Assembly: GCF_024300825.1 (NCBI RefSeq)
Contig: NZ_CP101323.1
Coordinates: forward strand, 1,178,001 to 1,242,000
Reading direction: 5' to 3'
DNA length: 64,000 nt
Source: Natronomonas gomsonensis
Lineage (GTDB): Archaea; Halobacteriota; Halobacteria; Halobacteriales; Haloarculaceae
Positions 1 through 64,000 of the stretch are shown piece by piece (the first letter of the stretch is position 1; every line of letters starts with the position of its first letter). The notes beneath the pieces are model-generated. The model searched no databases, had not been told where the DNA came from, and saw nothing but the letters and a program-made list of their open reading frames with translations. Position numbers and translations under genes: made by a program.

Positions 1-81
1 GTGCCGACGGTGCCGACGGTGGCGAGTTACAACGGACGGTTGCCAGCGCACATCGTGCTGTATCGGAGGACTGAACGCGAG

Positions 82-975
82 TCATGCCCGCGCAGAGGAC
101 GTGACGTAGATGCCGAAAAGCACCACGACACCGCCGAGGACCGTCGTCACCCCCGGCGCTTCGCCGAGGAAGACGAGCGCGAGGACGGTCGCGCCGACGG
201 GTTCGCCGAGCAGCGAGACGCTCACGACCGAAGACTCGACGTGTTCGAGCGCCCAGTTGACGACGGTGTGACCGAAGAGGCCAGGGCCGACTGCCATCGC
301 GAGGAAGATGAGCCACTCCCGTCGCCCGTAGCCGGTCAACTGCTGGCCGTCGACCAACGCGACGACCAGTAGCGTAATCGTACAGGCGGTGTAGACGACG
401 AGAACGTACGGGACGAGGGCGACGCGTTGACGGAGCGACCGCCCAACGAGAACGTAGATGGCGGCCATCAGCGCACCGAGGACGGCCAGAGAGTTGCCGT
501 ACAGCGGACGCGACCCCGCGACGACGGCCCCCGAGAGGAACTCCGCGGCCGACATAGCGACGATTCCGAGGACGGCGACGGCGATGCCGAGGGCTTTCCG
601 CGCGCCGATTCGCTCGCTCAACACCAGCGCCGCACCCACTGCGACGAACAGCGGTTGAGACTGAACGAGCGTGACGCTGGCGGCGACGCTGGTCCACGCG
701 AGGCTCTCGAAGTACGCGGTGAAGTGCAAGGCGAGGGCGGCGCCGGTCAGGGTCGCGACGAGGAGGTCACGAGGCTGGAACCGTGCGAACTCGCCCCGGT
801 ACCGCGTCAGGAGGAAGGGCGCGACGAGAAGCGTCGTGAGCAGGACTCGGTAGAACGCGAGGACGACCGACGGGGCCGTACTCCATCGGACGAGAACGGC
901 GCTCGTCGACACCGCGAGGATGGCGACGGCGAGGGCGGCCAGCGGAGGCGTCCGTGATTCCAGTCGCGCGAGCAC
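82..975 (-). CDS. EamA/DMT-family membrane transporter
   Basis: 297-residue, strongly hydrophobic protein with about ten predicted membrane helices arranged as two homologous five-helix EamA halves, the usual size for the drug/metabolite transporter superfamily. Such proteins export small metabolites or amino acids; nothing visible fixes the substrate. The start is the ATG giving MLARLESR, which leaves a short cytoplasmic tail before the first helix. It is divergent from another EamA protein that starts about 90 bp away, so the two may share a control region. The pair are not near-identical, so this is not a recent tandem duplication. Family assignment is secure; substrate is unknown. Confidence 0.9.
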   Translation of the reverse strand: MLARLESRTPPLAALAVAILAVSTSAVLVRWSTAPSVVLAFYRVLLTTLLVAPFLLTRYRGEFARFQPRDLLVATLTGAALALHFTAYFESLAWTSVAASVTLVQSQPLFVAVGAALVLSERIGARKALGIAVAVLGIVAMSAAEFLSGAVVAGSRPLYGNSLAVLGALMAAIYVLVGRSLRQRVALVPYVLVVYTACTITLLVVALVDGQQLTGYGRREWLIFLAMAVGPGLFGHTVVNWALEHVESSVVSVSLLGEPVGATVLALVFLGEAPGVTTVLGGVVVLFGIYVTSSARA

Positions 976-1062
976 ACTCGATGTGGTGATGGAGCGGACT
1001 TGTTGGTTCCGGGACGGCGACGGTTTCGCAACCGATTTGCGGGGTCGACTGAAGACGACGAT

Positions 1063-1923
1063 ATGGACGACTCCCGCGTCGGTACGCTGTTCGTACTCTG
1101 CTCGGGTGCCGGCTTCGGTACGCTGGGCGTCCTCGGCGTCGTCGCGGGCGAGGAGGGACTGTCGATACCGACCGTGCTGTTCTTCCGGTTCGCTCTCGCG
1201 ACAATCCTCGTCTGGAGCGTTCTCGCGGTTCGTGGGGAACTACGGTTGCTGTCCGGACGAAACCTGCTGGTCGGGTTCGCACTCGGTGCGTTCGGCTACG
1301 CCGCGATGAGCGGTCTGTACTTCGTGGGACTGGAGTTCATGACCGCCGGAATGGTCGGCATCGTCCTCTACACCTACCCCGTCTTCGTCCTCGTGTTGGC
1401 GGCCGCCTTTCTCGACGAGGTGGTCGACAGACAGCGCATCGCCGCCCTGTTGGTCACGCTGGGCGGTATCGCCCTCATCACGGGTGCCGACCCCGCGGCG
1501 GCCGACCCCCGTGGCGTCGGTATTGTCCTCGTGGCGGCCGTCGTCTACGCGACGTACATCACGGTGAGTCGAACGACCCTCACGGACGTGAGCGCGCCGA
1601 CGCTGACTGCACACGTCCTGCCGGCGGCGGCGTTGACCTTTCTGGTCATCGGCCTCGCGACGAATAGCCTCTCGGTTCCGTCGACTGGCGTCGGATGGGG
1701 GGCCGTCGTCGGTATCGCCGTCGTGGCGACGGCAATGCCCATCTTCGCGTTTTTTGCGGGGCTGTCCAGAATCGGCGCCGGTCCGGCCTCGATTCTCAGC
1801 GCCGTCGAACCGGTCGTGACGGTCGCGCTGGGGGCGGCGTTCCTCGCCGAACCGGTCTCGGTCGTCGTGTTGGTCGGCGGGGGGTTGGTGTTGGTCGGCG
1901 TCGTCCTCGTCACGCGGCGGTAG
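1063..1923 (+). CDS. EamA/DMT-family membrane transporter (second, divergent copy)
   Basis: 286 residues starting MDDSRVG, with about ten hydrophobic helices in two EamA repeats. The reading frame is open 63 bp further upstream, but that extension is Arg-rich and polar, unlike a transporter N-terminus, so the ATG at 1063 is preferred. A Pro/Thr-containing segment (LYTYPVFVLVL) in helix 4 and a similar one in the C-terminal half (EPVVTVALGA) are typical for the family. Likely an exporter of small metabolites in the cytoplasmic membrane. It is divergent from the first EamA gene and is followed, after a 75-bp gap, by a separately promoted dehydrogenase gene. Confidence 0.88.
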   Translation: MDDSRVGTLFVLCSGAGFGTLGVLGVVAGEEGLSIPTVLFFRFALATILVWSVLAVRGELRLLSGRNLLVGFALGAFGYAAMSGLYFVGLEFMTAGMVGIVLYTYPVFVLVLAAAFLDEVVDRQRIAALLVTLGGIALITGADPAAADPRGVGIVLVAAVVYATYITVSRTTLTDVSAPTLTAHVLPAAALTFLVIGLATNSLSVPSTGVGWGAVVGIAVVATAMPIFAFFAGLSRIGAGPASILSAVEPVVTVALGAAFLAEPVSVVVLVGGGLVLVGVVLVTRR

Positions 1924-1961
1924 CCGACGGCCGGCATAACGGACCGGTCTTCCGCGGCAGC

Positions 1962-1970
1962 AAATTATAA
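1962..1970 (+). promoter_or_regulatory. TATA box for the SDR gene
   Basis: AAATTATAA in otherwise GC-rich sequence, about 30 bp before the ATG at 1999. This spacing predicts a leaderless or nearly leaderless transcript. Confidence 0.6.
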
Positions 1971-1998
1971 TCGCGACGGGGCGAAGCGCAGCACAACG

Positions 1999-2892
1999 AT
2001 GCTCGAAGACACGGTGTGTATCGTCTGCGGTGGCGGGCATGGACTCGGCGAGGAGACGGCGGTCGCGATGGCCGAGGAGGGGGCCTCGGTCGTGGTCAAC
2101 GACCTCGGGGTCGACGTTTCCGGCGAGGGAAGCGACGAACAGCCAGCCGAGGAAACCGTCGAACGAATCGAGGCCGCCGGTGGCGAGGCGACCGCCCACT
2201 TCGGCGACGTAACCGACCTCGATTACACCGAAGGGCTCATCGAAGACACCGTCGCCGAGTACGGCGCCGTCCACGGCATCGTCAACTTCGCGGGCGTGTT
2301 GCGCGACGGAATGTTGTTCAAGATGTCCGAAGAACAGTTCGATACGGTCGTCGACGTACATCTGAAGGGTCACTTCTCGCTGCTTCGGAACGCCGCCAGC
2401 CACTGGCGACAGCGACACAAGGCCGAGGGCGGCTTCGACCGCGAGCGGTCATTCGTCTGTCTCTCCAGTGGCGTCTCCGTCGGCAACGTCGGACAGGCGA
2501 ACTACTCGGCGGCGAAGGCGGGGATTCTCGGGTTGATGCGAACCGCGGCGCTGGAACTGGACCAGTACGACGTTCGCGTCAACGCGATGTGGCCGACAGC
2601 GGTCACTCGGTTGACCGAGGACCTCCCGGCGATGGTCGCCGCCGACCCCGATGACCTCGGGCCTCAACACGTCACGGGCGTTCCCGTTTTCCTCTCGAGT
2701 GAGGCCGCCGAGGGCGTCACGGGCTGTACGCTGGCCGTCGCCGGCGACAGCGTCTCCATCGTCTCTGACCCCGAACGTGAGCGAACTCTGTCGACGGATA
2801 GCGACGGCGGCTGGTCGGCCACTGAGTTGGCCGAGCGCTGGTCGGAGTTGACCGACGGCTTCGAGACGACGCGGTTGAACAGCGGCTGGTAG
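1999..2892 (+). CDS. SDR-family dehydrogenase, HSD17B4/MFE-2-like
   Basis: 297-residue short-chain dehydrogenase. It has the NAD(P)-binding glycine motif GGGHGLG near residue 12, the VVNDLG strand that is typical of the peroxisomal multifunctional-enzyme type (17-beta-HSD4-like) branch, NFAG in place of NNAG, a catalytic Ser in LSSG and the YSAAK Tyr/Lys pair. Family members oxidise 3-hydroxyacyl-CoA or related hydroxy compounds, which fits the acyl-CoA genes a few kilobases downstream; the actual substrate is inferred. Its stop codon directly abuts the stop codon of the convergent SRPBCC gene with no intervening base. Confidence 0.88.
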   Translation: MLEDTVCIVCGGGHGLGEETAVAMAEEGASVVVNDLGVDVSGEGSDEQPAEETVERIEAAGGEATAHFGDVTDLDYTEGLIEDTVAEYGAVHGIVNFAGVLRDGMLFKMSEEQFDTVVDVHLKGHFSLLRNAASHWRQRHKAEGGFDRERSFVCLSSGVSVGNVGQANYSAAKAGILGLMRTAALELDQYDVRVNAMWPTAVTRLTEDLPAMVAADPDDLGPQHVTGVPVFLSSEAAEGVTGCTLAVAGDSVSIVSDPERERTLSTDSDGGWSATELAERWSELTDGFETTRLNSGW

Positions 2893-3372
2893 CTACTCCA
2901 GCAGTTCCTTCGTCTTCTTGTGTCGGCCCCGGAACATCGGCTCGAAACCGACCCATCCGAGCGGCGACGCCGCACGTCCGAGGGCGCCGCCGGGGAGTTC
3001 GTACTCCACGCGGTCGGAGACGATGGTTCCGTCGCCGTCGGCGAAGAACCGGTGGGTGTGTTCCCACGTCGGGAACGGACCCTCCTCCATCACGTCGTGG
3101 AACATCGCGGCGCCGTCGTCCTCGGTGCGTTCGGTGACGACCGAGGTCCAGTGTTGTCGCGGGCCGACGCCGAAGGGACGCATCGACATCTCGATTCGGG
3201 ACCCATCCTCCAAAATCTCCGGGTCCGTGTCGCCGTCTGGGCCGATGACGCGTTCGATTTCGAGGTTCATGAAGTCGGGCGTCAGCGCATCGAGCCCGTC
3301 GATAGTGGCGTGAAACGCCCACACGTCCTCGAAGGGGGCATCGACGAACGTCTCGCGTCGGTAGATAGCCAT
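2893..3372 (-). CDS. SRPBCC-fold (START/Bet v1-like) protein
   Basis: 159 residues starting MAIYRRETFVDAPFEDVWAF, the classic N-terminal beta-strand and helix of the SRPBCC ligand-binding fold, which carries a hydrophobic cavity. The middle contains a strand-rich segment (QHWTSVVTERTEDD) and the C-terminus a long helix ending KKTKELLE. Such proteins bind lipids, polyketides or coenzyme-like molecules or act as cyclases; no catalytic residues point to one role. It is convergent with the SDR gene (stop codons abut) and upstream of the Lrp gene on the same strand direction. Confidence 0.8.
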   Translation of the reverse strand: MAIYRRETFVDAPFEDVWAFHATIDGLDALTPDFMNLEIERVIGPDGDTDPEILEDGSRIEMSMRPFGVGPRQHWTSVVTERTEDDGAAMFHDVMEEGPFPTWEHTHRFFADGDGTIVSDRVEYELPGGALGRAASPLGWVGFEPMFRGRHKKTKELLE

Positions 3373-3442
3373 ACCTCACGAAGGGGCGCCAACGGCAAAA
3401 CGGCACGGGCGGCGGAAATCGACGGTTGGACCGAGAGGGCGG

Positions 3443-3868
3443 TCACTTCAGCCGCTCTTGGAGGAAGGAGGGGTGGGCGGCTTCGACGCCGTCGAGCGAG
3501 AGGATGTCCTCGCGGATGACGTCGCCGACTGCGTCGCCATCGGAGGCACGCACCTCGGCCATCAGCATGTGGTCACCACTCGAGGTGTACAGCGACTCGA
3601 CCGCATCGAGGTTCTTCAGTTCCTGTGTCACCTCGACGTACCGTTCGCTGGCCACATCGATACCGACCAGTGCGATGGATTTCCCGGAGAGTTTCTTCGG
3701 GTCGATGTCGGCCGAGTAGCCGACGATGACCCCCTCGGACTCCAGTTTCTCGATGTACTTTCGGACCGTCGGCTTCGATACCTCCGCACGGTCTGCGATT
3801 TCAGCGTAGGAGGCCTGGGCGTCGTCCTCAAGGACGGCGAGTATTCGGTCCTCCGTCTCCGCGCTCAT
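3443..3868 (-). CDS. Lrp/AsnC-family transcriptional regulator
   Basis: 141 residues: an N-terminal winged HTH (ASYAEIADRAEVSKPTVRKY, roughly residues 17-36) followed by the RAM effector-binding domain (GKSIALVGIDV through DILSLDGVEAA). The ATG at 3868 gives MSAETEDR, the usual Lrp start; the open frame continues upstream through Phe-rich non-protein-like sequence. Members act as octameric or dimeric regulators of amino-acid and central metabolism. It is divergent from the 3-hydroxyacyl-CoA dehydrogenase fusion gene across a 183-bp AT-richer spacer, so control of that operon and of itself is a reasonable inference. Confidence 0.92.
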   Translation of the reverse strand: MSAETEDRILAVLEDDAQASYAEIADRAEVSKPTVRKYIEKLESEGVIVGYSADIDPKKLSGKSIALVGIDVASERYVEVTQELKNLDAVESLYTSSGDHMLMAEVRASDGDAVGDVIREDILSLDGVEAAHPSFLQERLK

Positions 3869-4051
3869 GGGGGTATCTTTTCCGTCCGTGAAAAAATATC
3901 TTCCGAAGAAGAAAACCGGCCCGGAGTGGCGAAGCAAGGGCGAAACAACACTTGTTTTCTGTTTACAACTATTGACCAGTCAGGAAGAATTCCTAACAAC
4001 GGTAACAGCATGGGGTATCCTTAAGTCCCTGCCGACAGCAGAATCGGCCGT
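3869..4051. promoter_or_regulatory. Divergent control region between the Lrp gene and the acyl-CoA operon
   Basis: Spacer of 183 bp that is distinctly richer in A and T than the flanks. It holds a run suitable as a TATA box for the Lrp gene (minus strand, around 3889-3900), a TATA-like stretch near 4015-4025 about 30 bp before the ATG at 4052, a short inverted repeat AGGAA-GAA-TTCCT near 3991-4003, and two copies of GGGGTATC, at 3870-3877 (just upstream of the Lrp start codon) and 4012-4019 (next to the operon TATA). The repeated octamer is a candidate operator. Confidence 0.45.
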
Positions 4052-6004
4052 ATGACTATCGACGCCATCGACCGAGTGACGGTTCTCGGCGCGGGAAGCA
4101 TGGGACACGGTATCACTGAGGTCGTTGCCCTGGCGGGGTATCAGGTGACGATGCGCGACATCGAACAAGAGTTGGTCGACGAGGGCTACGAGGACATCGA
4201 GTGGTCCCTGGAGAAGCTCGCCGAAAAAGGCCTCGTCGACCAGACGCCCGCCGACGTGATGGAGCGAATCGACACCGCAGTCGACCTCGAAACCGCCACC
4301 GAGGACGCCGACCTCGTCATCGAGGCTGCCCCCGAGCAGATGGAAATCAAGAAGGACATCTTCGGGCAACTCGACGAGTACACACCCGAGGACGCCATCC
4401 TCGCGTCGAACACCTCCTCGCTGTCGATTACGGAAATCGCCACCGCCACCGACCGCCCCGAACAGGTCTGTGGGATGCACTTCTTCAACCCGCCGGTGAA
4501 GATGGAACTCGTCGAGGTCATCTACGGCGACGAGACGACCGACGACACTGCCGAGACGGCCTACGAGTTCGTCGAGAGCATCGACAAGACGCCCATCTAC
4601 GTCCGCAAGGACGTCAACGGCTTCGTCGTCAACTCGGTGCTCGGCCCGTTCGGCGACGAGGCCGCCTGGATGGCAAGCGAGGACGTCGCAAGCGTCGAGG
4701 AAATCGACGCCGCGATGGTCCACCAGCGTGGCTACCCGATGGGCCCGTTCGAACTGTCGGACATGACGGGCATCGACATCGGCTACCACGTCCGCAAGGA
4801 GGCCGGTAAACCCATCCCGCCCATCGTCGAGGAGAAAGTCGAAGCCGAGGAACTCGGCCAGAAGACCGGCAAGGGCTACTACGACTACGAAGACGGCGAG
4901 GGAACGACCTACGAGGCCGGTCAGGGCGAGGGCGTCGACTGGCTCCGTATCGAGTCCCGTATCGTCAACGAGGCCGCGAAACTCATCGGCAACGACGTGG
5001 CCACCGCAGAAGCCATCGACACCGGGCTCCGGCTCGGCGCCGGCTTCCCCGAGGGGCCGTGTCGCCGTGCCGACAAAATCGGCCTCGACACCGTCTTGGA
5101 GAAACTCGACGACCTCCACGAGGAGTACGGCGAGGAACGCTACGATGCCGCCGACTATCTGCGCGAGTTGGTCGAAGAAGGCAACACCGGCGAAGACGCA
5201 GGAGCGGGCTTCTACGACTACGGCGACTCCGCCGAGCGCGACTACACGACCATCAACCACACACTGGGCGACGACGGCCTGCTGGAAATCGAACTCGACC
5301 GACAGGCCCGGATGAACGCGCTCAACGGGGACATGATGGACGAAATCGTCCACCTCTTGGAGAACGTCGACATCGACGAGGTCCGGGCGGTCACCTTCGA
5401 AGGCGCGGGCGACCGCGCGTTCTGTGCCGGCGCCGACATCACCGGCTTCGCGGGCATCGAGCCCCACGAGGTCGAGGTGACGCCCGTCTTCCAGACGGTC
5501 AACGACTTCCCGCGACCGACGCTGGCGAAAATCGACGGCTACTGTCTCGGCGGCGGCAACGAACTCGCACTCGCCTGTGACCTCCGTATCGCCACCGAGG
5601 ATTCGGAGTTCGGTTTCCCCGAAATCAACCTCGGTCTGATTCCGGGCGGTGGCGGCACCCAGCGTGCGATGCGAATGCTCACCGAAGCACGAGCGAAGGA
5701 ACTCGTCTTCCGTGGCAACCGCATCGACGGCGAACTCGCCGAGGAGTGGGGACTCATCAACCGCGCAGTCGAGGAAGACGAGTTCGAGGAGACCGTCGAG
5801 GAGTACGTCTCCGACCTCGTTTCCGGCCCGCCCATCGCCCTCCGGAAGGCCAAGAAGGTGATGAACGAGGGTCGCGACCAGGACATCTCCGCCGGTCTCG
5901 AACTCGAATCGCAGGCCTTCGGCCTGCTACTCTCGACCGACGACATGATGGAAGGCGCCTCCGCGTTCATGGAGGATCGCGAACCCGAGTTCGAGGGCAA
6001 ATGA
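4052..6004 (+). CDS. Bifunctional 3-hydroxyacyl-CoA dehydrogenase / enoyl-CoA hydratase
   Basis: 650-residue fusion. Residues 1 to about 390 form a 3-hydroxyacyl-CoA dehydrogenase: NAD-binding GAGSMG at 13-18, SNTSSL, and the MHFFNPP motif carrying the catalytic His near 143, plus a duplicated C-terminal helical domain. Residues from about 400 onward form a crotonase-fold hydratase with the oxyanion-hole segment FCAGADI and both catalytic Glu residues (GGGNELALACD near 504 and FGFPEINLG near 525). The order dehydrogenase-hydratase is opposite to bacterial FadB and matches archaeal crotonyl-CoA hydratase/3-hydroxybutyryl-CoA dehydrogenase proteins. It should act in beta-oxidation or related C4-acyl-CoA conversion. 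First gene of an operon with two overlapping downstream genes. Confidence 0.95.
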   Translation: MTIDAIDRVTVLGAGSMGHGITEVVALAGYQVTMRDIEQELVDEGYEDIEWSLEKLAEKGLVDQTPADVMERIDTAVDLETATEDADLVIEAAPEQMEIKKDIFGQLDEYTPEDAILASNTSSLSITEIATATDRPEQVCGMHFFNPPVKMELVEVIYGDETTDDTAETAYEFVESIDKTPIYVRKDVNGFVVNSVLGPFGDEAAWMASEDVASVEEIDAAMVHQRGYPMGPFELSDMTGIDIGYHVRKEAGKPIPPIVEEKVEAEELGQKTGKGYYDYEDGEGTTYEAGQGEGVDWLRIESRIVNEAAKLIGNDVATAEAIDTGLRLGAGFPEGPCRRADKIGLDTVLEKLDDLHEEYGEERYDAADYLRELVEEGNTGEDAGAGFYDYGDSAERDYTTINHTLGDDGLLEIELDRQARMNALNGDMMDEIVHLLENVDIDEVRAVTFEGAGDRAFCAGADITGFAGIEPHEVEVTPVFQTVNDFPRPTLAKIDGYCLGGGNELALACDLRIATEDSEFGFPEINLGLIPGGGGTQRAMRMLTEARAKELVFRGNRIDGELAEEWGLINRAVEEDEFEETVEEYVSDLVSGPPIALRKAKKVMNEGRDQDISAGLELESQAFGLLLSTDDMMEGASAFMEDREPEFEGK

Positions 6005-6450
6005 GCGACTGCGAGGCGACCGCGTCGGACGGCGAACGCGACGACGCACTGGAGCGTGCGCTCCGCGAACACGGCCTCTTCGAGTGGCTGAACCTCGACA
6101 TCGACGTCGTCGAACCCGGCCGCGTCGTCTTCGAGTTGCCGTTCGACGAGAAGTTCGCCAACCTCGCCTCCGGTACCGTCCACGGCGGCGTCACGGCGAC
6201 GGTCATCGACACCGCCTCCGGCTTTGCCCTGCGGTCGACGTTCGACGACCCCGCGACCGCACGGCTGACGACGACGGACCTCAACGTCAGATACGTCCGC
6301 CCCGCACGGAACGACCTCCGAGTCGAGGCCGAAGTCGTCCGCTCGGGCGGGTCGATGGGGTTCACCGAAAGCGAGGTTACGACCGTCCACGAGGGCGAAG
6401 AGAAAGTCGTCGCCACCGGCGGCACCAGCTACAGACTGTTCAGAGAATGA
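6001..6450 (+). CDS. PaaI-type acyl-CoA thioesterase (hotdog fold)
   Basis: 149 residues. The ATG at 6001 overlaps the stop codon of the preceding gene by four bases (ATGA), which fixes the start and implies translational coupling. The hotdog-fold signature GTVHGGVTATVIDTASG contains the HGG turn and the Asp expected of PaaI/YbgC-like thioesterases. The protein should hydrolyse acyl- or aryl-CoA thioesters in the cytoplasm, releasing CoA when intermediates of the neighbouring beta-oxidation-type enzyme accumulate. The specific acyl group is not predictable. Confidence 0.88.
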   Translation: MSDCEATASDGERDDALERALREHGLFEWLNLDIDVVEPGRVVFELPFDEKFANLASGTVHGGVTATVIDTASGFALRSTFDDPATARLTTTDLNVRYVRPARNDLRVEAEVVRSGGSMGFTESEVTTVHEGEEKVVATGGTSYRLFRE

Positions 6451-6911
6451 GCCAGCAAGACACAGACGACGTGAGCGTCTTCGAAGACATCGAAGAGGGA
6501 GACACGGACGTCACGCAGGGACGAACCATCACCGAGGCCGACGTGACGAACTTCGCCGGCATCTCGGGGGACTTCAACCACCTCCACACCGACGAGGAGC
6601 GGATGGGCGACTCCATGTTCGGCGAGCGAATCGCCCACGGCATGCTCGTCGTCAGTGCAGCGACGGGGCTGTTGTGGCAGTCCCGAACGCCCGAAGAGCG
6701 GGAGGCCGTCGTCGCCTTCTACGGCATGGACGAACTCCGGTTCCGACAGCCGGTGTACATCGGCGACACCATCCGCGTCGAAACCGAGGTGCTGGAGACC
6801 CGCGAGAAGCCCGACGGCCCCGGCAACGGGACGGTCCGAAACGCCGTCGAAATCAAAAATCAGCGCGACCAGACGGTCATCTCCTGTGAGATGACCTCGC
6901 TGATGAAGTAG
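6447..6911 (+). CDS. MaoC-family (R)-specific enoyl-CoA hydratase-like protein
   Basis: 154 residues, starting at an ATG that again overlaps the upstream stop by four bases. It has the MaoC/hydratase-2 motif GISGDFNHLHTDEE with the catalytic Asp and His, then the GMLVVSAATGLL helix. MaoC proteins hydrate trans-2-enoyl-CoA to the (R)-3-hydroxyacyl-CoA and often feed polyhydroxyalkanoate synthesis, which is known in haloarchaea; that link here is inference. Third gene of the fusion-thioesterase-MaoC operon. Its stop codon directly abuts the stop of the convergent sugar kinase gene. Confidence 0.9.
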   Translation: MSQQDTDDVSVFEDIEEGDTDVTQGRTITEADVTNFAGISGDFNHLHTDEERMGDSMFGERIAHGMLVVSAATGLLWQSRTPEEREAVVAFYGMDELRFRQPVYIGDTIRVETEVLETREKPDGPGNGTVRNAVEIKNQRDQTVISCEMTSLMK

Positions 6912-7838
6912 TCACGCCGACCGCTCTCGTTTTAGTAGTTCGTCGATGGCGCTCCGTTCGGGCAGCGACGGCACGACACCGCGTTCGGTACAGGCGAGTG
7001 CGCCGGCGGCGATGCCGCGTTCGGTCGCCGCGAGGTGGCTCAACCCGTTCCCGCGGGCGACCGCGAAGGCGGCGTTGAACGCGTCGCCGGCGCCAGTCGT
7101 ATCGACCACGTCGACGGGAATCGGGTCAACCGCGGTGGCGTCGTCGTCGGTCACCACGAGCGCGCCGTCGGCTCCGAGCGTCACGACCACCGCGTCGGGC
7201 CCGCGGTCGAGAACGGCTCGTGCAGCCGTCTCCTCGTCGATATCGGCGTCGGGTTCGTGGCCCGCCAGCAGTCGGACCTCGCTTTCGTTCGGCGTGAGAA
7301 TCGACACGTCCTGCAGAAATACATCGGGGAGGTCCCGGTAGGGCGCGGGGTCGACGACGACTTCGGCCCCGGTCGCTGCTCCACATGACACCGCTTCGGT
7401 CACGGCACTAATCGGCGTCTCCAGCTGCGTCAACAGCACGTCACAGCCATCGATGACGCCTGCAGACTGGACCGTCTCGGCGTCGAGGTCGTCGTTCGCC
7501 CCGGAAGCGACGGCGATGGCGTTCTCACCGCTTTCTTCGACGTGGATGAGTGCGACACCGGTCGCAGTCTCGACCGACGAGACGGCGGCGTCGATGCCTT
7601 CCTCGGCCCACAGTTCACGTGCGTACTCGCCGAAGCGGTCGTCACCGACCGCGCCGACGAAGGCCACGTCGCCACCGCTGCGGGCGGCGGCGATGGCCTG
7701 ATTCGACCCTTTGCCACCGGCGTGTTCCTGAAAATCCTCGCCGGAGGCCGTCTCACCGGGAACCGGAAGCGACGGCACGGTAACCGACATGTCGTGGTTG
7801 TAGGAGCCGACGGCGGCGATTCGAGGGGGGTCAGTCAT
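6912..7838 (-). CDS. PfkB-family carbohydrate kinase (ribokinase-like)
   Basis: 308 residues starting MTDPPRIAAVGSYNHD. It shows the PfkB signature 1 region (GGKGSNQAIAAARSGGDV) and signature 2 (DTTGAGDAFNAAFAVARG) with the catalytic Asp and anion-hole glycines, plus TPNESE, which coordinates Mg-ATP. The arrangement resembles ribokinase (D-ribose + ATP to ribose 5-phosphate), but other sugars or nucleosides cannot be excluded. The frame stays open for about 350 bp upstream, but that sequence is the intergenic hairpin cluster and is not protein-like. Convergent with the MaoC gene. Confidence 0.9.
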   Translation of the reverse strand: MTDPPRIAAVGSYNHDMSVTVPSLPVPGETASGEDFQEHAGGKGSNQAIAAARSGGDVAFVGAVGDDRFGEYARELWAEEGIDAAVSSVETATGVALIHVEESGENAIAVASGANDDLDAETVQSAGVIDGCDVLLTQLETPISAVTEAVSCGAATGAEVVVDPAPYRDLPDVFLQDVSILTPNESEVRLLAGHEPDADIDEETAARAVLDRGPDAVVVTLGADGALVVTDDDATAVDPIPVDVVDTTGAGDAFNAAFAVARGNGLSHLAATERGIAAGALACTERGVVPSLPERSAIDELLKRERSA

Positions 7839-7884
7839 ACCGAACCGACAGCGGCGGCGCTGAAAAGCGTGATGACGGGACTCG

Positions 7885-8144
7885 GGATGCGAGCATCCGC
7901 GAGCGAAGCGAGCGGTTTTCTGAAAAGAGCGCGAAGCGATCTTTTCGCATACTACAGGAGCTCTGCTCCTGTGTAGCTCGCAAATCTTCGATTTGCTTAC
8001 TGACGAAAGACGCCCACGGCGTCTTTCGAACCACACCGGCGACGAGGCCGAAGGCCGAGTCGCCGGATGGTTTTTCCCCAAGTTTTTGCGGGAGGGGGTT
8101 CCCCGCAGCGACCGAAGGGAGCGAGGAAACCCCTCTCGTAAAAA
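7885..8144. repeat. Cluster of short-loop perfect hairpins (intergenic)
   Basis: The 314-bp space between the sugar kinase and the next gene is nearly filled with consecutive inverted repeats: 7885-7889/7894-7898 (5 bp), 7922-7928/7940-7946 (7 bp), 7955-7961/7965-7971 (7 bp, loop TCT), 7980-7986/7990-7996 (7 bp, loop TTC), 8004-8014/8018-8028 (11 bp, loop CAC), 8036-8043/8059-8066 (8 bp enclosing GGCC-GAA-GGCC), and an outer 8083-8097/8130-8144 (15 positions, 13 Watson-Crick and two G-T). Motifs such as GCGAGCGAAGCGAGCGG also occur. It may be a mobile-like intergenic repeat or a composite terminator; function is unknown. Confidence 0.7.
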
Positions 8145-8152
8145 GTGGGTTG

Positions 8153-8515
8153 TTAGTACTCTTCGTAGGCCAGATTCATCACCCAATGCGAGAAGGCGTC
8201 GCTTTGGGCGTCGGCCTCCTCGTCGCCGACGAACGGCGAGAGCATGTCGCCGGCCATCAGCAGCGAGAAGTCGAGGTCCTTCGGGTCGCGAACCGGCGTG
8301 ATGTAGTAGGTGTTGTGCCCCTCATAGACGGTGTCCTCGCGTTCGACGAGGCCCTTCTCCTCAAGGGAGTCGATGATACGGCTCCCCTTCCGGGAGTCGA
8401 CGTCGAGTTCCTTCCAGAAGTCGCTCTGGTGGATGCCACCGGTCGACCGAATCAGTTCGAGCCCCGCTCGTTCGGCCTCCGTGAGCTCCTGCTCCTCGTC
8501 GGCGGTGGTACTCAT
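8153..8515 (-). CDS. Small winged-helix regulator-like protein
   Basis: 120 residues. The segment ELTEAERAGLELIRSTGGIHQSDFWKEL-DVDSRKGSRIIDSLEEKGLV (read with the usual break) is a typical winged HTH in which SRKGSRIIDSL is the recognition helix, followed by the wing REDTVYEGHNTYYITP. The acidic C-terminal 45 residues (FSLLMAGDMLSPFVG onward) are a helical extension of unknown role. This is a haloarchaeal DNA-binding protein, MarR/TrmB-like in outline; the target is unknown. A TATA box 26 bp before the ATG points to a leaderless transcript. Confidence 0.82.
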   Translation of the reverse strand: MSTTADEEQELTEAERAGLELIRSTGGIHQSDFWKELDVDSRKGSRIIDSLEEKGLVEREDTVYEGHNTYYITPVRDPKDLDFSLLMAGDMLSPFVGDEEADAQSDAFSHWVMNLAYEEY

Positions 8516-8540
8516 TGTTCTTCCCTCCGCCGGCGAGCCG

Positions 8541-8546
8541 TTTAAA
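8541..8546 (-). promoter_or_regulatory. TATA box for the small winged-helix gene
   Basis: TTTAAA centred about 28 bp upstream of the ATG at 8515, within the last codons of the upstream NRDE gene, so the regulator can be transcribed independently of that gene. Confidence 0.6.
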
Positions 8547-9273
8547 TCCTGCTTTCGGTCGGTTCGTACGGCGTCTCACACGGCGGGCCGTCGGCGAACT
8601 CGAAGACACGGTCCCCGCCGAGTCGGACGAGCGAGGACGACCGGGTTCCGAAGCCGTCGCCGTGGATGCAGGCGCCGAACTCGTGGTCGCCGAGTATCTC
8701 GCCGGCCCGACGCGTCCACGCTTCGGCTGTTTCGCCGTCTCTCGGCTGGAGTTCCGCCCGGATGCGGTCGGCGTTGTTCGCCTGCTGGCGTCCCGCTTCG
8801 GGTCGCATCGGTGGGACGAACCACTCGCCGTCGAAGCCGACGTTGACGACGATGTGGACGCCAGGGTCGAGTTCAGTCACTCGGCGCACGTCGCCCCACT
8901 CGATGAGTAGGGCATCTTCGCCGTCGGCCGCCAGCAGATGGAGGGGGGCGTACTCCCTGGCGTCGAGTTCGGCTTCCACGCGGTCGATAGCGGCGCTTGC
9001 GGTCGGTTCCGAAAGCGCGTCGTCGACGAGGAGGCCACGGGAACGGTCGCCTTCGCCCTCGACCCACCGGTTCGTGATGGCGACGAGAACGCCGTCTTCG
9101 TTGTACCCCAGCCACGTCCCGCCGGCCTCTTCGTCACGAGGGGCGACGATTCGGGGGTCACCCTCCCGGACCACAGGCGGCGTCGACGGGCGTCCGAACG
9201 CCTCGTCGCGGTTGGCCGCGACACAGACGGGTGCTTCCTCGAAGACCTGCCACGCGACGATGAGTGTACACAC
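8542..9273 (-). CDS. NRDE/TANGO2-family protein
   Basis: 243 residues beginning MCTLIVAW and containing the diagnostic NRDE tetrad in VCVAANRDEAFGRPS, followed by the conserved GGTWLGYNEDGVLVAITNR block. The N-terminal Met-Cys suggests an Ntn-hydrolase-like fold with Cys2 exposed after Met removal, as seen in related families. TANGO2 proteins are implicated in haem and lipid handling in eukaryotes; the archaeal role is not established. It is downstream of the menaquinone operon on the same strand, but a 42-bp gap and unrelated function argue against a pathway role. Confidence 0.88.
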   Translation of the reverse strand: MCTLIVAWQVFEEAPVCVAANRDEAFGRPSTPPVVREGDPRIVAPRDEEAGGTWLGYNEDGVLVAITNRWVEGEGDRSRGLLVDDALSEPTASAAIDRVEAELDAREYAPLHLLAADGEDALLIEWGDVRRVTELDPGVHIVVNVGFDGEWFVPPMRPEAGRQQANNADRIRAELQPRDGETAEAWTRRAGEILGDHEFGACIHGDGFGTRSSSLVRLGGDRVFEFADGPPCETPYEPTESRI

Positions 9274-9315
9274 GGGAGGCGGTAGGTCCGCCTCGAAAAT
9301 AAAGCCGCCTCCGGT

Positions 9316-10833
9316 TCAGGCATCGTCGGCCGCTTCCAGGGTCGTCCGAACGGCCTCGCGGTCGACGGTTCCCGAGGCCGTCCGCGGCAGCGAGTCGGCG
9401 AATCCGACCGTCCGGGGGAGTTTGTAGCCGGCGAGGTGTCCCCGACAGTGCTCTCGGAGGGCGTCGGCGGCCACCTCCGTACCGTCGGCGAGGACGACCA
9501 ATGCAGCGACGCGTTCGCCCCACTCCTCGTCGTCGAGGCCGACGACGGCCGCGTCGTCGACGGCCGGGTGGTCTCGGAGCGCGGCGACGACCTCGCTTGG
9601 GTCGACGTTCTCCCCGCCGGTGACGATTGTGTCGTCGACGCGGGCGTGGACGTACACCCGGCCGGCCTCGTCGCGGTGGCCCACGTCGCCGGTTCGGAGT
9701 CCGCCGTTGGTGAACGCGTCCCGCGTCGCCGCGTCGTCGAGATACCCCGGCGTCACCATCGGCCCGGCGACGACGAGTTCGCCCGTCTCACCGGGGCGAC
9801 ACACCGCGCCGGCGTCGTCGACGACGGTCACCTCCGCGAACATGAGCGGGTTGCCGACCGTATCGGGGTGTCGGCGGGACTGTTCCGGCGTCGCGGTGGC
9901 GATTTGGGAGGCCGCCTCCGTCATTCCGTAGGTGGGAGCGACCGGAACACCCCGGTCGTGGGCGCGAGCGAGCAATTCGGGCGGACAGGCGGCCCCGCCC
10001 AAGAGTACAAACCGGCAATCGGGAAACTCGCCGGCGTCGAGCATCCGGTCGAGCATCGTCGGGACCAGCGAGACGCAAGTGGCTCCGGCCTGCCGCATCA
10101 CCTCGGCGGTCCCCTCGGGGTCGAAACCACGTTGGACCGACAGAGAAGAGCCGTACAGCACCGACCGGTAGACCGGTGCCAACCCGCCCATGTGATACAT
10201 CGGAAGCGTGACGTGCCAACAGTCGTCGCCGCCGACGCCGAGGCGGAAGGCGGAGGCGGTCGCACTCGCCAGTACGTTCGCCAGCGTGAGCACGACCCCC
10301 TTCGGGTCGCCCGTCGTCCCCGAGGTAAACATGACGACCAGCGGGTGGTCGGGTTCCCACTCCGGGAGGTCGAACGGCTCCGGCTGGATGCTTTCGACCC
10401 GTTCGGCGCCAGCGGCCGGCTCGTCGAAGGACAGAACAGTGGTGTCGTCCTGTTCGGTCGCTTCGACCGCATCGATAACCGCCCGCTCGGTCCCCGACTC
10501 AGAGGCCACGGCCGCAGGGTCGATTCGTTCGAGCCGGACGGCGAGTTCCTCAGCAGTCAGCCGTGCGTTGAGCGGAACGAGTACGGCTCCGAGTCGCTGT
10601 GCGGCGTGGACGGCTTCGAGGAACTCGACTCGGGTCTCGGCACACACGGCGAGGGCGTCGTCGACGCCGACGCCGCGGGCGGCGAGGCGGCCGGCCAACA
10701 CCTCGACCCGCTCGTTGAGGTCCGCGTAACTCCGGGTAGTCGCCACGTCGCCACCGGCGGCTACTGCGGTCGCCGCGGGCGTCCCGTTCGCTCGTGTGGC
10801 CAGCCAATCTCGCATCTCCGTCGCCCGATTCAC
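9316..10833 (-). CDS. menE: o-Succinylbenzoate-CoA ligase
   Basis: 505-residue ANL-superfamily acyl-CoA synthetase. The P-loop-like motif MFTSGTTGDPKGV (near residue 165), the ATP-binding PTYGMTEAASQ, the YLDDAATRDAF / GGLRTGDVG region with the ribose-binding Asp, and the hinge and C-terminal segments (VTGGENVDPSEV) are all present. It should activate o-succinylbenzoate to its CoA ester in menaquinone synthesis. The start overlaps the end of menC by four bases (menC is transcribed first), so menA-menC-menE form a tight operon. The genomic context makes MenE much more likely than a generic fatty-acid ligase. Confidence 0.93.
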   Translation of the reverse strand: MNRATEMRDWLATRANGTPAATAVAAGGDVATTRSYADLNERVEVLAGRLAARGVGVDDALAVCAETRVEFLEAVHAAQRLGAVLVPLNARLTAEELAVRLERIDPAAVASESGTERAVIDAVEATEQDDTTVLSFDEPAAGAERVESIQPEPFDLPEWEPDHPLVVMFTSGTTGDPKGVVLTLANVLASATASAFRLGVGGDDCWHVTLPMYHMGGLAPVYRSVLYGSSLSVQRGFDPEGTAEVMRQAGATCVSLVPTMLDRMLDAGEFPDCRFVLLGGAACPPELLARAHDRGVPVAPTYGMTEAASQIATATPEQSRRHPDTVGNPLMFAEVTVVDDAGAVCRPGETGELVVAGPMVTPGYLDDAATRDAFTNGGLRTGDVGHRDEAGRVYVHARVDDTIVTGGENVDPSEVVAALRDHPAVDDAAVVGLDDEEWGERVAALVVLADGTEVAADALREHCRGHLAGYKLPRTVGFADSLPRTASGTVDREAVRTTLEAADDA

Positions 10834-11828
10834 GATGGGGGAATATTGCCTTTTCCCTGTGGAACGGCCATCGACCCCTCGTCGGCGACCGCCATATCCG
10901 GTCGAAGGTCCTCGGCGAGCAACCCACCGGTCGCCAGCCCACAGGGCCGGACATCGGGTATCGACGCCGCGAGATGGACCGCACCAGCGCGGGCGACCGC
11001 ACCATCAATGGTCGTCGTGATGATGGGGTCGACGCCCCCAGCGCGCGCCTGTAGAGCGATTTCTCGCGCTCGGTCGACACCACCCAGCGCCATCGGCTTA
11101 CAGACGACGACATCTGCCGCATCCGCTTCGAGGATAGCGTCGAGACCATGTTCGAGAAGTCCCTCGTCGAGGCCGACTCCAACCTCGCCACCGCGGAGTG
11201 CGGCGTGTCCGGTGAGGGTGTCGGCTGACAGCGGCTGTTCGACGAAGGACACGTCGAACCCCGCGAACGCCTCGAAGGCGCGTTCGGCGGTCGGTTGGTC
11301 CCAGGCACCGTTGGCGTCCGCCCGGAGTTCGACATCGGGACAGGCGTCCCGAACCGCCTCGATTCGCTCGATGTCCGCCGTGAGCGACCGAGCACCGACT
11401 TTCACTTTCAGCGCCGGGTAGCCGTCGGCGACGGCCTGTTCGGCGGCCGTGGCAGTGTCGGCTGGCGTTGCGTCGCCGAGAGTCGCGTTGACCGGGACGC
11501 TCTCGACGCCCTTCTCGCCGCCGAGATAGCGGTACAGCGGCTCCTCTGCCGTGCGCGCACGAGCATCCAGTACCGCGAGCGAGACGCCGTGTCGCGCCGC
11601 CGGCGTTTCGCCGAGGGAGACGAGAGCCTCCTCTGGGTCCGAGACGGATTCGAGCGCGGCGGCACACGCAGAGCGCGATTCGGTCCAGCCGGCAAGCGGT
11701 GTCGCCTCTCCGACGCCCGGAATGCCGTCGAGTTCGAGTTTCACGAGGAACCCGTCCCGGCGCTCGATACTGCCGGCGGCGGTGTCCAGCGGGCGGGCCA
11801 ACGGGAGTGAGAATCGGTCAACTCTCAT
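10830..11828 (-). CDS. menC: o-Succinylbenzoate synthase
   Basis: 332-residue enolase-superfamily protein of the muconate-lactonising type. Catalytic features visible in order are KVKVG (Lys near residue 140), ELRADANGAWD (Asp), FVEQPL (Glu), the Asp/Glu in GVGLDEGL and the second Lys in VVCKPMALGG, which is the complete set for OSBS-like enzymes. It dehydrates SHCHC to o-succinylbenzoate. It overlaps menA by four bases upstream and menE by four bases downstream. Dipeptide epimerase is the main alternative for this fold but is unlikely between menA and menE. Confidence 0.93.
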   Translation of the reverse strand: MRVDRFSLPLARPLDTAAGSIERRDGFLVKLELDGIPGVGEATPLAGWTESRSACAAALESVSDPEEALVSLGETPAARHGVSLAVLDARARTAEEPLYRYLGGEKGVESVPVNATLGDATPADTATAAEQAVADGYPALKVKVGARSLTADIERIEAVRDACPDVELRADANGAWDQPTAERAFEAFAGFDVSFVEQPLSADTLTGHAALRGGEVGVGLDEGLLEHGLDAILEADAADVVVCKPMALGGVDRAREIALQARAGGVDPIITTTIDGAVARAGAVHLAASIPDVRPCGLATGGLLAEDLRPDMAVADEGSMAVPQGKGNIPPS

Positions 11829-12766
11829 ACCAACGCCGGTGCTGCGAGGCCGATGGCGAAGGCCAGCGAGTGGACGAACAGGAGTTGGCCCGTCCGTTCC
11901 AGCGCCGGGTTGAGCGCCTCGCCGTCTTCGTGGCTCCAGACGGTTCCGCCGAGCGAGACGGCGAGGGGGGCAGTCAACAGCGGAAGGAGGACTGCGAGGC
12001 CGTATCCATCAGCCCAGAACACCACCGGAACGGCGTAGGCCATTCCGACCAACGCGGTCCACTCGATTCGGCTGAGTCGGTAGCCGAGCATAACGGCGAG
12101 TGTCCGCTTTCCGGCGGCGGCGTCGGTCTCGCGGTCACGGATGTTGTTGACGACGAGGATGGCAGTCGACAGCCCCGCGACGGGGAGTGCGGCAACGACC
12201 GCCCGAACGGGCACCGTTCCCTCGGGAAGCCACAGCGGGAACGGCGCAGCCGCGTAGGTGACGGCCTGGACGTAGTACGTTCCCGCGACCGCGACGAGAC
12301 CGAAGAAGACGAACACGAACACGTCACCGAGTCCGCGGTAGCCGTACGGCAGCGGGCCACCGGTGTAGGTGATGCCCGCAGCCACGCTGGCGAGGCCGAT
12401 AACGAGGATGGGAACGCCACCGAGATACACGAGATAGACGCCCACGAGGATGGCGAGACCGAAGGTTGCATACATCGCCCGTTTGACCGACTGTGGCTCG
12501 ATGATACCGCCGGCAGTCACGCGGGTGAACCCCTCGCGGTCCTCGGTGTCGGCGCCGCGAACGGCGTCGTAGTAGTCGTTGGCGAAGTTCGTCCCGATTT
12601 GGAGGAGCAACGCCCCGACGAGGGCGAACGCAGCCGACACCGGTGCGAAGAAATCGTCGTGAATCGCCAGCCCCGTCCCGACGATGACCGGCGCCGCTCC
12701 CGCCGGCAACGTCTGCGGGCGGGCCGCCATCAGCCACGCTTTCGTGGGTGAAACCGCCTCAGTCAT
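11825..12766 (-). CDS. menA: 1,4-Dihydroxy-2-naphthoate polyprenyltransferase
   Basis: 313-residue UbiA-superfamily membrane protein with about eight or nine helices. The first Asp-rich motif is NFANDYYDAVRGADTED (near residue 70) and the second is NNIRDRETDAAAGKRT, both needed for Mg-prenyl-diphosphate binding. It attaches the polyprenyl chain to dihydroxynaphthoate at the membrane to give demethylmenaquinone. First gene of the menA-menC-menE operon; a TATA box 26-31 bp before the ATG suggests the transcript starts at or next to the start codon. Confidence 0.94.
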   Translation of the reverse strand: MTEAVSPTKAWLMAARPQTLPAGAAPVIVGTGLAIHDDFFAPVSAAFALVGALLLQIGTNFANDYYDAVRGADTEDREGFTRVTAGGIIEPQSVKRAMYATFGLAILVGVYLVYLGGVPILVIGLASVAAGITYTGGPLPYGYRGLGDVFVFVFFGLVAVAGTYYVQAVTYAAAPFPLWLPEGTVPVRAVVAALPVAGLSTAILVVNNIRDRETDAAAGKRTLAVMLGYRLSRIEWTALVGMAYAVPVVFWADGYGLAVLLPLLTAPLAVSLGGTVWSHEDGEALNPALERTGQLLFVHSLAFAIGLAAPALV

Positions 12767-12790
12767 TGTCGGTACTGCGTCCGGGAAGGG

Positions 12791-12797
12791 TATAATG
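12791..12797 (-). promoter_or_regulatory. TATA box for menA
   Basis: CATTATA on the minus strand, about 28 bp upstream of the menA ATG at 12766; predicts a leaderless menA-menC-menE transcript. Confidence 0.6.
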
Positions 12798-12890
12798 TCG
12801 GGTGGTCCGAGTCGACGGCTCGCAGTTCTCGGATAGCGGCGCTATCTGTGGTGAAAAAACGGAGAAGGTGTCGGGAGTCGTGAAGACCGC

Positions 12891-13559
12891 TTACGCCGAG
12901 CTGCCGGTCGCGTCGTCGGTCGCGTCTTCGACCTGTTCGGCAGCGTCCTGAACCTGCTCGGAGACGTCGTCGATTTGCTCCTGCAGCGTGTCGGCGCCTT
13001 CCTCGAGTTGGTTCTGGATGTTGTCGAGTTGCTCGTCGAGTTGGTCCTGGAACTCCTCGGAGCGCTCGTCGAGCTGCTCCTGGAGGTCCTCGATGGACTC
13101 CTGAAGGTTTTCGAGGGCGTCGACGGTCTGGTCTTCGAGGTCCTCGCTGGCCTCGAGCAGTTGGGACACTTGCTCGTCGAGGGTTTCGAGGAAGTCCTCG
13201 AGGAGTTCGTCGACAGACTCGTGGCCGTCGTCGAGGTTCTCCTCGATGGTGTCGAAGGCATCCGACTGGTTGGCTTCGAGTTCGTCGAGCTGTTCGTCGA
13301 GGGTCTCACGAACGTCCGCGAGCACGTCTTGGTCGCCGGGGACGGCCGACTCGACGGCGTCGAAGTAGGCGTCGACGCCCGTGCGGACGAGGTCGCTGCT
13401 GCGTTCCGAGAACTCTCGGGTCGTGTCGAAGCTCTCGACGAGGCGCTCGTTGACGTTCTGCTGGAACTCGACGCCGGTCTCGATGGCGCTTTGGGTCTGT
13501 TCGAGGGTGCTGCGCTGGAGGCTGAACATCGTGCTGACCGCGGAGTCGTTTTGGCTCAT
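12891..13559 (-). CDS. Acidic coiled-coil protein, possibly phasin-like
   Basis: 222 residues, almost entirely helical and very acidic. The first 65 residues (FSLQRSTLEQTQSAIETG, then FDTTREFSERSSDLVRTG) resemble phasin-like four-helix segments found with polyhydroxyalkanoate granules. Residues from about 85 to 210 are a long heptad coiled coil rich in Leu, Glu, Asp and Gln (LDEQLDELEANQ, LQESIEDLQEQLDERSEE). It lies between menA and menB but has its own TATA box. A granule-surface or membrane-scaffold role is conceivable; no enzyme motif is present. The phasin comparison is from memory of the family pattern and is uncertain. Confidence 0.75.
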   Translation of the reverse strand: MSQNDSAVSTMFSLQRSTLEQTQSAIETGVEFQQNVNERLVESFDTTREFSERSSDLVRTGVDAYFDAVESAVPGDQDVLADVRETLDEQLDELEANQSDAFDTIEENLDDGHESVDELLEDFLETLDEQVSQLLEASEDLEDQTVDALENLQESIEDLQEQLDERSEEFQDQLDEQLDNIQNQLEEGADTLQEQIDDVSEQVQDAAEQVEDATDDATGSSA

Positions 13560-13583
13560 TGTAATTGAACTAACGCGTCCCGA

Positions 13584-13592
13584 CTATATAAC
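13584..13592 (-). promoter_or_regulatory. TATA box for the coiled-coil gene
   Basis: Minus-strand GTTATATAG about 29 bp before the ATG at 13559, in a short AT-rich intergenic stretch. Confidence 0.65.
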
Positions 13593-13765
13593 TCTTACCA
13601 CCAAATACCACTCAATACCAAGAAATGGTTTGAGAATACGAGTGGAGCGTTCAGTTACCTCGTCGACGGTCTGTCCGACTCGTCGTTGCACGGCTACGTA
13701 CGATAAAACAACGTCAGAGCCAATTATTGCATCCGGGTGTCACCGAGTGACGAACGGACGACGCG

Positions 13766-14653
13766 TCAGTAGTACCAGTCGAACTTCTCGAATTCGGGGT
13801 CCCGTTTCTCGTTGAACGCGTCGCGTCCCTCCTGGGCCTCGTCGGTCATGTAACCGAGTCGGGTGGCTTCGCCCGCAAACACCTGCTGGCCGACGAGTCC
13901 ATCGGTGTCGAGGTTGAACGCGTACTTCAACATCCGAATCGCCATCGGTGACTTCGAGAGGATGCGCTCGCCCCACTCCAGGGCCGTCTCTTCGAGTTCC
14001 TCGTGGGGGACGGCCTCGTTCGCCATCCCCATTTCGACGGCCTCCTCGGCGGAGTAGGTCTTTCCGAGGAAGAACACCTCACGGGCCTTCTTGTGACCGA
14101 CCTGGTGGGCGAGATACGCCGACCCGAAACCGGCGTCGAACGACGCCACGTCCGGGTCGGTCTGGAGGAACTTCGCATGCTCCTCGGAGGCCAGCGTCAT
14201 GTCACAGACGACGTGCAGGGAGTGGCCGCCGCCGACGGCCCACCCGGGAACGACGGCGATGACCGGCTTCGGAATGTGACGGATGAGCCGCTGAACTTCG
14301 AGGATGTGGAGTCGCGGCGCGTCCTGCTGTTCGGCTTCGGATTCGGATTCGTACTCGTAGCCCGCCTCGCCACGGATGCGTTGGTCGCCCCCGGAACAGA
14401 ACGCCCAGCCGCCGTCTTTCGGTGACGGGCCGTTACCGGTCAACAGCACACAACCCACGTCGGTCTGGCGTTTGGCGTGCTCTAAGGCGGTGTACAGTTC
14501 GTCGACCGTCTCCGGCCGGAAGGCGTTGCGCACTTCGGGTCTGTCGAAGGCGATTCGGACGACGCCGCTGTCTTTCGCCCGGTGATAGGTGAGGTCCTCG
14601 AAGTCGTCGGTGACCGGTTCCCAGCGCTCGGAATCGAAGATGTCCGATACCAT
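13766..14653 (-). CDS. menB: 1,4-Dihydroxy-2-naphthoyl-CoA synthase
   Basis: 295-residue crotonase-fold enzyme closing o-succinylbenzoyl-CoA into DHNA-CoA. MenB-specific features are the SGGDQRIRG loop near residue 85, the VPGWAVGGGHSLHVVCDMTLA oxyanion-hole helix (quoted in part) and the C-terminal WYY ending (FEKFDWYY), all matching MenB rather than a plain enoyl-CoA hydratase. TDPDVASFDAGFG contains the active-site Asp/Ser region. It sits between menD-menF and menA-menC-menE on the same strand, separated from both by over 40 bp. Confidence 0.95.
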   Translation of the reverse strand: MVSDIFDSERWEPVTDDFEDLTYHRAKDSGVVRIAFDRPEVRNAFRPETVDELYTALEHAKRQTDVGCVLLTGNGPSPKDGGWAFCSGGDQRIRGEAGYEYESESEAEQQDAPRLHILEVQRLIRHIPKPVIAVVPGWAVGGGHSLHVVCDMTLASEEHAKFLQTDPDVASFDAGFGSAYLAHQVGHKKAREVFFLGKTYSAEEAVEMGMANEAVPHEELEETALEWGERILSKSPMAIRMLKYAFNLDTDGLVGQQVFAGEATRLGYMTDEAQEGRDAFNEKRDPEFEKFDWYY

Positions 14654-14698
14654 GCCGGAGGTGGGACCGGCGCCAGCAAAAAGCCACCCGACCGCGAC

Positions 14699-15016
14699 TC
14701 ACCGAGAACCCACGCCGAGCAGCCACACCGTCAGGTACAGCCCCATCCCGACGAGCAGCCCGGTCGTCGGCTCACCGCCCAGAAATCCGGCGCCGAGGAC
14801 GACCGCGAACAGCGCCGCCGCCCCGGCCGCCCGACGGTCACCCATCCGCGCTGGCGAGGGCAACTCCGAGCGGCCGACGGCCGTCGCCGCCACCGTCGCC
14901 ACGATGACCGCCACACCGACGACGGGGAGGCTTCCGGAGAGGACGAGCGCGGCGAATCCAGCGAGCATCGCCGTCACCGTCGTGAACAGCCACGGACCGA
15001 CGCGCGGGTCGCTCAC
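14699..15016 (-). CDS. Small membrane protein downstream of menD
   Basis: 105 residues with a GTG start (VSDPRVGPWLF) that overlaps the menD stop by four bases (GTGA). Four hydrophobic helices can be read: residues about 8-28, 31-46, 63-77 and 85-101, separated by short Arg-rich loops (GRSELPSPARMGDRRA). The family is not known to me. Translational coupling to menD suggests co-expression with menaquinone synthesis, for example as a membrane component, but this is inference. The frame extends upstream as Arg-rich antisense sequence that is clearly non-coding. Confidence 0.78.
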   Translation of the reverse strand: MSDPRVGPWLFTTVTAMLAGFAALVLSGSLPVVGVAVIVATVAATAVGRSELPSPARMGDRRAAGAAALFAVVLGAGFLGGEPTTGLLVGMGLYLTVWLLGVGSR

Positions 15017-16773
15017 TGCGAGAGTTCCTCGACGACGCGTTCCTGCAACGCCGCGCGGTCGGCGTGGTTGCGGTCGCTGTCGGTGCGGACCTCGATGACC
15101 TGCGTCCCTTCGCTTGCGAGGGAGTCGGCGTACAGTTCCCGGAACCCTTCGCGGTCGCCCGTGCGCGCGAACTCGAGGTTGTACAACTCCGCCGAATGTT
15201 CGAAGTCCAATCCGTGCGGCGTCCGGAACCACTCCTCGAAGGTGCCGTGGGCCTCGATTGGGAGCAGATGGAAGATGCCGCCGCCGTCGTTGTTGATGCA
15301 GACAACGGTCGCGTCGACATCGCAGCGACCGACAGCGAGCAGACCGTTCATGTCGTGATAGTACGCGAGGTCACCCGTCACGAGGACGAGTGAATCGTCG
15401 GTCCCGGAACCCGCTCCGAGTGCCGTCGAGGTGATGCCGTCGATGCCGGATGCGCCGCGGTTGCCGAGAACGGTCAAATCAGCCGGTCGGGGACGACCGA
15501 ACCGGTCGAGGTCCCGGACGGGCATCGAGTTCGAGACGAACAGCGTCGTCGAGTCCGGTGCGGCCTCGACGGCATCGGCGATGACCGCACCCTCCTCGGG
15601 TTCCGCGCCGGCGAGGAGTTGCCAGTAGGCCGCCTCGGCCTCTCGGAGTTGGGCGGCGTACGCTCCGGGTTCGCGTTCGATTCGGGCCGCGAGGTCCCTC
15701 GCGAGTCGCGTCTCGTCGGCGACGACGAGGTCCGTCGCGGTGAACGTCGCCTCCGGCCATCCGCCGGCCGAGTCGACGACGAACTGGCGGGCGCCCGACC
15801 CCGCGAGGTAGTTCCGGAGTGGCTTGGAAGTCGGTGAGGCACCGAACCGGACGACCACCTCGGGGGACTCCTCGATTGCGGCGAGATAGGAGTCGTACCC
15901 GCCACAGACGGTTACGCCATCGCTGTCGACGTGTCCGCCGAACCGAATCCCCGAGAGCGGGTCGGCGAACACGGGAAAGCCGGTGGCCTGGGCGAACTCT
16001 TCGAGTGCGTCGCTGGTCGGCGCCGGGCGGTCGGTGGGACCGCAGACGACGAGTCCGGATTCCGCGGTTTCGACGGCGTCGACGAGGTCTCGTCGCTCCG
16101 CAGCGGATAGCGCCGAGCGGCCACGTGTCACCGCGACGAACGGCCCATCGCGGCCCTCGACGGCGAGGAGGTGGTCGTCGACGAACCCCTCCGGAACCGC
16201 GCTATCGGGGACGCCGGGCGGGGCGGCTTCACCGCCCGCCGTCGGTTCCAGCGGCTTGCGAAGCGGCACGTCGAGGTGGACCGGTCCGGGTTCGACCCCC
16301 GTGGCGGTGCCGACCGCCCGCGCGAGTGCGGTCCGAAGCGACCGGAGTTTTCGGTCCGCAGCCTCCGGTTCCGGGAGTTTTCGGTACTGACGCACCGCAT
16401 CGCCGTACAGTCGCTCCTGGTCGATGGTCTGGTTGGCGCCGCTGTCCTGCAGTTCGGGCGGGCGGTCCGCCGTCAACAACAGCAACGGAACGCGGGACCG
16501 GTCGGCCTCGATGACCGCCGGATGAAAGTTCGCCAGCGCCGTCCCGGAGGTACAGACGAGCGCCGTCGGCGTCCTCGTCCGTTTGGCTCGACCCAGAGCG
16601 AAAAACGCCGCCGACCGCTCGTCGAGAAGCGAGTGCGTTTCGATGTCTTCGTGTTCGGCGACGGCGACGGTCAGCGGCGTCGAGCGGCTTCCCGGAGCCA
16701 ACACTGCCGCCTCGACGCCCGCCTTCGACAGTTCGTCGGCGATGACCTCCCCCCACAGCGTGTTGACGTTCAT
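15013..16773 (-). CDS. menD: SEPHCHC synthase (thiamine-diphosphate enzyme)
   Basis: 586 residues from the ATG giving MNVNTLWGEV. The N-terminal motif APGSRSTPLTVAVAEH and LDERSAAFFALG are MenD signatures; the ThDP/Mg site is represented by NRGASGIDGITSTALG and the following ITGDLAYYHD-type segment. It condenses isochorismate with 2-oxoglutarate. An in-frame GTG at 16782 overlaps the menF stop by four bases and would add three residues; either start may be used. Middle gene of menF-menD-small membrane protein. Confidence 0.94.
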   Translation of the reverse strand: MNVNTLWGEVIADELSKAGVEAAVLAPGSRSTPLTVAVAEHEDIETHSLLDERSAAFFALGRAKRTRTPTALVCTSGTALANFHPAVIEADRSRVPLLLLTADRPPELQDSGANQTIDQERLYGDAVRQYRKLPEPEAADRKLRSLRTALARAVGTATGVEPGPVHLDVPLRKPLEPTAGGEAAPPGVPDSAVPEGFVDDHLLAVEGRDGPFVAVTRGRSALSAAERRDLVDAVETAESGLVVCGPTDRPAPTSDALEEFAQATGFPVFADPLSGIRFGGHVDSDGVTVCGGYDSYLAAIEESPEVVVRFGASPTSKPLRNYLAGSGARQFVVDSAGGWPEATFTATDLVVADETRLARDLAARIEREPGAYAAQLREAEAAYWQLLAGAEPEEGAVIADAVEAAPDSTTLFVSNSMPVRDLDRFGRPRPADLTVLGNRGASGIDGITSTALGAGSGTDDSLVLVTGDLAYYHDMNGLLAVGRCDVDATVVCINNDGGGIFHLLPIEAHGTFEEWFRTPHGLDFEHSAELYNLEFARTGDREGFRELYADSLASEGTQVIEVRTDSDRNHADRAALQERVVEELSQ

Positions 16774-16778
16774 GTCGG

Positions 16779-18116
16779 TCACTCGAGTTCGTCGAGGATG
16801 GGCCGGTACTTCAGTTGTACTTCGTCCCACTCCCGGTCGGGGTCGGAGTCACCGACGATACCGACGCCAGCGAAAAGCGTTGCGACATCCCCGCTGGCGA
16901 CCGCCGAGCGGATGGCGACGGCGAAAGAGCCGTAGCCGGCAGCGTCGAACCACCCGACGGGCGCGGCGTACCAGCCACGTTCGAACGGTTCGGTGTCGCG
17001 GATGGTATCGAGTGCGCGGTCCGGGGGTAGTCCACCGACCGCCGGTGTGGGGTGTAGCGCCTCGACGAGCGAGAGGACGTGTTCGTCGACGGCCAACTCG
17101 GCGGTAATCGGCGTCTCGATGTGCTGGACGGTCGCCAACCGCCGAATGCCACGCTCGCCCGCGCGGATTGACGCCGCATAGGGTTCCAGTTGCTCCCGGA
17201 TGGCGTCGGCGACGAGTTCGTGTTCGTGGACGTTCTTTTCGTCCGCCAGCAGTTCCTCGGCGAGCCACTCGTCTTCTTCGGGTGTGTCACCGCGGCCGGT
17301 CGTGCCGGCGATGGCGCCCGTTTCGACCGTTCGTCCCCGGAGGCCGACGAGTCGCTCCGGCGTCGCACCGAAAAAGCCCGAGCGGCCGTCCGCCGGTTCG
17401 AAGAGGAACCGAAAACAGTTCGGATAGGTGTCGCCGAGTCGGGTAATCGCGTCGGGAATCGACAGCGGTGCGTCGAGACGAGCCTCCAGTGCCTGTGCGA
17501 GGACGACCTTCCGGAGTTCGCCGGCGTCGATACGGTCGATAGCAGCCGTGACGCTGTCGCGCCACTCCGCCTTCGAGGTGGTTCGTGTCCGGCTTTCGAC
17601 CCCCGGCGGTCCCGCGGTGGCCCCCGACTCCGGCGCATCGAGGAGCGCTTCGGTGGCGGTGTCGAGTCGGCGTTCCACGTCGGCGGCGCCAGCATCGACT
17701 GCGTTGACCGTCACCCACGCCTCGTCGTCGGTGTAGGTGACCTGTACGCGGGGAAGCACGAATCGGGCACCGGGATACCCCTCCCACGGCCCCTCGCCGA
17801 CGTGTTCGTCGTGAAACGAAAAGCCGCCGAACACGCGGGGGCGGGCCGCGAGCGTCCCGGCGTGTACGTCGCCGACAGCGAAGAGTTCCGCCGCGGCCTC
17901 CCGAATCGCGTCGAATCGACCGGGGCCGTCCGCCGTGATGGTCGCTGCCGCGCCGCTGCCGACGACCGTCGACTCGTCGGGAGCAGCCCAGAGCGTCCGT
18001 GGCGACTCCGCCGCCGCGAGAGCCGCTCTGGGCGTCGGTGCCTCCCGAACCCGTCTCGACCGACTGACGAGCCCCGTCGATTCCGGGGCCGCCTCTTCGC
18101 TCCGCAACGGTTCCAT
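16779..18116 (-). CDS. menF: Isochorismate synthase
   Basis: 445 residues of the chorismate-binding fold. Diagnostic segments are FRFLFEPADGRSGFFGATPERLV, read in parts as FFGATPERLV, GTTGRGDTPEEDEW, the KNVHEHELVADAI helix and LHPTPAVGGLPPDRAL near the C-terminus, carrying the Mg-binding Glu and the residues that activate water. It converts chorismate to isochorismate, the committed step to menaquinone. The ATG at 18116 is chosen over a GTG two codons upstream. First gene of the menF-menD operon, overlapping menD. Confidence 0.93.
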   Translation of the reverse strand: MEPLRSEEAAPESTGLVSRSRRVREAPTPRAALAAAESPRTLWAAPDESTVVGSGAAATITADGPGRFDAIREAAAELFAVGDVHAGTLAARPRVFGGFSFHDEHVGEGPWEGYPGARFVLPRVQVTYTDDEAWVTVNAVDAGAADVERRLDTATEALLDAPESGATAGPPGVESRTRTTSKAEWRDSVTAAIDRIDAGELRKVVLAQALEARLDAPLSIPDAITRLGDTYPNCFRFLFEPADGRSGFFGATPERLVGLRGRTVETGAIAGTTGRGDTPEEDEWLAEELLADEKNVHEHELVADAIREQLEPYAASIRAGERGIRRLATVQHIETPITAELAVDEHVLSLVEALHPTPAVGGLPPDRALDTIRDTEPFERGWYAAPVGWFDAAGYGSFAVAIRSAVASGDVATLFAGVGIVGDSDPDREWDEVQLKYRPILDELE

Positions 18117-18212
18117 TGGCACTACGTTAGACCCCCACCGTTTTAGGTTACGTGTTCGGGCACGGACCGGCCGGAACCCAGGACGGCCCCGCGACGCTCG
18201 AAAAGAGTCGGC

Positions 18213-18491
18213 TTACAGTTTCGATTCCGCGTCGTCGGCGAGTTCCTTCATCCGCTTACCGATCCGGCCCGCATCGGAGAACTCGTCTTCGCTCATGACG
18301 TTCGCCAAGGCGTTGCCGAGGACGAACACGGCGTGTTTGTGCTCGCTCTTCGATTTGTGAACGTCGTCGGGCGTCACGTCGAGTGATTCGTAGGGGTCGA
18401 ACACCGACGAATCGATTTCGTCCATGTCCTGGAAATGACCCATTATCGATACCATCTTCGCGTGCAGTTCGAGGAGTTCGTCTTTGTGCAT
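18213..18491 (-). CDS. UPF0058 family protein
   Basis: 92 residues beginning MHKDELLELHAKMVSIMGHF, the characteristic opening of the archaeal UPF0058 family, all-helical with a conserved SEHKHAVFVLGNALA segment. Function is unknown; it is widespread in haloarchaea. A TATA-like GTTAAACGG lies around 18513-18521, about 25 bp before the ATG, which supports this start over the longer open frame. Confidence 0.88.
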   Translation of the reverse strand: MHKDELLELHAKMVSIMGHFQDMDEIDSSVFDPYESLDVTPDDVHKSKSEHKHAVFVLGNALANVMSEDEFSDAGRIGKRMKELADDAESKL

Positions 18492-18568
18492 ATTCGTGGA
18501 TACTGTTAGGGACCGTTTAACGCTTTCGCGGGAACCAGCCACACACGAAAACAGCGCCGAACGGGTTG

Positions 18569-18781
18569 TTAGAAGACGTACTCGTCGTCGTGTCCCATCA
18601 TCCCGTCCTCTTCGAAGCCCGGTTCTTCGTCCTCCATCGGACCGCTCGTCTTGTAGGCTCGGAGCCCGGTTGAGAGCAGTTCTTCGATGGCTTCTTCCCG
18701 GTTTACGAACTCGCCCTTCTCGACCAGTTGGGCGATTTGCATTTCGAGATGTTCCGGGACAGTGAGTTGTACCTTCGGCAT
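18569..18781 (-). CDS. Ribbon-helix-helix (CopG-type) regulator
   Basis: 70 residues. MPKVQLTVPEHLEMQIAQLVEKGEFVNREEAIEEL (read as strand, helix A, turn, helix B) is a classic ribbon-helix-helix DNA-binding domain, followed by an acidic tail ending in EYVF. RHH proteins dimerise and bind short palindromes. A perfect 16-bp palindrome lies immediately upstream of the ATG, between the TATA box and the coding start, making autoregulation very likely. No toxin gene overlaps it, so it looks like a stand-alone regulator rather than an antitoxin. Confidence 0.88.
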   Translation of the reverse strand: MPKVQLTVPEHLEMQIAQLVEKGEFVNREEAIEELLSTGLRAYKTSGPMEDEEPGFEEDGMMGHDDEYVF

Positions 18782-18783
18782 CG

Positions 18784-18799
18784 GAACGTTCGAACGTTC
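18784..18799. promoter_or_regulatory. Perfect 16-bp palindrome, candidate operator of the RHH gene
   Basis: GAACGTTCGAACGTTC is its own reverse complement and is itself built from two GAACGTTC palindromes in tandem. It begins 2 bp upstream of the RHH start codon and ends about 10 bp downstream of the TATA box, where a bound dimer-of-dimers would block initiation. Confidence 0.7.
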
Positions 18800-18809
18800 G
18801 GGGATGGGG

Positions 18810-18817
18810 TATTTAAC
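18810..18817 (-). promoter_or_regulatory. TATA box for the RHH gene
   Basis: Minus-strand GTTAAATA about 32 bp before the ATG at 18781. Confidence 0.6.
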
Positions 18818-18973
18818 TCTGACGGGGAAATTTTCGCTACTCAAAAACCGAATCCCGGGTTACCCAAATAATCCTTATCGAAACGAGCATCAATTTTATC
18901 GTTTCGACGAGCCGTTTCGCAAACCGCCTGCGGAGCGATAGGCCTACCTACCAGCGACCCCGAATCACCCAAC

Positions 18974-19561
18974 ATGAAGGACGTGACGGACCTCCACGTC
19001 GAGTTCGACGGCAAGCGACTCCCACCCGGCCAGCGCGAGACGAGTCGGTTCCCGGTGCTATCGAAGGGCGGAACGCCGTCGATACCGAACGACTGGACCT
19101 TCGAGGTCTGGGGTGCCGTCGACGAGGAACTCTCCTTGTCGTTCGAGGAGCTACAGGAACTCCCCACACAGACCCAAAAACAGGACTTCCACTGCGTTAC
19201 GGGGTGGTCACGCTTCGACTGTGGGTTCCACGGCGTCACCTTCCCGACGCTCGCCGACCACGCCGGCGTCGACGACGATGCCGTCCACGTGATGTTTCAC
19301 GCCCACGACGGCTACACGACGAACCTCCCGCTCGCCGAGTGTGCGCGCGAAGAGGTCATGTTCGCGTGGGAACTCGACGGCGAGCCGCTTCCGGCCGAAC
19401 ACGGCGGCCCACTTCGGGTCGTCACGCCACACAAGTACGCCTACAAGGGTGCGAAGTGGGCCTCCGGCGTCGAGTTCCTCACCGAACCCGAACGCGGCTA
19501 CTGGGAGAAGCGCGGCTACTCGAACACGGCGAATCCGTGGGAAGAGCAGCGGTACGCCTAA
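18974..19561 (+). CDS. Molybdopterin-dependent oxidoreductase, sulfite-oxidase fold
   Basis: 195 residues spanning only the molybdopterin-binding domain of the sulfite oxidase/MsrP family. The ligand Cys is in QDFHCVTGWSRFDCGFHG (read FHCVTGWS, near residue 77), followed by LPLAECAREEVMFAWELDG and the GPLRVVTPHKYAYKGAKW block that holds the cofactor. There is no Tat signal peptide or haem domain, so a cytoplasmic location is expected. The substrate is unknown; sulfite, methionine sulfoxide and nitrate-like substrates occur in the family. Confidence 0.9.
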   Translation: MKDVTDLHVEFDGKRLPPGQRETSRFPVLSKGGTPSIPNDWTFEVWGAVDEELSLSFEELQELPTQTQKQDFHCVTGWSRFDCGFHGVTFPTLADHAGVDDDAVHVMFHAHDGYTTNLPLAECAREEVMFAWELDGEPLPAEHGGPLRVVTPHKYAYKGAKWASGVEFLTEPERGYWEKRGYSNTANPWEEQRYA

Positions 19562-19756
19562 ACGTTCGGTGTTGGCGTAACACAGGACGTACCGAACGTT
19601 GTTTTCAGTCGCAGCGAAGTGAGTCCATCGTTCAATAGAGGTGCGGATTGAACGACTTGGTGATTATCTATACTCCGTGAAACCTCGGATGATAGGTGCT
19701 GAGAGAGGGAACTGAAATCGCCAGTGAGGCCACAGTAGACTTGCCGAGTTTCTGTT

Positions 19757-20206
19757 CTATACCTTCGCAGAATACAGTTCTGTTGTGTAGGTGTCTTCGA
19801 ATAGTGTAATTCCGACACCGTCCGAATCATCCTCTCGGTTGGTTGGTTCTGCCGGCTCATCGAAAAACACGACTACCTCGTAGGGAAGAGACGGATTGAG
19901 TCGAAGCGTATACGACCCCGGTTCTGTGATTATATTCGAATAATACCTACACTCGGAGTCACTCCCTGTCTCCGACTCGATTCCGAGTTCACCTCGTTCG
20001 TCAAGCAGGATTTGATTCTCTGCTGTCGTCCGCTCTAGTTCAATGTTGTATTCTACGTGTACATCCGTCTCGTTACAGACGTAGAGGTCGGGCCTATTCG
20101 GGTCTGGGGCTGTGACGCTCTCGAAACTACACCCGGCAGTTACCGAAGCGAGGATGGGTACCATCAATATTACATCTCTGCGAGATTTCATTATGCCAGC
20201 ACTCAT
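19757..20206 (-). CDS. Short lipoprotein of unknown function
   Basis: 149 residues. An N-terminal hydrophobic segment preceded by KSRRD ends in a lipobox (ASVTAGC, Cys near residue 25), so the mature protein is probably lipid-anchored outside the membrane. The rest is a beta-rich domain (PDLYVCNETDVHVEYNIELE, YSNIITEPGSYTLRLNPSLP) like small immunoglobulin-type or carboxypeptidase-regulatory-like domains. Base composition is clearly lower in GC than the neighbours, suggesting later acquisition. No relation to adjacent genes is evident. M1 or the Met at residue 6 may be the start. Confidence 0.65.
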   Translation of the reverse strand: MSAGIMKSRRDVILMVPILASVTAGCSFESVTAPDPNRPDLYVCNETDVHVEYNIELERTTAENQILLDERGELGIESETGSDSECRYYSNIITEPGSYTLRLNPSLPYEVVVFFDEPAEPTNREDDSDGVGITLFEDTYTTELYSAKV

Positions 20207-20330
20207 ACTTTGTATAGTTAAAATATCGGTGCATCAAATGATTAATAAAACACCTGTACGAACCGGAGCCGAAGTCCGGATATGTCTCTCGACGAGGGCT
20301 TCACCAGAGCTAAAAGAGTAAGTAGAACGT

Positions 20331-20450
20331 CCGCGCGCCGCAGGCGCGCGGTTCACGCGACCGAGGGCCGCAGGCCCGAGGTCGCGCCTTTTTCATCAAC
20401 GTTTTTCGAGGAGCGGTTCGCGCGGAGCGCGAACCCGAAGAAGAAAAAGG
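20331..20450. repeat. Second cluster of triloop hairpins
   Basis: Three tandem hairpins upstream of the acidic coiled-coil gene: 20331-20339/20343-20351 (9 bp, loop GCA); 20356-20362/20380-20386 plus 20365-20369/20373-20377 (12 bp, loop GCA, interrupted by opposed GA/GA); and 20415-20423/20427-20435 (9 bp, loop GGA). The last is nested within an outer 8-bp repeat CCTTTTTC/GAAAAAGG at 20387-20394/20443-20450. The style (perfect stems, three-base loops, flanking T runs) matches the cluster at 7885-8144. Confidence 0.75.
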
Positions 20451-20492
20451 TTGGTCGGTAGCTATATGCCCCTCCTGTGGCTTTCGGCGTGT

Positions 20493-22499
20493 ATGGATGC
20501 CCACACCGTAATCGAGGAGTGGGAGGTGTCGCCGTTCGACGGCGGCTTCGAGGGGATTGATTCGTTGCGTTCTCGTGGGTTCAGCGGCGCCGTCGAGGCC
20601 GACGGGACGTGGCTGTTTCTCGAGGACGGCGACCCCTTGGCCGTTCGAGCGGACATCGACGAAGCGCCTCGGGAGGGCGACATCGATGCCTTCGAGGACG
20701 CGAGCGGACGGATACACGAAGCGCCCCACCCGGCGACTGCCGCGCTGGCGGCCATGTTGACTGTCGACGGCGATGTTCGTGGCCAGTACTTCAGCGACGA
20801 GACGCCGCTGTCGACGGTCCACGAGACGCTTTCGGAAGGGGGGTTCACCGGCTACGTCGAACTGTCGAAGAACGTCCTCAGCGGCGATTACTTCGTGGTG
20901 TACGAAGACGGCAAGGCATCGTATCTCGGTTATCTCGGTCCGAGCGGTCGCCTGTTGACCGGCGAGGAGGCACAGTCGAAAGCGGAAGGCGAGGTCGGTA
21001 TCTACGACGTGGTCGCGGTTCGACTTCCCGCCGTGGAACTGCCGGAACCCGCCCCGGAGCCGAACGAGACAGCGGTCGTCGGCGCCGAGGGCGACGAAAC
21101 GGCGGACACCGACGAGGAACTCGAAACGGCGGACACCGAAGCCGAGGCCGTCGAGGGGTCGAGCGACGAACACGAGGCAGAAACCACGGTTGGCGGGGAA
21201 CCGACTGACGACGAATCCGAGGACACTGAAGTGGTCGAAGATGATGTCGACGCTACCGACGGCCAGTCGGCGGACGAGGGCGACTCCGAACCGGAGACTG
21301 CAGAAATCGCAGAGACGGCGGACGCCGACGCCGACGAGGAACCGACGTATGCGGTGCCTTCGGTGGACCCCGAAAACAGCGGCGACGGCACCGAGGAAGA
21401 CACCCCACCCGTCGTCGAATCAGGAACCGAAAGTGCCGCCGACGCCGAGACTCGCGCCGAATTCGACTCCGACGTGGCGTCCGAGAGGGAAACGGCGGTC
21501 GAATCCGGTCCGGAAGCCGGACGACACGAGAGAGCGGCGGGGACCGACACTGACGAGGCTGAGACCGAATCCGATAAGACGGAGGCTGAGACCGACGACG
21601 AGGTGGAAACCGAATCGGAGCCCTCCAGCAACGAAGCCGAACTCGAGGCGCTCCGCGAGGAGTTCGAAGCGGAGTTGTCGTCGCTTCGGTCGAAAGTAGA
21701 TGCCCTTCGGTCCGAGCGGGACCGTCTCCAACAGCGTATCGCGGAACTGGAGACGGGAGACGCCGAGGAGGGGTCCGGGGCCGTATCGCTCTCGTCGATG
21801 GAGGCCTTCGAGGGAACGAACCTCTTCATTCGTGAGGATTCCCGCGGCGATGCGACTCTCGAGAACGCCCACGACGGGAGCGTCGACCCCGAGGCGCTCG
21901 CAGAGAACCTCCGCATCGAGTACCACACCCGTTTCGAGAGCGAAGACGCGACGGTCGAGGGGACGCCGTTCGATTCCTTCCTGCGGTCGTCGATCCCCTA
22001 CGCCTTCGTCGAGTGGCTCGTCACGGACCTCCTCTTCGAGATACAGTCCACCGGGACCGAGGGGTCGATGCGGCACCTCTACGACGCCTTGCCCGAAATC
22101 GACCGCGTCGGCTTCGACGAGACGATACGGGTCGGGGACGGACAGGAGGGCCGCGAGGTGGACTTCGACATCGTCGCGCGCGACCGGATGGGCGATCCGC
22201 TCGTCGTCGCGAACATCGACGAGAGCCGCGACCCTACGCGTGGGGAGTCGATGGGGCCGCTCGTCACAGACGCCTCCGACGTCTGTGAGGAACACGAGAC
22301 GCTGGCGGCCGCCTTCGCGGTCACGTCGAGTTTCTTCGAGCCCGACGCCCTCTCGACGGCTCGGGAAGCCACGAGCGGCAGCCTCCTCAGCCGCGAGAAG
22401 TACCGGAGCTACGTGAAGCTCGCACGGAAGAACGGGTTCCACCTCTGTCTCGTCGAGTCGCGAGAGGAATCGTTCCACCTGACGGTACCGGAGCTGTAG
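20493..22499 (+). CDS. Large acidic coiled-coil protein of unknown function
   Basis: 668 residues from MDAHTVIEEW. Three parts are visible. Residues 1-190 are a globular domain (GYVELSKNVLSGDYFVVYED, YLGYLGPSGRLL). Residues about 190-400 are an extremely acidic, Thr/Asp/Glu-rich low-complexity linker. Residues about 395-430 form a coiled coil (EELRE-type repeats, SLRSKVDALRSERDRLQQRI), and residues 440-668 are a folded domain with FDIVARDRMGDPLVVAN, weakly reminiscent of a PD-(D/E)xK nuclease core but without the expected Lys. I do not recognise a characterised family. It stands alone after the hairpin cluster, and the next gene is convergent. Confidence 0.8.
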   Translation: MDAHTVIEEWEVSPFDGGFEGIDSLRSRGFSGAVEADGTWLFLEDGDPLAVRADIDEAPREGDIDAFEDASGRIHEAPHPATAALAAMLTVDGDVRGQYFSDETPLSTVHETLSEGGFTGYVELSKNVLSGDYFVVYEDGKASYLGYLGPSGRLLTGEEAQSKAEGEVGIYDVVAVRLPAVELPEPAPEPNETAVVGAEGDETADTDEELETADTEAEAVEGSSDEHEAETTVGGEPTDDESEDTEVVEDDVDATDGQSADEGDSEPETAEIAETADADADEEPTYAVPSVDPENSGDGTEEDTPPVVESGTESAADAETRAEFDSDVASERETAVESGPEAGRHERAAGTDTDEAETESDKTEAETDDEVETESEPSSNEAELEALREEFEAELSSLRSKVDALRSERDRLQQRIAELETGDAEEGSGAVSLSSMEAFEGTNLFIREDSRGDATLENAHDGSVDPEALAENLRIEYHTRFESEDATVEGTPFDSFLRSSIPYAFVEWLVTDLLFEIQSTGTEGSMRHLYDALPEIDRVGFDETIRVGDGQEGREVDFDIVARDRMGDPLVVANIDESRDPTRGESMGPLVTDASDVCEEHETLAAAFAVTSSFFEPDALSTAREATSGSLLSREKYRSYVKLARKNGFHLCLVESREESFHLTVPEL

Positions 22500-22529
22500 A
22501 GGCGCTGGAAGACAGAGGAAAGCAGTCGT

Positions 22530-22835
22530 TCAGCCTTCGATTTCCGGAACGTCGTCGATTTTCATTCCTTCGAGCTTCTCGACGATGTCGTCGATTTTGC
22601 CGTCGAGGTCATCGACGAAATCGGCGGTGTCTTCCGTGGTAATTGCACCCTGGCTGGACGGTTCGATGAGGTTCTCTTCTTCGAGAACGCGAAGCGAGTA
22701 GCGGACCTTGTGGTGGGGGTAACCGGTCTCGTTGGACATCTTGACGATGCCAATCGGCTCGTTCTCGATGACCATCCGCAAAACCTGCAGATGGCGCTCC
22801 AACATGTCGACTTCTTTCTCAAGCCGGTCTATCAT
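22530..22835 (-). CDS. Small winged-helix regulator next to purA
   Basis: 101 residues. LRMVIENEPIGIVKMSNETGYPHHKVRYSLRVLEEENLI (in parts) is a winged HTH with PHHKVRYSLRVL as recognition helix; the N-terminal RLEKEVDMLERHLQVL and the C-terminal DLDGKIDDIVEKLEG are dimerising helices. The start is fixed by a TATA box 27-34 bp upstream of the ATG; the longer frame is not protein-like. It is divergent from adenylosuccinate synthase, so purine-gene regulation is possible but unproven. Confidence 0.85.
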   Translation of the reverse strand: MIDRLEKEVDMLERHLQVLRMVIENEPIGIVKMSNETGYPHHKVRYSLRVLEEENLIEPSSQGAITTEDTADFVDDLDGKIDDIVEKLEGMKIDDVPEIEG

Positions 22836-22861
22836 GGCATTTGTTAACTTGTGTTTGGAGG

Positions 22862-22869
22862 GTTTAAAA
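22862..22869 (-). promoter_or_regulatory. TATA box for the small winged-helix gene next to purA
   Basis: Minus-strand TTTTAAAC about 30 bp before the ATG at 22835. A separate plus-strand AGTATAAATC at 22934-22943 and a GTTTACC near 23067 could serve purA. Confidence 0.6.
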
Positions 22870-23096
22870 GTTGCTGTCCGTTCGGCGGATGACCCCGGTG
22901 TAACGGGGAGATTGACGAATCTTTGCGGTAAAAGTATAAATCCCTTGTGACCACGGCACATGTAGGTTCCCGTCGAAACCGCCGCCGTCCGTCCGGCGTC
23001 TGACGCACGCGGCGGCACTCGTCACAACGACACCGCTCGGGTTCGACGCTGACCAGACCGTAATCTGTTTACCCCGCTGGCGGAAACTGCCGTTCG

Positions 23097-24473
23097 ATGA
23101 CCGTAACCATCGTCGGTTCGCAACTCGGCGACGAAGGGAAGGGAGGCATCGTCGACGTTTACGGCGATGCCGCCGATGTCGTCGTCCGCTATCAGGGCGG
23201 CGACAACGCCGGCCACACCGTCGTCTTCGAGGGCGACGAGTACAAACTCTCGCTCGTTCCCTCGGGTGTAGTCCGCGGGAAAGTTGGGGTACTCGGAAAC
23301 GGCTGTGTCGTCAATCCGCGCACGCTGTTCGACGAAATATCCACACTCCAAGAGAAGGGGCTCGACCCCGACGTTCGGGTGGCCGAGCGAGCCCATGTTA
23401 TTCTACCGTACCACCGCATCCTCGACGGCATCGAGGAAGACGTCAAAAGCGAAACCGACCAAGAGGTCGGAACGACTGGTCGCGGTATCGGGCCGACCTA
23501 CGAGGACAAAGCAGGCCGTCGCGGCGTGCGAATCGGGGACCTCCTCGACCCAGAAGTGCTGCGCGAACGCCTCGAGTACGTCGTCCCGCAGAAACGCGCG
23601 CTCATCGAAGACGTGTATGGACTCGACATCGACAGTCTCGACGACCCCGCAGCCCTCGATGTAGACGCCCTCTTCGAGGAGTTCCGCGAAATCGGCGAGC
23701 GTCTTGAAGACCGAGACATGACCGTCAACGCCAGCGCGTTCCTCACTGATGCGATGGCCGATGGACAGAACGTGATGTTCGAGGGAGCACAGGGGACCAT
23801 CATCGACATAGACCACGGAAACTACCCCTACGTTACGTCGTCGAACCCGACAGCAGGCGGTGCCGCGACTGGAACGGGCCTCAGCCCCGGCGTAATCGGT
23901 AACGGAGAGGTCATCGGCATCGTGAAAGCTTACCTCACCCGCGTCGGGAGCGGCCCCCTGCCGACCGAACTCGGAGGTGTCGTCGGCGACACACCGGATT
24001 ACGACGAATCAACCGACGGCCGCAACGAGGAACTGGCGGAGTACATCCGCGAAGAGGGCGGCGAGTACGGCACCGTCACCGGTCGCCCGCGTCGCGTCGG
24101 ATGGCTCGATATCCCGATGCTTCGTCACTCGGCACGGGTCAACGGATTCACCGGCCTTGCTATCAACCACCTCGACGTGCTGGCCGGTCTCGACGAGGTG
24201 AAAGTCGGACACTCCTACACCTTGGACGGCGAGGAGCTGCTGACAATGCCTCCAACCACGGAGAAATGGGCCGACTGTGAGGCGAATTTCCGCATCTTCG
24301 ACGGCTGGGACGATGTCGACTGGGCCGCCGTCGCCGAGGAGGGGTACGACGCGATTCCGGAGAACGCCCGCAAGTATCTCGACTATCTCAGCGCGGAACT
24401 CGACACGCCTATCTACGCAGTCGGTGTCGGTCCCGGCCGCGAGGAAACCGTCGTGGTCGAAGACGTGTATTAA
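23097..24473 (+). CDS. purA: Adenylosuccinate synthase
   Basis: 458 residues beginning MTVTIVGSQLGDEGKGGIVD. The GDEGKG P-loop and catalytic Asp/His region (GGDNAGHTVV) bind GTP and IMP; VGTTGRGIGPTYEDKAGRRG carries the IMP/Arg contacts and the effector loop; GAQGTIIDIDHGNYPYVTSSN is the typical middle signature. It joins IMP and aspartate to adenylosuccinate in AMP synthesis. It is somewhat longer than E. coli PurA (432), as is common for haloarchaea. A TATA-like GTTTACC about 27 bp before the ATG would make the message leaderless. Confidence 0.97.
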   Translation: MTVTIVGSQLGDEGKGGIVDVYGDAADVVVRYQGGDNAGHTVVFEGDEYKLSLVPSGVVRGKVGVLGNGCVVNPRTLFDEISTLQEKGLDPDVRVAERAHVILPYHRILDGIEEDVKSETDQEVGTTGRGIGPTYEDKAGRRGVRIGDLLDPEVLRERLEYVVPQKRALIEDVYGLDIDSLDDPAALDVDALFEEFREIGERLEDRDMTVNASAFLTDAMADGQNVMFEGAQGTIIDIDHGNYPYVTSSNPTAGGAATGTGLSPGVIGNGEVIGIVKAYLTRVGSGPLPTELGGVVGDTPDYDESTDGRNEELAEYIREEGGEYGTVTGRPRRVGWLDIPMLRHSARVNGFTGLAINHLDVLAGLDEVKVGHSYTLDGEELLTMPPTTEKWADCEANFRIFDGWDDVDWAAVAEEGYDAIPENARKYLDYLSAELDTPIYAVGVGPGREETVVVEDVY

Positions 24474-24509
24474 AAACGCGTTCGCTACGCCCGAAGGTCG
24501 GGTCCCGAA

Positions 24510-26093
24510 CTACCGCATTCCGGGAATCCGGCGCTGGAACTTCAGCGTCTTGTTCATCAGTTTCGCGTACAGCCAGTAGGGCACACCCGGCGGCGCGGTC
24601 ATGCCCATCCGCTTTTGGACCGCGACGGTCTGGGATTCGGTGTACTTCATGATGCCCTCGTCACCGTGACGGCGGCCGATACCGGAGTTCTTCATCCCGC
24701 CCATGGGTGCGTCGAGGGACGCCCACGCCGCGGCGTAACCCTCGTTGACGTTGACCGTCCCCGTCTCGATTTGTTTTGCGAGTTCGCGGCCGTAATCGAG
24801 GTCCTCCGTCCAGATGGAGGCGTTCAGACCGTAATCGGAGTCGTTGGCCCGCTCGATAACGTCGTCTTCCTCGCTCCACTCGTAGATGGAGACGACGGGA
24901 CCGAACGTCTCGTTTGCACACAGCGCCATCGATTCGTCGACATCAGTGAGGACCGTCGGTTCGTAGAAGTACGGCCCGATATCCGGTCGGCCCGTCCCGC
25001 CCGTCAGTACGGTGGCGCCGTTGGCTTTGGCGTCCTCGACGTGTTCGGTCACCTTCTCCAGTTGCTCCTCGGAGATGAGGCTGCCCACGTCCACGTCGTA
25101 CTCGTAGCCGGTGCCGAGCTGGAGGTCCTCGATGGCGTCGACGAACGCCTCGACGAACTGACCGTGGACGTCCTCGTGGACGTACAGCCGCTCTAGGGAG
25201 ATACACAGCTGGCCGGCGTTGGTGAAGCAACCGCGAATAAGTCCCTCCACGGCGCGGTCGATATCGGCATCCGAGCAGACGATGCCGGGGTTCTTCCCGC
25301 CGAGTTCCATCGAGCACTTCGTGAGGTGTTCGCCGGCCTGACTGGCGACGATACGACCCGTCGCGCTGGAACCGGTGAAGCAGACGTAATCCGAGTTGGC
25401 GACCAGCGGCTCGCCGAGCGTCGGGCCGAACCCGGTGACCACCTGAAAGACATCCCGCGGCAATCCGGCCTCCTGAAGCAACTCGACTGCTTTCAGTGCT
25501 GTGTAGGAGGTCTGTTCGGCCGGCTTGAGGACGACGCTGTTGCCGGCGAGCAGCGCGGGAATGGCGTCGGAGACGGCCAACGAGAGGGGGTAGTTCCACG
25601 GCGAAATCATCCCGACGATGCCGACGGGGTGGTGGTTGACCTCGGTTTCCGTGAGTCCGGGTAGTGCGCCTTCACGCTGTTCGGTTTCGAGATACCCCTC
25701 CGCGCGGTAGGCGTAGTGGCGGGCCGTCATCGCCACGTCGAGGACCTCTTCGTAGGCGTGCTTGCGGGCCTTCCCGCTCTCCAGTTGCACGATGTCGAGC
25801 AGTTCCTCGGCGTTGTCGATGACGAGGTCGTGGTACCGCTTGAACACCTCGGCGCGCTCTTCGACGGTTCGGTCCTCCCACGCCTTCTGGCCCTGCTCGG
25901 CGCGGTCGAAGGCGACCTCGATGTCCGCTTCGTCACACGCCGGCAGTTCGCCGATGACGACGCCCCGGTACGGCGCCTCCACGTCGAAGTGTTCCTCTGG
26001 CGCCCCCGACAGCGTCACGTACGATTCCAGCCCCGACAGCAAGTCGGGTTCGACGTCTATCTCACCGTCCGCTGTGGTCTCCGATACTGTCAT
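24510..26093 (-). CDS. Aldehyde dehydrogenase, succinate-semialdehyde dehydrogenase-like
   Basis: 527 residues with the complete ALDH set: ISPWNYPLSL, LKPAEQTSYTAL, FTGSSATGRIVASQAGEHL, the catalytic Glu in MELGGKNPGIV, the catalytic Cys in NAGQLCISLERLYV and ETFGPVVSIY. The N-terminal part (LESYVTLSGAPEEHFDVEAPYRG) and overall length fit the GabD2-type succinate-semialdehyde dehydrogenases, but other semialdehydes or fatty aldehydes cannot be excluded. NAD(P)-dependent oxidation to the acid in the cytoplasm is expected. Convergent with purA. Confidence 0.9.
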   Translation of the reverse strand: MTVSETTADGEIDVEPDLLSGLESYVTLSGAPEEHFDVEAPYRGVVIGELPACDEADIEVAFDRAEQGQKAWEDRTVEERAEVFKRYHDLVIDNAEELLDIVQLESGKARKHAYEEVLDVAMTARHYAYRAEGYLETEQREGALPGLTETEVNHHPVGIVGMISPWNYPLSLAVSDAIPALLAGNSVVLKPAEQTSYTALKAVELLQEAGLPRDVFQVVTGFGPTLGEPLVANSDYVCFTGSSATGRIVASQAGEHLTKCSMELGGKNPGIVCSDADIDRAVEGLIRGCFTNAGQLCISLERLYVHEDVHGQFVEAFVDAIEDLQLGTGYEYDVDVGSLISEEQLEKVTEHVEDAKANGATVLTGGTGRPDIGPYFYEPTVLTDVDESMALCANETFGPVVSIYEWSEEDDVIERANDSDYGLNASIWTEDLDYGRELAKQIETGTVNVNEGYAAAWASLDAPMGGMKNSGIGRRHGDEGIMKYTESQTVAVQKRMGMTAPPGVPYWLYAKLMNKTLKFQRRIPGMR

Positions 26094-26215
26094 ACACTCC
26101 CGTACAGGCTACGTCGTGTTAACCGTACGGGAACCTCAAACAACGCTTCGGGTGTTTTCGTCCGTTGCCGCCGCTAGAAGCCGTAGCGGCCAAAAAAGCG
26201 GAGTGTCCGGCCCGG

Positions 26216-27172
26216 TCAGTGGATGCCGAGTGCTTCGATTTGCTCCTGATACCGGTTGCGGATGGTGACCTCGGTCACCTGCGCGACTTCGGCGACCTCA
26301 CGCTGGGTCTTCTTTTCGTTGCACAGAAGCGAGGCGGCGTAGATGGCGGCGGCGGCGTAGCCCGTCGGGGACTTCCCGGAGAGCATGCCCTTCTCCGCCG
26401 TGACCTCGATTATCTCGCGGGTCTTCTGCTCGACTTCCTCGGAGAGACCGAGTTCCGAGCAGAACCGCGGGACGTACTGGACGGGGTCGACGGGTTCGAG
26501 TCCGAGCGACAACTCCTGGGCGATGTAGCGGTAGGTGCGGCCGATTTCCTTCTGTTCGACGCGGGCGACCTCGGCGACCTCGTCGAGGCTCCGGGGGATG
26601 CCCTCCTGTCGGCAGGCCGCATACAGTGCGGCGGTGGCGACGCCCTCGATGGAGCGACCCCGAATGAGGTCCTCGTCGAGCGCACGCCGGTAGATGACGG
26701 AGGCGACCTCACGAACCGACCGCGGCACGCCGAGTGCCGAGGACATGCGGTCGATTTCCGACAGCGCGAACTGGAGGTTGCGCTCGCCGGCGTCCTTCGT
26801 CCGAATCCGCTCCTGCCACTTCCGGAGGCGGTGCATCTGGGAGCGTTTTTCCGAAGAAATCGAGCGACCGTAGGCGTCTTTGTCCTTCCAGTCGATTTGC
26901 GTTGTCAGTCCTTTGTCGTGCATCGTCTGGGTCGTTGGCGCGCCGACCCGGGATTTCGACTGTCGCTCGGAGTGGTTGAACGCACGCCACTCGGGACCAC
27001 GGTCGATGTTTTCCTCTTCCACTACGAGACCGCATTCCTCGCAGACGAGTTCACCCCCGCCGTCGGCGCTCCGAACCAGCGAATCGGACTCACACTCGGG
27101 ACAGCCAGTTTCTTGTTCGGTCTCTGCCTCGTCTTCGCTGGTGCGCTCTCGCTGACGGGTTGGCCCTGGCAT
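26216..27172 (-). CDS. tfb: Transcription initiation factor IIB (TFB)
   Basis: 318 residues from [11 protein letters not shown]. The N-terminal zinc ribbon is CPEC...CEECGL near residues 25-50, followed by the B-reader/linker ([20 protein letters not shown]) and two cyclin-like repeats (residues about 125-210 and 220-310), the second ending in a helix-turn-helix that reads the BRE. TFB recruits RNA polymerase to TBP-TATA complexes. A strong TATA box 27-36 bp upstream selects this ATG over the earlier frame start. Haloarchaea carry several TFB paralogues, so this may be one of many. Confidence 0.95.
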
Positions 27173-27198
27173 TATGCTTATATGGTTTGCTTGTTCAA

Positions 27199-27208
27199 CA
27201 TATAAATG
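27199..27208 (-). promoter_or_regulatory. TATA box for tfb
   Basis: Minus-strand CATTTATATG about 31 bp before the ATG at 27172. A second TATA-like element (around 27240-27249, minus strand) lies further upstream and may be an additional promoter. Confidence 0.65.
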
Positions 27209-27355
27209 CTTTGCAGTCACGGCTTGTTGCCACGAAATTACTTATAAATCCTTCCAAAACAGTGTGTTCGCCGCCTCACGCGGCGGACTGGCAGTCATTC
27301 TCAGGGGAATCGACGGTCCGCAGGCGGGTTCGTCTTCCGGGGAGGGCGTTGTCGG

Positions 27356-27541
27356 TCATTGCCTTCGTCGGCGCCAGCCGACTGCAAAGCACACCCCAGC
27401 GAAGGCGCCAGCGCCGACCGGTGCAACCGCACACAGCACCACCAACACGAAACCGACGGCGAAGGCGGTGCTGACGGCGCCCGGAGGTGGGCGTTCGTCG
27501 GGACGGTGCGAAACGGAGGGCCGAAGTTCGGGATGTCTCAT
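27356..27541 (-). CDS. Possible small membrane protein
   Basis: 61 residues. After an N-terminal Arg/Pro-rich segment (MRHPELRPSVSHRPDERPPP) there is one or two hydrophobic helices (FAVGFVLVVLCAVAPVGAG, then AFAGVCFAVG) and a basic WRRRRQ tail that would sit in the cytoplasm. It resembles the many small haloarchaeal membrane proteins but the family is not recognised. It lies 70 bp beyond the end of the 87-residue gene on the same strand. Composition-driven open frames are common here, so confidence is moderate. Confidence 0.45.
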   Translation of the reverse strand: MRHPELRPSVSHRPDERPPPGAVSTAFAVGFVLVVLCAVAPVGAGAFAGVCFAVGWRRRRQ

Positions 27542-27611
27542 CGAATCACGGGGCTGTCGCCCCAAGGGTTCCGCCGGGGGTCGAACCCGTCGTGCCCCAG
27601 CCGGCACGGAA

Positions 27612-27875
27612 CTACTGAACGGTGGCTTCGATGACGCCGAAGCCGTCGGCGAGGTGGGCATCGGGCGCCTCAACGTCGGCATCGATGGCGACGGTCGCCG
27701 TAGCGTCGACATAGAGGTCGAGGGCGTCCGGGCGGACGCCACATAACTCAACGTTCTCGACGCGTGCGACGCCGTCGACTTTCTCGACGACTTCGCGGAC
27801 GCCGCCTTCGACATCGCCGGCCGCACCCCGGGGGACGCGGACGGACAACTCGATTCGGTGGTCGTGGGCTAACAT
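27612..27875 (-). CDS. Small uncharacterised haloarchaeal protein
   Basis: 87 residues starting MLAHDHRIELSVRVPRG. The pattern of alternating strands and helices (RIELSVRV, VEGGVREVVEKVDGVARVE, NVELCGVRPDALDLYVDATATVAI) suggests a ferredoxin-like or ACT-like alpha-beta fold. I do not recognise a family and there is no catalytic motif. The ATG overlaps the edge of the structured gene-free block that begins at 27876, so its 5' region may be part of a structured transcript. Confidence 0.7.
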   Translation of the reverse strand: MLAHDHRIELSVRVPRGAAGDVEGGVREVVEKVDGVARVENVELCGVRPDALDLYVDATATVAIDADVEAPDAHLADGFGVIEATVQ

Positions 27876-28377
27876 AGGCCCCCGGCGGGAGTCGAACCCG
27901 CAGGCCCGCGGCGGTCGACCGCGGACGGCACAGCCGTGGCTAACGGGGGAGCGTCGCCACTACGCGATTCGGCGACGAGCCGGCACGGCGCCGAAGGACG
28001 GCTCCGTGGCTCCCGGTCGAAGGCGGCGCGGAAAAACGGGAACACACCCGAGAGAACGGACCTCTCCGGAGGTAGCGTCGAGAGAAGTCCGCCGCGCCGC
28101 CGAACCGGGGTGGCTCGTTATGCGGCGCGAATCCCGAATGCGAGCGGAGCGTTCCACCCGCTCACACTCGAGGCGCGCCGCTTGGCGTAAGCGGCCGCAT
28201 ACAGCGGAGTGTGAGTGGTGGTGGTCATGATTGTGCTCCGTGTACGAAAAGCAAGCTATCGGATGGGTATTAATAATTGTGTGACTGTGTGTACCACAGA
28301 CACCCGTAGAGTGCGGTCACAGTCTCGTACGTCGGCGTACAGGTGGGTCTGTCGGTGGCGTGTTCAGTCCTGTGTCC
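27876..28377. ncRNA. Gene-free block with strong RNA-like secondary structure
   Basis: About 500 bp without a credible protein. Within 27879-27949 (read on the minus strand) there is a cloverleaf: a 6-bp closing stem (27944-27949/27879-27884), a triloop hairpin (27925-27929/27933-27937), a 5-bp stem with 7-base loop (27907-27911/27919-27923) and a perfect T-arm (27885-27889/27897-27901, loop TTCGACT). Within 28012-28109 a nested structure is visible: 6 bp (28012-28017/28104-28109), 10 bp (28022-28031/28092-28101), then two inner hairpins (28037-28040/28047-28050; 28057-28066 with 28080-28084 and 28087-28091). An AT-rich TATA-like stretch near 28268-28278 could drive minus-strand transcription. 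No match to a known RNA could be confirmed by eye. Confidence 0.4.
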
Positions 28378-29556
28378 TCACAGTTCGTCCGCTCTGACGA
28401 CGGCCTCACGGTCGACATCGTCGACGTCGTCGTAGCCGATGAGTCCGAGCGTCAAATCGAGGTCGGCGAGGAAGTTCTTCACGACCGATTCGACGCCGTT
28501 TTCGCCGTCGATGGCGAGACCGTAGGCGTATGGGCGGCCGAATCCGACGGCGTCGGCACCGAGTGCGAGTGCGACGAGCGCATCGGAGCCGCGTCGGATA
28601 CCCGAATCGAAGAGGACAGGCACGTCGTCGTTCACAGCCGAGACGATGCGCGGCAACACGTCGAGAGCGGTGACCGCGTTGTCGACCTGTCGACCGCCGT
28701 GATTCGAGACGATGACGCCCTCGGCACCGCGTTCGATGCACTCCCGTGCGTCGTCGGGATGAAGCACCCCCTTGACCACGACGGGAATGTCGGCGTACTC
28801 ACAGAGCCACTCGAGGTCGTCGAACGTCAGCGACGGGTCACCGAAGATGTCGATGAACGTCCGAATCGCGTTCAGTTCGGCCTCTTCCGGCGGGGCGTCG
28901 AGCAAATCGCGGAACGCCTCGTCGCTGAAGTAGTTGGCGACGCCCTCGCCGTCGAGGAAGGGGAGATAGCCGTCGCGGATGTCCCGTTCGCGCCACCCGA
29001 GGATGTTGTTGTCCAGCGTGACGACGAGCGCCTCGTAGCCCGCCGCCTCGGCACGGGAGACGAAACTCTTGGCCACGTCGTCGTTCGACGACCAGTACAA
29101 CTGAAACCACCCGGGCGTGTCGCCCAGTTCCTCGGCGACCTCCTCCATCGTGTGTGAGGCCGCCGAGGAGACGACCATCGGAACGTCGAGGTCGGCCGCG
29201 GCGCGGGCCACCGCGAGTTCGCCCTCGTCGTGGATGATAGATTGGACGCCGATGGGCGCGAGCAACGCGGGCACGGACAGTTCGGTTCCGAACAGTTCCG
29301 TCGAGAGGTCCCGCTCGGAGAAGTCCCGAAGCATTCGGGGCCACAGTCGCCACTTCGCGAAGACGTCGCGGTTGTGCCCGATGGTCCGTTCGCCACCCGC
29401 CCCGCCGGCGACGTAGCCGTAGGCCTTCTCGTCCATGGCCGCGAGGGCGGCTTCCTCCAGTTCCTCGAACGATGGCGGCACGTCGGGCGTCACGCCGGCC
29501 ATCCCCTCCATGAAAATCTCGACCTGTCTGTCCGAGCCGCGGTTTGACTCGCTCAT
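28378..29556 (-). CDS. FMN-dependent alpha-hydroxy-acid oxidase/dehydrogenase
   Basis: 392 residues of the lactate oxidase/glycolate oxidase family. FMN-binding features include APIGVQSIIHDEGELAVARA, SSAASHTMEEVAEEL, PGWFQLYWSSNDD, the Lys in VVVKGVLHPDDA and the catalytic His in VSNHGGRQVDNAVTALDVLP, then DSGIRRGSDALVALALGADAVGFGRPYAYG (quoted in part), which holds the phosphate. The N-terminal region (AYGYVAGGAGGERT) resembles lactate 2-monooxygenase-type members. It oxidises an L-2-hydroxy acid to the 2-oxo acid. A TATA-like AGTATATTTC lies about 30 bp upstream of the ATG. Confidence 0.92.
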   Translation of the reverse strand: MSESNRGSDRQVEIFMEGMAGVTPDVPPSFEELEEAALAAMDEKAYGYVAGGAGGERTIGHNRDVFAKWRLWPRMLRDFSERDLSTELFGTELSVPALLAPIGVQSIIHDEGELAVARAAADLDVPMVVSSAASHTMEEVAEELGDTPGWFQLYWSSNDDVAKSFVSRAEAAGYEALVVTLDNNILGWRERDIRDGYLPFLDGEGVANYFSDEAFRDLLDAPPEEAELNAIRTFIDIFGDPSLTFDDLEWLCEYADIPVVVKGVLHPDDARECIERGAEGVIVSNHGGRQVDNAVTALDVLPRIVSAVNDDVPVLFDSGIRRGSDALVALALGADAVGFGRPYAYGLAIDGENGVESVVKNFLADLDLTLGLIGYDDVDDVDREAVVRADEL

Positions 29557-29606
29557 GGGGCGACCGTAGAAGCCGGCTGAAATATACTTTGGCCGTCAGG
29601 TCCCGT

Positions 29607-30698
29607 TCAGTCAGCCGCCGGAAGCTCGACGCGGAAGCGGGCACCGCCCTCGGGGGACTCGTCGAGAGTCACTTCACCGCCGTAAACGTCGGCGAGTCGC
29701 GAGACGAGATACAGCCCGAGACCGTCGCCGTTGCTCGCCTCGCCTTGCTCGCCCAACTCGAAGACTTCCTCGCGACGCACTTCGGGGATTCCGACGCCGC
29801 TGTCGGCGACGACGGTTTCGACGGTGGTCCCGTTCCGTTCGGCCTCGACGCGGACGGTCAATGATTCGGCGTCGTTGTGAGCGACCGCGTTGCCGAGCAG
29901 GTTCGAAAACAGCTGATGAACGAGTCCGTCGGCGACGACCCACAGGCCGTCGGGTACGTCGGCGTCGATGTCGACCTCGGGGTGGCTGTCGGCGATGCTG
30001 GCGAGTTCGTCGTCGAGCACCGTCGAGAGGTCGACCCGCTCGAACTCCCGCTCGGCGCCGAGCGTCTCGACGAGGGTGTCGGTGTCCCGGAGCAGACGCA
30101 CGATGGCGTCGCTTCGCCGCTGGATGACCTCCAGTGAGGATTCCCCTTCGGGGTCGACGTGGTCGGCGACGATGTCGGCGTGACCGTTGATGGCCATCAT
30201 GTCGTTGCGGATGTCGTGTCGCAGGAGTCGCGTGAGCAACACGAGCGTCTCGCGTTGGTCCTCGTTGCGCTCGGCGAGGCGGCGGTTCCGCTCGGAGCGG
30301 CCATGGTTGACGCCGGCGATGACGCCGAAGGCACCGCCCATGCTGCCGAGCGTGACGACCTGACTCGCGAAGGCGGCGGTGAACTCACCGGCGAGCAGCG
30401 AGCCGAGTTCCGACCAGACGGCCAGAGCGAAGAAAAACAAAAAGCCGGAGAAACACCAGACCATGACGGTGAACCGTTCGTCGGAGGCGAGTTCACTCCG
30501 TTCGATGTGAACGCCGAGAACGAGGACGACTCCGCCGAAGAGGACGTGAAGGACGAGTTCGTACAGGGCCGCCTGAATCGAGGCGGTGGTCGGCAACACC
30601 GACTGGGACCACAGACTCACGCCGGCGACGACGAAAACGAGTCCCAACGCGGCGACGAGTTCGGACCCGTCGATTCGGTCACCGAAGTATCCACCCAT
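29607..30698 (-). CDS. Membrane histidine kinase
   Basis: 363 residues. The N-terminal 145 residues hold about four or five membrane helices (LVAALGLVFVVAGVSLW, LYELVLHVLFGGVVLVLGV, VMVWCFSGFLFFFALAVW, VVTLGSMGGAFGVIAGV). The phospho-acceptor H-box is LLRHDIRNDMMAINGHADIV; the ATPase has the N-box (LFSNLLGNAVAHND), G1 (VADSGVGIPE) and G2 (GDGLGLYLVSRLADVYGG). It should sense a membrane-linked signal and autophosphorylate; no response regulator gene adjoins it. TATA-like sequence lies 24-34 bp upstream of the ATG. Confidence 0.92.
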   Translation of the reverse strand: MGGYFGDRIDGSELVAALGLVFVVAGVSLWSQSVLPTTASIQAALYELVLHVLFGGVVLVLGVHIERSELASDERFTVMVWCFSGFLFFFALAVWSELGSLLAGEFTAAFASQVVTLGSMGGAFGVIAGVNHGRSERNRRLAERNEDQRETLVLLTRLLRHDIRNDMMAINGHADIVADHVDPEGESSLEVIQRRSDAIVRLLRDTDTLVETLGAEREFERVDLSTVLDDELASIADSHPEVDIDADVPDGLWVVADGLVHQLFSNLLGNAVAHNDAESLTVRVEAERNGTTVETVVADSGVGIPEVRREEVFELGEQGEASNGDGLGLYLVSRLADVYGGEVTLDESPEGGARFRVELPAAD

Positions 30699-30745
30699 CT
30701 TAGCCGAGAGTTATATTCAACTAAGTTAAAAGATACGACACGACG

Positions 30746-31165
30746 CTACGCCGGCAACGTCAGCGCCGCCCCGAGGAGCGCGAACGCGAGCGTGTTCAGG
30801 CCGGCCGCGAGGAGACCGACTTTCACGGTCAGCGAGAGGTACGTCTGTCGGCGGAGCCACTCGCCCACCGTCTCCGCCGGTTCGGACGACCCCGCGTGCG
30901 TTCGTTTCGGTTCGTAGCCGGGGCGTTCGATGTCGCCAGGGGGCGAGGGCGGCTCGACGGACGGCACCGACCGCTCCGGGTACAGTTGGGCATCGGGTCG
31001 TTCGACGAGCGGTTCCCCCGTACGCTCCTTCGGGGGACGGTCAGCCGGTTGGCGGCGGGCACAGTCGTGATACCGGTGGCCGAGGTGGGTCGCACAGAGT
31101 CGCTGGCCGCACCGCTCACACCGGTAAAGTAACTCGCTGTCGGCGCCGCACACCGAACAGTCCAT
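30746..31165 (-). CDS. Zinc-finger protein with C-terminal membrane helix
   Basis: 139 residues from MDCSVCGAD. The first 40 residues form an AN1-like or rhomboid-associated zinc finger with ligands in CSVCG, CERCGQRLC and HLGHRYHDC. A Pro/Arg/Glu-rich linker follows, and residues about 110-139 are one or two hydrophobic helices (LTVKVGLLAAGLNTLAFALL). The finger should be cytoplasmic with the protein anchored at the membrane. The exact role is unknown. The frame is open further upstream, but MDCSVCG is the natural family start. Confidence 0.82.
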   Translation of the reverse strand: MDCSVCGADSELLYRCERCGQRLCATHLGHRYHDCARRQPADRPPKERTGEPLVERPDAQLYPERSVPSVEPPSPPGDIERPGYEPKRTHAGSSEPAETVGEWLRRQTYLSLTVKVGLLAAGLNTLAFALLGAALTLPA

Positions 31166-31274
31166 AACCCCGGGGAGGCAGTGTGTCGATATGAATCCAG
31201 CGCACAGTTCAACGGTCGTGTCCGCGGTGCCCCACACCGCAGCGCGGCGACCGGATGCCGCAGAGCGGCGCTAA

Positions 31275-32546
31275 ATGGGCGAGTACGACGTTCGGGCGGT
31301 GTCGCTGGCCGTCGTCGGCGGCGTGTTCTTCGGCGGTATCGCCACCGGCGTCGCCTTCCCGACGCTGCCGCTGCTCGATGACCTCCTCGGCATCACGGCG
31401 GTCATGCTCGGTCTCATCCTCGCGGCCAACCGCATCGCTCGCCTCGTGATGAACACGCCCGCGGGTAGTGTCATCGACCGCGTCGGCGCGCGCACGCCGA
31501 TGATAGTCGGGTTGTTCACACAGGCACTCGCCCCGTTCGGTTACGTCGTCGGCTTGCACACGCCGCCGGTTACCGTGGCCTCGCTACCGGTGCTCGGAGA
31601 CGTGTCGGCCCCCGGCGTCGTGTTCGTCCTCGCGCGGACGATGTGGGGAGTCGGGTCGGCGTTCGTCTTCATCGGCGCCTTCGCCGTCGTCACTCACGTC
31701 ACGACGGCCGACAATCGTGGGAAGTGGATTGGCTACGTCCGCGGCGGCCAGTCGCTCGGCTTCCCGACGGGACTGGTCGTCGGCGGCGTCATGACCGACC
31801 TCGTCGGTATCCAAGAGGCGTTCCTCGTCGCCGGTGGCTGTGCACTGTTGGCTGGCGTCGTCGCTTCGGCCGTCCTCCCCGACGTGACGCCCGACCGCGA
31901 TACAAGCGGTGGACTCCGTGACGTGCCGGCACTCTTGCGCCGACGACCCGTCGTCTTTCCAATCGGAGTCGGGAACTTCACGCTACAGTTGCTGTGGGGC
32001 GGCGTCCTGTTGACGACGCTCGCGAAGTACGCCGAGGCGTTCGCCTTCGAAATCGGGCCGTTGGAGGCCGCTGGCGTCGCCGGCGTCGTCATGGGGGGTG
32101 GCGTCCTCGTCACTGGCGGCGTGACGCTGTGGGCCGGACGACGCTCCGACGAACTCAGCAACCGGGCGCTGTTGACCGTACCATCGTTTCTCGCCTTGGT
32201 CGTCGGGTTCGGCCTCATCGCCCTCGTTCCCGCCCTGCCCGCGTTGGTCGTCGGCGTCCTGTTGGCCGGGGCAGGCGTCGGTGCTGGCGCCCCGGCACTG
32301 TTGACGATTCTGGGTGACGTGACGCCGGGCGACGAGTTGGGGCGGTTGGGCGGCGTCTACAACACGATGGGCGACGTGGGGCTCAGCCTCGGCCCGCTGG
32401 TGGCGATTCCGGCCGTCGAAACCGCCGGCTACCGAGCGACCTATCTGTTCTGTGCCGGTCTCGTGGCGGCGTGTTTGCTGGTCGTCTCGCTTCCCCTGTT
32501 GTGGTCGCCGACGGGGGAGGCCGCTGGTGTCGCCGACTCCGATTGA
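31275..32546 (+). CDS. MFS transporter
   Basis: 423 residues with 12 predicted helices. The loop 2-3 motif appears as ANRIARLVMNTPAGSVIDRVGARTPM, quoted here in part as NTPAGSVIDRVGARTP, which is the major-facilitator motif A (G-x-x-D-R-x-G-R). The FVFIGAFAVVTHVTTADNRGK segment between helices 4 and 5 is typical of drug or sugar exporters. The substrate is not predictable. It starts about 110 bp from the divergent zinc-finger gene. Probably a proton-coupled exporter in the cytoplasmic membrane. Confidence 0.92.
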   Translation: MGEYDVRAVSLAVVGGVFFGGIATGVAFPTLPLLDDLLGITAVMLGLILAANRIARLVMNTPAGSVIDRVGARTPMIVGLFTQALAPFGYVVGLHTPPVTVASLPVLGDVSAPGVVFVLARTMWGVGSAFVFIGAFAVVTHVTTADNRGKWIGYVRGGQSLGFPTGLVVGGVMTDLVGIQEAFLVAGGCALLAGVVASAVLPDVTPDRDTSGGLRDVPALLRRRPVVFPIGVGNFTLQLLWGGVLLTTLAKYAEAFAFEIGPLEAAGVAGVVMGGGVLVTGGVTLWAGRRSDELSNRALLTVPSFLALVVGFGLIALVPALPALVVGVLLAGAGVGAGAPALLTILGDVTPGDELGRLGGVYNTMGDVGLSLGPLVAIPAVETAGYRATYLFCAGLVAACLLVVSLPLLWSPTGEAAGVADSD

Positions 32547-32600
32547 AACTCCGCGTCGGAGAACGGAAGTTTATCGGGGACAGCCCTCCCGGGTCAGAGC

Positions 32601-33482
32601 ATGAACGTCACCGTCATCGGCGCGGGAAGCATGGGACACGGCATCGCACAGGTGTCGGCGATGGCCGGCCACGACGTGGTGTTGAACGACGTCGACGAGG
32701 AACGCGTCGCCGCCGGCCTCGACGGCATCGAATCCAACCTCGACGGCGGGGTCGAGCGCGGCAAAGTGACCGAAAGCGAGCGCGAGGAGACACTGGAGCG
32801 TGTCTTCGGCGATGCCGACCTCGCGTCGGCCGTCGAGGCCGCCGACCTCGTCGTCGAGGCCGTTCCCGAGGACATGGACCTCAAAAAGAACGTGTTCGGC
32901 GACGTCGAAGCCGCCGCACCCGCCGACGCCGTTCTCGGGTCGAACACGTCGTCGCTGTCGGTCACCGAGTTGGCGAGTTGCCTCGACTCCCCTGAGCGTG
33001 CGGTCGGTCTCCACTTCTTCAACCCACCACACATCATGGACCTCGTGGAAATCGTCGTCGCCGAGCAGACCAGTTCGGCGAGCGAATCGACCGCGGTCGA
33101 CTACGTCGAGGGACTGGACAAGGAGGCCGTTGTGGTTCGAGACAGCGCCGGGTTCGCCTCCTCTCGACTCGGTGTCGCACTCGGCCTCGAAGCGATTCGG
33201 ATGGTCGAAAGCGGCGTCGCGAGCGTCGAGGACATCGACACCGCAATGGAGGAAGGATACAGCCACCCGATGGGGCCGCTGAAACTCACCGACCTCGTCG
33301 GGTTGGACGTGCGACTCGACATCGCCGAGTACCTCCGCGAGGAGTTGGGCGAGCGGTTCCGCCCGCCGCAGACGCTGAAACGGAAGGTCCGAGCGGGGAA
33401 ACTCGGCAAGAAGTCGGGCGAAGGGTTCTACGTCTGGGAGGACGGCGAAGCGGTCGGCGTCAGCGGCGACGCCGAGGACTGA
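32601..33482 (+). CDS. 3-Hydroxyacyl-CoA (3-hydroxybutyryl-CoA) dehydrogenase
   Basis: 293 residues. It opens MNVTVIGAGSMGHGIAQVSA, the Rossmann NAD motif, and carries SNTSSLSVTELAS and LHFFNPPHIMDLVEIV with the catalytic His-Glu pair, then the helical dimerisation domain (GYSHPMGPLKLTDLVGLDVRLDI, in part). Length fits the stand-alone enzyme rather than the fusion at 4052. It interconverts (S)-3-hydroxyacyl-CoA and 3-oxoacyl-CoA with NAD. It follows the MFS gene by 54 bp and is a paralogue of the dehydrogenase half of the fusion. Confidence 0.93.
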   Translation: MNVTVIGAGSMGHGIAQVSAMAGHDVVLNDVDEERVAAGLDGIESNLDGGVERGKVTESEREETLERVFGDADLASAVEAADLVVEAVPEDMDLKKNVFGDVEAAAPADAVLGSNTSSLSVTELASCLDSPERAVGLHFFNPPHIMDLVEIVVAEQTSSASESTAVDYVEGLDKEAVVVRDSAGFASSRLGVALGLEAIRMVESGVASVEDIDTAMEEGYSHPMGPLKLTDLVGLDVRLDIAEYLREELGERFRPPQTLKRKVRAGKLGKKSGEGFYVWEDGEAVGVSGDAED

Positions 33483-33506
33483 CGGTGAGTTTCCGCAGTA
33501 CGGCCC

Positions 33507-35324
33507 TCACAGCCGAACGGTGAGTTGCGCGCCGCCGCCGTCGCTTTCACCGATATCGAGCGACCAGCCGTGGCCCTCGACGACCCGCTGGATGATGGCG
33601 AGACCGAACCCCGTCCCGTCTTCTTTCGTCGTGTAGCCGGGTTCGAGCACCGCCTCGCGCTTCTCCGGGGGGATACCCTCACCGTCGTCAGCGATGTAGA
33701 ATCCCGTTCCGTCGTCGAGCGCACCCACGGTGACCGTCACGTCCGACCCGCCGTGGGTGACTGCGTTCGCGAAGGCGTTTTCGAGCAGTTGGTTGAGTCG
33801 GTCGGCGTCGGCCTCGAAGCAGAGGTCCGACTCGATTCGGAGCCCCGCATCAGCGGTGGCGACGAGCGACCACGATTCCTCGGCGCTCTCCCGGAGCGAA
33901 ACCGTACTCGCTTCACCCACCTCTCGGCCCTCCGAAGCCAACCAGAGCACGTCGTCGATGATGCGGTCCATGTGCGTCAGCGAGCGGCGTATCTCGTGTA
34001 AGTCGTCGTCGTCGCCGATGCGCTCTTCGAGGATATCGAGGTAGCCGAGCGCGACCGAAAGCGGGTTCCGAAGGTCGTGGGAAACCACCCCGGCGAACTC
34101 ATCGAGCCGTTCGTTCTTCCGTTCGAGTGCGCGGTAGTTTTCGATTCGGTCGATGACGGCCTCCAGGTTCGTCGCGAACACTCGCGCGATGCCCACGTCG
34201 GTGTCGTCGAACGAGGCGGTCGTCGCGACGTGTATCAGCCCGTAGTCCCCGACCGGAAGGAGCAACTCCTCGACGGCGTCGCTCGTGGCCGAGTGGGAGA
34301 CGCCGGAGCGGTGTTGTGGGTCGCTGCTCTCGAAGGAAATCCACCGCCGGTCCTCGGTCGACTCGATAGCGGACGGTTCGAAGCCCTCGAAGGATTCGCG
34401 GGCGGTCTTTGCCGCCGGGACGAGTGTGCCCTCGTCGTCGGTCGTACAGTACACGGAGACGAGTTCGGCATCGAGCAGTTCGTCGAGTTGGTCGCGCGCG
34501 CGGTCGGCGATGTGGTCCGGCGAGGCGAGCTCGAGCCACTCGCGGGTCGCGTCGTGGAGTGCTCGGAGACGGCGCCGCCACGCCCGCCTGTCGGTGATGT
34601 CGGCGTTGACCGCGACGAAGCGGACGATTTCGCCGTCGACGTGAATCGGGGCGATGGTCTGATTGACAACGTAGCGGCTGCCGTCCTTGCGCTCATTGAC
34701 GATTTCGCTCTGCCAGGCGTTGCCGTCCAGAATCGTCTCCCAGAGGTTCTCGTAGAACGCGTCGTCGTGTTCGCCGGATTTCAGTATCGCCGGCCGGGCA
34801 CCCAGCGCCTCCGCGGCACTGTAACCCGTCGTCGCCTCGAAGGCCGGATTGACGTACCGTATCGTCCCGTCGGTGTCGGTGATGTAGATGGAGTGACCAG
34901 CCTGTTCGACAGCGCGTTTGAAACTCCGCAGTCGGATGTCTGCGCTTCCGGCCGCTTGCTCGGTGAGCACTCGCTCGACGGCTTCGAGGAGCCGTTCGAC
35001 CCGGGCGTCGGCGTCGGAAGGGACGTACTCGACGCCGTCGGTGCGAAGCGCTCGGACCGCGAGGCGCTCGCTGCCCTCCGATGGAAACAGCACCACCGGA
35101 ACGTCGGTGGCTTCCGTCCGAAGGTCGGAGACGACCGTCATCCCATCACCGTCGGGGAGAGGCGTCGCACAGACCACGCAGTCGACCGGCCGCTCTCGGA
35201 GCGCCCCGCGGGCCGCCGACAGCGACTGCTCGAAGAGCACGCGAGCCGAAATGTGCTCCTCGAGGGACGAACACCCCTGTCGAAGCGACTCGCACCCACC
35301 CACACACAGAACCGTCTGAGACAC
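33507..35324 (-). CDS. Histidine kinase with degenerate receiver, PAS and GAF domains
   Basis: 605 residues from a GTG start (VSQTVLCVGG). Domain order: receiver-like (1-120), PAS (about 140-255: YITDTDGTIRYVNPAFEATTGYS region), GAF (about 270-400), HisKA H-box VVSHDLRNPLSVALGYLD and HATPase (NAFANAVTHGG, IADDGEGIP, GTGFGLAIIQRVVEGHGW). In the receiver the phospho-Asp position reads CVVCATPLPD, so the acceptor Asp is Ala, and the distal Lys is replaced by Ser (LFPSEGSE): it is probably a pseudo-receiver. The GTG is chosen because a TATA box overlaps the upstream ATG at 35351 and lies about 29 bp before this GTG. Confidence 0.9.
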   Translation of the reverse strand: MSQTVLCVGGCESLRQGCSSLEEHISARVLFEQSLSAARGALRERPVDCVVCATPLPDGDGMTVVSDLRTEATDVPVVLFPSEGSERLAVRALRTDGVEYVPSDADARVERLLEAVERVLTEQAAGSADIRLRSFKRAVEQAGHSIYITDTDGTIRYVNPAFEATTGYSAAEALGARPAILKSGEHDDAFYENLWETILDGNAWQSEIVNERKDGSRYVVNQTIAPIHVDGEIVRFVAVNADITDRRAWRRRLRALHDATREWLELASPDHIADRARDQLDELLDAELVSVYCTTDDEGTLVPAAKTARESFEGFEPSAIESTEDRRWISFESSDPQHRSGVSHSATSDAVEELLLPVGDYGLIHVATTASFDDTDVGIARVFATNLEAVIDRIENYRALERKNERLDEFAGVVSHDLRNPLSVALGYLDILEERIGDDDDLHEIRRSLTHMDRIIDDVLWLASEGREVGEASTVSLRESAEESWSLVATADAGLRIESDLCFEADADRLNQLLENAFANAVTHGGSDVTVTVGALDDGTGFYIADDGEGIPPEKREAVLEPGYTTKEDGTGFGLAIIQRVVEGHGWSLDIGESDGGGAQLTVRL

Positions 35325-35349
35325 GTTGGTAACACTTGCCACCTCACAC

Positions 35350-35357
35350 ATATAAAA
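35350..35357 (-). promoter_or_regulatory. TATA box that fixes the kinase start
   Basis: Minus-strand TTTTATAT centred about 29 bp before the GTG at 35324. It physically overlaps the first available ATG, so that ATG would not be in the mRNA. Confidence 0.65.
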
Positions 35358-35438
35358 AACCGGACCATATCGATAGCGAAACTTCGACGTTCGGTACGAC
35401 CCCACAACTCAAGACGCCGGCCGGCAGAGTGACCGACA

Positions 35439-36272
35439 GTGAAGCCGCATCCCCCGACGCCGGCAATCGGCGACGCTCCCGAGATGCTGCTCGATGGCGG
35501 CCACCTCTGGATACAGGAACTGCTCGACGGGGCCCCGTTTCGGTTTCGGCTTCGGTCGAGCGGTGTCATCGAGGTCGGCGATGGACGGCGACGGTTCGGC
35601 GACAGAGAGGTCCCGCTTCCCTACGAACACGCAGTTCGGTACGTCCGAGCGAACCTCGACCGTGAGGCGCTTCGACGTGCCGTCGACGACGTGGCGTCGG
35701 TGACGTTCCTCGGCGTCGCGATGCATCACCAGTCTGTCGACTACGACTGGCATCGGATACCGTCGGTGCTTGGCGTCGACGTTTTCGACGCCGACAGGGA
35801 CCGCTATCTGTCGCCGGACGCCGTCGAGGGAGTGTACGAACGGCTCGGTCTGGAGTCGGTCAACACCTTCGAGAAGGAACACAGGGCGCTCGATTTCGAC
35901 CCGAAGACGGTGTCGGTTCCTGACTCCGCGTACTACGACGGCCCCGCCGCAGGCCTGCTGGTTCGTGACAAGACCGGCAACCGGGCGGTGGTGTCGAATC
36001 CGGACGTCGAGTTGGATGTCGACCCCGAACCGCTGTCGATGTCGGCCGAAGAGGCGGCCGAGCGCTACGCGACCGACCGGCGCTTCGACCGGATCGCGGC
36101 GGCGCTGAAAACGGAGGGGAGGGCGGTGACCGTCGACGCTCTCTTCGAGCGCACCGTCGAGTCGATTCTTCGGGGCGCTCACGACCGCCTGTTGCACCCC
36201 GAATCGAGCGTCGAGATTGGCGACTTCCGTTCGGCGGTCGCCGCGCGAGCGCGAGCGTGGCTCTCGGAATGA
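35439..36272 (+). CDS. RNA-ligase-fold protein with altered nucleotidyl-Lys motif
   Basis: 277 residues (GTG start; MKPHPPTPAIGDAPEMLLDG). It resembles haloarchaeal RNA-ligase family proteins: motif I region HLWIQELLDGAPFRF, motif III-like FLGVAMHHQSVDYDW and motif IV-like AAGLLVRDKTGNRAV, followed by a helical C-terminal domain (DRRFDRIAAALKTEG). The KxDG nucleotidyl-transfer motif reads L28-L29-D30-G31, so the lysine that would carry AMP is absent. Either the protein is inactive as a ligase and serves a binding role, or another lysine is used. Family placement is by motif order and is moderately sure. Confidence 0.72.
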   Translation: MKPHPPTPAIGDAPEMLLDGGHLWIQELLDGAPFRFRLRSSGVIEVGDGRRRFGDREVPLPYEHAVRYVRANLDREALRRAVDDVASVTFLGVAMHHQSVDYDWHRIPSVLGVDVFDADRDRYLSPDAVEGVYERLGLESVNTFEKEHRALDFDPKTVSVPDSAYYDGPAAGLLVRDKTGNRAVVSNPDVELDVDPEPLSMSAEEAAERYATDRRFDRIAAALKTEGRAVTVDALFERTVESILRGAHDRLLHPESSVEIGDFRSAVAARARAWLSE

Positions 36273-36281
36273 CGCTCCATC

Positions 36282-36938
36282 TCAGATGGGAAGCACCGAG
36301 AACCCGAAGACGTAGCCGGAGACGATGTCGGCGGCGAACAGCAGGAAGACGACGACGGCAGCGTAGTGAAACCAGCCGCTGTCGAAGCGCTGACTCCCGC
36401 GGTGAAACACGAGGGCGGTAAGCAGACTCACGGGGACGATAGCGAGCATCTCGCCGACCCAGATGCCGGGGTGGATGCCGTACTGGACGGCGAGGCTGAT
36501 GGTGACGAGTTGGGTCTTGTCGCCGAACTCGGCGACACCCATCACCGAGAGCGCCGTGAGGTAGCCGCCGGCCTGCTCGACGACCCCTTCGTCGTCGAGA
36601 CCCGGACCGTCCCCGGGAGGGCCGCCGTCGGTACGGGCCACCGGGTCCCCGGAGTCGCCATCACGGTGCAGTGAATAAAGAATCAGCCCAGCGAAGACGA
36701 CGAACAGTCCGGCCGTGATGGCGTCGAGGTACATCTCCGGGAGCGCGTTCTTGAGCGCCTCGCCGAGCAGTATCTCGAGGGCCGTCCACCCGCCGAAGGC
36801 GGTGGCTGCTCCGGCGACGACCCAGTAGGGGTTGTACCGCGTTGAAAGCCCCGCAATGACGAACTGGCCCTTCTCGCCGGGAAGTGCCAGCAACTGCAGC
36901 AGGAATGCGGTCGTAAGTACCTCTATCCACCCGGCCAT
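36282..36938 (-). CDS. GDT1/TMEM165-family membrane transporter
   Basis: 218 residues with six or seven helices in two halves joined by an acidic, Pro/Gly-rich loop (GDSGDPVARTDGGPPGDG). The second half has the canonical E-x-G-D-K-T motif (VAEFGDKTQLVTISL); the first half reads ALPGEKGQFVIAG, in which the Asp and following Lys are replaced. GDT1 proteins exchange Ca2+ or Mn2+ for H+. With one motif altered, ion selectivity or stoichiometry may differ. The start is the ATG giving MAGWIEVLTTAFLL; the longer frame is non-coding. Convergent with the RNA-ligase-like gene. Confidence 0.85.
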   Translation of the reverse strand: MAGWIEVLTTAFLLQLLALPGEKGQFVIAGLSTRYNPYWVVAGAATAFGGWTALEILLGEALKNALPEMYLDAITAGLFVVFAGLILYSLHRDGDSGDPVARTDGGPPGDGPGLDDEGVVEQAGGYLTALSVMGVAEFGDKTQLVTISLAVQYGIHPGIWVGEMLAIVPVSLLTALVFHRGSQRFDSGWFHYAAVVVFLLFAADIVSGYVFGFSVLPI

Positions 36939-37024
36939 CGTCCGCGCTTCGAGACGACGCCGTATGAAAACACCGAGATGACGCAGGGGCAGTGTTCGGG
37001 GGCACTCGATCGCCTGTTCAGCAG

Positions 37025-37031
37025 TATTTAA
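37025..37031 (+). promoter_or_regulatory. TATA box for the glycosyltransferase gene
   Basis: TATTTAA about 28 bp before the ATG at 37056. Confidence 0.6.
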
Positions 37032-37055
37032 CCGGTGTCCTGAGAAAAGGACCCC

Positions 37056-38420
37056 ATGGAAGTCAAGACGGTAGACGATGCGGGGTTCTCCTTCCGGCGA
37101 GCCGCGCTGTACACGGCCATCACGGCAGCGCTGGTCGCCATCGTTCTCGCCCCGACGCTCGTCTACAGCGAGTATCCGCGGTTCCTCAACACCCTGTTGC
37201 TGGTGGGGCTTCTCGGACTCGTCGGGCGGACGTTCCTCTCGGCGCTGCTGTCGTTTCGCGGCGCCAACACCCCCGAGTTGACGCGCTCCGACGAGGACCT
37301 CCCCGCAGTCAGCGTCGTCATCCCGGCGTACAACGAGGAGCCGGTCCTGCCCGACACCATCGAGGCCGCGAAGAACCTCGACTATCCGGCCGAGAAACTG
37401 GAGGTCGTTCTCTGCTATGAGGCCGACTCCGTCGACCGGACCGCCGAAATCTGTCGGGACGCCGCGGCCGACGACCCGCGTTTCAAGGCCGTCGAGCGGG
37501 ACGAACCGGGCGGTGGGAAGGCCAAGGCGATGAACTACGCACTGCAGTACGCCAGCCACGACATCATCGCGATGATAGACGCCGACCACTGCTACAAGCC
37601 CGACGCCCTGCGGCGGGCGATTGCGTGGTTCGACTCCGACGACGACATCTGGTGTATCAAAGGGCGTTGTTACGGGACGAATCCGGACGATTCGATTCTC
37701 GCATTGCACGCGACCGTTGAGCGCCACATCGCCGAGAAGGCCGACCTCTTCGCCCGCGAGGTCATCGGCGGCTACACCATCTTCGGCGGCGGACAGGCGT
37801 TCTTCCGCCGTGAAGTGTTCGAGGAGTTGGGTGATTTCGACGAGGACATGCTCACCGAGGACATCGACATGTCCTCGAAGATTCACGCCGCCGGAAAACG
37901 GCTCGTGATGGACCCGAGCATCATCACCTTCGAGGAGAACCCACCGACGCTGGATGCGTGGTGGAGTCAGCGAAAGCGGTGGGCTCGCGGCTGGATGCAG
38001 GTCGCCGCTCGGTACCTGCTACGGCTCCCCCGGAACCCCCACGTGTCGGCGCGAGTCAAGGCCGATTCGATATACACGCTGGCGTACGCGATTCTGCCGG
38101 CGTTTATCGTCATCGGGCTGCCGCTGTTCCTCATGGGGTGGGTCCCGAGCGTCGAGACGGCGACGTACGTCCCCTACTCGGCGCAGCTGTGGACGCTCAT
38201 CGGCATCTCGCCGATGGTCGTCGCTGCCATCGTGTTCTTTCAGGATTACCGCGAGGGACTCTCTCACCAACCCCGAGAGTACCTCGCGGCCGTCACGTTG
38301 TGGTTCTATCTGGTCTTCCAGACCGCGGTGTTCGTCACCGCGTTCATCGAGGAGTTCGTCGTCCACAAGCCGAGCGTCTACGTGACGACGACGCGAAGCG
38401 ACGTGCCGTCCGACGACTGA
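37056..38420 (+). CDS. Membrane family 2 glycosyltransferase
   Basis: 454 residues. Two N-terminal helices precede a GT-A domain: VVIPAYNEEPVLPDTIEAA, the DAD motif in IIAMIDADHCYKPDAL, the GGGQAFFRREVFEELG acceptor region, the LTEDIDMS TED motif and QRKRWARGW, the Q/R-x-x-R-W signature of processive beta-glycosyltransferases. Four or five helices follow. It resembles cellulose, hyaluronan or poly-GlcNAc synthases and glycolipid synthases; it probably makes an exopolysaccharide or glycolipid at the membrane. Monocistronic. Confidence 0.92.
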   Translation: MEVKTVDDAGFSFRRAALYTAITAALVAIVLAPTLVYSEYPRFLNTLLLVGLLGLVGRTFLSALLSFRGANTPELTRSDEDLPAVSVVIPAYNEEPVLPDTIEAAKNLDYPAEKLEVVLCYEADSVDRTAEICRDAAADDPRFKAVERDEPGGGKAKAMNYALQYASHDIIAMIDADHCYKPDALRRAIAWFDSDDDIWCIKGRCYGTNPDDSILALHATVERHIAEKADLFAREVIGGYTIFGGGQAFFRREVFEELGDFDEDMLTEDIDMSSKIHAAGKRLVMDPSIITFEENPPTLDAWWSQRKRWARGWMQVAARYLLRLPRNPHVSARVKADSIYTLAYAILPAFIVIGLPLFLMGWVPSVETATYVPYSAQLWTLIGISPMVVAAIVFFQDYREGLSHQPREYLAAVTLWFYLVFQTAVFVTAFIEEFVVHKPSVYVTTTRSDVPSDD

Positions 38421-38429
38421 GTTCGGTCG

Positions 38430-38783
38430 CTACTCGTGGCCGCGCCGTCGTGGCCGTCGAAGTCGCTCGCCCGACCGGCCTTCGCCGTCAGCGGTGACGT
38501 GGATGCGCCACTCGTTGGCATCGGAGCGAACCGCCTCGTAGGACCAGCCACGCTCCTCGAGTCGGTCGTACAACGGAATCGGCGCCGCCGCCGCAAGAAT
38601 CAGGAGGTCCTCGCCCTCGGAGCGGTCTTCGAGAGCGTCGAAAACTGCCTCGACCGGCCGGTCCTCCCGCTCCCGCAAATCGACAACGTCCATCGACGCG
38701 ATATTCTGTTCCGAGGAAGCCGCGGCATCAGACTCCGAATCCGCTCTCCCCCCTGCTTTCGTCCGCCGAGTGAGTGCTTGCAT
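38430..38783 (-). CDS. DUF2249-like small protein
   Basis: About 117 residues from MQALTRRTKAGG (an ATG at 38810 would add nine). The C-terminal part, DVVDLREREDRPVEAVFDAL then LLILAAAAPIPLYDRLEERGWSYE and EWRIHVTA, matches the TusA-like DUF2249 pattern (D-x-R-x-x-P and the P-I-P-L-Y/F-x-x-L motif). Such domains accompany sulfur or nitrogen-oxide metabolism genes in haloarchaea. The N-terminal 40 residues are disordered. The C-terminus is Arg-rich (RLRRPRRRGHE). No partner genes are adjacent. Confidence 0.72.
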   Translation of the reverse strand: MQALTRRTKAGGRADSESDAAASSEQNIASMDVVDLREREDRPVEAVFDALEDRSEGEDLLILAAAAPIPLYDRLEERGWSYEAVRSDANEWRIHVTADGEGRSGERLRRPRRRGHE

Positions 38784-38846
38784 ACGCGGAGGGTCGTCTG
38801 CGATACACATAGGAGAGGCCGCTGTGTCTCAGCCGCTGGGATGTGA

Positions 38847-38894
38847 TTGACTGACTATTCAATCAGTTCACAACCCTTTTGACTGAACGGTCAG
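38847..38894. promoter_or_regulatory. Repeated operator-like motif upstream of the MATE gene
   Basis: TTGACTGA occurs at 38847-38854 and again at 38879-38886. The second is part of TGACTGAACGGTCA (38880-38893), a dyad with TGAC/GTCA arms, and the first is followed by ATTCAATCAGTTCA. Such dyads resemble TetR-family operators. No regulator gene adjoins it. Confidence 0.4.
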
Positions 38895-38910
38895 CTAGGT
38901 ACGGTAGAAA

Positions 38911-38964
38911 ATGTGCGGAGCCTCCACCGCAGAACCACACGATGACAGACGGGTGAGGTCCTGA
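38911..38964 (+). CDS. Possible 17-residue leader ORF coupled to the MATE gene
   Basis: ATG at 38911 opens a 17-codon frame (MCGASTAEPHDDRRVRS) whose TGA stop shares its last base with the ATG of the MATE gene (TGATG). It begins about 24 bp after the centre of the operator-like dyad, where a leaderless start would be expected. It could be a leader peptide for translational coupling or just the native 5' region. Very short, so speculative. Confidence 0.25.
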   Translation: MCGASTAEPHDDRRVRS

Positions 38965-40541
38965 TGGACGACTCCCGCCTGGACCGACTGGTGGCGGCGA
39001 TTCGCCGGCGAGTCGGGATGGTGTTCAAGAGCCGCGAGGAGTTCGACCTCACCTCGGGGAGCATCGGCAAGCCGCTGTTCTATCTCTCCTTGCCCATCGT
39101 CATCACGAACCTGCTGCAGACGGCGTACAACCTCGTCGACACCATCTGGTTGGGCCGCTACAGCACGGAGGCGCTGGCGGCGATTAGCTTCGCGTTCCCC
39201 GTCGTGTTCTTCCTCATCTCGCTTGGGTTGGGTATCTCCATCGCCGGAAGTATTCTCGTGGCACAGAACACCGGCGCCGGCGAGGACGCCCGAGCGGAGT
39301 TCGCCGCCTCCCAGACGGTGACGTTTGCCATCATCGCGTCGGTGCTGTTGGGCGGGTTCGGCTACTTCGCCGTCGGCGACATCCTCGAGTTACTCGGTGC
39401 CTCCGAGGAGGTGCTACCGGGGGCGACGGCGTACCTCGAAATCATCTCGCTGGGGATGGTGTTCATGTTCGCCTTTTTCGTGTTCATGTCGCTAATGCGA
39501 GGGTACGGCGACACCATCACCCCGATGCTCGTCATGCTGGTGACGGTGGTCGTCAACCTCATTCTCGACCCGTTTCTCATCTTCGGGTGGGGTCCGTTCC
39601 CGGAGTTGGGCGTCGTCGGTGCCGCCTACGCGACGATATTCTCCCGGGCGATGGCGACGGTCATCGGGATGGCAATCATGTTCCGCGGCACGCGAGGCGT
39701 CGAGATACATCTGTCCCAGATGGCCCCGGACTTCGGCTACTTCAAAAAGCTCCTCCGAATCGGGGTACCGGCGTCCGTCGAAGGCACCGGCAACGCCATC
39801 GCAGTCAACCTGATGTTGGTCATCGTCGGGACGTTCCCGACGGTTGTCGTGGCCGCATACGGCGTCGGCGTCCGGATGTTCTCGGTCATCTTCCTGCCAG
39901 CCATCGCCGTCGGCCGGGGCGTCGAGACGATGGTCGGACAGAACATCGGCGCGGGCGAAGAGGATAGGGCGGCATCGGCGTCGCACTTCGCGGCGCGCTC
40001 GATGTTCGTCGTCCTCGCGGGCGTCGGCGTGTTGACATGGCTCGGCGCCGGCAACATCGTCGCGGTGTTCTCCGACGACCCCGAGGTCGTCGAGGTCGGA
40101 CGGCTGTTCCTCCGGTACGTCGCGCCGACGTTCGGCTTCACCGGCATCTTCCAGTCATACAAGGGCGGGTTCCGCGGAGCAGGACGAACTCTGACCGCCG
40201 CCGTCGTCTCCATCGCCATGCTCGGCGCCATCCGATTGCCCGTCGCCGCGTTGGCCTCCCAGCGACTCATCTACGAGGGGACACTGCTCGATGTCGTCGT
40301 CTCGACGCTGCCGGCAGTCGTCGCCGACCCAATCGGTGCGCTGTTCAGTGCCATCGCTACCTTCTCGATGGGATATGAGGGAATCTGGGTGGCGTTCGCC
40401 GTCTCGAACGTCGCAGGGGCGACCCTCGCGTTCGGGTGGTACATCCGCGGTGGGTGGCGCGATGCCGACCTCACCGAACGGGGCGGGCCGCCCACCGAAT
40501 CAGCCGAATCGCCGGACCCGGAACCGCCTGTCGACGACTAA
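38964..40541 (+). CDS. MATE-family efflux transporter
   Basis: 525 residues with 12 predicted helices. The N-lobe begins FDLTSGSIGKPLFYLSLPIVITNLLQTAYNLVDTIWLG (in part; the P-I-V-x-x-x-L-x-x-x-x-N-x-x-D pattern is the MatE signature) and the C-lobe repeats it (YFKKLLRIGVPASVEGTGNAIAVN). It exports cationic drugs or metabolites using Na+ or H+; in a halophile Na+ coupling is likely (inference). The C-terminus after helix 12 is an acidic tail. Upstream dyads suggest repressor control. Confidence 0.92.
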   Translation: MDDSRLDRLVAAIRRRVGMVFKSREEFDLTSGSIGKPLFYLSLPIVITNLLQTAYNLVDTIWLGRYSTEALAAISFAFPVVFFLISLGLGISIAGSILVAQNTGAGEDARAEFAASQTVTFAIIASVLLGGFGYFAVGDILELLGASEEVLPGATAYLEIISLGMVFMFAFFVFMSLMRGYGDTITPMLVMLVTVVVNLILDPFLIFGWGPFPELGVVGAAYATIFSRAMATVIGMAIMFRGTRGVEIHLSQMAPDFGYFKKLLRIGVPASVEGTGNAIAVNLMLVIVGTFPTVVVAAYGVGVRMFSVIFLPAIAVGRGVETMVGQNIGAGEEDRAASASHFAARSMFVVLAGVGVLTWLGAGNIVAVFSDDPEVVEVGRLFLRYVAPTFGFTGIFQSYKGGFRGAGRTLTAAVVSIAMLGAIRLPVAALASQRLIYEGTLLDVVVSTLPAVVADPIGALFSAIATFSMGYEGIWVAFAVSNVAGATLAFGWYIRGGWRDADLTERGGPPTESAESPDPEPPVDD

Positions 40542-41018
40542 TCGCTGCTGGAAACCGTCAAAGAATACGTCTGTCTCGTACGGCACCCCCGGCGACCGAG
40601 ACGGCGGGTGCACCCCCGAACCCCCCGGACGAGGGACGCCGTCTCGCTCCGTAGCCCGACAGCCAGAATCGGCGGCAACGGTTCGACTGTGACTGTCGGG
40701 TGGCCCCACGCGGCGCTGTGGCCGCGTTTCCGTGCCGTTCCCAACCCTATCACGTCGACACGCGGCGACAGTCGCCGTCGACGCGTGCGATTACGACCCG
40801 ATACCGCGTTTGGTCCCGAACAGTGACGGCCCCGATGCGCCGTCGTATGGGACTTCACACGAGTACATATGTTCTGCAGTAATATAAAATTTATGCTGCG
40901 CATAATCTCTTCGATTATATGCATTCAAATAATCAGTTTCGGACTGGCCACCCACAACGGTCGTTCCCATCGGAGAGCCAAAGAAAGCGTCTGGCAGCGA
41001 CAAAATCGGCCGTTTTGG
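40542..41018. ncRNA. Gene-free, hairpin-rich block; candidate structured RNA
   Basis: No protein fits in these 477 bp. GC-rich sequence from 40590 to about 40790 contains inverted repeats 40597-40606/40637-40646 (10 bp), 40655-40662/40693-40700 (8 bp), 40708-40714/40721-40727 (7 bp) and GTCGAC at 40754-40759 with its copy at 40777-40782 enclosing a GGCG/CGCC stem. It is followed by an abrupt AT-rich segment (40879-40935) with TATA-like TAATATAAAATTTA, well placed to start a minus-strand transcript around 40860. Not recognised as tRNA, rRNA, SRP RNA or RNase P RNA by eye. Confidence 0.4.
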
Positions 41019-41618
41019 TTATTCGTCGTCGACGAGGTCTCCGAAGACGGCCTCCGCGTCGGCAGGCGTATCGAAGTCGTGGAAGTGTTCGCCGCGCTCT
41101 TTCGAGAGGATGTTCAGCGCTGCTGCAGCGCCGTCGCCGACGGAGATGGCGGCCTGCCACTCCTCGGGTCGGACCATCGCACCGGTCGCGTAGGCGTTCT
41201 CCACGCTCGTCTCCATGTCGACGCCGACATCGACCACGTCGCCGTCGAAGTCACAGCCCAGTGACTCCGCGAGGTCGCGGTTGGCGCCCGTCGCGAGGAC
41301 GACGTAGCGAGCGTCGTAACTCCCGTCGTCGGTCTCGATGACGAAGCCGTCGTCGGTCGACTCGACGCCAGTCACTTCCTCGCCCTGCCGGCGGTCGACA
41401 CCGAAATCGTCGACCTGCTGGCGCGCGGTGGCCATGAACTCGCTGCCGCCGACCGACCCGACGCCGAGGTAGTTGAACAGATGCGCTTTGTGCATCCACG
41501 TCTCGTCGGTGTCGAGCAGCGTCGTTTCCAGCCCGTTCTTGCTGGCGAACAGCCCCGCGCTCAGTCCCGCAGGACCGCCACCGACGACGATTACGTCAGA
41601 GTTTCCTGATTCAGTCAT
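41019..41618 (-). CDS. Single-domain FAD-dependent oxidoreductase, thioredoxin-reductase-like
   Basis: 199 residues starting MTESGNSDVIVVGGGPAGLSAGLFA, a Rossmann FAD motif. Further on are the ATG motif in VVLATGANRDLAE and the VDVGVDMETSVENAYATGA segment that binds FAD in thioredoxin reductases. The separate NAD(P) domain and the CxxC redox pair of true thioredoxin reductases are missing, so the protein is about 110 residues shorter. It may act on a small-molecule substrate or partner with another reductase. The frame is open 43 codons upstream but the ATG at 41618 gives the family start. Confidence 0.85.
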   Translation of the reverse strand: MTESGNSDVIVVGGGPAGLSAGLFASKNGLETTLLDTDETWMHKAHLFNYLGVGSVGGSEFMATARQQVDDFGVDRRQGEEVTGVESTDDGFVIETDDGSYDARYVVLATGANRDLAESLGCDFDGDVVDVGVDMETSVENAYATGAMVRPEEWQAAISVGDGAAAALNILSKERGEHFHDFDTPADAEAVFGDLVDDE

Positions 41619-41801
41619 GATAATCTCCGGCCGAACGTCGAGCGGAGCGCCAAGCGCCACCGACGCCCGAAACCGTCCGATATCTCCGTCCCGTAGCAAC
41701 AAAAAACCAGCAGGGAACTCCGTACAATCAGGTAACGGTCGAGTCACGTGGCGACGAAAAGCGACGGCGACAGACCAAGCACCCGAGATGGACGCTCCGG
41801 C

Positions 41802-41993
41802 CTACATCCGGGAGGCTTCCTTGGCCTCCTCGGCGTGTTCCAGCGCGAACGTCAACTGTGCGCGGTGGAGCGCTTCGAGTTCGTCAGCGTCCCCGTCGGG
41901 GAGTTGGGTCGTGACCTCGACCCCGGGGAGTTCGGTCTTCATCTTCGCGCCGCCGCTACCGTCGAGGAGGTCTTCGAAGTCGAAATCGGACAT
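41802..41993 (-). CDS. Small acidic haloarchaeal protein
   Basis: 63 residues from MSDFDFEDLLDGSGGAK. It has an acidic N-terminus, a Thr/Pro/Val middle (TELPGVEVTTQLPDGD) and a C-terminal amphipathic helix (DELEALHRAQLTFALEHAEE). The family is not recognised. The coding pattern (GC in third position, acidic residues) supports a real gene. It ends about 180 bp upstream of the start of the flavoprotein gene on the same strand. Confidence 0.65.
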   Translation of the reverse strand: MSDFDFEDLLDGSGGAKMKTELPGVEVTTQLPDGDADELEALHRAQLTFALEHAEEAKEASRM

Positions 41994-42164
41994 GGTCACT
42001 CGGAGGGAGGGCCCTCGTCGTCTTAGTTGGTGGTGTCCGACCACCTCGTGAGGGTCGGTTCGGTTTGAAACGGTGTCAATCAGATAGAGTAGGAGTGAAA
42101 CAGCGGCTATCTGACACGGTTGGGTGTCGGGGGGAATCGAGGGGTCCCTCTGAAGCCTCCGCTT

Positions 42165-42173
42165 TTTTTATAC
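42165..42173 (+). promoter_or_regulatory. TATA box for the LOV histidine kinase
   Basis: TTTTTATAC centred about 26 bp before the ATG at 42195; it identifies that ATG as the start of a leaderless message rather than the longer open frame beginning at 42120. Confidence 0.7.
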
Positions 42174-42194
42174 AAGCGAAAGAGTTCTCTCACT

Positions 42195-43985
42195 ATGGTC
42201 ACAGCACCTGCCGGCACGGACCAAAGCGAGTCCCTCGACCGAGAGGCACTCATCCCCGATGTCGGTAGCGAGGTATCTATCCTTCACATCGAGGATGACG
42301 CCGCTTTCGCTGAGTTAGTCTCGAACTTCCTGCAACGAGAGCGTGACTCCTTCGAGGTCTTGACCGAAACGGACCCTCGGGATGGCATCAAACGGGTCGA
42401 AAACGAGCGCATCGATTGTGTCATCTCGGACTACGATATGCCCGAAATGAATGGGTTGGGTGTCTTGAAAGAAGTCAGGAAAAAGCACCCACAACTCCCG
42501 TTCATACTCTTTACGGGAAAAGGCAGCGAGGAAATCGCCAGCGAAGCGATATCAGCGGGAGTCACCGACTATCTACAGAAACGCAAAGGAACCGAACAGT
42601 ACGGGATGCTTGCCAATCGCGTCGAGCAGGCCGTCGCTCGCCGGCGCGCCGAAAAGCAGGTCGAACGCGGGTTCAACGCTATCGAAACCGCAAACGAGGG
42701 AATCAGCCTATTGAACGACACCGGCGAATTCATCTACGTCAACGAGGCCTACGCGAAAATCGTCGGCTACGAGCGAGATGAATTGCTCGGCGAACACTTC
42801 GAGACGATTTACCCGGACAACGACATCGATTTCGTGTACGAAGAGATGATTCCCGAGGCAAAGGAGGGTGAGTGGACAGGAACGACGGTTTACGAGCGGA
42901 AGGATGGTGACGTGATTACCGTCGAGCATTCGATTTCCTACACCACGGGTGATACGATGATTTGTACTATCTCCGAGAGCGATGAGGAGGTGCGCGAAGC
43001 GCTGTCGCTCCGCGAACAGGCGATGGACGAAGCCCCGATTGGAATCGTCATCACCGATGCCGACCGTGAGGACAACCCAATCATCTACGCAAATGACGGG
43101 TTCGCGGAGGTGACGGGATACTCACGCGAGGAAACGGTAGGGCGGAACTGTCGCTTCCTGCAGGGTGAAGAGACTCGGGAGGAACCGATAGCCGAAATGC
43201 GAGACGCCATCGACGCCGCGGAGTCAGTTGCCGTCGAACTGCGTAATTATCGGAAGAACGGAGAGATGTTCTGGAACCGGGTGACGATTGCGCCACTGTT
43301 CGACGACAGTGGAGACGTCGATTACTTCGTCGGCTGTCAGGAGGACGTGACCGCGCGCAGAGAGATAATGGCGGAGTACGGCTCGCTTGGCTCAGTTCTC
43401 TCTCACGATTTGCAGAATCCGCTGCAGACCGTTCGTGGACGGCTGGAACTGGCTATCGAGACTGGCAACATTGACCACGTCGAGGAGGCGATACCGTCGG
43501 TGGACCGGCTGGAGGCGTTGACCAATGACATCGCGAGCGTGTTACAAACCGGGACTATCACCCCGAAACGCGATTACGTTAGTGTTGAGAGAGCCGCCGA
43601 GTCGGTTTGGGAGTCCCGTGAAGATTGTCACGACGAGAGTTCCCTCGAGGTTGTCGATTCCCCGGCGGTGACTGGCAATCGTGGCGCGATTGGCCGGATG
43701 ATGGATAACCTGATTGGTAACTCAATCGAACACGGTGAACCACCGGTCACGATTCGAGTTGGCGGCTTAGAGGACGGATTCTACGTTGAAGACGATGGTC
43801 CCGGAATTCCCGAGGGGAACCGCGAGAAGGTGTTCGAGCAGGGGTTCTCGACGAAAGAGAGCGGCGACGAAACCGGCGTGGGGATGACGAGCGTTCGGCA
43901 AATCGTATTAGCACACGGCTGGCGGATTACTATCACGGATAGCGAAGCGTTGGGCGGCGTCCGATTCGAGATTCGGACGGAGTGA
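42195..43985 (+). CDS. Receiver-PAS-LOV histidine kinase (probable blue-light sensor)
   Basis: 596 residues. Order: receiver (about 18-140, phospho-Asp in CVISDYDMPEMNG, Lys in YLQKRKG), PAS (about 155-270), a LOV-type PAS (about 275-390), then H-box LSHDLQNPLQTVRG and HATPase (NLIGNSIEHGE, VEDDGPGIPEGN, TGVGMTSVRQIVLAHGW). The LOV domain has GRNCRFLQG with the photoactive Cys at residue 319, the flavin-binding ELRNYRKNGEMFWNRVTIAP segment and the signalling Gln in VGCQEDVT, so FMN photochemistry is expected. A true receiver at the N-terminus suggests it is embedded in a phosphorelay. Composition is slightly less GC-rich than the core genes. Confidence 0.92.
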   Translation: MVTAPAGTDQSESLDREALIPDVGSEVSILHIEDDAAFAELVSNFLQRERDSFEVLTETDPRDGIKRVENERIDCVISDYDMPEMNGLGVLKEVRKKHPQLPFILFTGKGSEEIASEAISAGVTDYLQKRKGTEQYGMLANRVEQAVARRRAEKQVERGFNAIETANEGISLLNDTGEFIYVNEAYAKIVGYERDELLGEHFETIYPDNDIDFVYEEMIPEAKEGEWTGTTVYERKDGDVITVEHSISYTTGDTMICTISESDEEVREALSLREQAMDEAPIGIVITDADREDNPIIYANDGFAEVTGYSREETVGRNCRFLQGEETREEPIAEMRDAIDAAESVAVELRNYRKNGEMFWNRVTIAPLFDDSGDVDYFVGCQEDVTARREIMAEYGSLGSVLSHDLQNPLQTVRGRLELAIETGNIDHVEEAIPSVDRLEALTNDIASVLQTGTITPKRDYVSVERAAESVWESREDCHDESSLEVVDSPAVTGNRGAIGRMMDNLIGNSIEHGEPPVTIRVGGLEDGFYVEDDGPGIPEGNREKVFEQGFSTKESGDETGVGMTSVRQIVLAHGWRITITDSEALGGVRFEIRTE

Positions 43986-44244
43986 AACCGACCGGCTGAA
44001 AAGCCGTAACCATAGCTCCCTTATGGGAAAGTGATTCGGCTGTCGCTGTCTCGGCCGGCATATACTGATAGACGTGGGGGAACGCATCTGAAGTGGTTTC
44101 GGGGATACCGCTTCCGACCAGCAAGACGATTCGATGTCCGGCGGGAATCGCTGACGCAGTCGGGAAGCAACACATCGTCGGGCGGTATCACGTCGTAGGT
44201 CGCTTCGCTCCGTTCGAATGCTCCGTGTCGGCAGGGGGCGGGTC

Positions 44245-45162
44245 CTACTCGACGTTATGTTCGTCAAGCCGGTCGCGAACTATCGATTCGAGACCGCGGT
44301 CAGCCTCGATAGCAGTGATGAGTGCTCGGAGTAGACGATTGTACGCGGCTGGGCGCTCAATCATCGCGACGTGACCGGTGCGTTCCATCCGGCAGAACAC
44401 GCTTTCGGGGAGCCGACTCGCAGTCCCGCGTGCCACATCGACCGGAACGATTCCGTCGGCAGGGCCGTGGATGACGAGCGTGGGTACATCGACTCGCTCG
44501 ATGTCGGGGCGTCCGTCGTATCCCCAAAACGCCTCGGTAACGGTCGTCCACGCCGAGCGGTGTCGTGGCAAGGGGTTCGACTGCAGGAAGTCCTCAACGA
44601 CGGCCTCGTCTGTTCCCTCGTGAAAGCCAACGCTGTAGGCCAACTGGCGAATGAGCGCGTCGCTCGTTGGGAGGCGATACAGGCGCAAAGCCAGAAACAG
44701 TCGTAACAGCGGCTTCTCCCATGCCGGCGTGAGGTCGTGGTCACCACCAGCGTGCAGAACGAGGCCAGCCGTCGGGTGGCGTTTGGCATACTCCAGAGCG
44801 ATGGCTGTGCCGTAACTGTGGCCGTGGACGATGGGTCGGTCAATATCGAGCGTATCGAGCAGATGCCTGAGGTCGGCGACGTGCCCGGCGAGCGACTGTT
44901 CGGGACGCGTCGTGGAGTTCCCGTTTCCGGCCAGTGCATACGTCACCAATTCCTGCTCGCCCTCGAACGCATCCAGTTGCGGATACGGGTTCCACAGCGA
45001 GCCGAGGCCACCGTGAACGAACACGACCGCTGGACTCGAACCACCCATATGAACCGCCTCTAACTCGACCGATTCGGAAACCTGCACCCGACGCGAATCC
45101 GGTATCGAGTTCCGGACGTCAGCGAATCGGACGTACCCGGGAGGGAACGGTGACGTGGACAT
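44245..45162 (-). CDS. Alpha/beta hydrolase
   Basis: 305 residues from MSTSPFPPGYVRF. The oxyanion segment FVHGGLGSLWNPYP, the nucleophile elbow HGHSYGTAIALEY (Ser), the acid Asp in VIHGPADGIVPVD and the His in ERTGHVAMIERPAAY give the full triad. It hydrolyses an ester, lactone or related bond; specificity is not visible. It lies 7 bp downstream of the amidohydrolase gene on the same strand, so the two are probably co-transcribed and may act on the same compound. Codon use is less GC-biased than the chromosome core. Confidence 0.88.
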   Translation of the reverse strand: MSTSPFPPGYVRFADVRNSIPDSRRVQVSESVELEAVHMGGSSPAVVFVHGGLGSLWNPYPQLDAFEGEQELVTYALAGNGNSTTRPEQSLAGHVADLRHLLDTLDIDRPIVHGHSYGTAIALEYAKRHPTAGLVLHAGGDHDLTPAWEKPLLRLFLALRLYRLPTSDALIRQLAYSVGFHEGTDEAVVEDFLQSNPLPRHRSAWTTVTEAFWGYDGRPDIERVDVPTLVIHGPADGIVPVDVARGTASRLPESVFCRMERTGHVAMIERPAAYNRLLRALITAIEADRGLESIVRDRLDEHNVE

Positions 45163-45169
45163 AGGTGGT

Positions 45170-46636
45170 TCAGAAGGAGAACTTGTCACGCACCGATTGA
45201 AGAGCGAGCCGAGAGAGCAGGCGAGCGGGGCCACGCTTGGGTAGTTCTCGAATCGTTTCGGTTGAGCCCGGTGGATTACCACCGCCGATGTGAAGCTCCC
45301 AGCCCGTCTCGTCGGCAAAGCGGTCGACCGCCGCTTCTACGTCTTTCTGTACCGCTTCGGCGTCCATCGTCATCGGTGTCCCATCCCGCATCACGAGTTC
45401 CCCGTCGACGATAACCGTCTCCACGTCGCCCGGCGCGGCGTTGTTCACGACGTGCGCAGGTACGTTCGTCAACGGTGTGAACTTCGGCTTGTCCACGTCG
45501 AGAAGGACGACATCCGCCCGCTTGCCCGGTTCGATGCTTCCGATCTCGTCGCCGACACCCAACGCACGTGCGCCTTCGATTGTCAGCATTCGCACCAGTT
45601 CCATCGACGAGTATTGGCCGGTCGTCCGTTTGACGTTGGCCGCAAGGCGGGCCTGTCGGGCCTCGCCGAACATGCTGTAGGAGTCGTGCCAGTAGTGGTC
45701 GTCGATGCCCAGCCCGACGTCGACACCCGCATCCCGTAGTTCCGGGACGGGCGTCCACTGCATCTCGGCGTCCGGGTTCCAGTAGCAGAACACCGACGGG
45801 CAGTGTGCCACGGACGCGTCCGCCTCGGAAATTCGTTCGATATCCGCCTCGTCGGTGACGCGGAAGTGAGCCGCAACCAGGCGTTCGTCAAGCACTCCAA
45901 CATCATTGAGGAGGCCGAGCGAGTCCGGCCCCCCGTTTGCTCGTGCCATCGTATTGCTCGCTTCGAGTTCGAGCAGGTGAGTGTGGACGAGCAAGTCAGG
46001 GTACTCAGCAGCGAGATTGGCGGTACGCTCCCACAACTCGCGCGTACACGACCAGTCGTCGTGTGGGCAAATCGTCGCCCGGATTCGTCCATCGTAGGTA
46101 TCGTGGTGCGTTTCGATGAACTCGCGAGCGCGGTCGAACTGCTCGTCGACGGGAACGTCCCAGAAGAGGTCCGTGACGGTCGGGCCGAAGAAGCCACGGA
46201 GGCCCGCTTCGCCAAACGTCTCCGCGCCCGCAGTTGGGCGCACGTCCATCGAATTAATCGTCGTGACACCTCCGAGGAGGAAATTCAGGGCGGCGAGTTC
46301 GTAACCGGCCTCAGCCAGATAGTCAAAGTCACCCTCGCCGAGACGACCAAAGATGGCCGTCATACTGCCCATCATCTCCAGCAAATCGAGGTCGCTGAAC
46401 GCACCGATTAGCGGCGTCAGTTCGAGGTGGGTGTGGGCGTTAACCAGCCCCGGCATCACCAGTCTCCCGTCGCCGTCAATCGTGTGCGTGGCTTCAATCT
46501 CTCCATCGCCGTCCTCGGACGCTCGTACCTCAGTAATGCGGCCGTCGTCGATGAGTACCGTCCCGCGTTCGTACAGACAGTTGCGCTCGTCGACCGTGAG
46601 AACGAGCGCATTGGAGATGGCAATGTCAACGGTCAT
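45170..46636 (-). CDS. Amidohydrolase-superfamily deaminase/chlorohydrolase
   Basis: 488 residues from MTVDIAISNALVLTVDERN. The metal ligands are in LVNAHTHLELTPL (HxH), LLVHTHLLELEAS (His), VAAHFRVTDEADI (His) and GLGIDDHYWHDSYSMFGEAR (Asp), typical of the AtzA/TrzN/SAH-deaminase subfamily, with the C-terminal beta-sandwich (VIVDGELVMRDG). Likely a guanine-, SAH- or triazine-type deaminase or hydrolase; the substrate is not determined. First gene of a two-gene unit with the alpha/beta hydrolase, 134 bp from the integrase remnant. Confidence 0.9.
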   Translation of the reverse strand: MTVDIAISNALVLTVDERNCLYERGTVLIDDGRITEVRASEDGDGEIEATHTIDGDGRLVMPGLVNAHTHLELTPLIGAFSDLDLLEMMGSMTAIFGRLGEGDFDYLAEAGYELAALNFLLGGVTTINSMDVRPTAGAETFGEAGLRGFFGPTVTDLFWDVPVDEQFDRAREFIETHHDTYDGRIRATICPHDDWSCTRELWERTANLAAEYPDLLVHTHLLELEASNTMARANGGPDSLGLLNDVGVLDERLVAAHFRVTDEADIERISEADASVAHCPSVFCYWNPDAEMQWTPVPELRDAGVDVGLGIDDHYWHDSYSMFGEARQARLAANVKRTTGQYSSMELVRMLTIEGARALGVGDEIGSIEPGKRADVVLLDVDKPKFTPLTNVPAHVVNNAAPGDVETVIVDGELVMRDGTPMTMDAEAVQKDVEAAVDRFADETGWELHIGGGNPPGSTETIRELPKRGPARLLSRLALQSVRDKFSF

Positions 46637-46770
46637 CCCGTGTCGTCCTTGAGGTGGCAGTCGCGTCAATGCTTGGTAATACGGTTTCGTTATTCTCCTT
46701 GACTCCGGGTCAATCGAGGCTGGAATCGGTTGATGTAGAACAGTCACTGATTGCTTGAGACAGCGTTGTG

Positions 46771-47515
46771 CTACGGGGAAGAATCACGTAGTGATGGACG
46801 AATGACGATATTCCATGCATCAAGGTCCAGCCAACTCATCTTGCTCCTCTCCACCTCGATGGGTCGAAACCCCGTGTCGATACTCATCTTGACGAGATTC
46901 GGGATTTTTCCAGTTATCGACCTTCTCCCAATCGGCAGGTTTCACTTCGTTTTTTGGCTTCCCGAGGCTCATGGAGGTGTACCCTTTCCATCGGTCACGA
47001 CCTTCGGGAGAGAGGTCGTTATATCCGGATATCTGCTGGTAGTTCAAGCTCGCACTGTAGACCTTCTCGATTTCCTCCTCGGAGAACACGTCCTTGATGT
47101 TCCGCTTGCCGTTCGTACTCGGTATTTCGTACTTCGGCTCCCATTCCGGAGGATCTTCATCGAGGTGTCGCTGATACTTGAATAGCCGCTTAATGGCCTT
47201 CTGTGTCCCCGATGCGTGGCTCGCAGAACGGTCATCATCGAGCAGAATTCCCTCCATGTATTCGTTCGCTTCGGAGTGGGTAAACGAGGTTTTGAACTCG
47301 TTGTGATTCCACACGAAGCGTGCGAAGTGGTCCGTTCTGTATAGCGTGTCTTTCGCTGTGTGTTCGGAGTATCCTTCGAGGGATTTCGGATTCTTTCCGC
47401 GCTCTAACAGCCAGTTAGCGAAGCCTCGGCGGGTGACTTCCCACGTCTGGAGTTGTTTGTCACGCAGTACTTCGGCGTCGTCTCGCGTTGTCAGCGGCAG
47501 GTTTTCGAGGTCCAT
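46771..47515 (-). pseudogene. Frameshifted, truncated tyrosine recombinase (integrase)
   Basis: From MDLENLPLTTRDD the first about 200 residues are the core-binding domain of a haloarchaeal site-specific recombinase (QTWEVTRRGFANWLLERG, then KPADWEKVDNWK). At a run of five T on the plus strand (46905-46909; AAAAA in the gene) an extra base shifts the frame; in the next frame the protein continues IPNLVKMSIDTGFRPIEVE, which contains the first catalytic Arg (FRPIEV). It then ends at 46771 soon after, so the rest of the catalytic domain (H-x-x-R and Tyr) is missing. The gene is 140 bp from the 3' end of tRNA-Glu, the usual position of an integrase after tRNA integration. A non-functional remnant. 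Confidence 0.8.
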
Positions 47516-47655
47516 TTGTAAATTTTCCCTGACACGTTACAAAACCGCCAGAGGGTGGCGGAGTAGAGTTTACACCCTACTTTCTTGTCCTAACGTGTTC
47601 TGATTGACGCGGAGAGAAAACAGCCGAAAACCGCGATACGTGAGCGGGTTTTGAA

Positions 47656-47730
47656 TGCTCCGTCAGGGATTCGAACCCTGGTCCTTGCCGTGAGAGGGCA
47701 AGATGATTGGCCGGACTACACCAACGGAGC
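47656..47730 (-). tRNA. tRNA-Glu (CTC)
   Basis: 75-nt cloverleaf on the minus strand. Acceptor stem GCTCCGT pairs with ACGGAGC, discriminator A, D-arm with the TGTAGTCCGG segment, anticodon stem TTGCC/GGCAA with loop CTCTCAC (anticodon CTC), variable loop and a T-arm (CAGGG, TTCGAAT, CCCTG). CCA is not encoded. It is intron-free. The integrase remnant lies just downstream of its 3' end, consistent with this tRNA being the attachment site of the former element. Confidence 0.96.
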
Positions 47731-47966
47731 GTTCGTCTGAACGCATCGAATCGTATCGGTGATGGACGTATAACCGTTACGTTTCACCCCTGCCGTGAGC
47801 CGGTTTCTCACTGAATCGTCACGGCATCGACCGCGTCGCTGACCGATTCGAACCCGACAGGTGTCGCGGGGGCGTTCGGGTCCGAAACGCTCATTGGCAA
47901 CATTCCAGTAGGGACAGCCATCACCGAACGCGCCAGCAGTTCGAACGGAGGCGGTCAGTCGCTCTC
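47731..47966. other. Short intergenic region upstream of tRNA-Glu
   Basis: 236 bp. A minus-strand frame of 37 codons (47808-47921, MAVPTGMLPMSVSDPN onward, ending AVDAVTIQ) has haloarchaeal-looking codons but is too short to call. No TATA-driven RNA or repeat is clear apart from AT-richer sequence near 47755-47785 that may hold the tRNA promoter. Confidence 0.3.
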
Positions 47967-48719
47967 ATGAGGAGCTTCTCGCTCGATAGCACCGATTCGT
48001 CGACGACGGAGCGGCCGTTCTTCGATGGCCCCTCGAAGCAGACGCGGGCCGAGCGACACCTCACGGAGGCGACCGGAAGCGACACGACCGCGATTTCAGT
48101 CGACTTCGAGGCGGTGCCGACCGAACTGCTGGCCGCGATGCGACGGGTGAACACGGAGGCGAAGTCGTTCTCCGACGACGCCCGACGGCGATACAGACAC
48201 GGCGACCACGACGGTGCGGCGCTGAACCGAAGCCGAAAAGAGGCGCTCTACGAGGTGAAGCGGCGACTCCTCTATACGCTCTTGCCGTACGCCTCCGGCG
48301 TCGAAGCCCAGACCATCGACAGCCGGGAGTACTACTCGTTCCGTTTCGACGCCGCCGACCACGAGCCGTATCACGAAACAAATCGTCCGGACGGGAACCA
48401 TCACGCAGGATGGCCGGACGGACGCGTTCCCGGGTTGGGGTCGGTCGCCCTGGATGCGACGCTTTTGAACTACGAGTACGGCTTCCATACGCCCGTCGAG
48501 TCCTTCGACAGACTGTGTGCGGCCGCCCGCATCGTCCACGGTCACGACCGACGCGATGGCCTTCCCGGGAGAGAGGAATCCCGGTGGGCAGAGTACGAAC
48601 CGAACACGGAACTCGAAACGGGGTACACCTTCGAGGACGCGGGTCGACTCCTCGCGTCGCTCGTCGACGACCAATACGACCCCGCAAACTATCTCCCCCG
48701 CGGAACGACGTTCCGGTGA
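47967..48719 (+). CDS. Uncharacterised haloarchaeal protein
   Basis: 250 residues. It contains a helical region (VPTELLAAMRRVNTEAKSFSDD and EALYEVKRRLLYTLLPYA) and a Gly/His/Asp-rich segment (HETNRPDGNHHAGWPDG) ending in DYDPANYLPRG-type sequence. The central SREYYSFRFD and the His-rich stretch could bind a metal, but no known motif is seen. I do not recognise the family. Coding composition is good. It stands alone downstream of the tRNA gene and upstream of a 440-bp gene-free stretch. Confidence 0.72.
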   Translation: MRSFSLDSTDSSTTERPFFDGPSKQTRAERHLTEATGSDTTAISVDFEAVPTELLAAMRRVNTEAKSFSDDARRRYRHGDHDGAALNRSRKEALYEVKRRLLYTLLPYASGVEAQTIDSREYYSFRFDAADHEPYHETNRPDGNHHAGWPDGRVPGLGSVALDATLLNYEYGFHTPVESFDRLCAAARIVHGHDRRDGLPGREESRWAEYEPNTELETGYTFEDAGRLLASLVDDQYDPANYLPRGTTFR

Positions 48720-49162
48720 CGCCGCTCGATTACTGAGACCCGCTCTCGAAGGGGAGACGGACAGTAGACAGGCGGGACAGACAGCGAAGAGCAGTTCGGG
48801 GCGGGTGTGAGAGCGTGATTGGACGGCTCTACAGTGCCTACAGCGGCGGCAGTCCTCACAACGCTCTACGCGGGGCCGTCTCGACAGTTCTCGGCTGACG
48901 CCGTCGGTAAGCGAAAGGAACGACGAGGGGCCCGACGAACCGGAGTGTATCGCCAATCGAACCATTGAGTGTATTTGAAAGGCATTAAGATACATTCAGC
49001 GGTAAACTTATCTGTGTGGCGGTGTTACACACACATAGACGGCGAGTCGGGACGAGGCACCCACCGGGCCAGGATTCGACACGGCATAGGCCCTCGGTAC
49101 CGACTCGAATCGGACGATGTGAACGCCCGAGCACACGACTCGGCCACGACGGAACGACAGTC
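48720..49162. other. Gene-free stretch before the small zinc-ribbon gene
   Basis: 443 bp without a convincing protein. A 9-bp imperfect dyad TGAGTGTAT/ATACATTCA (48965-48973/48990-48998, one G-T) flanks an AT-rich core and may be an operator or a short hairpin. An AT-rich ACTTATC near 49006-49012 could be a promoter element for the downstream pair of genes, with a long leader. Nothing else recognised. Confidence 0.35.
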
Positions 49163-49333
49163 ATGAACACACACGATACGGAGGCCGCCGGTCGGTGCCC
49201 GTCCTGCGGCGCGACGGTACCGAACGCATTCGTGCTCATCGAATACGAGGCCGACGACGAACGTCGGATGTACGCCGAGTGTCCAGCGTGTGAGAACGTC
49301 GTTCGACCGCGGCCGAGCGACTCCAGCCGATAA
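49163..49333 (+). CDS. Small zinc-ribbon protein
   Basis: 56 residues starting MNTHDTEAAGRCPSCGATVP. CPSC and, after a strand-forming middle (NAFVLIEYEADDERRMY), CPAC make a four-Cys zinc ribbon. Many haloarchaeal proteins of this size share the pattern and have no assigned role; RNA or protein binding is plausible. It ends 5 bp before the winged-helix gene, so the two are probably translated from one message. Confidence 0.78.
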   Translation: MNTHDTEAAGRCPSCGATVPNAFVLIEYEADDERRMYAECPACENVVRPRPSDSSR

Positions 49334-49338
49334 CACAG

Positions 49339-49575
49339 ATGGTTACAGGACCACCACGGACGATACTGCGACTACTCGACGAACAGGGGCAACTGCCAGT
49401 CACGGCCATCGCTGAGGAACTCGAACGCCACCCGGTCACCGTCGACCGGCAGTGTTACGACCTCCAGCGGGATGGCCACATCAGGATGGCGACCAGCGGC
49501 GGGGCCTACACCCTGACCGAGAAGGGACGAAAACGGCTTTCAGAAAGTTCCAACTCCGCGGACCCGGTCCAGTAG
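49339..49575 (+). CDS. Small winged-helix protein
   Basis: 78 residues, MVTGPPRTILRLLDEQGQLP followed by VTAIAEELERHPVTVDRQCYDLQRDGHIRM, read as helices 1-3 of a winged HTH with PVTVDRQCYDLQRD as recognition helix and GGAYTLTEKGRKRL as the wing and last helix. A local transcription regulator. Its stop is only 2 bp from the stop of the convergent psmB gene. Confidence 0.8.
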   Translation: MVTGPPRTILRLLDEQGQLPVTAIAEELERHPVTVDRQCYDLQRDGHIRMATSGGAYTLTEKGRKRLSESSNSADPVQ

Positions 49576-49577
49576 CG

Positions 49578-50276
49578 CTATCGGACTTCCTCGAAGTCCT
49601 TGTGACCCCGGATGTCGACGCCGTCGTCGGTGACGGTGGCGAGGAAGACACCGTTACCGGAGCCGGTGTCGCGCTCGACGGCCGCCTCGACCGCACGGGC
49701 GCTGAGCGAGGTGGCTTCTTCTGTCGAAAGGTCCGGCGTGTAATCGTTCTCGAGAACACCGTACGCCAGTTGCATCCCGCTTCCGGTGACCGTGTAGTCG
49801 TCGGCCATCACGCCGCCGGCAGGGTCGATGGAGTAGACGTGACTCCCCTCGTCGTCGACGCCGCCGAGGATGGGCCGGATGGCCCGGAACGGCCCGCCGC
49901 GAGCGAGGTTGCCGGCAAGCGTCGACAACGCCGGAATGTCCATCGGTTTTCCACGGCGCGTCTCGTAGAGCGAGGATTCCGCCCGAAGCGAGCGGATAAA
50001 GGACTGGGCGCCGCCGACCGAGCCAACGAGCGTCAGGGCGGCCGTCGGGTGAATCTGTTTGACCTTCTGGACATCCTTGTTGGAGACGAATCGGCCGCCA
50101 AGGGAGGCGCGCATGTCGGTCGCGATGACGACGGCGTCCTCGGTTGCGATGCCGACGGTCGTCGTTCCGGTCTTGTTGACCGTCTCCTCGTCGCCGGGGG
50201 TTGACTCGAAGTCCCCGAGTTCGGGTTCGTACGGTGAACGAGCGTGGTCCTCGCCGGTTCGGGGGAGATCATTCAT
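49578..50276 (-). CDS. psmB: 20S proteasome beta subunit
   Basis: 232 residues. The propeptide of 37 residues ends NKTG and the mature protein begins TTTVGIATEDAVVIATD, whose first Thr is the nucleophile exposed by autoprocessing. The catalytic Asp/Lys (ATDMRASLGG; NKDVQKVKQI) and Ser-Asp-Ser-region residues (YTVTGSGMQLAYGVLE) are present. Fourteen copies form the two inner rings of the 20S proteasome. The ATG overlaps the 3' end of psmA by 8 bp, so alpha and beta are co-expressed. Confidence 0.96.
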   Translation of the reverse strand: MNDLPRTGEDHARSPYEPELGDFESTPGDEETVNKTGTTTVGIATEDAVVIATDMRASLGGRFVSNKDVQKVKQIHPTAALTLVGSVGGAQSFIRSLRAESSLYETRRGKPMDIPALSTLAGNLARGGPFRAIRPILGGVDDEGSHVYSIDPAGGVMADDYTVTGSGMQLAYGVLENDYTPDLSTEEATSLSARAVEAAVERDTGSGNGVFLATVTDDGVDIRGHKDFEEVR

Positions 50277-51003
50277 CGCTCTCACCGCCGATTTCGGCGA
50301 GGTGTTCTTCGACCGTCTCGGTCGATACGGTCTCGAAGGACTCCGTCTCGGCGTCGATGGTCGCGATTTCGACCCCGTCGGCCGAGAGTTCGTCGTTCGT
50401 GGCGGCCAGCCCGCGCAACGCCAATCCGATACCCTCCTCGAGGTCGAGGTCCTCACTGTAGCCCTCTTCGAGGACGGACTGAATCGCCTCACGGTCGCCG
50501 CCGACGGCGGTCGCCTGCCACTCGTAGGGCGTCCCGCTGGGGTCGGTCTCGAACAGTCGCGGCTCGCCGTCGGAGATACCGCCGACCAGCAACGCGACAC
50601 CGAATGGGCGGGCGCCGCCAGTTTGGGTGTACTGCTGGATGTGGTCGGTGACCGACTTAGTCAGCGTCTCTATCGGTATGGCCTCGTCGTAGCGGAGGCG
50701 TTCGGTCTGTGCACGTCGCCGCGCGAAGTCGATGAGTTGCCGCGCGTCGGCGACGTGGCCGGCACTCGCGATGCCGACGTGGTCGTCCGCCTTGTGTAAC
50801 TTCTCGACTGACGACCGTTCCATCAGCGGCGAGCGAACGCGCCGGACGGCGCCCAAGACGACGCCGTCGGGGGTTCGGACGCCGACGCTCGCGGTGCCGC
50901 GGGAGACGGCCTCGCGAGCGTATTCGACCTGATAGAGGCGCCCGTCGGGAGAGAAGATGGTGATTCCCCGGTCGTACGCCTGCTGCTGTGAGTTTCCTTG
51001 CAT
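50269..51003 (-). CDS. psmA: 20S proteasome alpha subunit
   Basis: 244 residues starting MQGNSQQQAYDRGITIFSPDG, the alpha-ring signature (YDRGITIFSPDGRLYQVEYA) that forms the gate and binds PAN or other ATPases; VGVRTPDGVVLGAV and the long helices follow. The C-terminal tail is acidic (EEHLAEIGGESDE), as in haloarchaea. First gene of a psmA-psmB operon, driven by a TATA box about 50 bp upstream of the ATG. Confidence 0.96.
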   Translation of the reverse strand: MQGNSQQQAYDRGITIFSPDGRLYQVEYAREAVSRGTASVGVRTPDGVVLGAVRRVRSPLMERSSVEKLHKADDHVGIASAGHVADARQLIDFARRRAQTERLRYDEAIPIETLTKSVTDHIQQYTQTGGARPFGVALLVGGISDGEPRLFETDPSGTPYEWQATAVGGDREAIQSVLEEGYSEDLDLEEGIGLALRGLAATNDELSADGVEIATIDAETESFETVSTETVEEHLAEIGGESDE

Positions 51004-51050
51004 TGTGATAGAGGGCCACTGCGGCCTTCACCTCGGGTTATGGCACCGGG

Positions 51051-51059
51051 TATATATAC
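51051..51059 (-). promoter_or_regulatory. TATA box for psmA-psmB
   Basis: Minus-strand GTATATATA about 52 bp before the psmA ATG. Transcription would start near 51030, leaving a leader of roughly 25 nt, in contrast to most leaderless genes in this window. Confidence 0.65.
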
Positions 51060-51137
51060 GTACCTCATAAGAGGTCAGCCTTGCCCGGACTCGATTCGGC
51101 ACTTAGGAACCTTTCGGCCGCGACAGTCGTCGCGGAC

Positions 51138-51386
51138 TCAGTCTCGTCGTCGGAAGGTGAGGACGGTACGGACGCCGTCGGCACCGTCGGTCGTCTCGGT
51201 CGTGATGTTCGGCCCGAGAACGTCCTCCTCGTCGACGACGCCGTAAAGCACCTCACGAAGGGCGTCGGCCTCCGGTCGCTCCTCGAGGAGGGCAACCCTG
51301 ACCTGGCCGCGGTTGTCGCTCACGTCGGCGACCTCGTAGCCGCCGGTTTCGAACGCCTCCCGGAGCGCATCCAGTTGGTCGGACAT
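51138..51386 (-). CDS. Small alpha-beta protein of unknown function
   Basis: 82 residues from MSDQLDALREAFETGGYEV. Pattern helix-strand-helix-strand (LDALREAFETGG, VRVALLEERPEADALREVLYGVV, VRTVLTFRRRD) resembles a ferredoxin-like fold. The family is not recognised. It is located between the metallophosphoesterase gene and psmA on the same strand, with gaps of 50 bp and 134 bp; a link with either is not shown. Confidence 0.72.
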   Translation of the reverse strand: MSDQLDALREAFETGGYEVADVSDNRGQVRVALLEERPEADALREVLYGVVDEEDVLGPNITTETTDGADGVRTVLTFRRRD

Positions 51387-51438
51387 GCCACCCCCTTCGC
51401 CGTCGGTACACAAAAGCCTACAGGCCACACGGAACCGC

Positions 51439-52110
51439 TCAGCGACCCTCCGCCAACCGCTCGGCCGTTCGCTCGGGCAGTCCCACTCGCTCGGCGAACT
51501 CCTGTGCGCGCTCGACGGGATAGGCCACGCGACGCAACTCGACGGAGTCCGCATCGGTGTCGAGAATCGCATACGCCGCCCGCGGGTCGTTGTCCCGCGG
51601 TTGGCCGACGCTTCCCGGATTGACGACGAGACGACCGTCTACCGTCGCCTCGTGTTGGACGTGGGTGTGTCCGAGTACAATACCGTCGTAGTCGTCGAGA
51701 TACGGCCGCATCTCCGGGAATTGCCGCGGACGGACGTACGAACCGCGGCGCTCCTCGTCGGGGTGGCTGTGAACGAGGAGGTAGTCGCCGCCGGCGATGT
51801 CGACCCGAAACGGGAGTTCCGCCAGCCACGCCCGCTGGTCGTCGTCCAGTTCCGACCGAGCGTGCTCCAGTCCGGCGTGGGCCATCTCGTTGTGAACGTA
51901 TCGCTCGGGCGTCTCGACGTTCCGGTCGTGGTTTCCCTGAACAGTGACCGAAGCGACCGAACGGACGCGCTCGATACAGGCGGCCGGCCAGGCGTTGTAC
52001 CCGACCACATCGCCTACGCAGACCACCTCATCGACCGACGGCATGTCTTCGAGGACCGCCTCCAGTGCTGGGAGGTTCGCGTGGATGTCCGAGACGAGTC
52101 CGATTCGCAT
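51439..52110 (-). CDS. MJ0936/YfcE-type metallophosphoesterase
   Basis: 223 residues. The five calcineurin-like motifs are MRIGLVSDIHANLPA (D-x-H), CVGDVVGYNA (GD), VQGNHDRNVE (GNHD), LLVHSHPDE (H) and VLGHTHVQHE (GH-x-H), giving a two-metal site. It hydrolyses a phosphodiester or phosphomonoester, possibly cyclic nucleotides, in the cytoplasm. The start is the family-typical MRIGLVSD; upstream residues in the open frame are not coding. It ends 52 bp upstream of the small alpha-beta gene. Confidence 0.9.
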   Translation of the reverse strand: MRIGLVSDIHANLPALEAVLEDMPSVDEVVCVGDVVGYNAWPAACIERVRSVASVTVQGNHDRNVETPERYVHNEMAHAGLEHARSELDDDQRAWLAELPFRVDIAGGDYLLVHSHPDEERRGSYVRPRQFPEMRPYLDDYDGIVLGHTHVQHEATVDGRLVVNPGSVGQPRDNDPRAAYAILDTDADSVELRRVAYPVERAQEFAERVGLPERTAERLAEGR

Positions 52111-52218
52111 GGCTGGGCCTACGACCGCCGTGCCGACAATCCTTTTGGACCCTTCGGCGCCGACTTTTGAACTCCTCGCCGCCGACAACGGTTTGTGGCG
52201 TTCCCGCGTACTGTAGAT

Positions 52219-52575
52219 ATGACCAATATCACTGCAAAGCCAACGCGGCTGGACGACGGCGACGACCTCGACGCGTTCGTCGCCGAACACGACATCGCCC
52301 TCGTCGAGTTCTACACGAAGGGCTGTGCGAAGTGTGCGGCGATGGAACCCGTACTGGGGAACGTCGCCAAGGCGACCGACGTGGCCGTCGGGATGGCGAA
52401 TCCGGGCGACGACCTCGACCTCCTCGAGCGGTTCAACGTGCAGTCGGTTCCCACGCTCCTGTTGTTCCGGGACGGCGAGGTCGTCGCCCGAAAATCGAGC
52501 GGGTTCCAAGGGACGGAGGCCGTCGTCGGCTTCCTCGAATCGAACGCTCCCGGCGCCGTCGCGGGGCTGGAATAA
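52219..52575 (+). CDS. Thioredoxin-like protein with CAKC active site
   Basis: 118 residues. LVEFYTKGCAKCAAMEPVLG carries the redox pair C-A-K-C in place of the usual CGPC, and the cis-Pro is in VQSVPTLLLFRDG. The rest of the fold (VGMANPGDDLDLLERF, GTEAVVGFLE) is complete. It should reduce disulfides of unknown partners. Start is the ATG giving MTNITAKP; an in-frame upstream start is less likely. Divergent from the metallophosphoesterase. Confidence 0.9.
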   Translation: MTNITAKPTRLDDGDDLDAFVAEHDIALVEFYTKGCAKCAAMEPVLGNVAKATDVAVGMANPGDDLDLLERFNVQSVPTLLLFRDGEVVARKSSGFQGTEAVVGFLESNAPGAVAGLE

Positions 52576-52738
52576 GCGCCACCACCCACCTCGAATCTCG
52601 GCTCGCCGCCGTTTAAGAACGCCTCAAACAGTTCGTTTTCGCCGGCACGGTGCTGGTGGAGCGCCAGCAGCGAGACACCGAGGACATCGGCGTGTCGTCG
52701 ACCGTTCTATCCCCCGTGGCACCGCCCATATCCGGGAA

Positions 52739-52765
52739 CGGGCGTTGTCTGACACACAACGCCCG
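52739..52765. terminator. Hairpin between convergent genes
   Basis: A 10-bp perfect stem CGGGCGTTGT/ACAACGCCCG with a 7-base loop, 19 bp before the stop codon of the convergent membrane-HTH gene. It could mark a bidirectional terminator, though no T run follows directly. Confidence 0.45.
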
Positions 52766-52783
52766 CCGACCTCGGAGGCGGGG

Positions 52784-54040
52784 TCAGTCCTCGTCGTCCT
52801 CGAACGGCGACCCCGCGGCGTCGGGTTCGTGGCCGGCAAGCGAGACGATGTTCTCTCGGCCGACGCGGAGTTTCGAGATGGTTCCCTCCTCTTCCATATC
52901 CGAGAGCAACATCGACACCTTCGATTTCGACCACCCGGTCTCCTCGACGATGTTCACCTGTTTCATGCGCCCACCGTTGTCCTCCAGCAGCGAGACGACC
53001 CGCTCGTCGTCGGGGATGAGTTCCTCTTCGGTGACGGTGGTCTCCGATTCGGCGTCGTCAGCGCTCTCCTCGGCTGCCGCCCCCGCGGCGGCGGCACCCG
53101 CCGCTTGGCCAGCGTCGCCGGCGTCACCATCGTCGTCCGCCGTCGCCGCCGCCCCGGGGTTGTCGTTGGAGAAGGCTCCCGAGCGGTAGGCGACCGCTCC
53201 GACGACACCCAGGAAGACGACGAAGACGAGAATCCCCACGGGAAGTAGCCATCCGGGGTCGCCGTCGCCGGCCGGGTCCGTCGTCACCTCAGTCGGCGTC
53301 GCCGTCGTCGCCGCCGATTCGGGGACGAGTTCGAGACGTGGGCGGTTGTCGGTGAACGTCCGTTCACCTTCCCACGTCACGGAATCGCTTTCGGCGAGCG
53401 TCTCACCCGACTGGATGCCGTCATCGGGCTGGACGGACTGGAACGCCATGCCGTCGCCGCGCTGGAACACCACGGTCTGGTTGGGACCGATGTACAGTCC
53501 GCCTTCGAAAGTGTCGCCGACGACGACGGTGTCCCCCTCGACGGGGGCGAACCCGATCCACGTGAACGACATCTCGACGATGCCGAACTCGTCGCCGGCG
53601 GGTCCGAACTGTTCGACCTGCGCGTCACGCCGGAACCCCTCGGCGGACATCTGCCGGCCGGTGGCGTTCGTGCCCGCGTCGGTCAGCGACTCCGCTCTGC
53701 TCTGGAAGTTCCGGTAGAGGTCGGTCTCGTTCGTGTTGAAATCCTCGGCGAACGCCTCGAAATCCGTGCGCTGTTGGTCGGTTTCGAGGCGCTGTTCGTA
53801 GCGAAACTGCCACTCCGCCGACCCGTTTCCGTAGACGGTGATGCGGAACTCGGTGCGGTCGGCGTCGAACTCCTGTGTGGCCAGCGTCTCCATGACTGCC
53901 GGCGCCGCGAGTTGCTGTTGGGTGGACTGGTCCCCGTAGACGGAACCGCCCCCGCCGGCCGTCGCGGGTGCTGCGAGCGCACAGACAAGCAGACTCACGA
54001 CGAAGAGAGGGACGACCCACGTCCCGCGTGACCGTGCCAT
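52784..54040 (-). CDS. Membrane-anchored winged-helix regulator
   Basis: 418 residues. An N-terminal signal peptide or anchor (VVPLFVVSLLVCALAAPATA) precedes an extracytoplasmic beta-rich domain of about 240 residues with EFRITVYGNGSAEWQFRYEQ and PVEGDTVVVGDTFEGG. A membrane helix (LLPVGILVFVVFLGVVGAV) follows, then an Ala/Asp-rich linker and a C-terminal winged HTH (RVVSLLEDNGGRMKQVNIVEE, then KSKVSMLLSDMEEEG). A one-component sensor that could read an outside signal and act on DNA at the membrane. TATA box about 29 bp upstream of the ATG. Confidence 0.9.
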   Translation of the reverse strand: MARSRGTWVVPLFVVSLLVCALAAPATAGGGGSVYGDQSTQQQLAAPAVMETLATQEFDADRTEFRITVYGNGSAEWQFRYEQRLETDQQRTDFEAFAEDFNTNETDLYRNFQSRAESLTDAGTNATGRQMSAEGFRRDAQVEQFGPAGDEFGIVEMSFTWIGFAPVEGDTVVVGDTFEGGLYIGPNQTVVFQRGDGMAFQSVQPDDGIQSGETLAESDSVTWEGERTFTDNRPRLELVPESAATTATPTEVTTDPAGDGDPGWLLPVGILVFVVFLGVVGAVAYRSGAFSNDNPGAAATADDDGDAGDAGQAAGAAAAGAAAEESADDAESETTVTEEELIPDDERVVSLLEDNGGRMKQVNIVEETGWSKSKVSMLLSDMEEEGTISKLRVGRENIVSLAGHEPDAAGSPFEDDED

Positions 54041-54064
54041 CAGTATCGTCCACCACGCCGGCGG

Positions 54065-54074
54065 CTTATAAAAT
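54065..54074 (-). promoter_or_regulatory. TATA box for the membrane-anchored regulator
   Basis: Minus-strand ATTTTATAAG centred about 29 bp before the ATG at 54040. Confidence 0.65.
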
Positions 54075-54315
54075 CCCTCTGACTCGGGACACCCACGACC
54101 GAAAGTGCTGCCGAAGCAGACCGCATTCGCATTCGAGTGTTTCGACCGATATAGCGCTTTTGAGCGGCTGTATCTGACGGTTCAGTTTCGGCCACACCTC
54201 CGAAGTCGGCGACACGAGAGGGCGCCCGAAAGCCATCTTTGGGCGGGGGAACCTTCGCGGGTATCGGGCGCTGTCTCCCCGGTGTTTTTATCATCGCTGG
54301 GGCGAACATCGAACC

Positions 54316-54714
54316 ATGTCTTCCGAGCCCTCCACCTCGGCGGCGGTCGACAGCGAGCAGTCCCCGGGCAGTTCGAACACCTACATCAACGCCTTGATTG
54401 GCGCCCTCGTCAGCGTCGTCAGCGGCTTTTTCATCCCGTTCGTCTCGCCGGTCATCGGCGGCGGCGTGGCGGCGTATCTCGACGGCGGCGACACCGAACA
54501 CGGTGCCAAGGTCGGCGCGATATCTGGCGTCTTTGCCGCGGTACCGCTAATCTTCGTCGGGTTCTTCGTCATCGCGTTGCTCCTCGGTGCGCCGAACAGT
54601 CCAGCCGCACTCGGCATCTTCGGCTTCCTTATCATCGGCTTCGGACTCGCGCTTACGGTCGGGCTGAGCGCTCTCGGCGGTGTACTCGGTATCTACGCCA
54701 AAGACGAACTGTAG
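54316..54714 (+). CDS. Small DUF5518-like membrane protein
   Basis: 132 residues. After a polar N-terminus, four hydrophobic helices (NALIGALVSVVSGFFIPFV, GAISGVFAAVPLIFVGFFVI, LGIFGFLIIGFGLALTVGL and a last short one) with a conserved YLDGGDTEHGAKVGAISG loop typical of a haloarchaeal glycine-zipper family. Role unknown. Its own TATA box (GTTTTTATC near 54284-54292) lies about 28 bp before the ATG. The stop is 4 bp from that of the convergent folA gene. Confidence 0.82.
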   Translation: MSSEPSTSAAVDSEQSPGSSNTYINALIGALVSVVSGFFIPFVSPVIGGGVAAYLDGGDTEHGAKVGAISGVFAAVPLIFVGFFVIALLLGAPNSPAALGIFGFLIIGFGLALTVGLSALGGVLGIYAKDEL

Positions 54715-54718
54715 GCGG

Positions 54719-55216
54719 CTACGCCCGACGGTAGGTGACGAACGCCAACTCGCCGGCCGTCTCCCGGTCGACTTCGCGCCACTCCTCGCCGAACTCGGGA
54801 AACCGTGTGTCGCCGTCGGGCGACTCCGGGACCTCGGTCACGACCAGTTCCTCGGCGTCGTCGATGAACGCCTCGTAGACGGTCGCACCGCCGACGACGT
54901 ACACCCACTCTCGGTCGTCGTCCAGCGCTTCCTCGGCCGCTTCGAGCGCCTCGTCGGTGTCGCGGGCATGGACGGCGCCCTCCGGTAGCGACAGCGACTC
55001 CTGCCGCGAGAGGACGACGTTCGTCCGCCCCGGCAGCGGCCCACCGAGTTGCCGCTCGATTGACTCGTAGGTCCGCCGACCCATCACGACCGGATGGCCC
55101 ATCGTCGTCTCCTTGAAGTGGGCGAGGTCTGCGGGGTAGTGCCACGGCATCTCGCCGTCGGCACCGATGACGCCGTTTTCGGCGACGGCCGCGACCAGGG
55201 AGAGCCGAACCGTCAT
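54719..55216 (-). CDS. folA: Dihydrofolate reductase
   Basis: 165 residues opening MTVRLSLVAAVAENGVIGADG, with MPWHYPADLAHFKETT carrying the catalytic Asp, the VVMGRRTYESI NADPH-binding helix, the NVVLSRQESLSLP strand and VYVVGGATVYEAF motif. It reduces dihydrofolate to tetrahydrofolate. The ATG overlaps the thyA stop (ATGA), as expected for an enzyme that regenerates the folate consumed by thymidylate synthase. Haloarchaeal DHFRs are known as HdrA/HdrB. Confidence 0.95.
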   Translation of the reverse strand: MTVRLSLVAAVAENGVIGADGEMPWHYPADLAHFKETTMGHPVVMGRRTYESIERQLGGPLPGRTNVVLSRQESLSLPEGAVHARDTDEALEAAEEALDDDREWVYVVGGATVYEAFIDDAEELVVTEVPESPDGDTRFPEFGEEWREVDRETAGELAFVTYRRA

Positions 55217-56238
55217 TCGGCGACCGCGAACTCCAGCCCGTCCTCGGGGTCGTACTCGTGTAACTGGATGTCGTCGTAAGTGAGGTTCTCGAGGGGTTTG
55301 TCGGCGACCTCGATGCGTGGCCTCTCGCCCGGTTGCCGAGTGAGTTGCTGTAGCAGTCCGGGAACGTGGTCGTAGCCCTCGTCGTCGGGTTCGGCAGGGG
55401 CTTCCGATTCGAGCCACGCCCGGATGTCGCCGTACTCCGAGCGCTCCGAGACGCCGGCGAGTCGCTCCTGTAGCCGCCCGAGATTGTCCGCGTACCACTC
55501 GCCGCGCTGTCCCTCCCCGCAGTAGACGTGGGCGTCGACGATGGTGTGGCCGAACGAGCCGACCTCGAAGTCGGTTCGGTTGGCGACGGCGTGAGCCAAG
55601 AGCGAGTACGCCGCGAGGTTGAACGGAACGCCCAAGGCGATGTCCCCGGAGCGCTGGGTGAGGTGGACGTTCAGGCGGTCGCCCTGAACGTTGAACACGT
55701 AGGTGTAGTGACACGGCGGCAGCGTCGAGACGGCGGCGTTCGCCGGGTGCCAGGCGTTGATGACCAATCGCCGGGAGTGGGGGTTCTCTTCGAGCGTGTC
55801 GAGGACGTACTGGAGTTGGTCGAACACTCGTCGTTCGGTGCCGTCGGGGGCCGTTTCCGTGGTCGTCCAGCGGTGGCCGTCGTCGGGCCAACTCTCGCCG
55901 GGGAGTCGAGCCGCGTCGTCGGGAACCGGGAACCGCCGCCAAAAGCGACCATAGGCGGTGTCGAGGTGGCCGTCCTCGTCGGCCCACGCGTCCCAGATTT
56001 TCGTCTCCTCGCGGAGGTTTCGGATGTGTTCCTCCCCGGAGAGATACCACATGAGTTCGTGGATGAGCGAGTTCCAGCGGTAGCCGTCCATCTTCTTCGT
56101 CGTCAACAGGGGGAAGCCCTCGGCGAGGTCGACCTCGTAGTGGTGGCTGAACGAGGCGACGGTGTCGACGCCGGTCCGGTTGGGTTTGTACGTCCCCTCG
56201 GCGAGCACGTCCGAGACGAGGTCGAGATACTGGCGCAT
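55213..56238 (-). CDS. thyA: Thymidylate synthase
   Basis: 341 residues, longer than the 264 of E. coli because of insertions and extra acidic segments. The folate/dUMP site is visible: catalytic Cys in TLPPCHYTYVFNVQGDRLN, QRSGDIALGVPFNLAAYSLL, and HTIVDAHVYCG with the conserved His/Tyr. It methylates dUMP using methylene-tetrahydrofolate. First gene of a thyA-folA operon with a four-base overlap. Start MRQYLDLVSDVLAEG is the family start. Confidence 0.96.
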   Translation of the reverse strand: MRQYLDLVSDVLAEGTYKPNRTGVDTVASFSHHYEVDLAEGFPLLTTKKMDGYRWNSLIHELMWYLSGEEHIRNLREETKIWDAWADEDGHLDTAYGRFWRRFPVPDDAARLPGESWPDDGHRWTTTETAPDGTERRVFDQLQYVLDTLEENPHSRRLVINAWHPANAAVSTLPPCHYTYVFNVQGDRLNVHLTQRSGDIALGVPFNLAAYSLLAHAVANRTDFEVGSFGHTIVDAHVYCGEGQRGEWYADNLGRLQERLAGVSERSEYGDIRAWLESEAPAEPDDEGYDHVPGLLQQLTRQPGERPRIEVADKPLENLTYDDIQLHEYDPEDGLEFAVAE

Positions 56239-56320
56239 TTACTACCAGTTCGTGGTGCACCGAGGGGGTAAAACCGTTCGGTCCGAACCGCTTTTCTCCC
56301 GGGCGAGCGAGGTCGGAGTC

Positions 56321-56530
56321 ATGCCCTCCCCGGAACCGCAGGACCGTATCCAAGCCGGACCCGCCATCGTCGCCGTCGTCGCCGCGGTCGCACTGCTGTA
56401 CAGCCTCCTCATCGCCCAACAGCTTCTGTTTGGGGCCGTCGTCGTCGGTCTCGTCTTCGTCGTCTATCTCCTCTGGCGACTCGTCCGCGCCACCGAGCGA
56501 ATCGCGGCCGCAGTCGACCCCGACGAGTAA
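56321..56530 (+). CDS. Small two-helix membrane protein
   Basis: 69 residues, MPSPEPQDRIQAGPAIVAVV with a hydrophobic stretch to about residue 50 that forms two helices (AIVAVVAAVALLYSLLIA and LLFGAVVVGLVFVVYLLW), then a charged tail. Typical of small haloarchaeal membrane proteins of unknown role. The stop is 4 bp from the stop of the convergent membrane-protein gene, and the start lies about 80 bp from thyA. Confidence 0.7.
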   Translation: MPSPEPQDRIQAGPAIVAVVAAVALLYSLLIAQQLLFGAVVVGLVFVVYLLWRLVRATERIAAAVDPDE

Positions 56531-56534
56531 CGCC

Positions 56535-57215
56535 TCACCGCTCGGCGAACATCCGGAGTGCAATCTGGAGGACGTGAACGAACACACCGGTAAAGGCGAC
56601 GTAGATGCCGAGTGCGTGAATCAGCGCCGAGTTGGGGTCGTAGTTCGCCTTGACGTGCCAGATTTCGTAGCCGAGTCGCAACGCGAACCCGAGGAAGACG
56701 AACAGGAAGCCGACAGCGAGAACGACGGGGACGAACGACCCGACCAACACGAGGACGGCGCCGACGATGAACGCCCCGAACGACCACGTGCTCCAGTGGT
56801 CGAACTCGGCGTCACGGAGGTACACGTAGGCGGCGATGGCGACGGTCATCGCGACGGTGACGCCGAGCGTGACGGCCAACAGCGTCCCGCGAAGGTCCGC
56901 CGGCGCTCGGCCGAGGACGCCGCCGCCGAACAGGCTGTATGCGACCTGCAACAGCGCGGTACCGAACGCCGCCAGCGCCATCGAACCCGACCGGAGTCCG
57001 CGTTCGGCCGCGATGTTGCCGCCGGTCAAGGCGGCGCCGTAGACGACGAAACCCAGTATCGGAACCGAAAACAGCAGGTCGTTGACCGCCGACAGCGGCG
57101 TCGCAGCGACGACGTACATCAGGGCGACGTTGACGGCAACGAGCGCCGCCGCGGGCACCGCGACACTGCGGAACCGTGGGTAGGCGGTTCGACCCGGTGT
57201 CGAGTAGGTTTCCAT
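56535..57215 (-). CDS. Bax-inhibitor-1-like membrane protein
   Basis: 226 residues with seven helices. GGNIAAERGLRSGSMALAAF and RLGYEIWHVKANYDPNSALI resemble, in position, the loops and the C-terminal helix of BI-1/YccA-family channel-like proteins, and the protein ends in a polar ALRMFAER. A pH-dependent Ca2+ leak is known for some family members; nothing here proves it. A TATA box lies about 27 bp before the ATG, opposite that of the cupin gene. Confidence 0.72.
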   Translation of the reverse strand: METYSTPGRTAYPRFRSVAVPAAALVAVNVALMYVVAATPLSAVNDLLFSVPILGFVVYGAALTGGNIAAERGLRSGSMALAAFGTALLQVAYSLFGGGVLGRAPADLRGTLLAVTLGVTVAMTVAIAAYVYLRDAEFDHWSTWSFGAFIVGAVLVLVGSFVPVVLAVGFLFVFLGFALRLGYEIWHVKANYDPNSALIHALGIYVAFTGVFVHVLQIALRMFAER

Positions 57216-57238
57216 ACCCGGTCTGCTATCCGTGGTCG

Positions 57239-57270
57239 AATATACGCTTTGGCCCACGTCGTTTAATATC
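57239..57270. promoter_or_regulatory. Divergent TATA boxes of the membrane protein and cupin genes
   Basis: AATATAC at 57239-57245 (read GTATATT on the minus strand) lies about 27 bp before the ATG at 57215, and GTTTAATATC at 57261-57270 lies about 25 bp before the ATG at 57291. Both predict leaderless divergent transcripts from a 75-bp spacer. Confidence 0.65.
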
Positions 57271-57290
57271 GGAGCGAACGAGGAGATGGT

Positions 57291-57647
57291 ATGGACTACG
57301 AGACGGCGAGCACCGACGACATCGACAGCGTCGTTCCGGAGGAGTACGGCGGGATGTGGTTCTTCCGTGAGCCGCTTGACTGTGAGAACCTCGGCGTGAC
57401 GCTGCTGGAGCTCGAACCCGAGGCGAAAGGGAAACCCCACGACCACGCGGGCGACGGCCAAGAGGAGGTGTATCTCGTCGTCGACGGCGAACTGACGGTC
57501 CAGTTGGGCGGTAGCGAGGACGAACCAGCCGAAACTGAGGCGACGCTTTCGTCGGGGGAGGCGATTCGCGTCGGCGCCGAAACGCGGCGGCAACTGCACA
57601 ACCACGGCGACGAACGGCTCCGTGTCGTCGTCGCCGGCGCGCCCTAA
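57291..57647 (+). CDS. Cupin-domain protein
   Basis: 118 residues with a single conserved beta-barrel. The metal-site motif is in GKPHDHAGDGQEEVYLVVDG (H-x-H...E) and the second His is in ETRRQLHNHGDERLRVV, so an Fe, Mn or Zn centre is expected. Cupins range from isomerases to dioxygenases and sensors; substrate unknown. Own leaderless promoter. It is followed by an 83-bp gap and the UbiB-type gene. Confidence 0.9.
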   Translation: MDYETASTDDIDSVVPEEYGGMWFFREPLDCENLGVTLLELEPEAKGKPHDHAGDGQEEVYLVVDGELTVQLGGSEDEPAETEATLSSGEAIRVGAETRRQLHNHGDERLRVVVAGAP

Positions 57648-57730
57648 TCGGCGTCGGGTACGTATTTCACGCGGGCCATTCAAGCGGGGCGTATGTCAGG
57701 GCACTCCATCGATGCCCGGTCGGTGGCGAA

Positions 57731-59284
57731 ATGAGGGGGTTCAATCGACGGTTCCTGCAGGTCGCCGTGTGCCTGCTGCCGTTTGCGGTCGCGTTGCTCC
57801 GCGACCGGCGGCGATTCATCTTCTTCGGTGGTTCCCGTCACGTCCCCGAAGAGACCCACCGACGGCGAGCAGAGCGGTTGGTCGAGACGCTCTTGGAGTT
57901 GGGCGCGGCGTTCATCAAGGCCGGTCAGGTACTGTCGACCCGTCCGGACATCGTTCCGCCGGTGTACGCCGAGGCGCTCTCGACGCTGCAGGACGAGGTT
58001 CCGGAGGAGACCGGACAGGATCCGGCCGAACTCGTCGCGGCAGACCTCGGTGATGCGGTCGACGCCGGGACGCTCGACCCGGTCGCGGGCGGGTCGTTGG
58101 CCTACGTCTACACCGCGGTCGTCGACGGCGAGACGGTCGCGCTAAAGGTGCGGCGGCCGGGGTTGAAACCCCGAATCGAGCGCGACCTCCGGGTCATCAG
58201 GCGACTCGTTCCCGTCGTCGGGTTCTTCGCCAGCGAGCGCCAAGAGTACTCGGTTCGGAACATCGCCGACGACTTCGAGCGCATCATCCTCGAGGAACTG
58301 GACTTCCAGCGGGAGGCCGGAATGATGCGGGACATCGGCGAGAACTTCGCCGACGACGACCGGGTGTACATCCCCGAGGTCGACGAAGCGCGGACGACAG
58401 AACGGGTGTTGGTCATGGAGCACGTCACCGGTCGGAAAGTGACCGACGAGGGCGCACTCGACCGCGTCGGCGTCGACCCCGAGGAGATGGCGCGTCGCAT
58501 CGCCGACGTGTATCTCACGATGGGGCTGGAGCACGGCGTCTTCCACGCCGATCCCCATCCGGGGAACCTCGCGGTACTCGACGACGGCCGACTCCTCATC
58601 TACGACTACGGGATGAGCGAGCGACTCACGCCGGAGACGCAGGCGCGAATCGTCGACCTCTATCAGTCGCTGGCGCGTCGCGACGCCGACGGCATCATCG
58701 ACGCCCTCGTCGCGCTCGACGTGCTCTCGCCGACGGTCGACCGAACGGAGGTTCGCCACGTCATCGAACTCGCGATGGAGAACCTCGAAGGGCGCTCGGA
58801 CATCGACTGGCGCGACATCTTCACAGAACTGTTCGGGATGCTCCATGACTTCCCGTTTCGGATTCCGCCGAACGTGATGTTGCTCATTCGGGTGGGGACC
58901 GTCACCGAGGGGGTGTGTCGGCAACTCGACCCCGAGTTCGACTTCGTCACCTTCGTCCGGTCGTTCCTCCTCGAACACGGCCTCTTCCAGCGGGAAGTCC
59001 AAAACGTCGCCGGGGAGATTACCTCGGATATCCGGACCTCGGTTCCGGCGCTTGCTCGCCTACCGACGCGGGCCGACAGACTGTTGGACCGCATCGAGCG
59101 GAACGAACTGCGAGTCAAAACCGAACGCCGGGACGATTCGACGGGTCGGGCCGTCGGCTATGCGGTGGTGTCCGGCGCCCTGTTCGTCGCCAGCGCGATG
59201 TTGACGTTCCACAGCCAGCCCTACGAGTTCCTCGGCGTGGCCGTGGGGGTCGTCTTTCTGTTGCTGTTTTACAGAACCGCGTAG
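57731..59284 (+). CDS. AarF/UbiB-family atypical kinase
   Basis: 517 residues. The family-specific GAAFIKAGQVLSTRPDIVP (KxGQ motif) near residue 60, the nucleotide-binding VALKVRRPGLKPRIERDL, the DPHPGNLAVLDDG catalytic loop and the DYG metal motif (LLIYDYGMSERLTP) are complete, and two C-terminal membrane helices end the protein. UbiB homologues support quinone biosynthesis or membrane lipid handling through ATPase activity, which agrees with a menaquinone-using cell; direct linkage is not shown. Confidence 0.92.
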   Translation: MRGFNRRFLQVAVCLLPFAVALLRDRRRFIFFGGSRHVPEETHRRRAERLVETLLELGAAFIKAGQVLSTRPDIVPPVYAEALSTLQDEVPEETGQDPAELVAADLGDAVDAGTLDPVAGGSLAYVYTAVVDGETVALKVRRPGLKPRIERDLRVIRRLVPVVGFFASERQEYSVRNIADDFERIILEELDFQREAGMMRDIGENFADDDRVYIPEVDEARTTERVLVMEHVTGRKVTDEGALDRVGVDPEEMARRIADVYLTMGLEHGVFHADPHPGNLAVLDDGRLLIYDYGMSERLTPETQARIVDLYQSLARRDADGIIDALVALDVLSPTVDRTEVRHVIELAMENLEGRSDIDWRDIFTELFGMLHDFPFRIPPNVMLLIRVGTVTEGVCRQLDPEFDFVTFVRSFLLEHGLFQREVQNVAGEITSDIRTSVPALARLPTRADRLLDRIERNELRVKTERRDDSTGRAVGYAVVSGALFVASAMLTFHSQPYEFLGVAVGVVFLLLFYRTA

Positions 59285-59322
59285 GGACACCCTTCATTGT
59301 CCCCGGTCTCGACTACCCGAGT

Positions 59323-60111
59323 ATGTATCTCGGAGACGCGACTTGGCCGGAGGCTGGCGACCACCTCGCCGAGGAATCCCTCGCAGTCGTCCCCGTCGGG
59401 TCGACGGAACAGCACGGACCGCATCTACCGCTCTCGACGGACCACGTCATCGCGGAGGGACTCGCACGGGCGGCCGCCGACCGTGCCGACCTGCTGTGTA
59501 CGCCGACCGTGAACGTCGGCGTCAGCCCCCACCACCGCCAGTTTCACGGGACGATGTCGGTCGACGCGCCTGTCTTTCGCGATTACATGGAGTCGCTGTC
59601 GCGAAGCCTCGTCTATCAGGGCATCGACCGAATCGTCTACGTCAACGCCCACGGCGGCAACGTCGAACATCTCCAGGAGGTCGGTCGACGACTCCACGAG
59701 GACGCCGCCGCCTACGCCGTCGAGTGGATGTGGGACGAGTCCATCCCGGAGTTGGTCGACGACCTCTTCGAACAGAACGGTCCCCACGCCGGCCCGAAGG
59801 AGACCTCGATGGTGTGGCACATCGCCGACCTCGTTCGGGAGGGCGAACTCGAAGCCGCCCGAGACGGCGGGTTGACCGATATCGAATCCGCGGCCACCCA
59901 TCGAAACGGTGCGAGACTGTTCTACGATTCCATCGAGAACGCCGACAACGGCGCTTTCGGCGACCCGACCGACGCCTCCGCGGAGAAGGGCGAACAACTG
60001 TTCGAGGCCGCCTGCAAGCAGCTAATCGAATTGTGTACGTGGCTTGACGCCCAGCCGTGGGAGACGCTCGCCCCCCGAGACCACGTCCGCGAGCGGACCG
60101 AGGAACGATAG
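59323..60111 (+). CDS. Creatininase-family amidohydrolase
   Basis: 262 residues. VPVGSTEQHGPHLPLSTDHV has the metal-binding Glu, His and Asp; VNVGVSPHHRQFHGTMSV and NAHGGNVEHLQEVG supply the other ligands, giving the full dizinc site of creatininases. Archaeal members include FAPy deformylases (ArfB, riboflavin/F420 pathway) and mycofactocin-type peptidases. Which one applies cannot be decided. The ATG giving MYLGDATW lies 38 bp beyond the UbiB gene. Confidence 0.9.
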   Translation: MYLGDATWPEAGDHLAEESLAVVPVGSTEQHGPHLPLSTDHVIAEGLARAAADRADLLCTPTVNVGVSPHHRQFHGTMSVDAPVFRDYMESLSRSLVYQGIDRIVYVNAHGGNVEHLQEVGRRLHEDAAAYAVEWMWDESIPELVDDLFEQNGPHAGPKETSMVWHIADLVREGELEAARDGGLTDIESAATHRNGARLFYDSIENADNGAFGDPTDASAEKGEQLFEAACKQLIELCTWLDAQPWETLAPRDHVRERTEER

Positions 60112-60142
60112 GCCAAAGTACCGGCCGGTCCCACCGACGGGT

Positions 60143-60307
60143 ATGAGCGACGACCACGCAGACCACGAACACCACCCAGACGAATCGTCCGAGGAGCGAA
60201 CCACCGCACCGCAGAGCGACTACACCGGCCGTGACGTGGCCATTGGGTTCGTCGTCGCGCTCGTCGGGATGGCCGTCGTCTTCGGCGTGCCGCTGCTTTT
60301 GGGTTAA
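60143..60307 (+). CDS. Small membrane protein
   Basis: 54 residues: a His/Asp/Glu-rich N-terminus (MSDDHADHEHHPDESSEE) and one C-terminal helix (VAIGFVVALVGMAVVFGVPLLL). The His-rich leader could bind metal. It lies 31 bp beyond the creatininase gene; a ribosome-associated gap suggests a common transcript. Family unknown, although similar short proteins are common in haloarchaea. Confidence 0.72.
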   Translation: MSDDHADHEHHPDESSEERTTAPQSDYTGRDVAIGFVVALVGMAVVFGVPLLLG

Positions 60308-60327
60308 GTCGACACGTTTCCCACCCC

Positions 60328-60654
60328 TCAGTTTTCGGCCGATTTGACGTACCGTCGGACGGCGTAGAAGCCGGCAGCGTAGATGCCGAACGAGAAGATG
60401 CCTATCGAGAAGATACCGATAGCGAAGACGCCGACCGAGAAAATCCCGGCCGCGAAGATGCCGACCGAGAAGACGCCTGCCGAAAGGACGCCCACGCTGA
60501 AGTTCCCGGCTGCGAGGTATCCGACCGCGGAGTCGCCAGCGGCCAACACATCGAATCCAGCTATCGTCTCGATGCCCGCGACGGTCAATCCAAGTGCGAC
60601 GAGTAGCAGACCGACGACGACCACGCCAGTCACGTCTTCCCAATCGAAGCTCAT
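60328..60654 (-). CDS. Membrane protein built of glycine pentads
   Basis: 108 residues. An N-terminal helix (VVVGLLLVALGLTVAGI) is followed by eleven consecutive five-residue repeats of form (A/S)-x-Gly-x-(F/L/Y), for example SVGIF, AAGIF, SVGVF, AIGIF, SIGIF, then a charged end (VRRYVKSAEN). The DNA mirrors this as a degenerate 15-bp tandem repeat. Such regular Gly spacing suggests tight helix or beta-helix packing in the membrane. No function is known. Leaderless TATA about 27 bp before the ATG. Confidence 0.82.
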   Translation of the reverse strand: MSFDWEDVTGVVVVGLLLVALGLTVAGIETIAGFDVLAAGDSAVGYLAAGNFSVGVLSAGVFSVGIFAAGIFSVGVFAIGIFSIGIFSFGIYAAGFYAVRRYVKSAEN

Positions 60655-60676
60655 GTACGGGCGTTTTTACCCATAA

Positions 60677-60686
60677 CATATATATC
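60677..60686 (-). promoter_or_regulatory. TATA box for the glycine-pentad protein
   Basis: Minus-strand GATATATATG about 28 bp before the ATG at 60654. Confidence 0.7.
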
Positions 60687-60718
60687 ACCCTGCCAATCTT
60701 AGTTGTTGGGACGGTCCG

Positions 60719-61306
60719 CTACGGAAGCAAATAGATGACGGACCACATCGCAGCGGCCCCGACAATCGGAATCGTGAGGTTGTCGTCGACGACGAATCCA
60801 CGAACGATGGGTTTGACGCCGTCGGCGACCGTCGCCCCCGCGGCCCCCGCAACCGCGGCCGCGAGGGGAACGAACGGGACGGCCAACAGGAGGCTGGCGG
60901 TGAACATCCCGACGAGGACGCGGGGGCGTTTCACGGTTCGGAGCTCCCCCGACGAGAGTATCCCGCTGACGGGGTCCCCGAGCGTCAACATGAACAGCGC
61001 CGGAACCGCGATTCGTGGCTCGAACAGGAGGACGACGACGGTGCCACTGAGGACGTACAGCGCGTAGCCGGCGACGCTGTCCTCCTCGTACTCACGGGTG
61101 AGACGGTCGTAGAACGCGTGGTCGAGACCGCCGTAGAGGCGGGCGAATTCGAGCACGCCGGTCAGAATGAGCCCCGCGACGGCCACCGCCTGAACGAGCG
61201 GCCACGTGACGACGCCGGCCTCCAAGACGTGTTCGTCCAGCAGATACGCGCCGGGAATCACGGCGCCGGAGGCGTGAACGAGACGCCGACCCAACTCGAG
61301 CGACAT
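60719..61306 (-). CDS. Dolichol-kinase-like membrane protein (SEC59/VTE5 type)
   Basis: 195 residues, MSLELGRRLVHASGAVIPGA then about six helices. The CTP-binding motif of the polyprenol/phytol kinase family appears as TLGDPVSGILSS and a following GELRTVKRPRVLVGMF; the R-R-x-x-H-A-S-G opening is also shared. It probably phosphorylates a polyprenol or lipid alcohol using CTP, supplying dolichyl phosphate for glycosylation. The exact substrate is inferred. Confidence 0.86.
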   Translation of the reverse strand: MSLELGRRLVHASGAVIPGAYLLDEHVLEAGVVTWPLVQAVAVAGLILTGVLEFARLYGGLDHAFYDRLTREYEEDSVAGYALYVLSGTVVVLLFEPRIAVPALFMLTLGDPVSGILSSGELRTVKRPRVLVGMFTASLLLAVPFVPLAAAVAGAAGATVADGVKPIVRGFVVDDNLTIPIVGAAAMWSVIYLLP

Positions 61307-61392
61307 ACCCGTCCGTCGGTATGGGGGGACTTAGGTCCAACTTTCCGCAACTGCCGTGGGCTTTTCTACGCATCGGTCCCAACGTGGCGTGA

Positions 61393-62655
61393 ATGGAAGA
61401 TTCGGGAGGCGAACTCGGCATCGGGGGCGATGCCGCGTGGGTCGCAGCAGCGCTCGTCCTCGTTGCGAGTCTCGGCGGCGCCGTCGTCCTTGCGGAGTGG
61501 CCGCTGTGGGGTGTTTCCACAGCACAGCCGGCGGAACCACAACTGGTCGAACCGACTGACAACGGCACGGCGCTGTGGCCCTACACCGCGAGGCGCCCGG
61601 ACCACAGCAGTCGAACCCTCGGCATCAACATCGTCTTCTACGGAAATCCCGACGACGTCCGCACGGCGCTCACAGAGCAGTCGGCCCTAAAGTGGGAGTC
61701 GGATGCGCGAGCCGACCGAGAGGCCGACAGCGAAACGGTGTCCGCCGAACGCGTCGACATCGACACGAACGCGAGCAACCTCACCGAAATCATCTCGTGG
61801 ACGCCAGCGACGGGCGCAAACCGATACGTCTACGTCGAAACCGACGGCGGCGGCCGGTGGCTCGGCGAATCCTACCAACTCCACTCGGGGACGTACCTCG
61901 GGTCGCGAAGCCACATCCGCGCCTACGAGGACCCGAACGAGGAGTGGACCGCCATCCAGAGCCACGAGGAACACTGGGACTGGTTTCGACTCCGACACAC
62001 CGTGACCGGAATCAGCGACTCCCAGCGAGCCATCGAGCGCGACTTCATGGACAAACCCTACGTCGAGGAGGTCGTTCGGATGCCGTACGGAAACGGCACC
62101 CTCGATGCCGACGGGTGGGTGACGGGAATTCGACTCGTCGGGGCGCTCCTGCCGTTGGCGTTGTTCGGCGTTGTCGGTCGGAGCCGTCGCATGAAACGTG
62201 ACGCCGTACGGTTCTTCCGACAGCACCGCCGCGAACTCGGCCTCGGAGGCGGGTTGTTCGTACTGTATACGAGCGTTCGTCACGTCGGCATCCTCCTTGA
62301 GACGACGTTCCCAGGGCTCCCGCCGAAGGCCATCGCCGCGCCGCTGTACGTCGCACTCGTGGCCGGGACGCCAGCGATTGCGTACGTGCTAGGGAGGGAC
62401 TCCGACCGCGTGTGGGCGTTTGCCTTCGCCGCGGTGGGACTTGGGGCCGCCTTCGTCGTCGATTTCGCCGCCATGGGCGTCTCGGTGCTACCGTTGCGCG
62501 TGGTGCTTCACCGAGGGTCGGTACTGCTCGCGGTCGGACTCGTCGCCGTCGGTGCCGCAATGCGCGAGGGTGTCGATGGGCGACCCGACGCGCTCGTCGT
62601 CGGGAGTGTCGGTTGGCTGTTCACCCTCGGGGCGCCACTGTTGGGGTATTTGTAA
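61393..62655 (+). CDS. Uncharacterised multi-span membrane protein
   Basis: 420 residues. One N-terminal anchor helix (AAWVAAALVLVASLGGAVVLAE-type, in part), a loop domain of about 200 residues outside the membrane (GTALWPYTARRPDHSSRT, SHEEHWDWFRLRHTVTGISD) and then six or so helices from residue about 240 (RLVGALLPLALFGVVGRS onward). I do not recognise the family; the conserved His/Trp cluster in the soluble part hints at a binding function. It is a single gene between the dolichol-kinase-like gene and the substrate-binding protein. Confidence 0.8.
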   Translation: MEDSGGELGIGGDAAWVAAALVLVASLGGAVVLAEWPLWGVSTAQPAEPQLVEPTDNGTALWPYTARRPDHSSRTLGINIVFYGNPDDVRTALTEQSALKWESDARADREADSETVSAERVDIDTNASNLTEIISWTPATGANRYVYVETDGGGRWLGESYQLHSGTYLGSRSHIRAYEDPNEEWTAIQSHEEHWDWFRLRHTVTGISDSQRAIERDFMDKPYVEEVVRMPYGNGTLDADGWVTGIRLVGALLPLALFGVVGRSRRMKRDAVRFFRQHRRELGLGGGLFVLYTSVRHVGILLETTFPGLPPKAIAAPLYVALVAGTPAIAYVLGRDSDRVWAFAFAAVGLGAAFVVDFAAMGVSVLPLRVVLHRGSVLLAVGLVAVGAAMREGVDGRPDALVVGSVGWLFTLGAPLLGYL

Positions 62656-62676
62656 CCCCAGACATCGACGGAGAAC

Positions 62677-62684
62677 TTTATACG
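62677..62684 (+). promoter_or_regulatory. TATA box for the substrate-binding lipoprotein
   Basis: TTTATACG about 31 bp before the ATG at 62712, in an AT-rich 40-bp stretch. Confidence 0.65.
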
Positions 62685-62711
62685 TATACATACGAGAACA
62701 TAAGAACACGC

Positions 62712-64000
62712 ATGGCGCCCGACTCAGCCCTCCGTCGCCGTGCGGTACTCGCGAGCGGTCTCGGGGCGCTCACGGCCACGAGTGGCTGTGTCAGCGAACT
62801 CCGGAGTATCGCCGGTCGGGAAGCCTCCGAACAGCTATCGCTCTCTATCTCGACGCTTCCTGCCTCTGAAGACCCCTATTCGGTTCGTATCGCCAACCGC
62901 CTTGCAACCAACCTCACTCGAGTCGGTGTCGACACGTCGGTCAGCCCGATGGAATCGAGCGAACTCTTCCAGAACGTCCTCATCAACCTCGATTTCGACA
63001 TTTATGTCGCTCGCTATCCGGCCCAAGGGGCTCCCGACGAACTACGGTCGTTGTTGTACTCCAGTTACGGCGAAGAGGCGGGGTGGCAGAACCCCTTCGG
63101 GTTCAGCGACCTCGAGATGGACGACATCCTGGACCAACAGCGACACCTCTCGGGGACCGACAGAGCGGAGTTGGTTCGTGAGATTCAACGGGAGGTCGTC
63201 AAGAAGCAACCGTTCACCGTCGTCGCCTTCCCGGACCGAATCGCCGGCGTCCGCACCGACCGGTATCGGGGCTGGCCCAACGGCGGCATTCGTCGCCCGA
63301 CCGACTACCTCCCGCTCGTTCACACCGGTGAGACTGACCGCCTGCACCTGCTCATCCGGGACCCACGGGTGACGGAGAACCGGAACCCGATAGCCGTCGA
63401 GTACCGCGACAGCGGTATCGTGACGGGCCTGCTGTACGAACCGCTGGCTCGAACGATAGACGGAGAGGCGATACCGTGGCTCGCACGCGAGGTCGAGTGG
63501 AGCGACGGCGACCGACTGACGGCGACCGTCACGCTTCGTGAGACGCCGTGGCACGACGGCGAGACGGTGACCGCAAACGACGTGGCGTTCACCTACGACT
63601 TCTTGGCCGACACGTCGCTCGGGAACTCCGAGACGGCCGTCCCGACACCGTGGCGACGGGGCCGTCTCTCGCTCGTCGAGTCCGTTCGAGCCAAAAACGA
63701 CGAGGAGGTGCATATCACGTTCACGGCCTCGGAAATCGAGCCTGCACGGCGAGCGCTGGAGGTTCCCGTTCTCCCAGAACACATCTGGCGGGAACGGAGC
63801 GACACCGTCGACATCGCGGGCATCGACATCGCCGGTCAGACGACCGAGGCGCTGGTCTGGACCAACGAATCGCCCGTCGGGAGCGGACCGGTACAGTTCA
63901 GCGACGCCAGCGTCGACAGTTACCTCACGCTCGACGCCTTCCCGCAGCACTTCCTGCACGACGGCGATGCGACGGGAATCCCGGAGCGATTCGCCGACGG
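62712..64000 (+). CDS. ABC transporter substrate-binding lipoprotein, family 5 (partial)
   Basis: At least 429 codons, open to the window edge so the C-terminus is missing. The N-terminus MAPDSALRRRAVLASGLGAL has a Tat-like twin/triple Arg and a lipobox (TATSGC, Cys near 26), giving a lipid-anchored exported protein. Family-5 signatures are present (ETPWHDGETVTANDVAFTYDF, LPEHIWRERSD). It binds oligopeptides, dipeptides or other solutes for an ABC importer whose permease genes are expected downstream. TATA box about 31 bp before the ATG. Confidence 0.9.
   Translation, partial: MAPDSALRRRAVLASGLGALTATSGCVSELRSIAGREASEQLSLSISTLPASEDPYSVRIANRLATNLTRVGVDTSVSPMESSELFQNVLINLDFDIYVARYPAQGAPDELRSLLYSSYGEEAGWQNPFGFSDLEMDDILDQQRHLSGTDRAELVREIQREVVKKQPFTVVAFPDRIAGVRTDRYRGWPNGGIRRPTDYLPLVHTGETDRLHLLIRDPRVTENRNPIAVEYRDSGIVTGLLYEPLARTIDGEAIPWLAREVEWSDGDRLTATVTLRETPWHDGETVTANDVAFTYDFLADTSLGNSETAVPTPWRRGRLSLVESVRAKNDEEVHITFTASEIEPARRALEVPVLPEHIWRERSDTVDIAGIDIAGQTTEALVWTNESPVGSGPVQFSDASVDSYLTLDAFPQHFLHDGDATGIPERFAD

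Follow-up and report, generated by a model that had tools for sequence, protein, structure and literature searches.

A probable blue-light sensor histidine kinase gene beside tRNA-Glu in Natronomonas gomsonensis

A gene at 42195..43985 (+) of the 64,000-nucleotide stretch of Natronomonas gomsonensis DNA analysed here (the window) appeared to encode a LOV-domain histidine kinase. The locus raises the question of whether the product senses blue light and of how its gene came to lie next to a tRNA. The sequence is best explained, with a probability that we put at roughly 0.8, by a cytosolic blue-light sensor histidine kinase whose gene was probably acquired horizontally beside tRNA-Glu. The open reading frame begins with ATG and runs uninterrupted for 596 amino acids in the order REC-PAS-LOV-HisKA-HATPase. 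The protein is acidic (pI 4.36), soluble and free of transmembrane segments. An alternative TTG start 75 nt upstream of the ATG at 42195 would lengthen the frame; the ATG was favored because of the spacing of a TATA-like element, TTTTTTTATAC (42163..42173, +; read directly from the sequence), about 22-25 nt 5' of it, and because the close orthologs aligned had no counterpart to the N-terminal extension. The position of this element suggests a leaderless transcript. A sigma-70 promoter scan of the region was uninformative for archaea.

The LOV domain covers residues 273-387 (43011..43355, +), as placed by PAS_9, by alignments to YtvA and oat phototropin LOV2 (AsLOV2), and by a fold match to 3t50. 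The initial annotation had reported a LOV signature with numbered residues, and reading and aligning those residues bore it out: Cys319 (codon 43149-43151) lies in GRNCRFLQG, Asn351 in NYRKNG, Asn361 in FWNR and Gln382 in VGCQEDVT, and all four, with Gln323, align with YtvA and AsLOV2. The PAS_9 profile search proposed as a check returned two stretches (2.1e-38 for the whole protein, Pfam scan), and a published prokaryotic LOV search pattern matched the 596-aa protein once, at the Cys319 site. In a PDB sequence search, the domain matched YtvA best (1.4e-32) and AsLOV2 at 9.2e-32. Single LOV crystal structures fit the predicted fold at 0.8-1.0 Å with TM-scores of 0.92-0.95, the Brucella LOV domain 3t50 giving 0.95 and 0.8 Å. 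The sequence and predicted fold thus show the PAS/LOV fold of a LOV photoreceptor, its adduct cysteine in GxNCRFLQ, and the amides that contact the flavin and signal (Gln, Asn, Asn, Gln). By analogy with ALovD-1, a characterised haloarchaeal LOV domain that binds FMN and photocycles from 446 to 390 nm in up to 3 M salt (PMC12202551), this domain would bind FMN and photocycle from 447 to 390 nm.

Two further features of the LOV sequences were noted. Cys381 (43335-43337) immediately precedes the signalling Gln382 (VGCQ), at a position that is Phe, Ile, Val, Thr or similar in the other LOV domains of a 46-sequence set. The residue before the signalling Gln in LOV dimers should face the outer side of the sheet. 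A redox or dimer role for Cys381 is conceivable. Variant motifs (GQNCRLLQG, GQDCRFLQG and GHNCRILQG) occur among the relatives L060 (G169), L061/L062 (G398, G247) and L065/L066 (G339, G312); the cysteine is kept in these, and neighboring flavin-pocket residues differ.

The receiver occupies residues 29-131 (42279..42587, +; Pfam PF00072 Response_reg, 9.5e-23). It has the acidic cluster Glu33/Asp34/Asp35, the phospho-acceptor Asp80 region (the aspartates of SDYDMP), Thr107 and Lys129, which agrees with the initial statement that Asp and Lys were kept and gives the domain the residues expected of a receiver (two acidic residues, a phospho-acceptor Asp, a Thr or Ser, and a Lys). D34, D79, D81, T107 and K129 were unchanged in an alignment of five relatives. 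The protein had also been described as carrying its own receiver; this holds in that the receiver is in the same chain, but such adjacency does not imply phosphotransfer to it. An ordinary PAS domain without the LOV cysteine motif follows at about residues 165-262 (42687..42980, +), as indicated by the second PAS stretch, alignment and fold elements.

The kinase core was likewise upheld. Its HATPase_c domain (residues 497-594; 43683..43976, +; PF02518, 1.4e-16) has an N box (NLIGNSIEH), a G1 box (DDGPGIP) and a G2 box (GVGM). The HisKA/DHp dimerization helices (residues 400-446; 43392..43532, +; PF00512) scored 25.4 bits against a cut-off of 26.9, 1.5 bits short, and contain an H box with the phospho-acceptor His404 (SHDLQNPL), in which H404, D405 and P409 were unchanged across five aligned relatives. 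When LOV and kinase were searched jointly against the PDB, only YF1 (4gcz) passed the threshold of 1e-33, at 7e-39. The full-length AlphaFold2 model was of moderate quality (pLDDT 71.6, pTM 0.37), with reasonable domains and an arrangement between domains that was not; a fold search with it ranked 4gcz first and other LOV kinases next. The Pfam scan of the 596-aa protein found no HTH family, so this is not a Bat-type LOV-HTH regulator. The protein is also not a member of the NCBIfam families BluLightHisKinLov (bacterial blue-light histidine kinase; 149 against a cut-off of 450 bits, with the LOV part alone aligned) or YtvA (181.7 against 250 bits).

From the sequence and from the characterised haloarchaeal domain we infer flavin binding, a photocycle and light control of the kinase; any polarity or target of such control would be inferred likewise. 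In the LOV family, the steps from blue light through the FMN-Cys adduct and the Gln flip to a shifted LOV dimer are established (PMC6798134). In the window protein, FMN in the LOV domain would take up blue light and form an adduct with Cys319, protonation of N5 would flip Gln382, and the LOV dimer interface would then shift. A short coiled-coil helix may relay this shift to His404 on the DHp helices, where it would alter the balance of kinase and phosphatase activities. The receiver (Asp80) and the PAS domain could provide a second input, dependent on phosphorylation or a ligand; alternatively, the receiver itself may accept phosphate from its own kinase. Counted against a light-controlled kinase were the sub-threshold HisKA score, the moderate full-length model and the fact that no cognate response regulator was found beside the gene.

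The candidate transmission element is the 22-residue linker from Gln382 to His404 (43341..43403, +), defined by counting the spacing among relatives. This spacing is 22 residues in 7 proteins (the window LOV kinase included), 29 in 16 and 28 in one. The two main spacings lie exactly seven residues, or one coiled-coil heptad, apart, and this fits signal transmission through a helical coiled coil. The seven short-linker proteins, including that of the window, all belong to one 11-member clade; shared ancestry makes independent events few, and probably there was one gain or loss. In YF1 the same linker has 38 residues, as counted from the alignment. Because the difference between 38 and 22 is not divisible by seven, a prediction of light-signal polarity from YF1 was dropped, and we make no on/off prediction for the effect of light on the kinase.

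YF1, an engineered fusion of the YtvA LOV domain and the FixL kinase, is nevertheless the best match in both sequence and fold, sharing the LOV-helix-DHp-ATPase order; it lacks the receiver and extra PAS domain that the window protein has. Brucella LOV-HK is, like the window protein, a natural LOV histidine kinase with a closely superposable LOV domain, whereas its order is LOV-PAS-HK without the N-terminal receiver. ALovD-1 and the 28 LOV proteins of Lake Diamante (PMC12202551) are also acidic PAS/REC histidine kinases with the adduct cysteine, and their group A shares the FWN-Arg motif. Compared by description, the FLQ motif of ALovD-1 carries Tyr at the place where the window LOV keeps Phe, and ALovD-1 is the second of three PAS domains whereas the LOV of the window protein directly precedes the kinase core. 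Bat-type LOV-GAF-HTH regulators have a related LOV domain; the window protein, by contrast, has a C-terminal kinase and lacks an HTH domain. The archaeal LOV-kinases that Losi and co-workers catalogued in 2014 (PMC4844311) similarly join a haloarchaeal LOV to a two-component kinase with RR, GAF and PAS units, and the window protein matches their LOV search pattern. The accessible part of that article gives no analysis of function, mobility or linkers, and the window protein itself was not identified in it.

LOV kinases had been said to be less often reported in archaea, a statement that a survey of the order qualifies. We searched genomes with a 26-nt back-translated GxNCRFLQG pattern, using the reversed pattern as a control. 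Of the 392 genomes of the order, 297 carry the motif, as do 268 of the 345 good ones, and the control had no match in any genome listed; rarity was therefore rejected, and LOV is the rule in this order. The Losi catalogue agrees, with 167 archaeal LOV proteins in 82 species by 2014, those lacking an HTH being described as two-component LOV-kinases with RR, GAF and PAS units (PMC4844311). The Lake Diamante study of 2025 gives the same picture for 28 sequences, one domain having been characterised (PMC12202551). The window LOV kinase is thus a further member of a known, common haloarchaeal group; its short linker and its mobility add modestly to what has been described for that group.

The host genome (3.65 Mb, two contigs) had four matches to the pattern and none to the reversed control. 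These correspond to the window gene, C1:190022 and C1:1804049 (both with kinase-like C termini) and C1:1986591, which resembles the Bat form. About 7 kb from the LOV kinase, at 33507-35405 (-), the window encodes another soluble histidine kinase, which has a receiver together with PAS and GAF-like regions. A recent bacterial origin of the window LOV was unsupported, as 29 haloarchaeal and 17 bacterial LOV domains separated in a tree, with a support (SH-aLRT 90) that is not conclusive.

The distribution of close relatives is patchy. The other members of the 11-member clade are 58-65% identical to the window protein, the nearest ortholog at 65%, and a search of other genomes turned up such full-length relatives (approximately 58-65%) in just 10, which belong to families f1, f4, f6, f7 and f12 and include Haloarcula japonica. 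In the 19 other Natronomonas genomes searched there was no clade member, the best full-length match being 44%. The clade is fully supported in the tree, and its internal order departs from taxonomy: G040 (f6) is the partner of G098 (f4), and the two f12 members lie on different branches. The GC of several ortholog loci (0.51-0.57) is low by haloarchaeal standards. No conserved partner gene or response regulator was found near the 10 orthologs, only varied histidine kinases, and no cognate response regulator was found beside the window LOV kinase.

The initial report of an accessory segment adjoining a tRNA was confirmed against two sister genomes (G015 and G001), which are about 90% identical to the window in DNA around the site. 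Synteny extends to 42043 and picks up again from 47653-47655, where a tRNA-Glu (CTC; 47656..47730, -) has its 3' end; this tRNA is syntenic in both sisters, and a slot is left at 42044..47652. In both sisters the slot holds other genes and no LOV kinase (L053 in G015, 7973-11355; L054 in G001, 7529-11023); the genes differ and include ORFs of about 265 and 434 aa. Judged from these contents, the tRNA-Glu slot is a hot spot of integration or exchange. In the window, it also contains an alpha/beta hydrolase gene (44245..45318, -), an amidohydrolase gene (45170..46747, -) whose ORF overlaps its neighbor so that the true starts are uncertain, and a truncated tyrosine recombinase (integrase) of 231 aa (46820..47515, -). 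The recombinase aligns with the first 206 or so residues of relatives that are mostly 300-420 aa long, and its catalytic half is missing; in one 382-aa relative the catalytic motifs were visible by eye. Copies of the amidohydrolase at G000:C2:6759-8228 on the small second contig (78%) and at G000:C1:1714371-1715831 on the chromosome (66%) hint at exchange with a plasmid-like replicon. A search for attachment-site repeats gave 13 of 14 bases in common between 44213-44226 and 47650-47663, with the 3' end of tRNA-Glu falling inside the second copy; random anchors equalled this in 14 of 400 trials, and the repeat is possibly, on weak evidence, a worn attachment site. A tRNA-linked location as a general rule was rejected, as most ortholog loci had no tRNA within the stretches fetched.

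Horizontal gain of the LOV kinase is likely because its clade is scattered, other Natronomonas lack it and the slot is filled differently in two sisters. Base composition was also counted toward transfer, the GC of the gene being 0.566 compared to 0.641 for the window and its GC3 0.68 compared to 0.78-0.87 in four flanking genes. On the simplest reading of the sequences, the gene was probably gained horizontally into the tRNA-Glu slot. This setting, an accessory slot with a truncated integrase, would also suit a decaying passenger of a defunct integrated element that has lost its function. Such decay is very improbable, as the 596-aa frame is intact, the catalytic and flavin residues are kept, and the motifs are conserved with the nearest ortholog at 65% identity.

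Other explanations accept a working protein and differ as to its main signal. The LOV domain may only tune a kinase whose principal input is phosphorylation of the receiver by another kinase. The genome holds many kinases with receivers of this type, and at four clade loci other histidine kinases lie approximately 0.7 kb or less from the gene. However, the type of neighbor changes from genome to genome and the window gene has none next to it, which leaves no evident fixed partner, and we consider this explanation unlikely. Conserved LOV chemistry could also serve redox instead of light, the flavin mainly reporting redox state or oxygen (N5 is protonated in the same way in reduced flavin) and any response to light being incidental. 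Chemical reduction of LOV flavins is possible, and their semiquinone gives the same kind of signal as the adduct (PMC6798134); a redox-sensing role is described for Bat, a related haloarchaeal regulator (PMC4844311). A pure redox sensor needs no adduct cysteine, yet this residue is kept in all clade members aligned, and a redox role is accordingly more improbable still than control through the receiver. A blue-light sensor histidine kinase remains the explanation that we favor.

The literature surveyed contained no archaeal LOV kinase tied to a cellular response. It is possible, if doubtful, that the clade is mobile, its haloarchaeal LOV kinases being carried from one family to another as the cargo of hot spots for integration, and that its short-linker subgroup forms a natural experiment in archaea on the effect of linker length on the sign or gain of light control. 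One species has the LOV kinase and two sisters, about 90% identical in the surrounding DNA, lack it, so that its presence and absence are directly comparable; the short- and long-linker orthologs also make it possible to test, outside bacteria, the rule of coiled-coil coupling.
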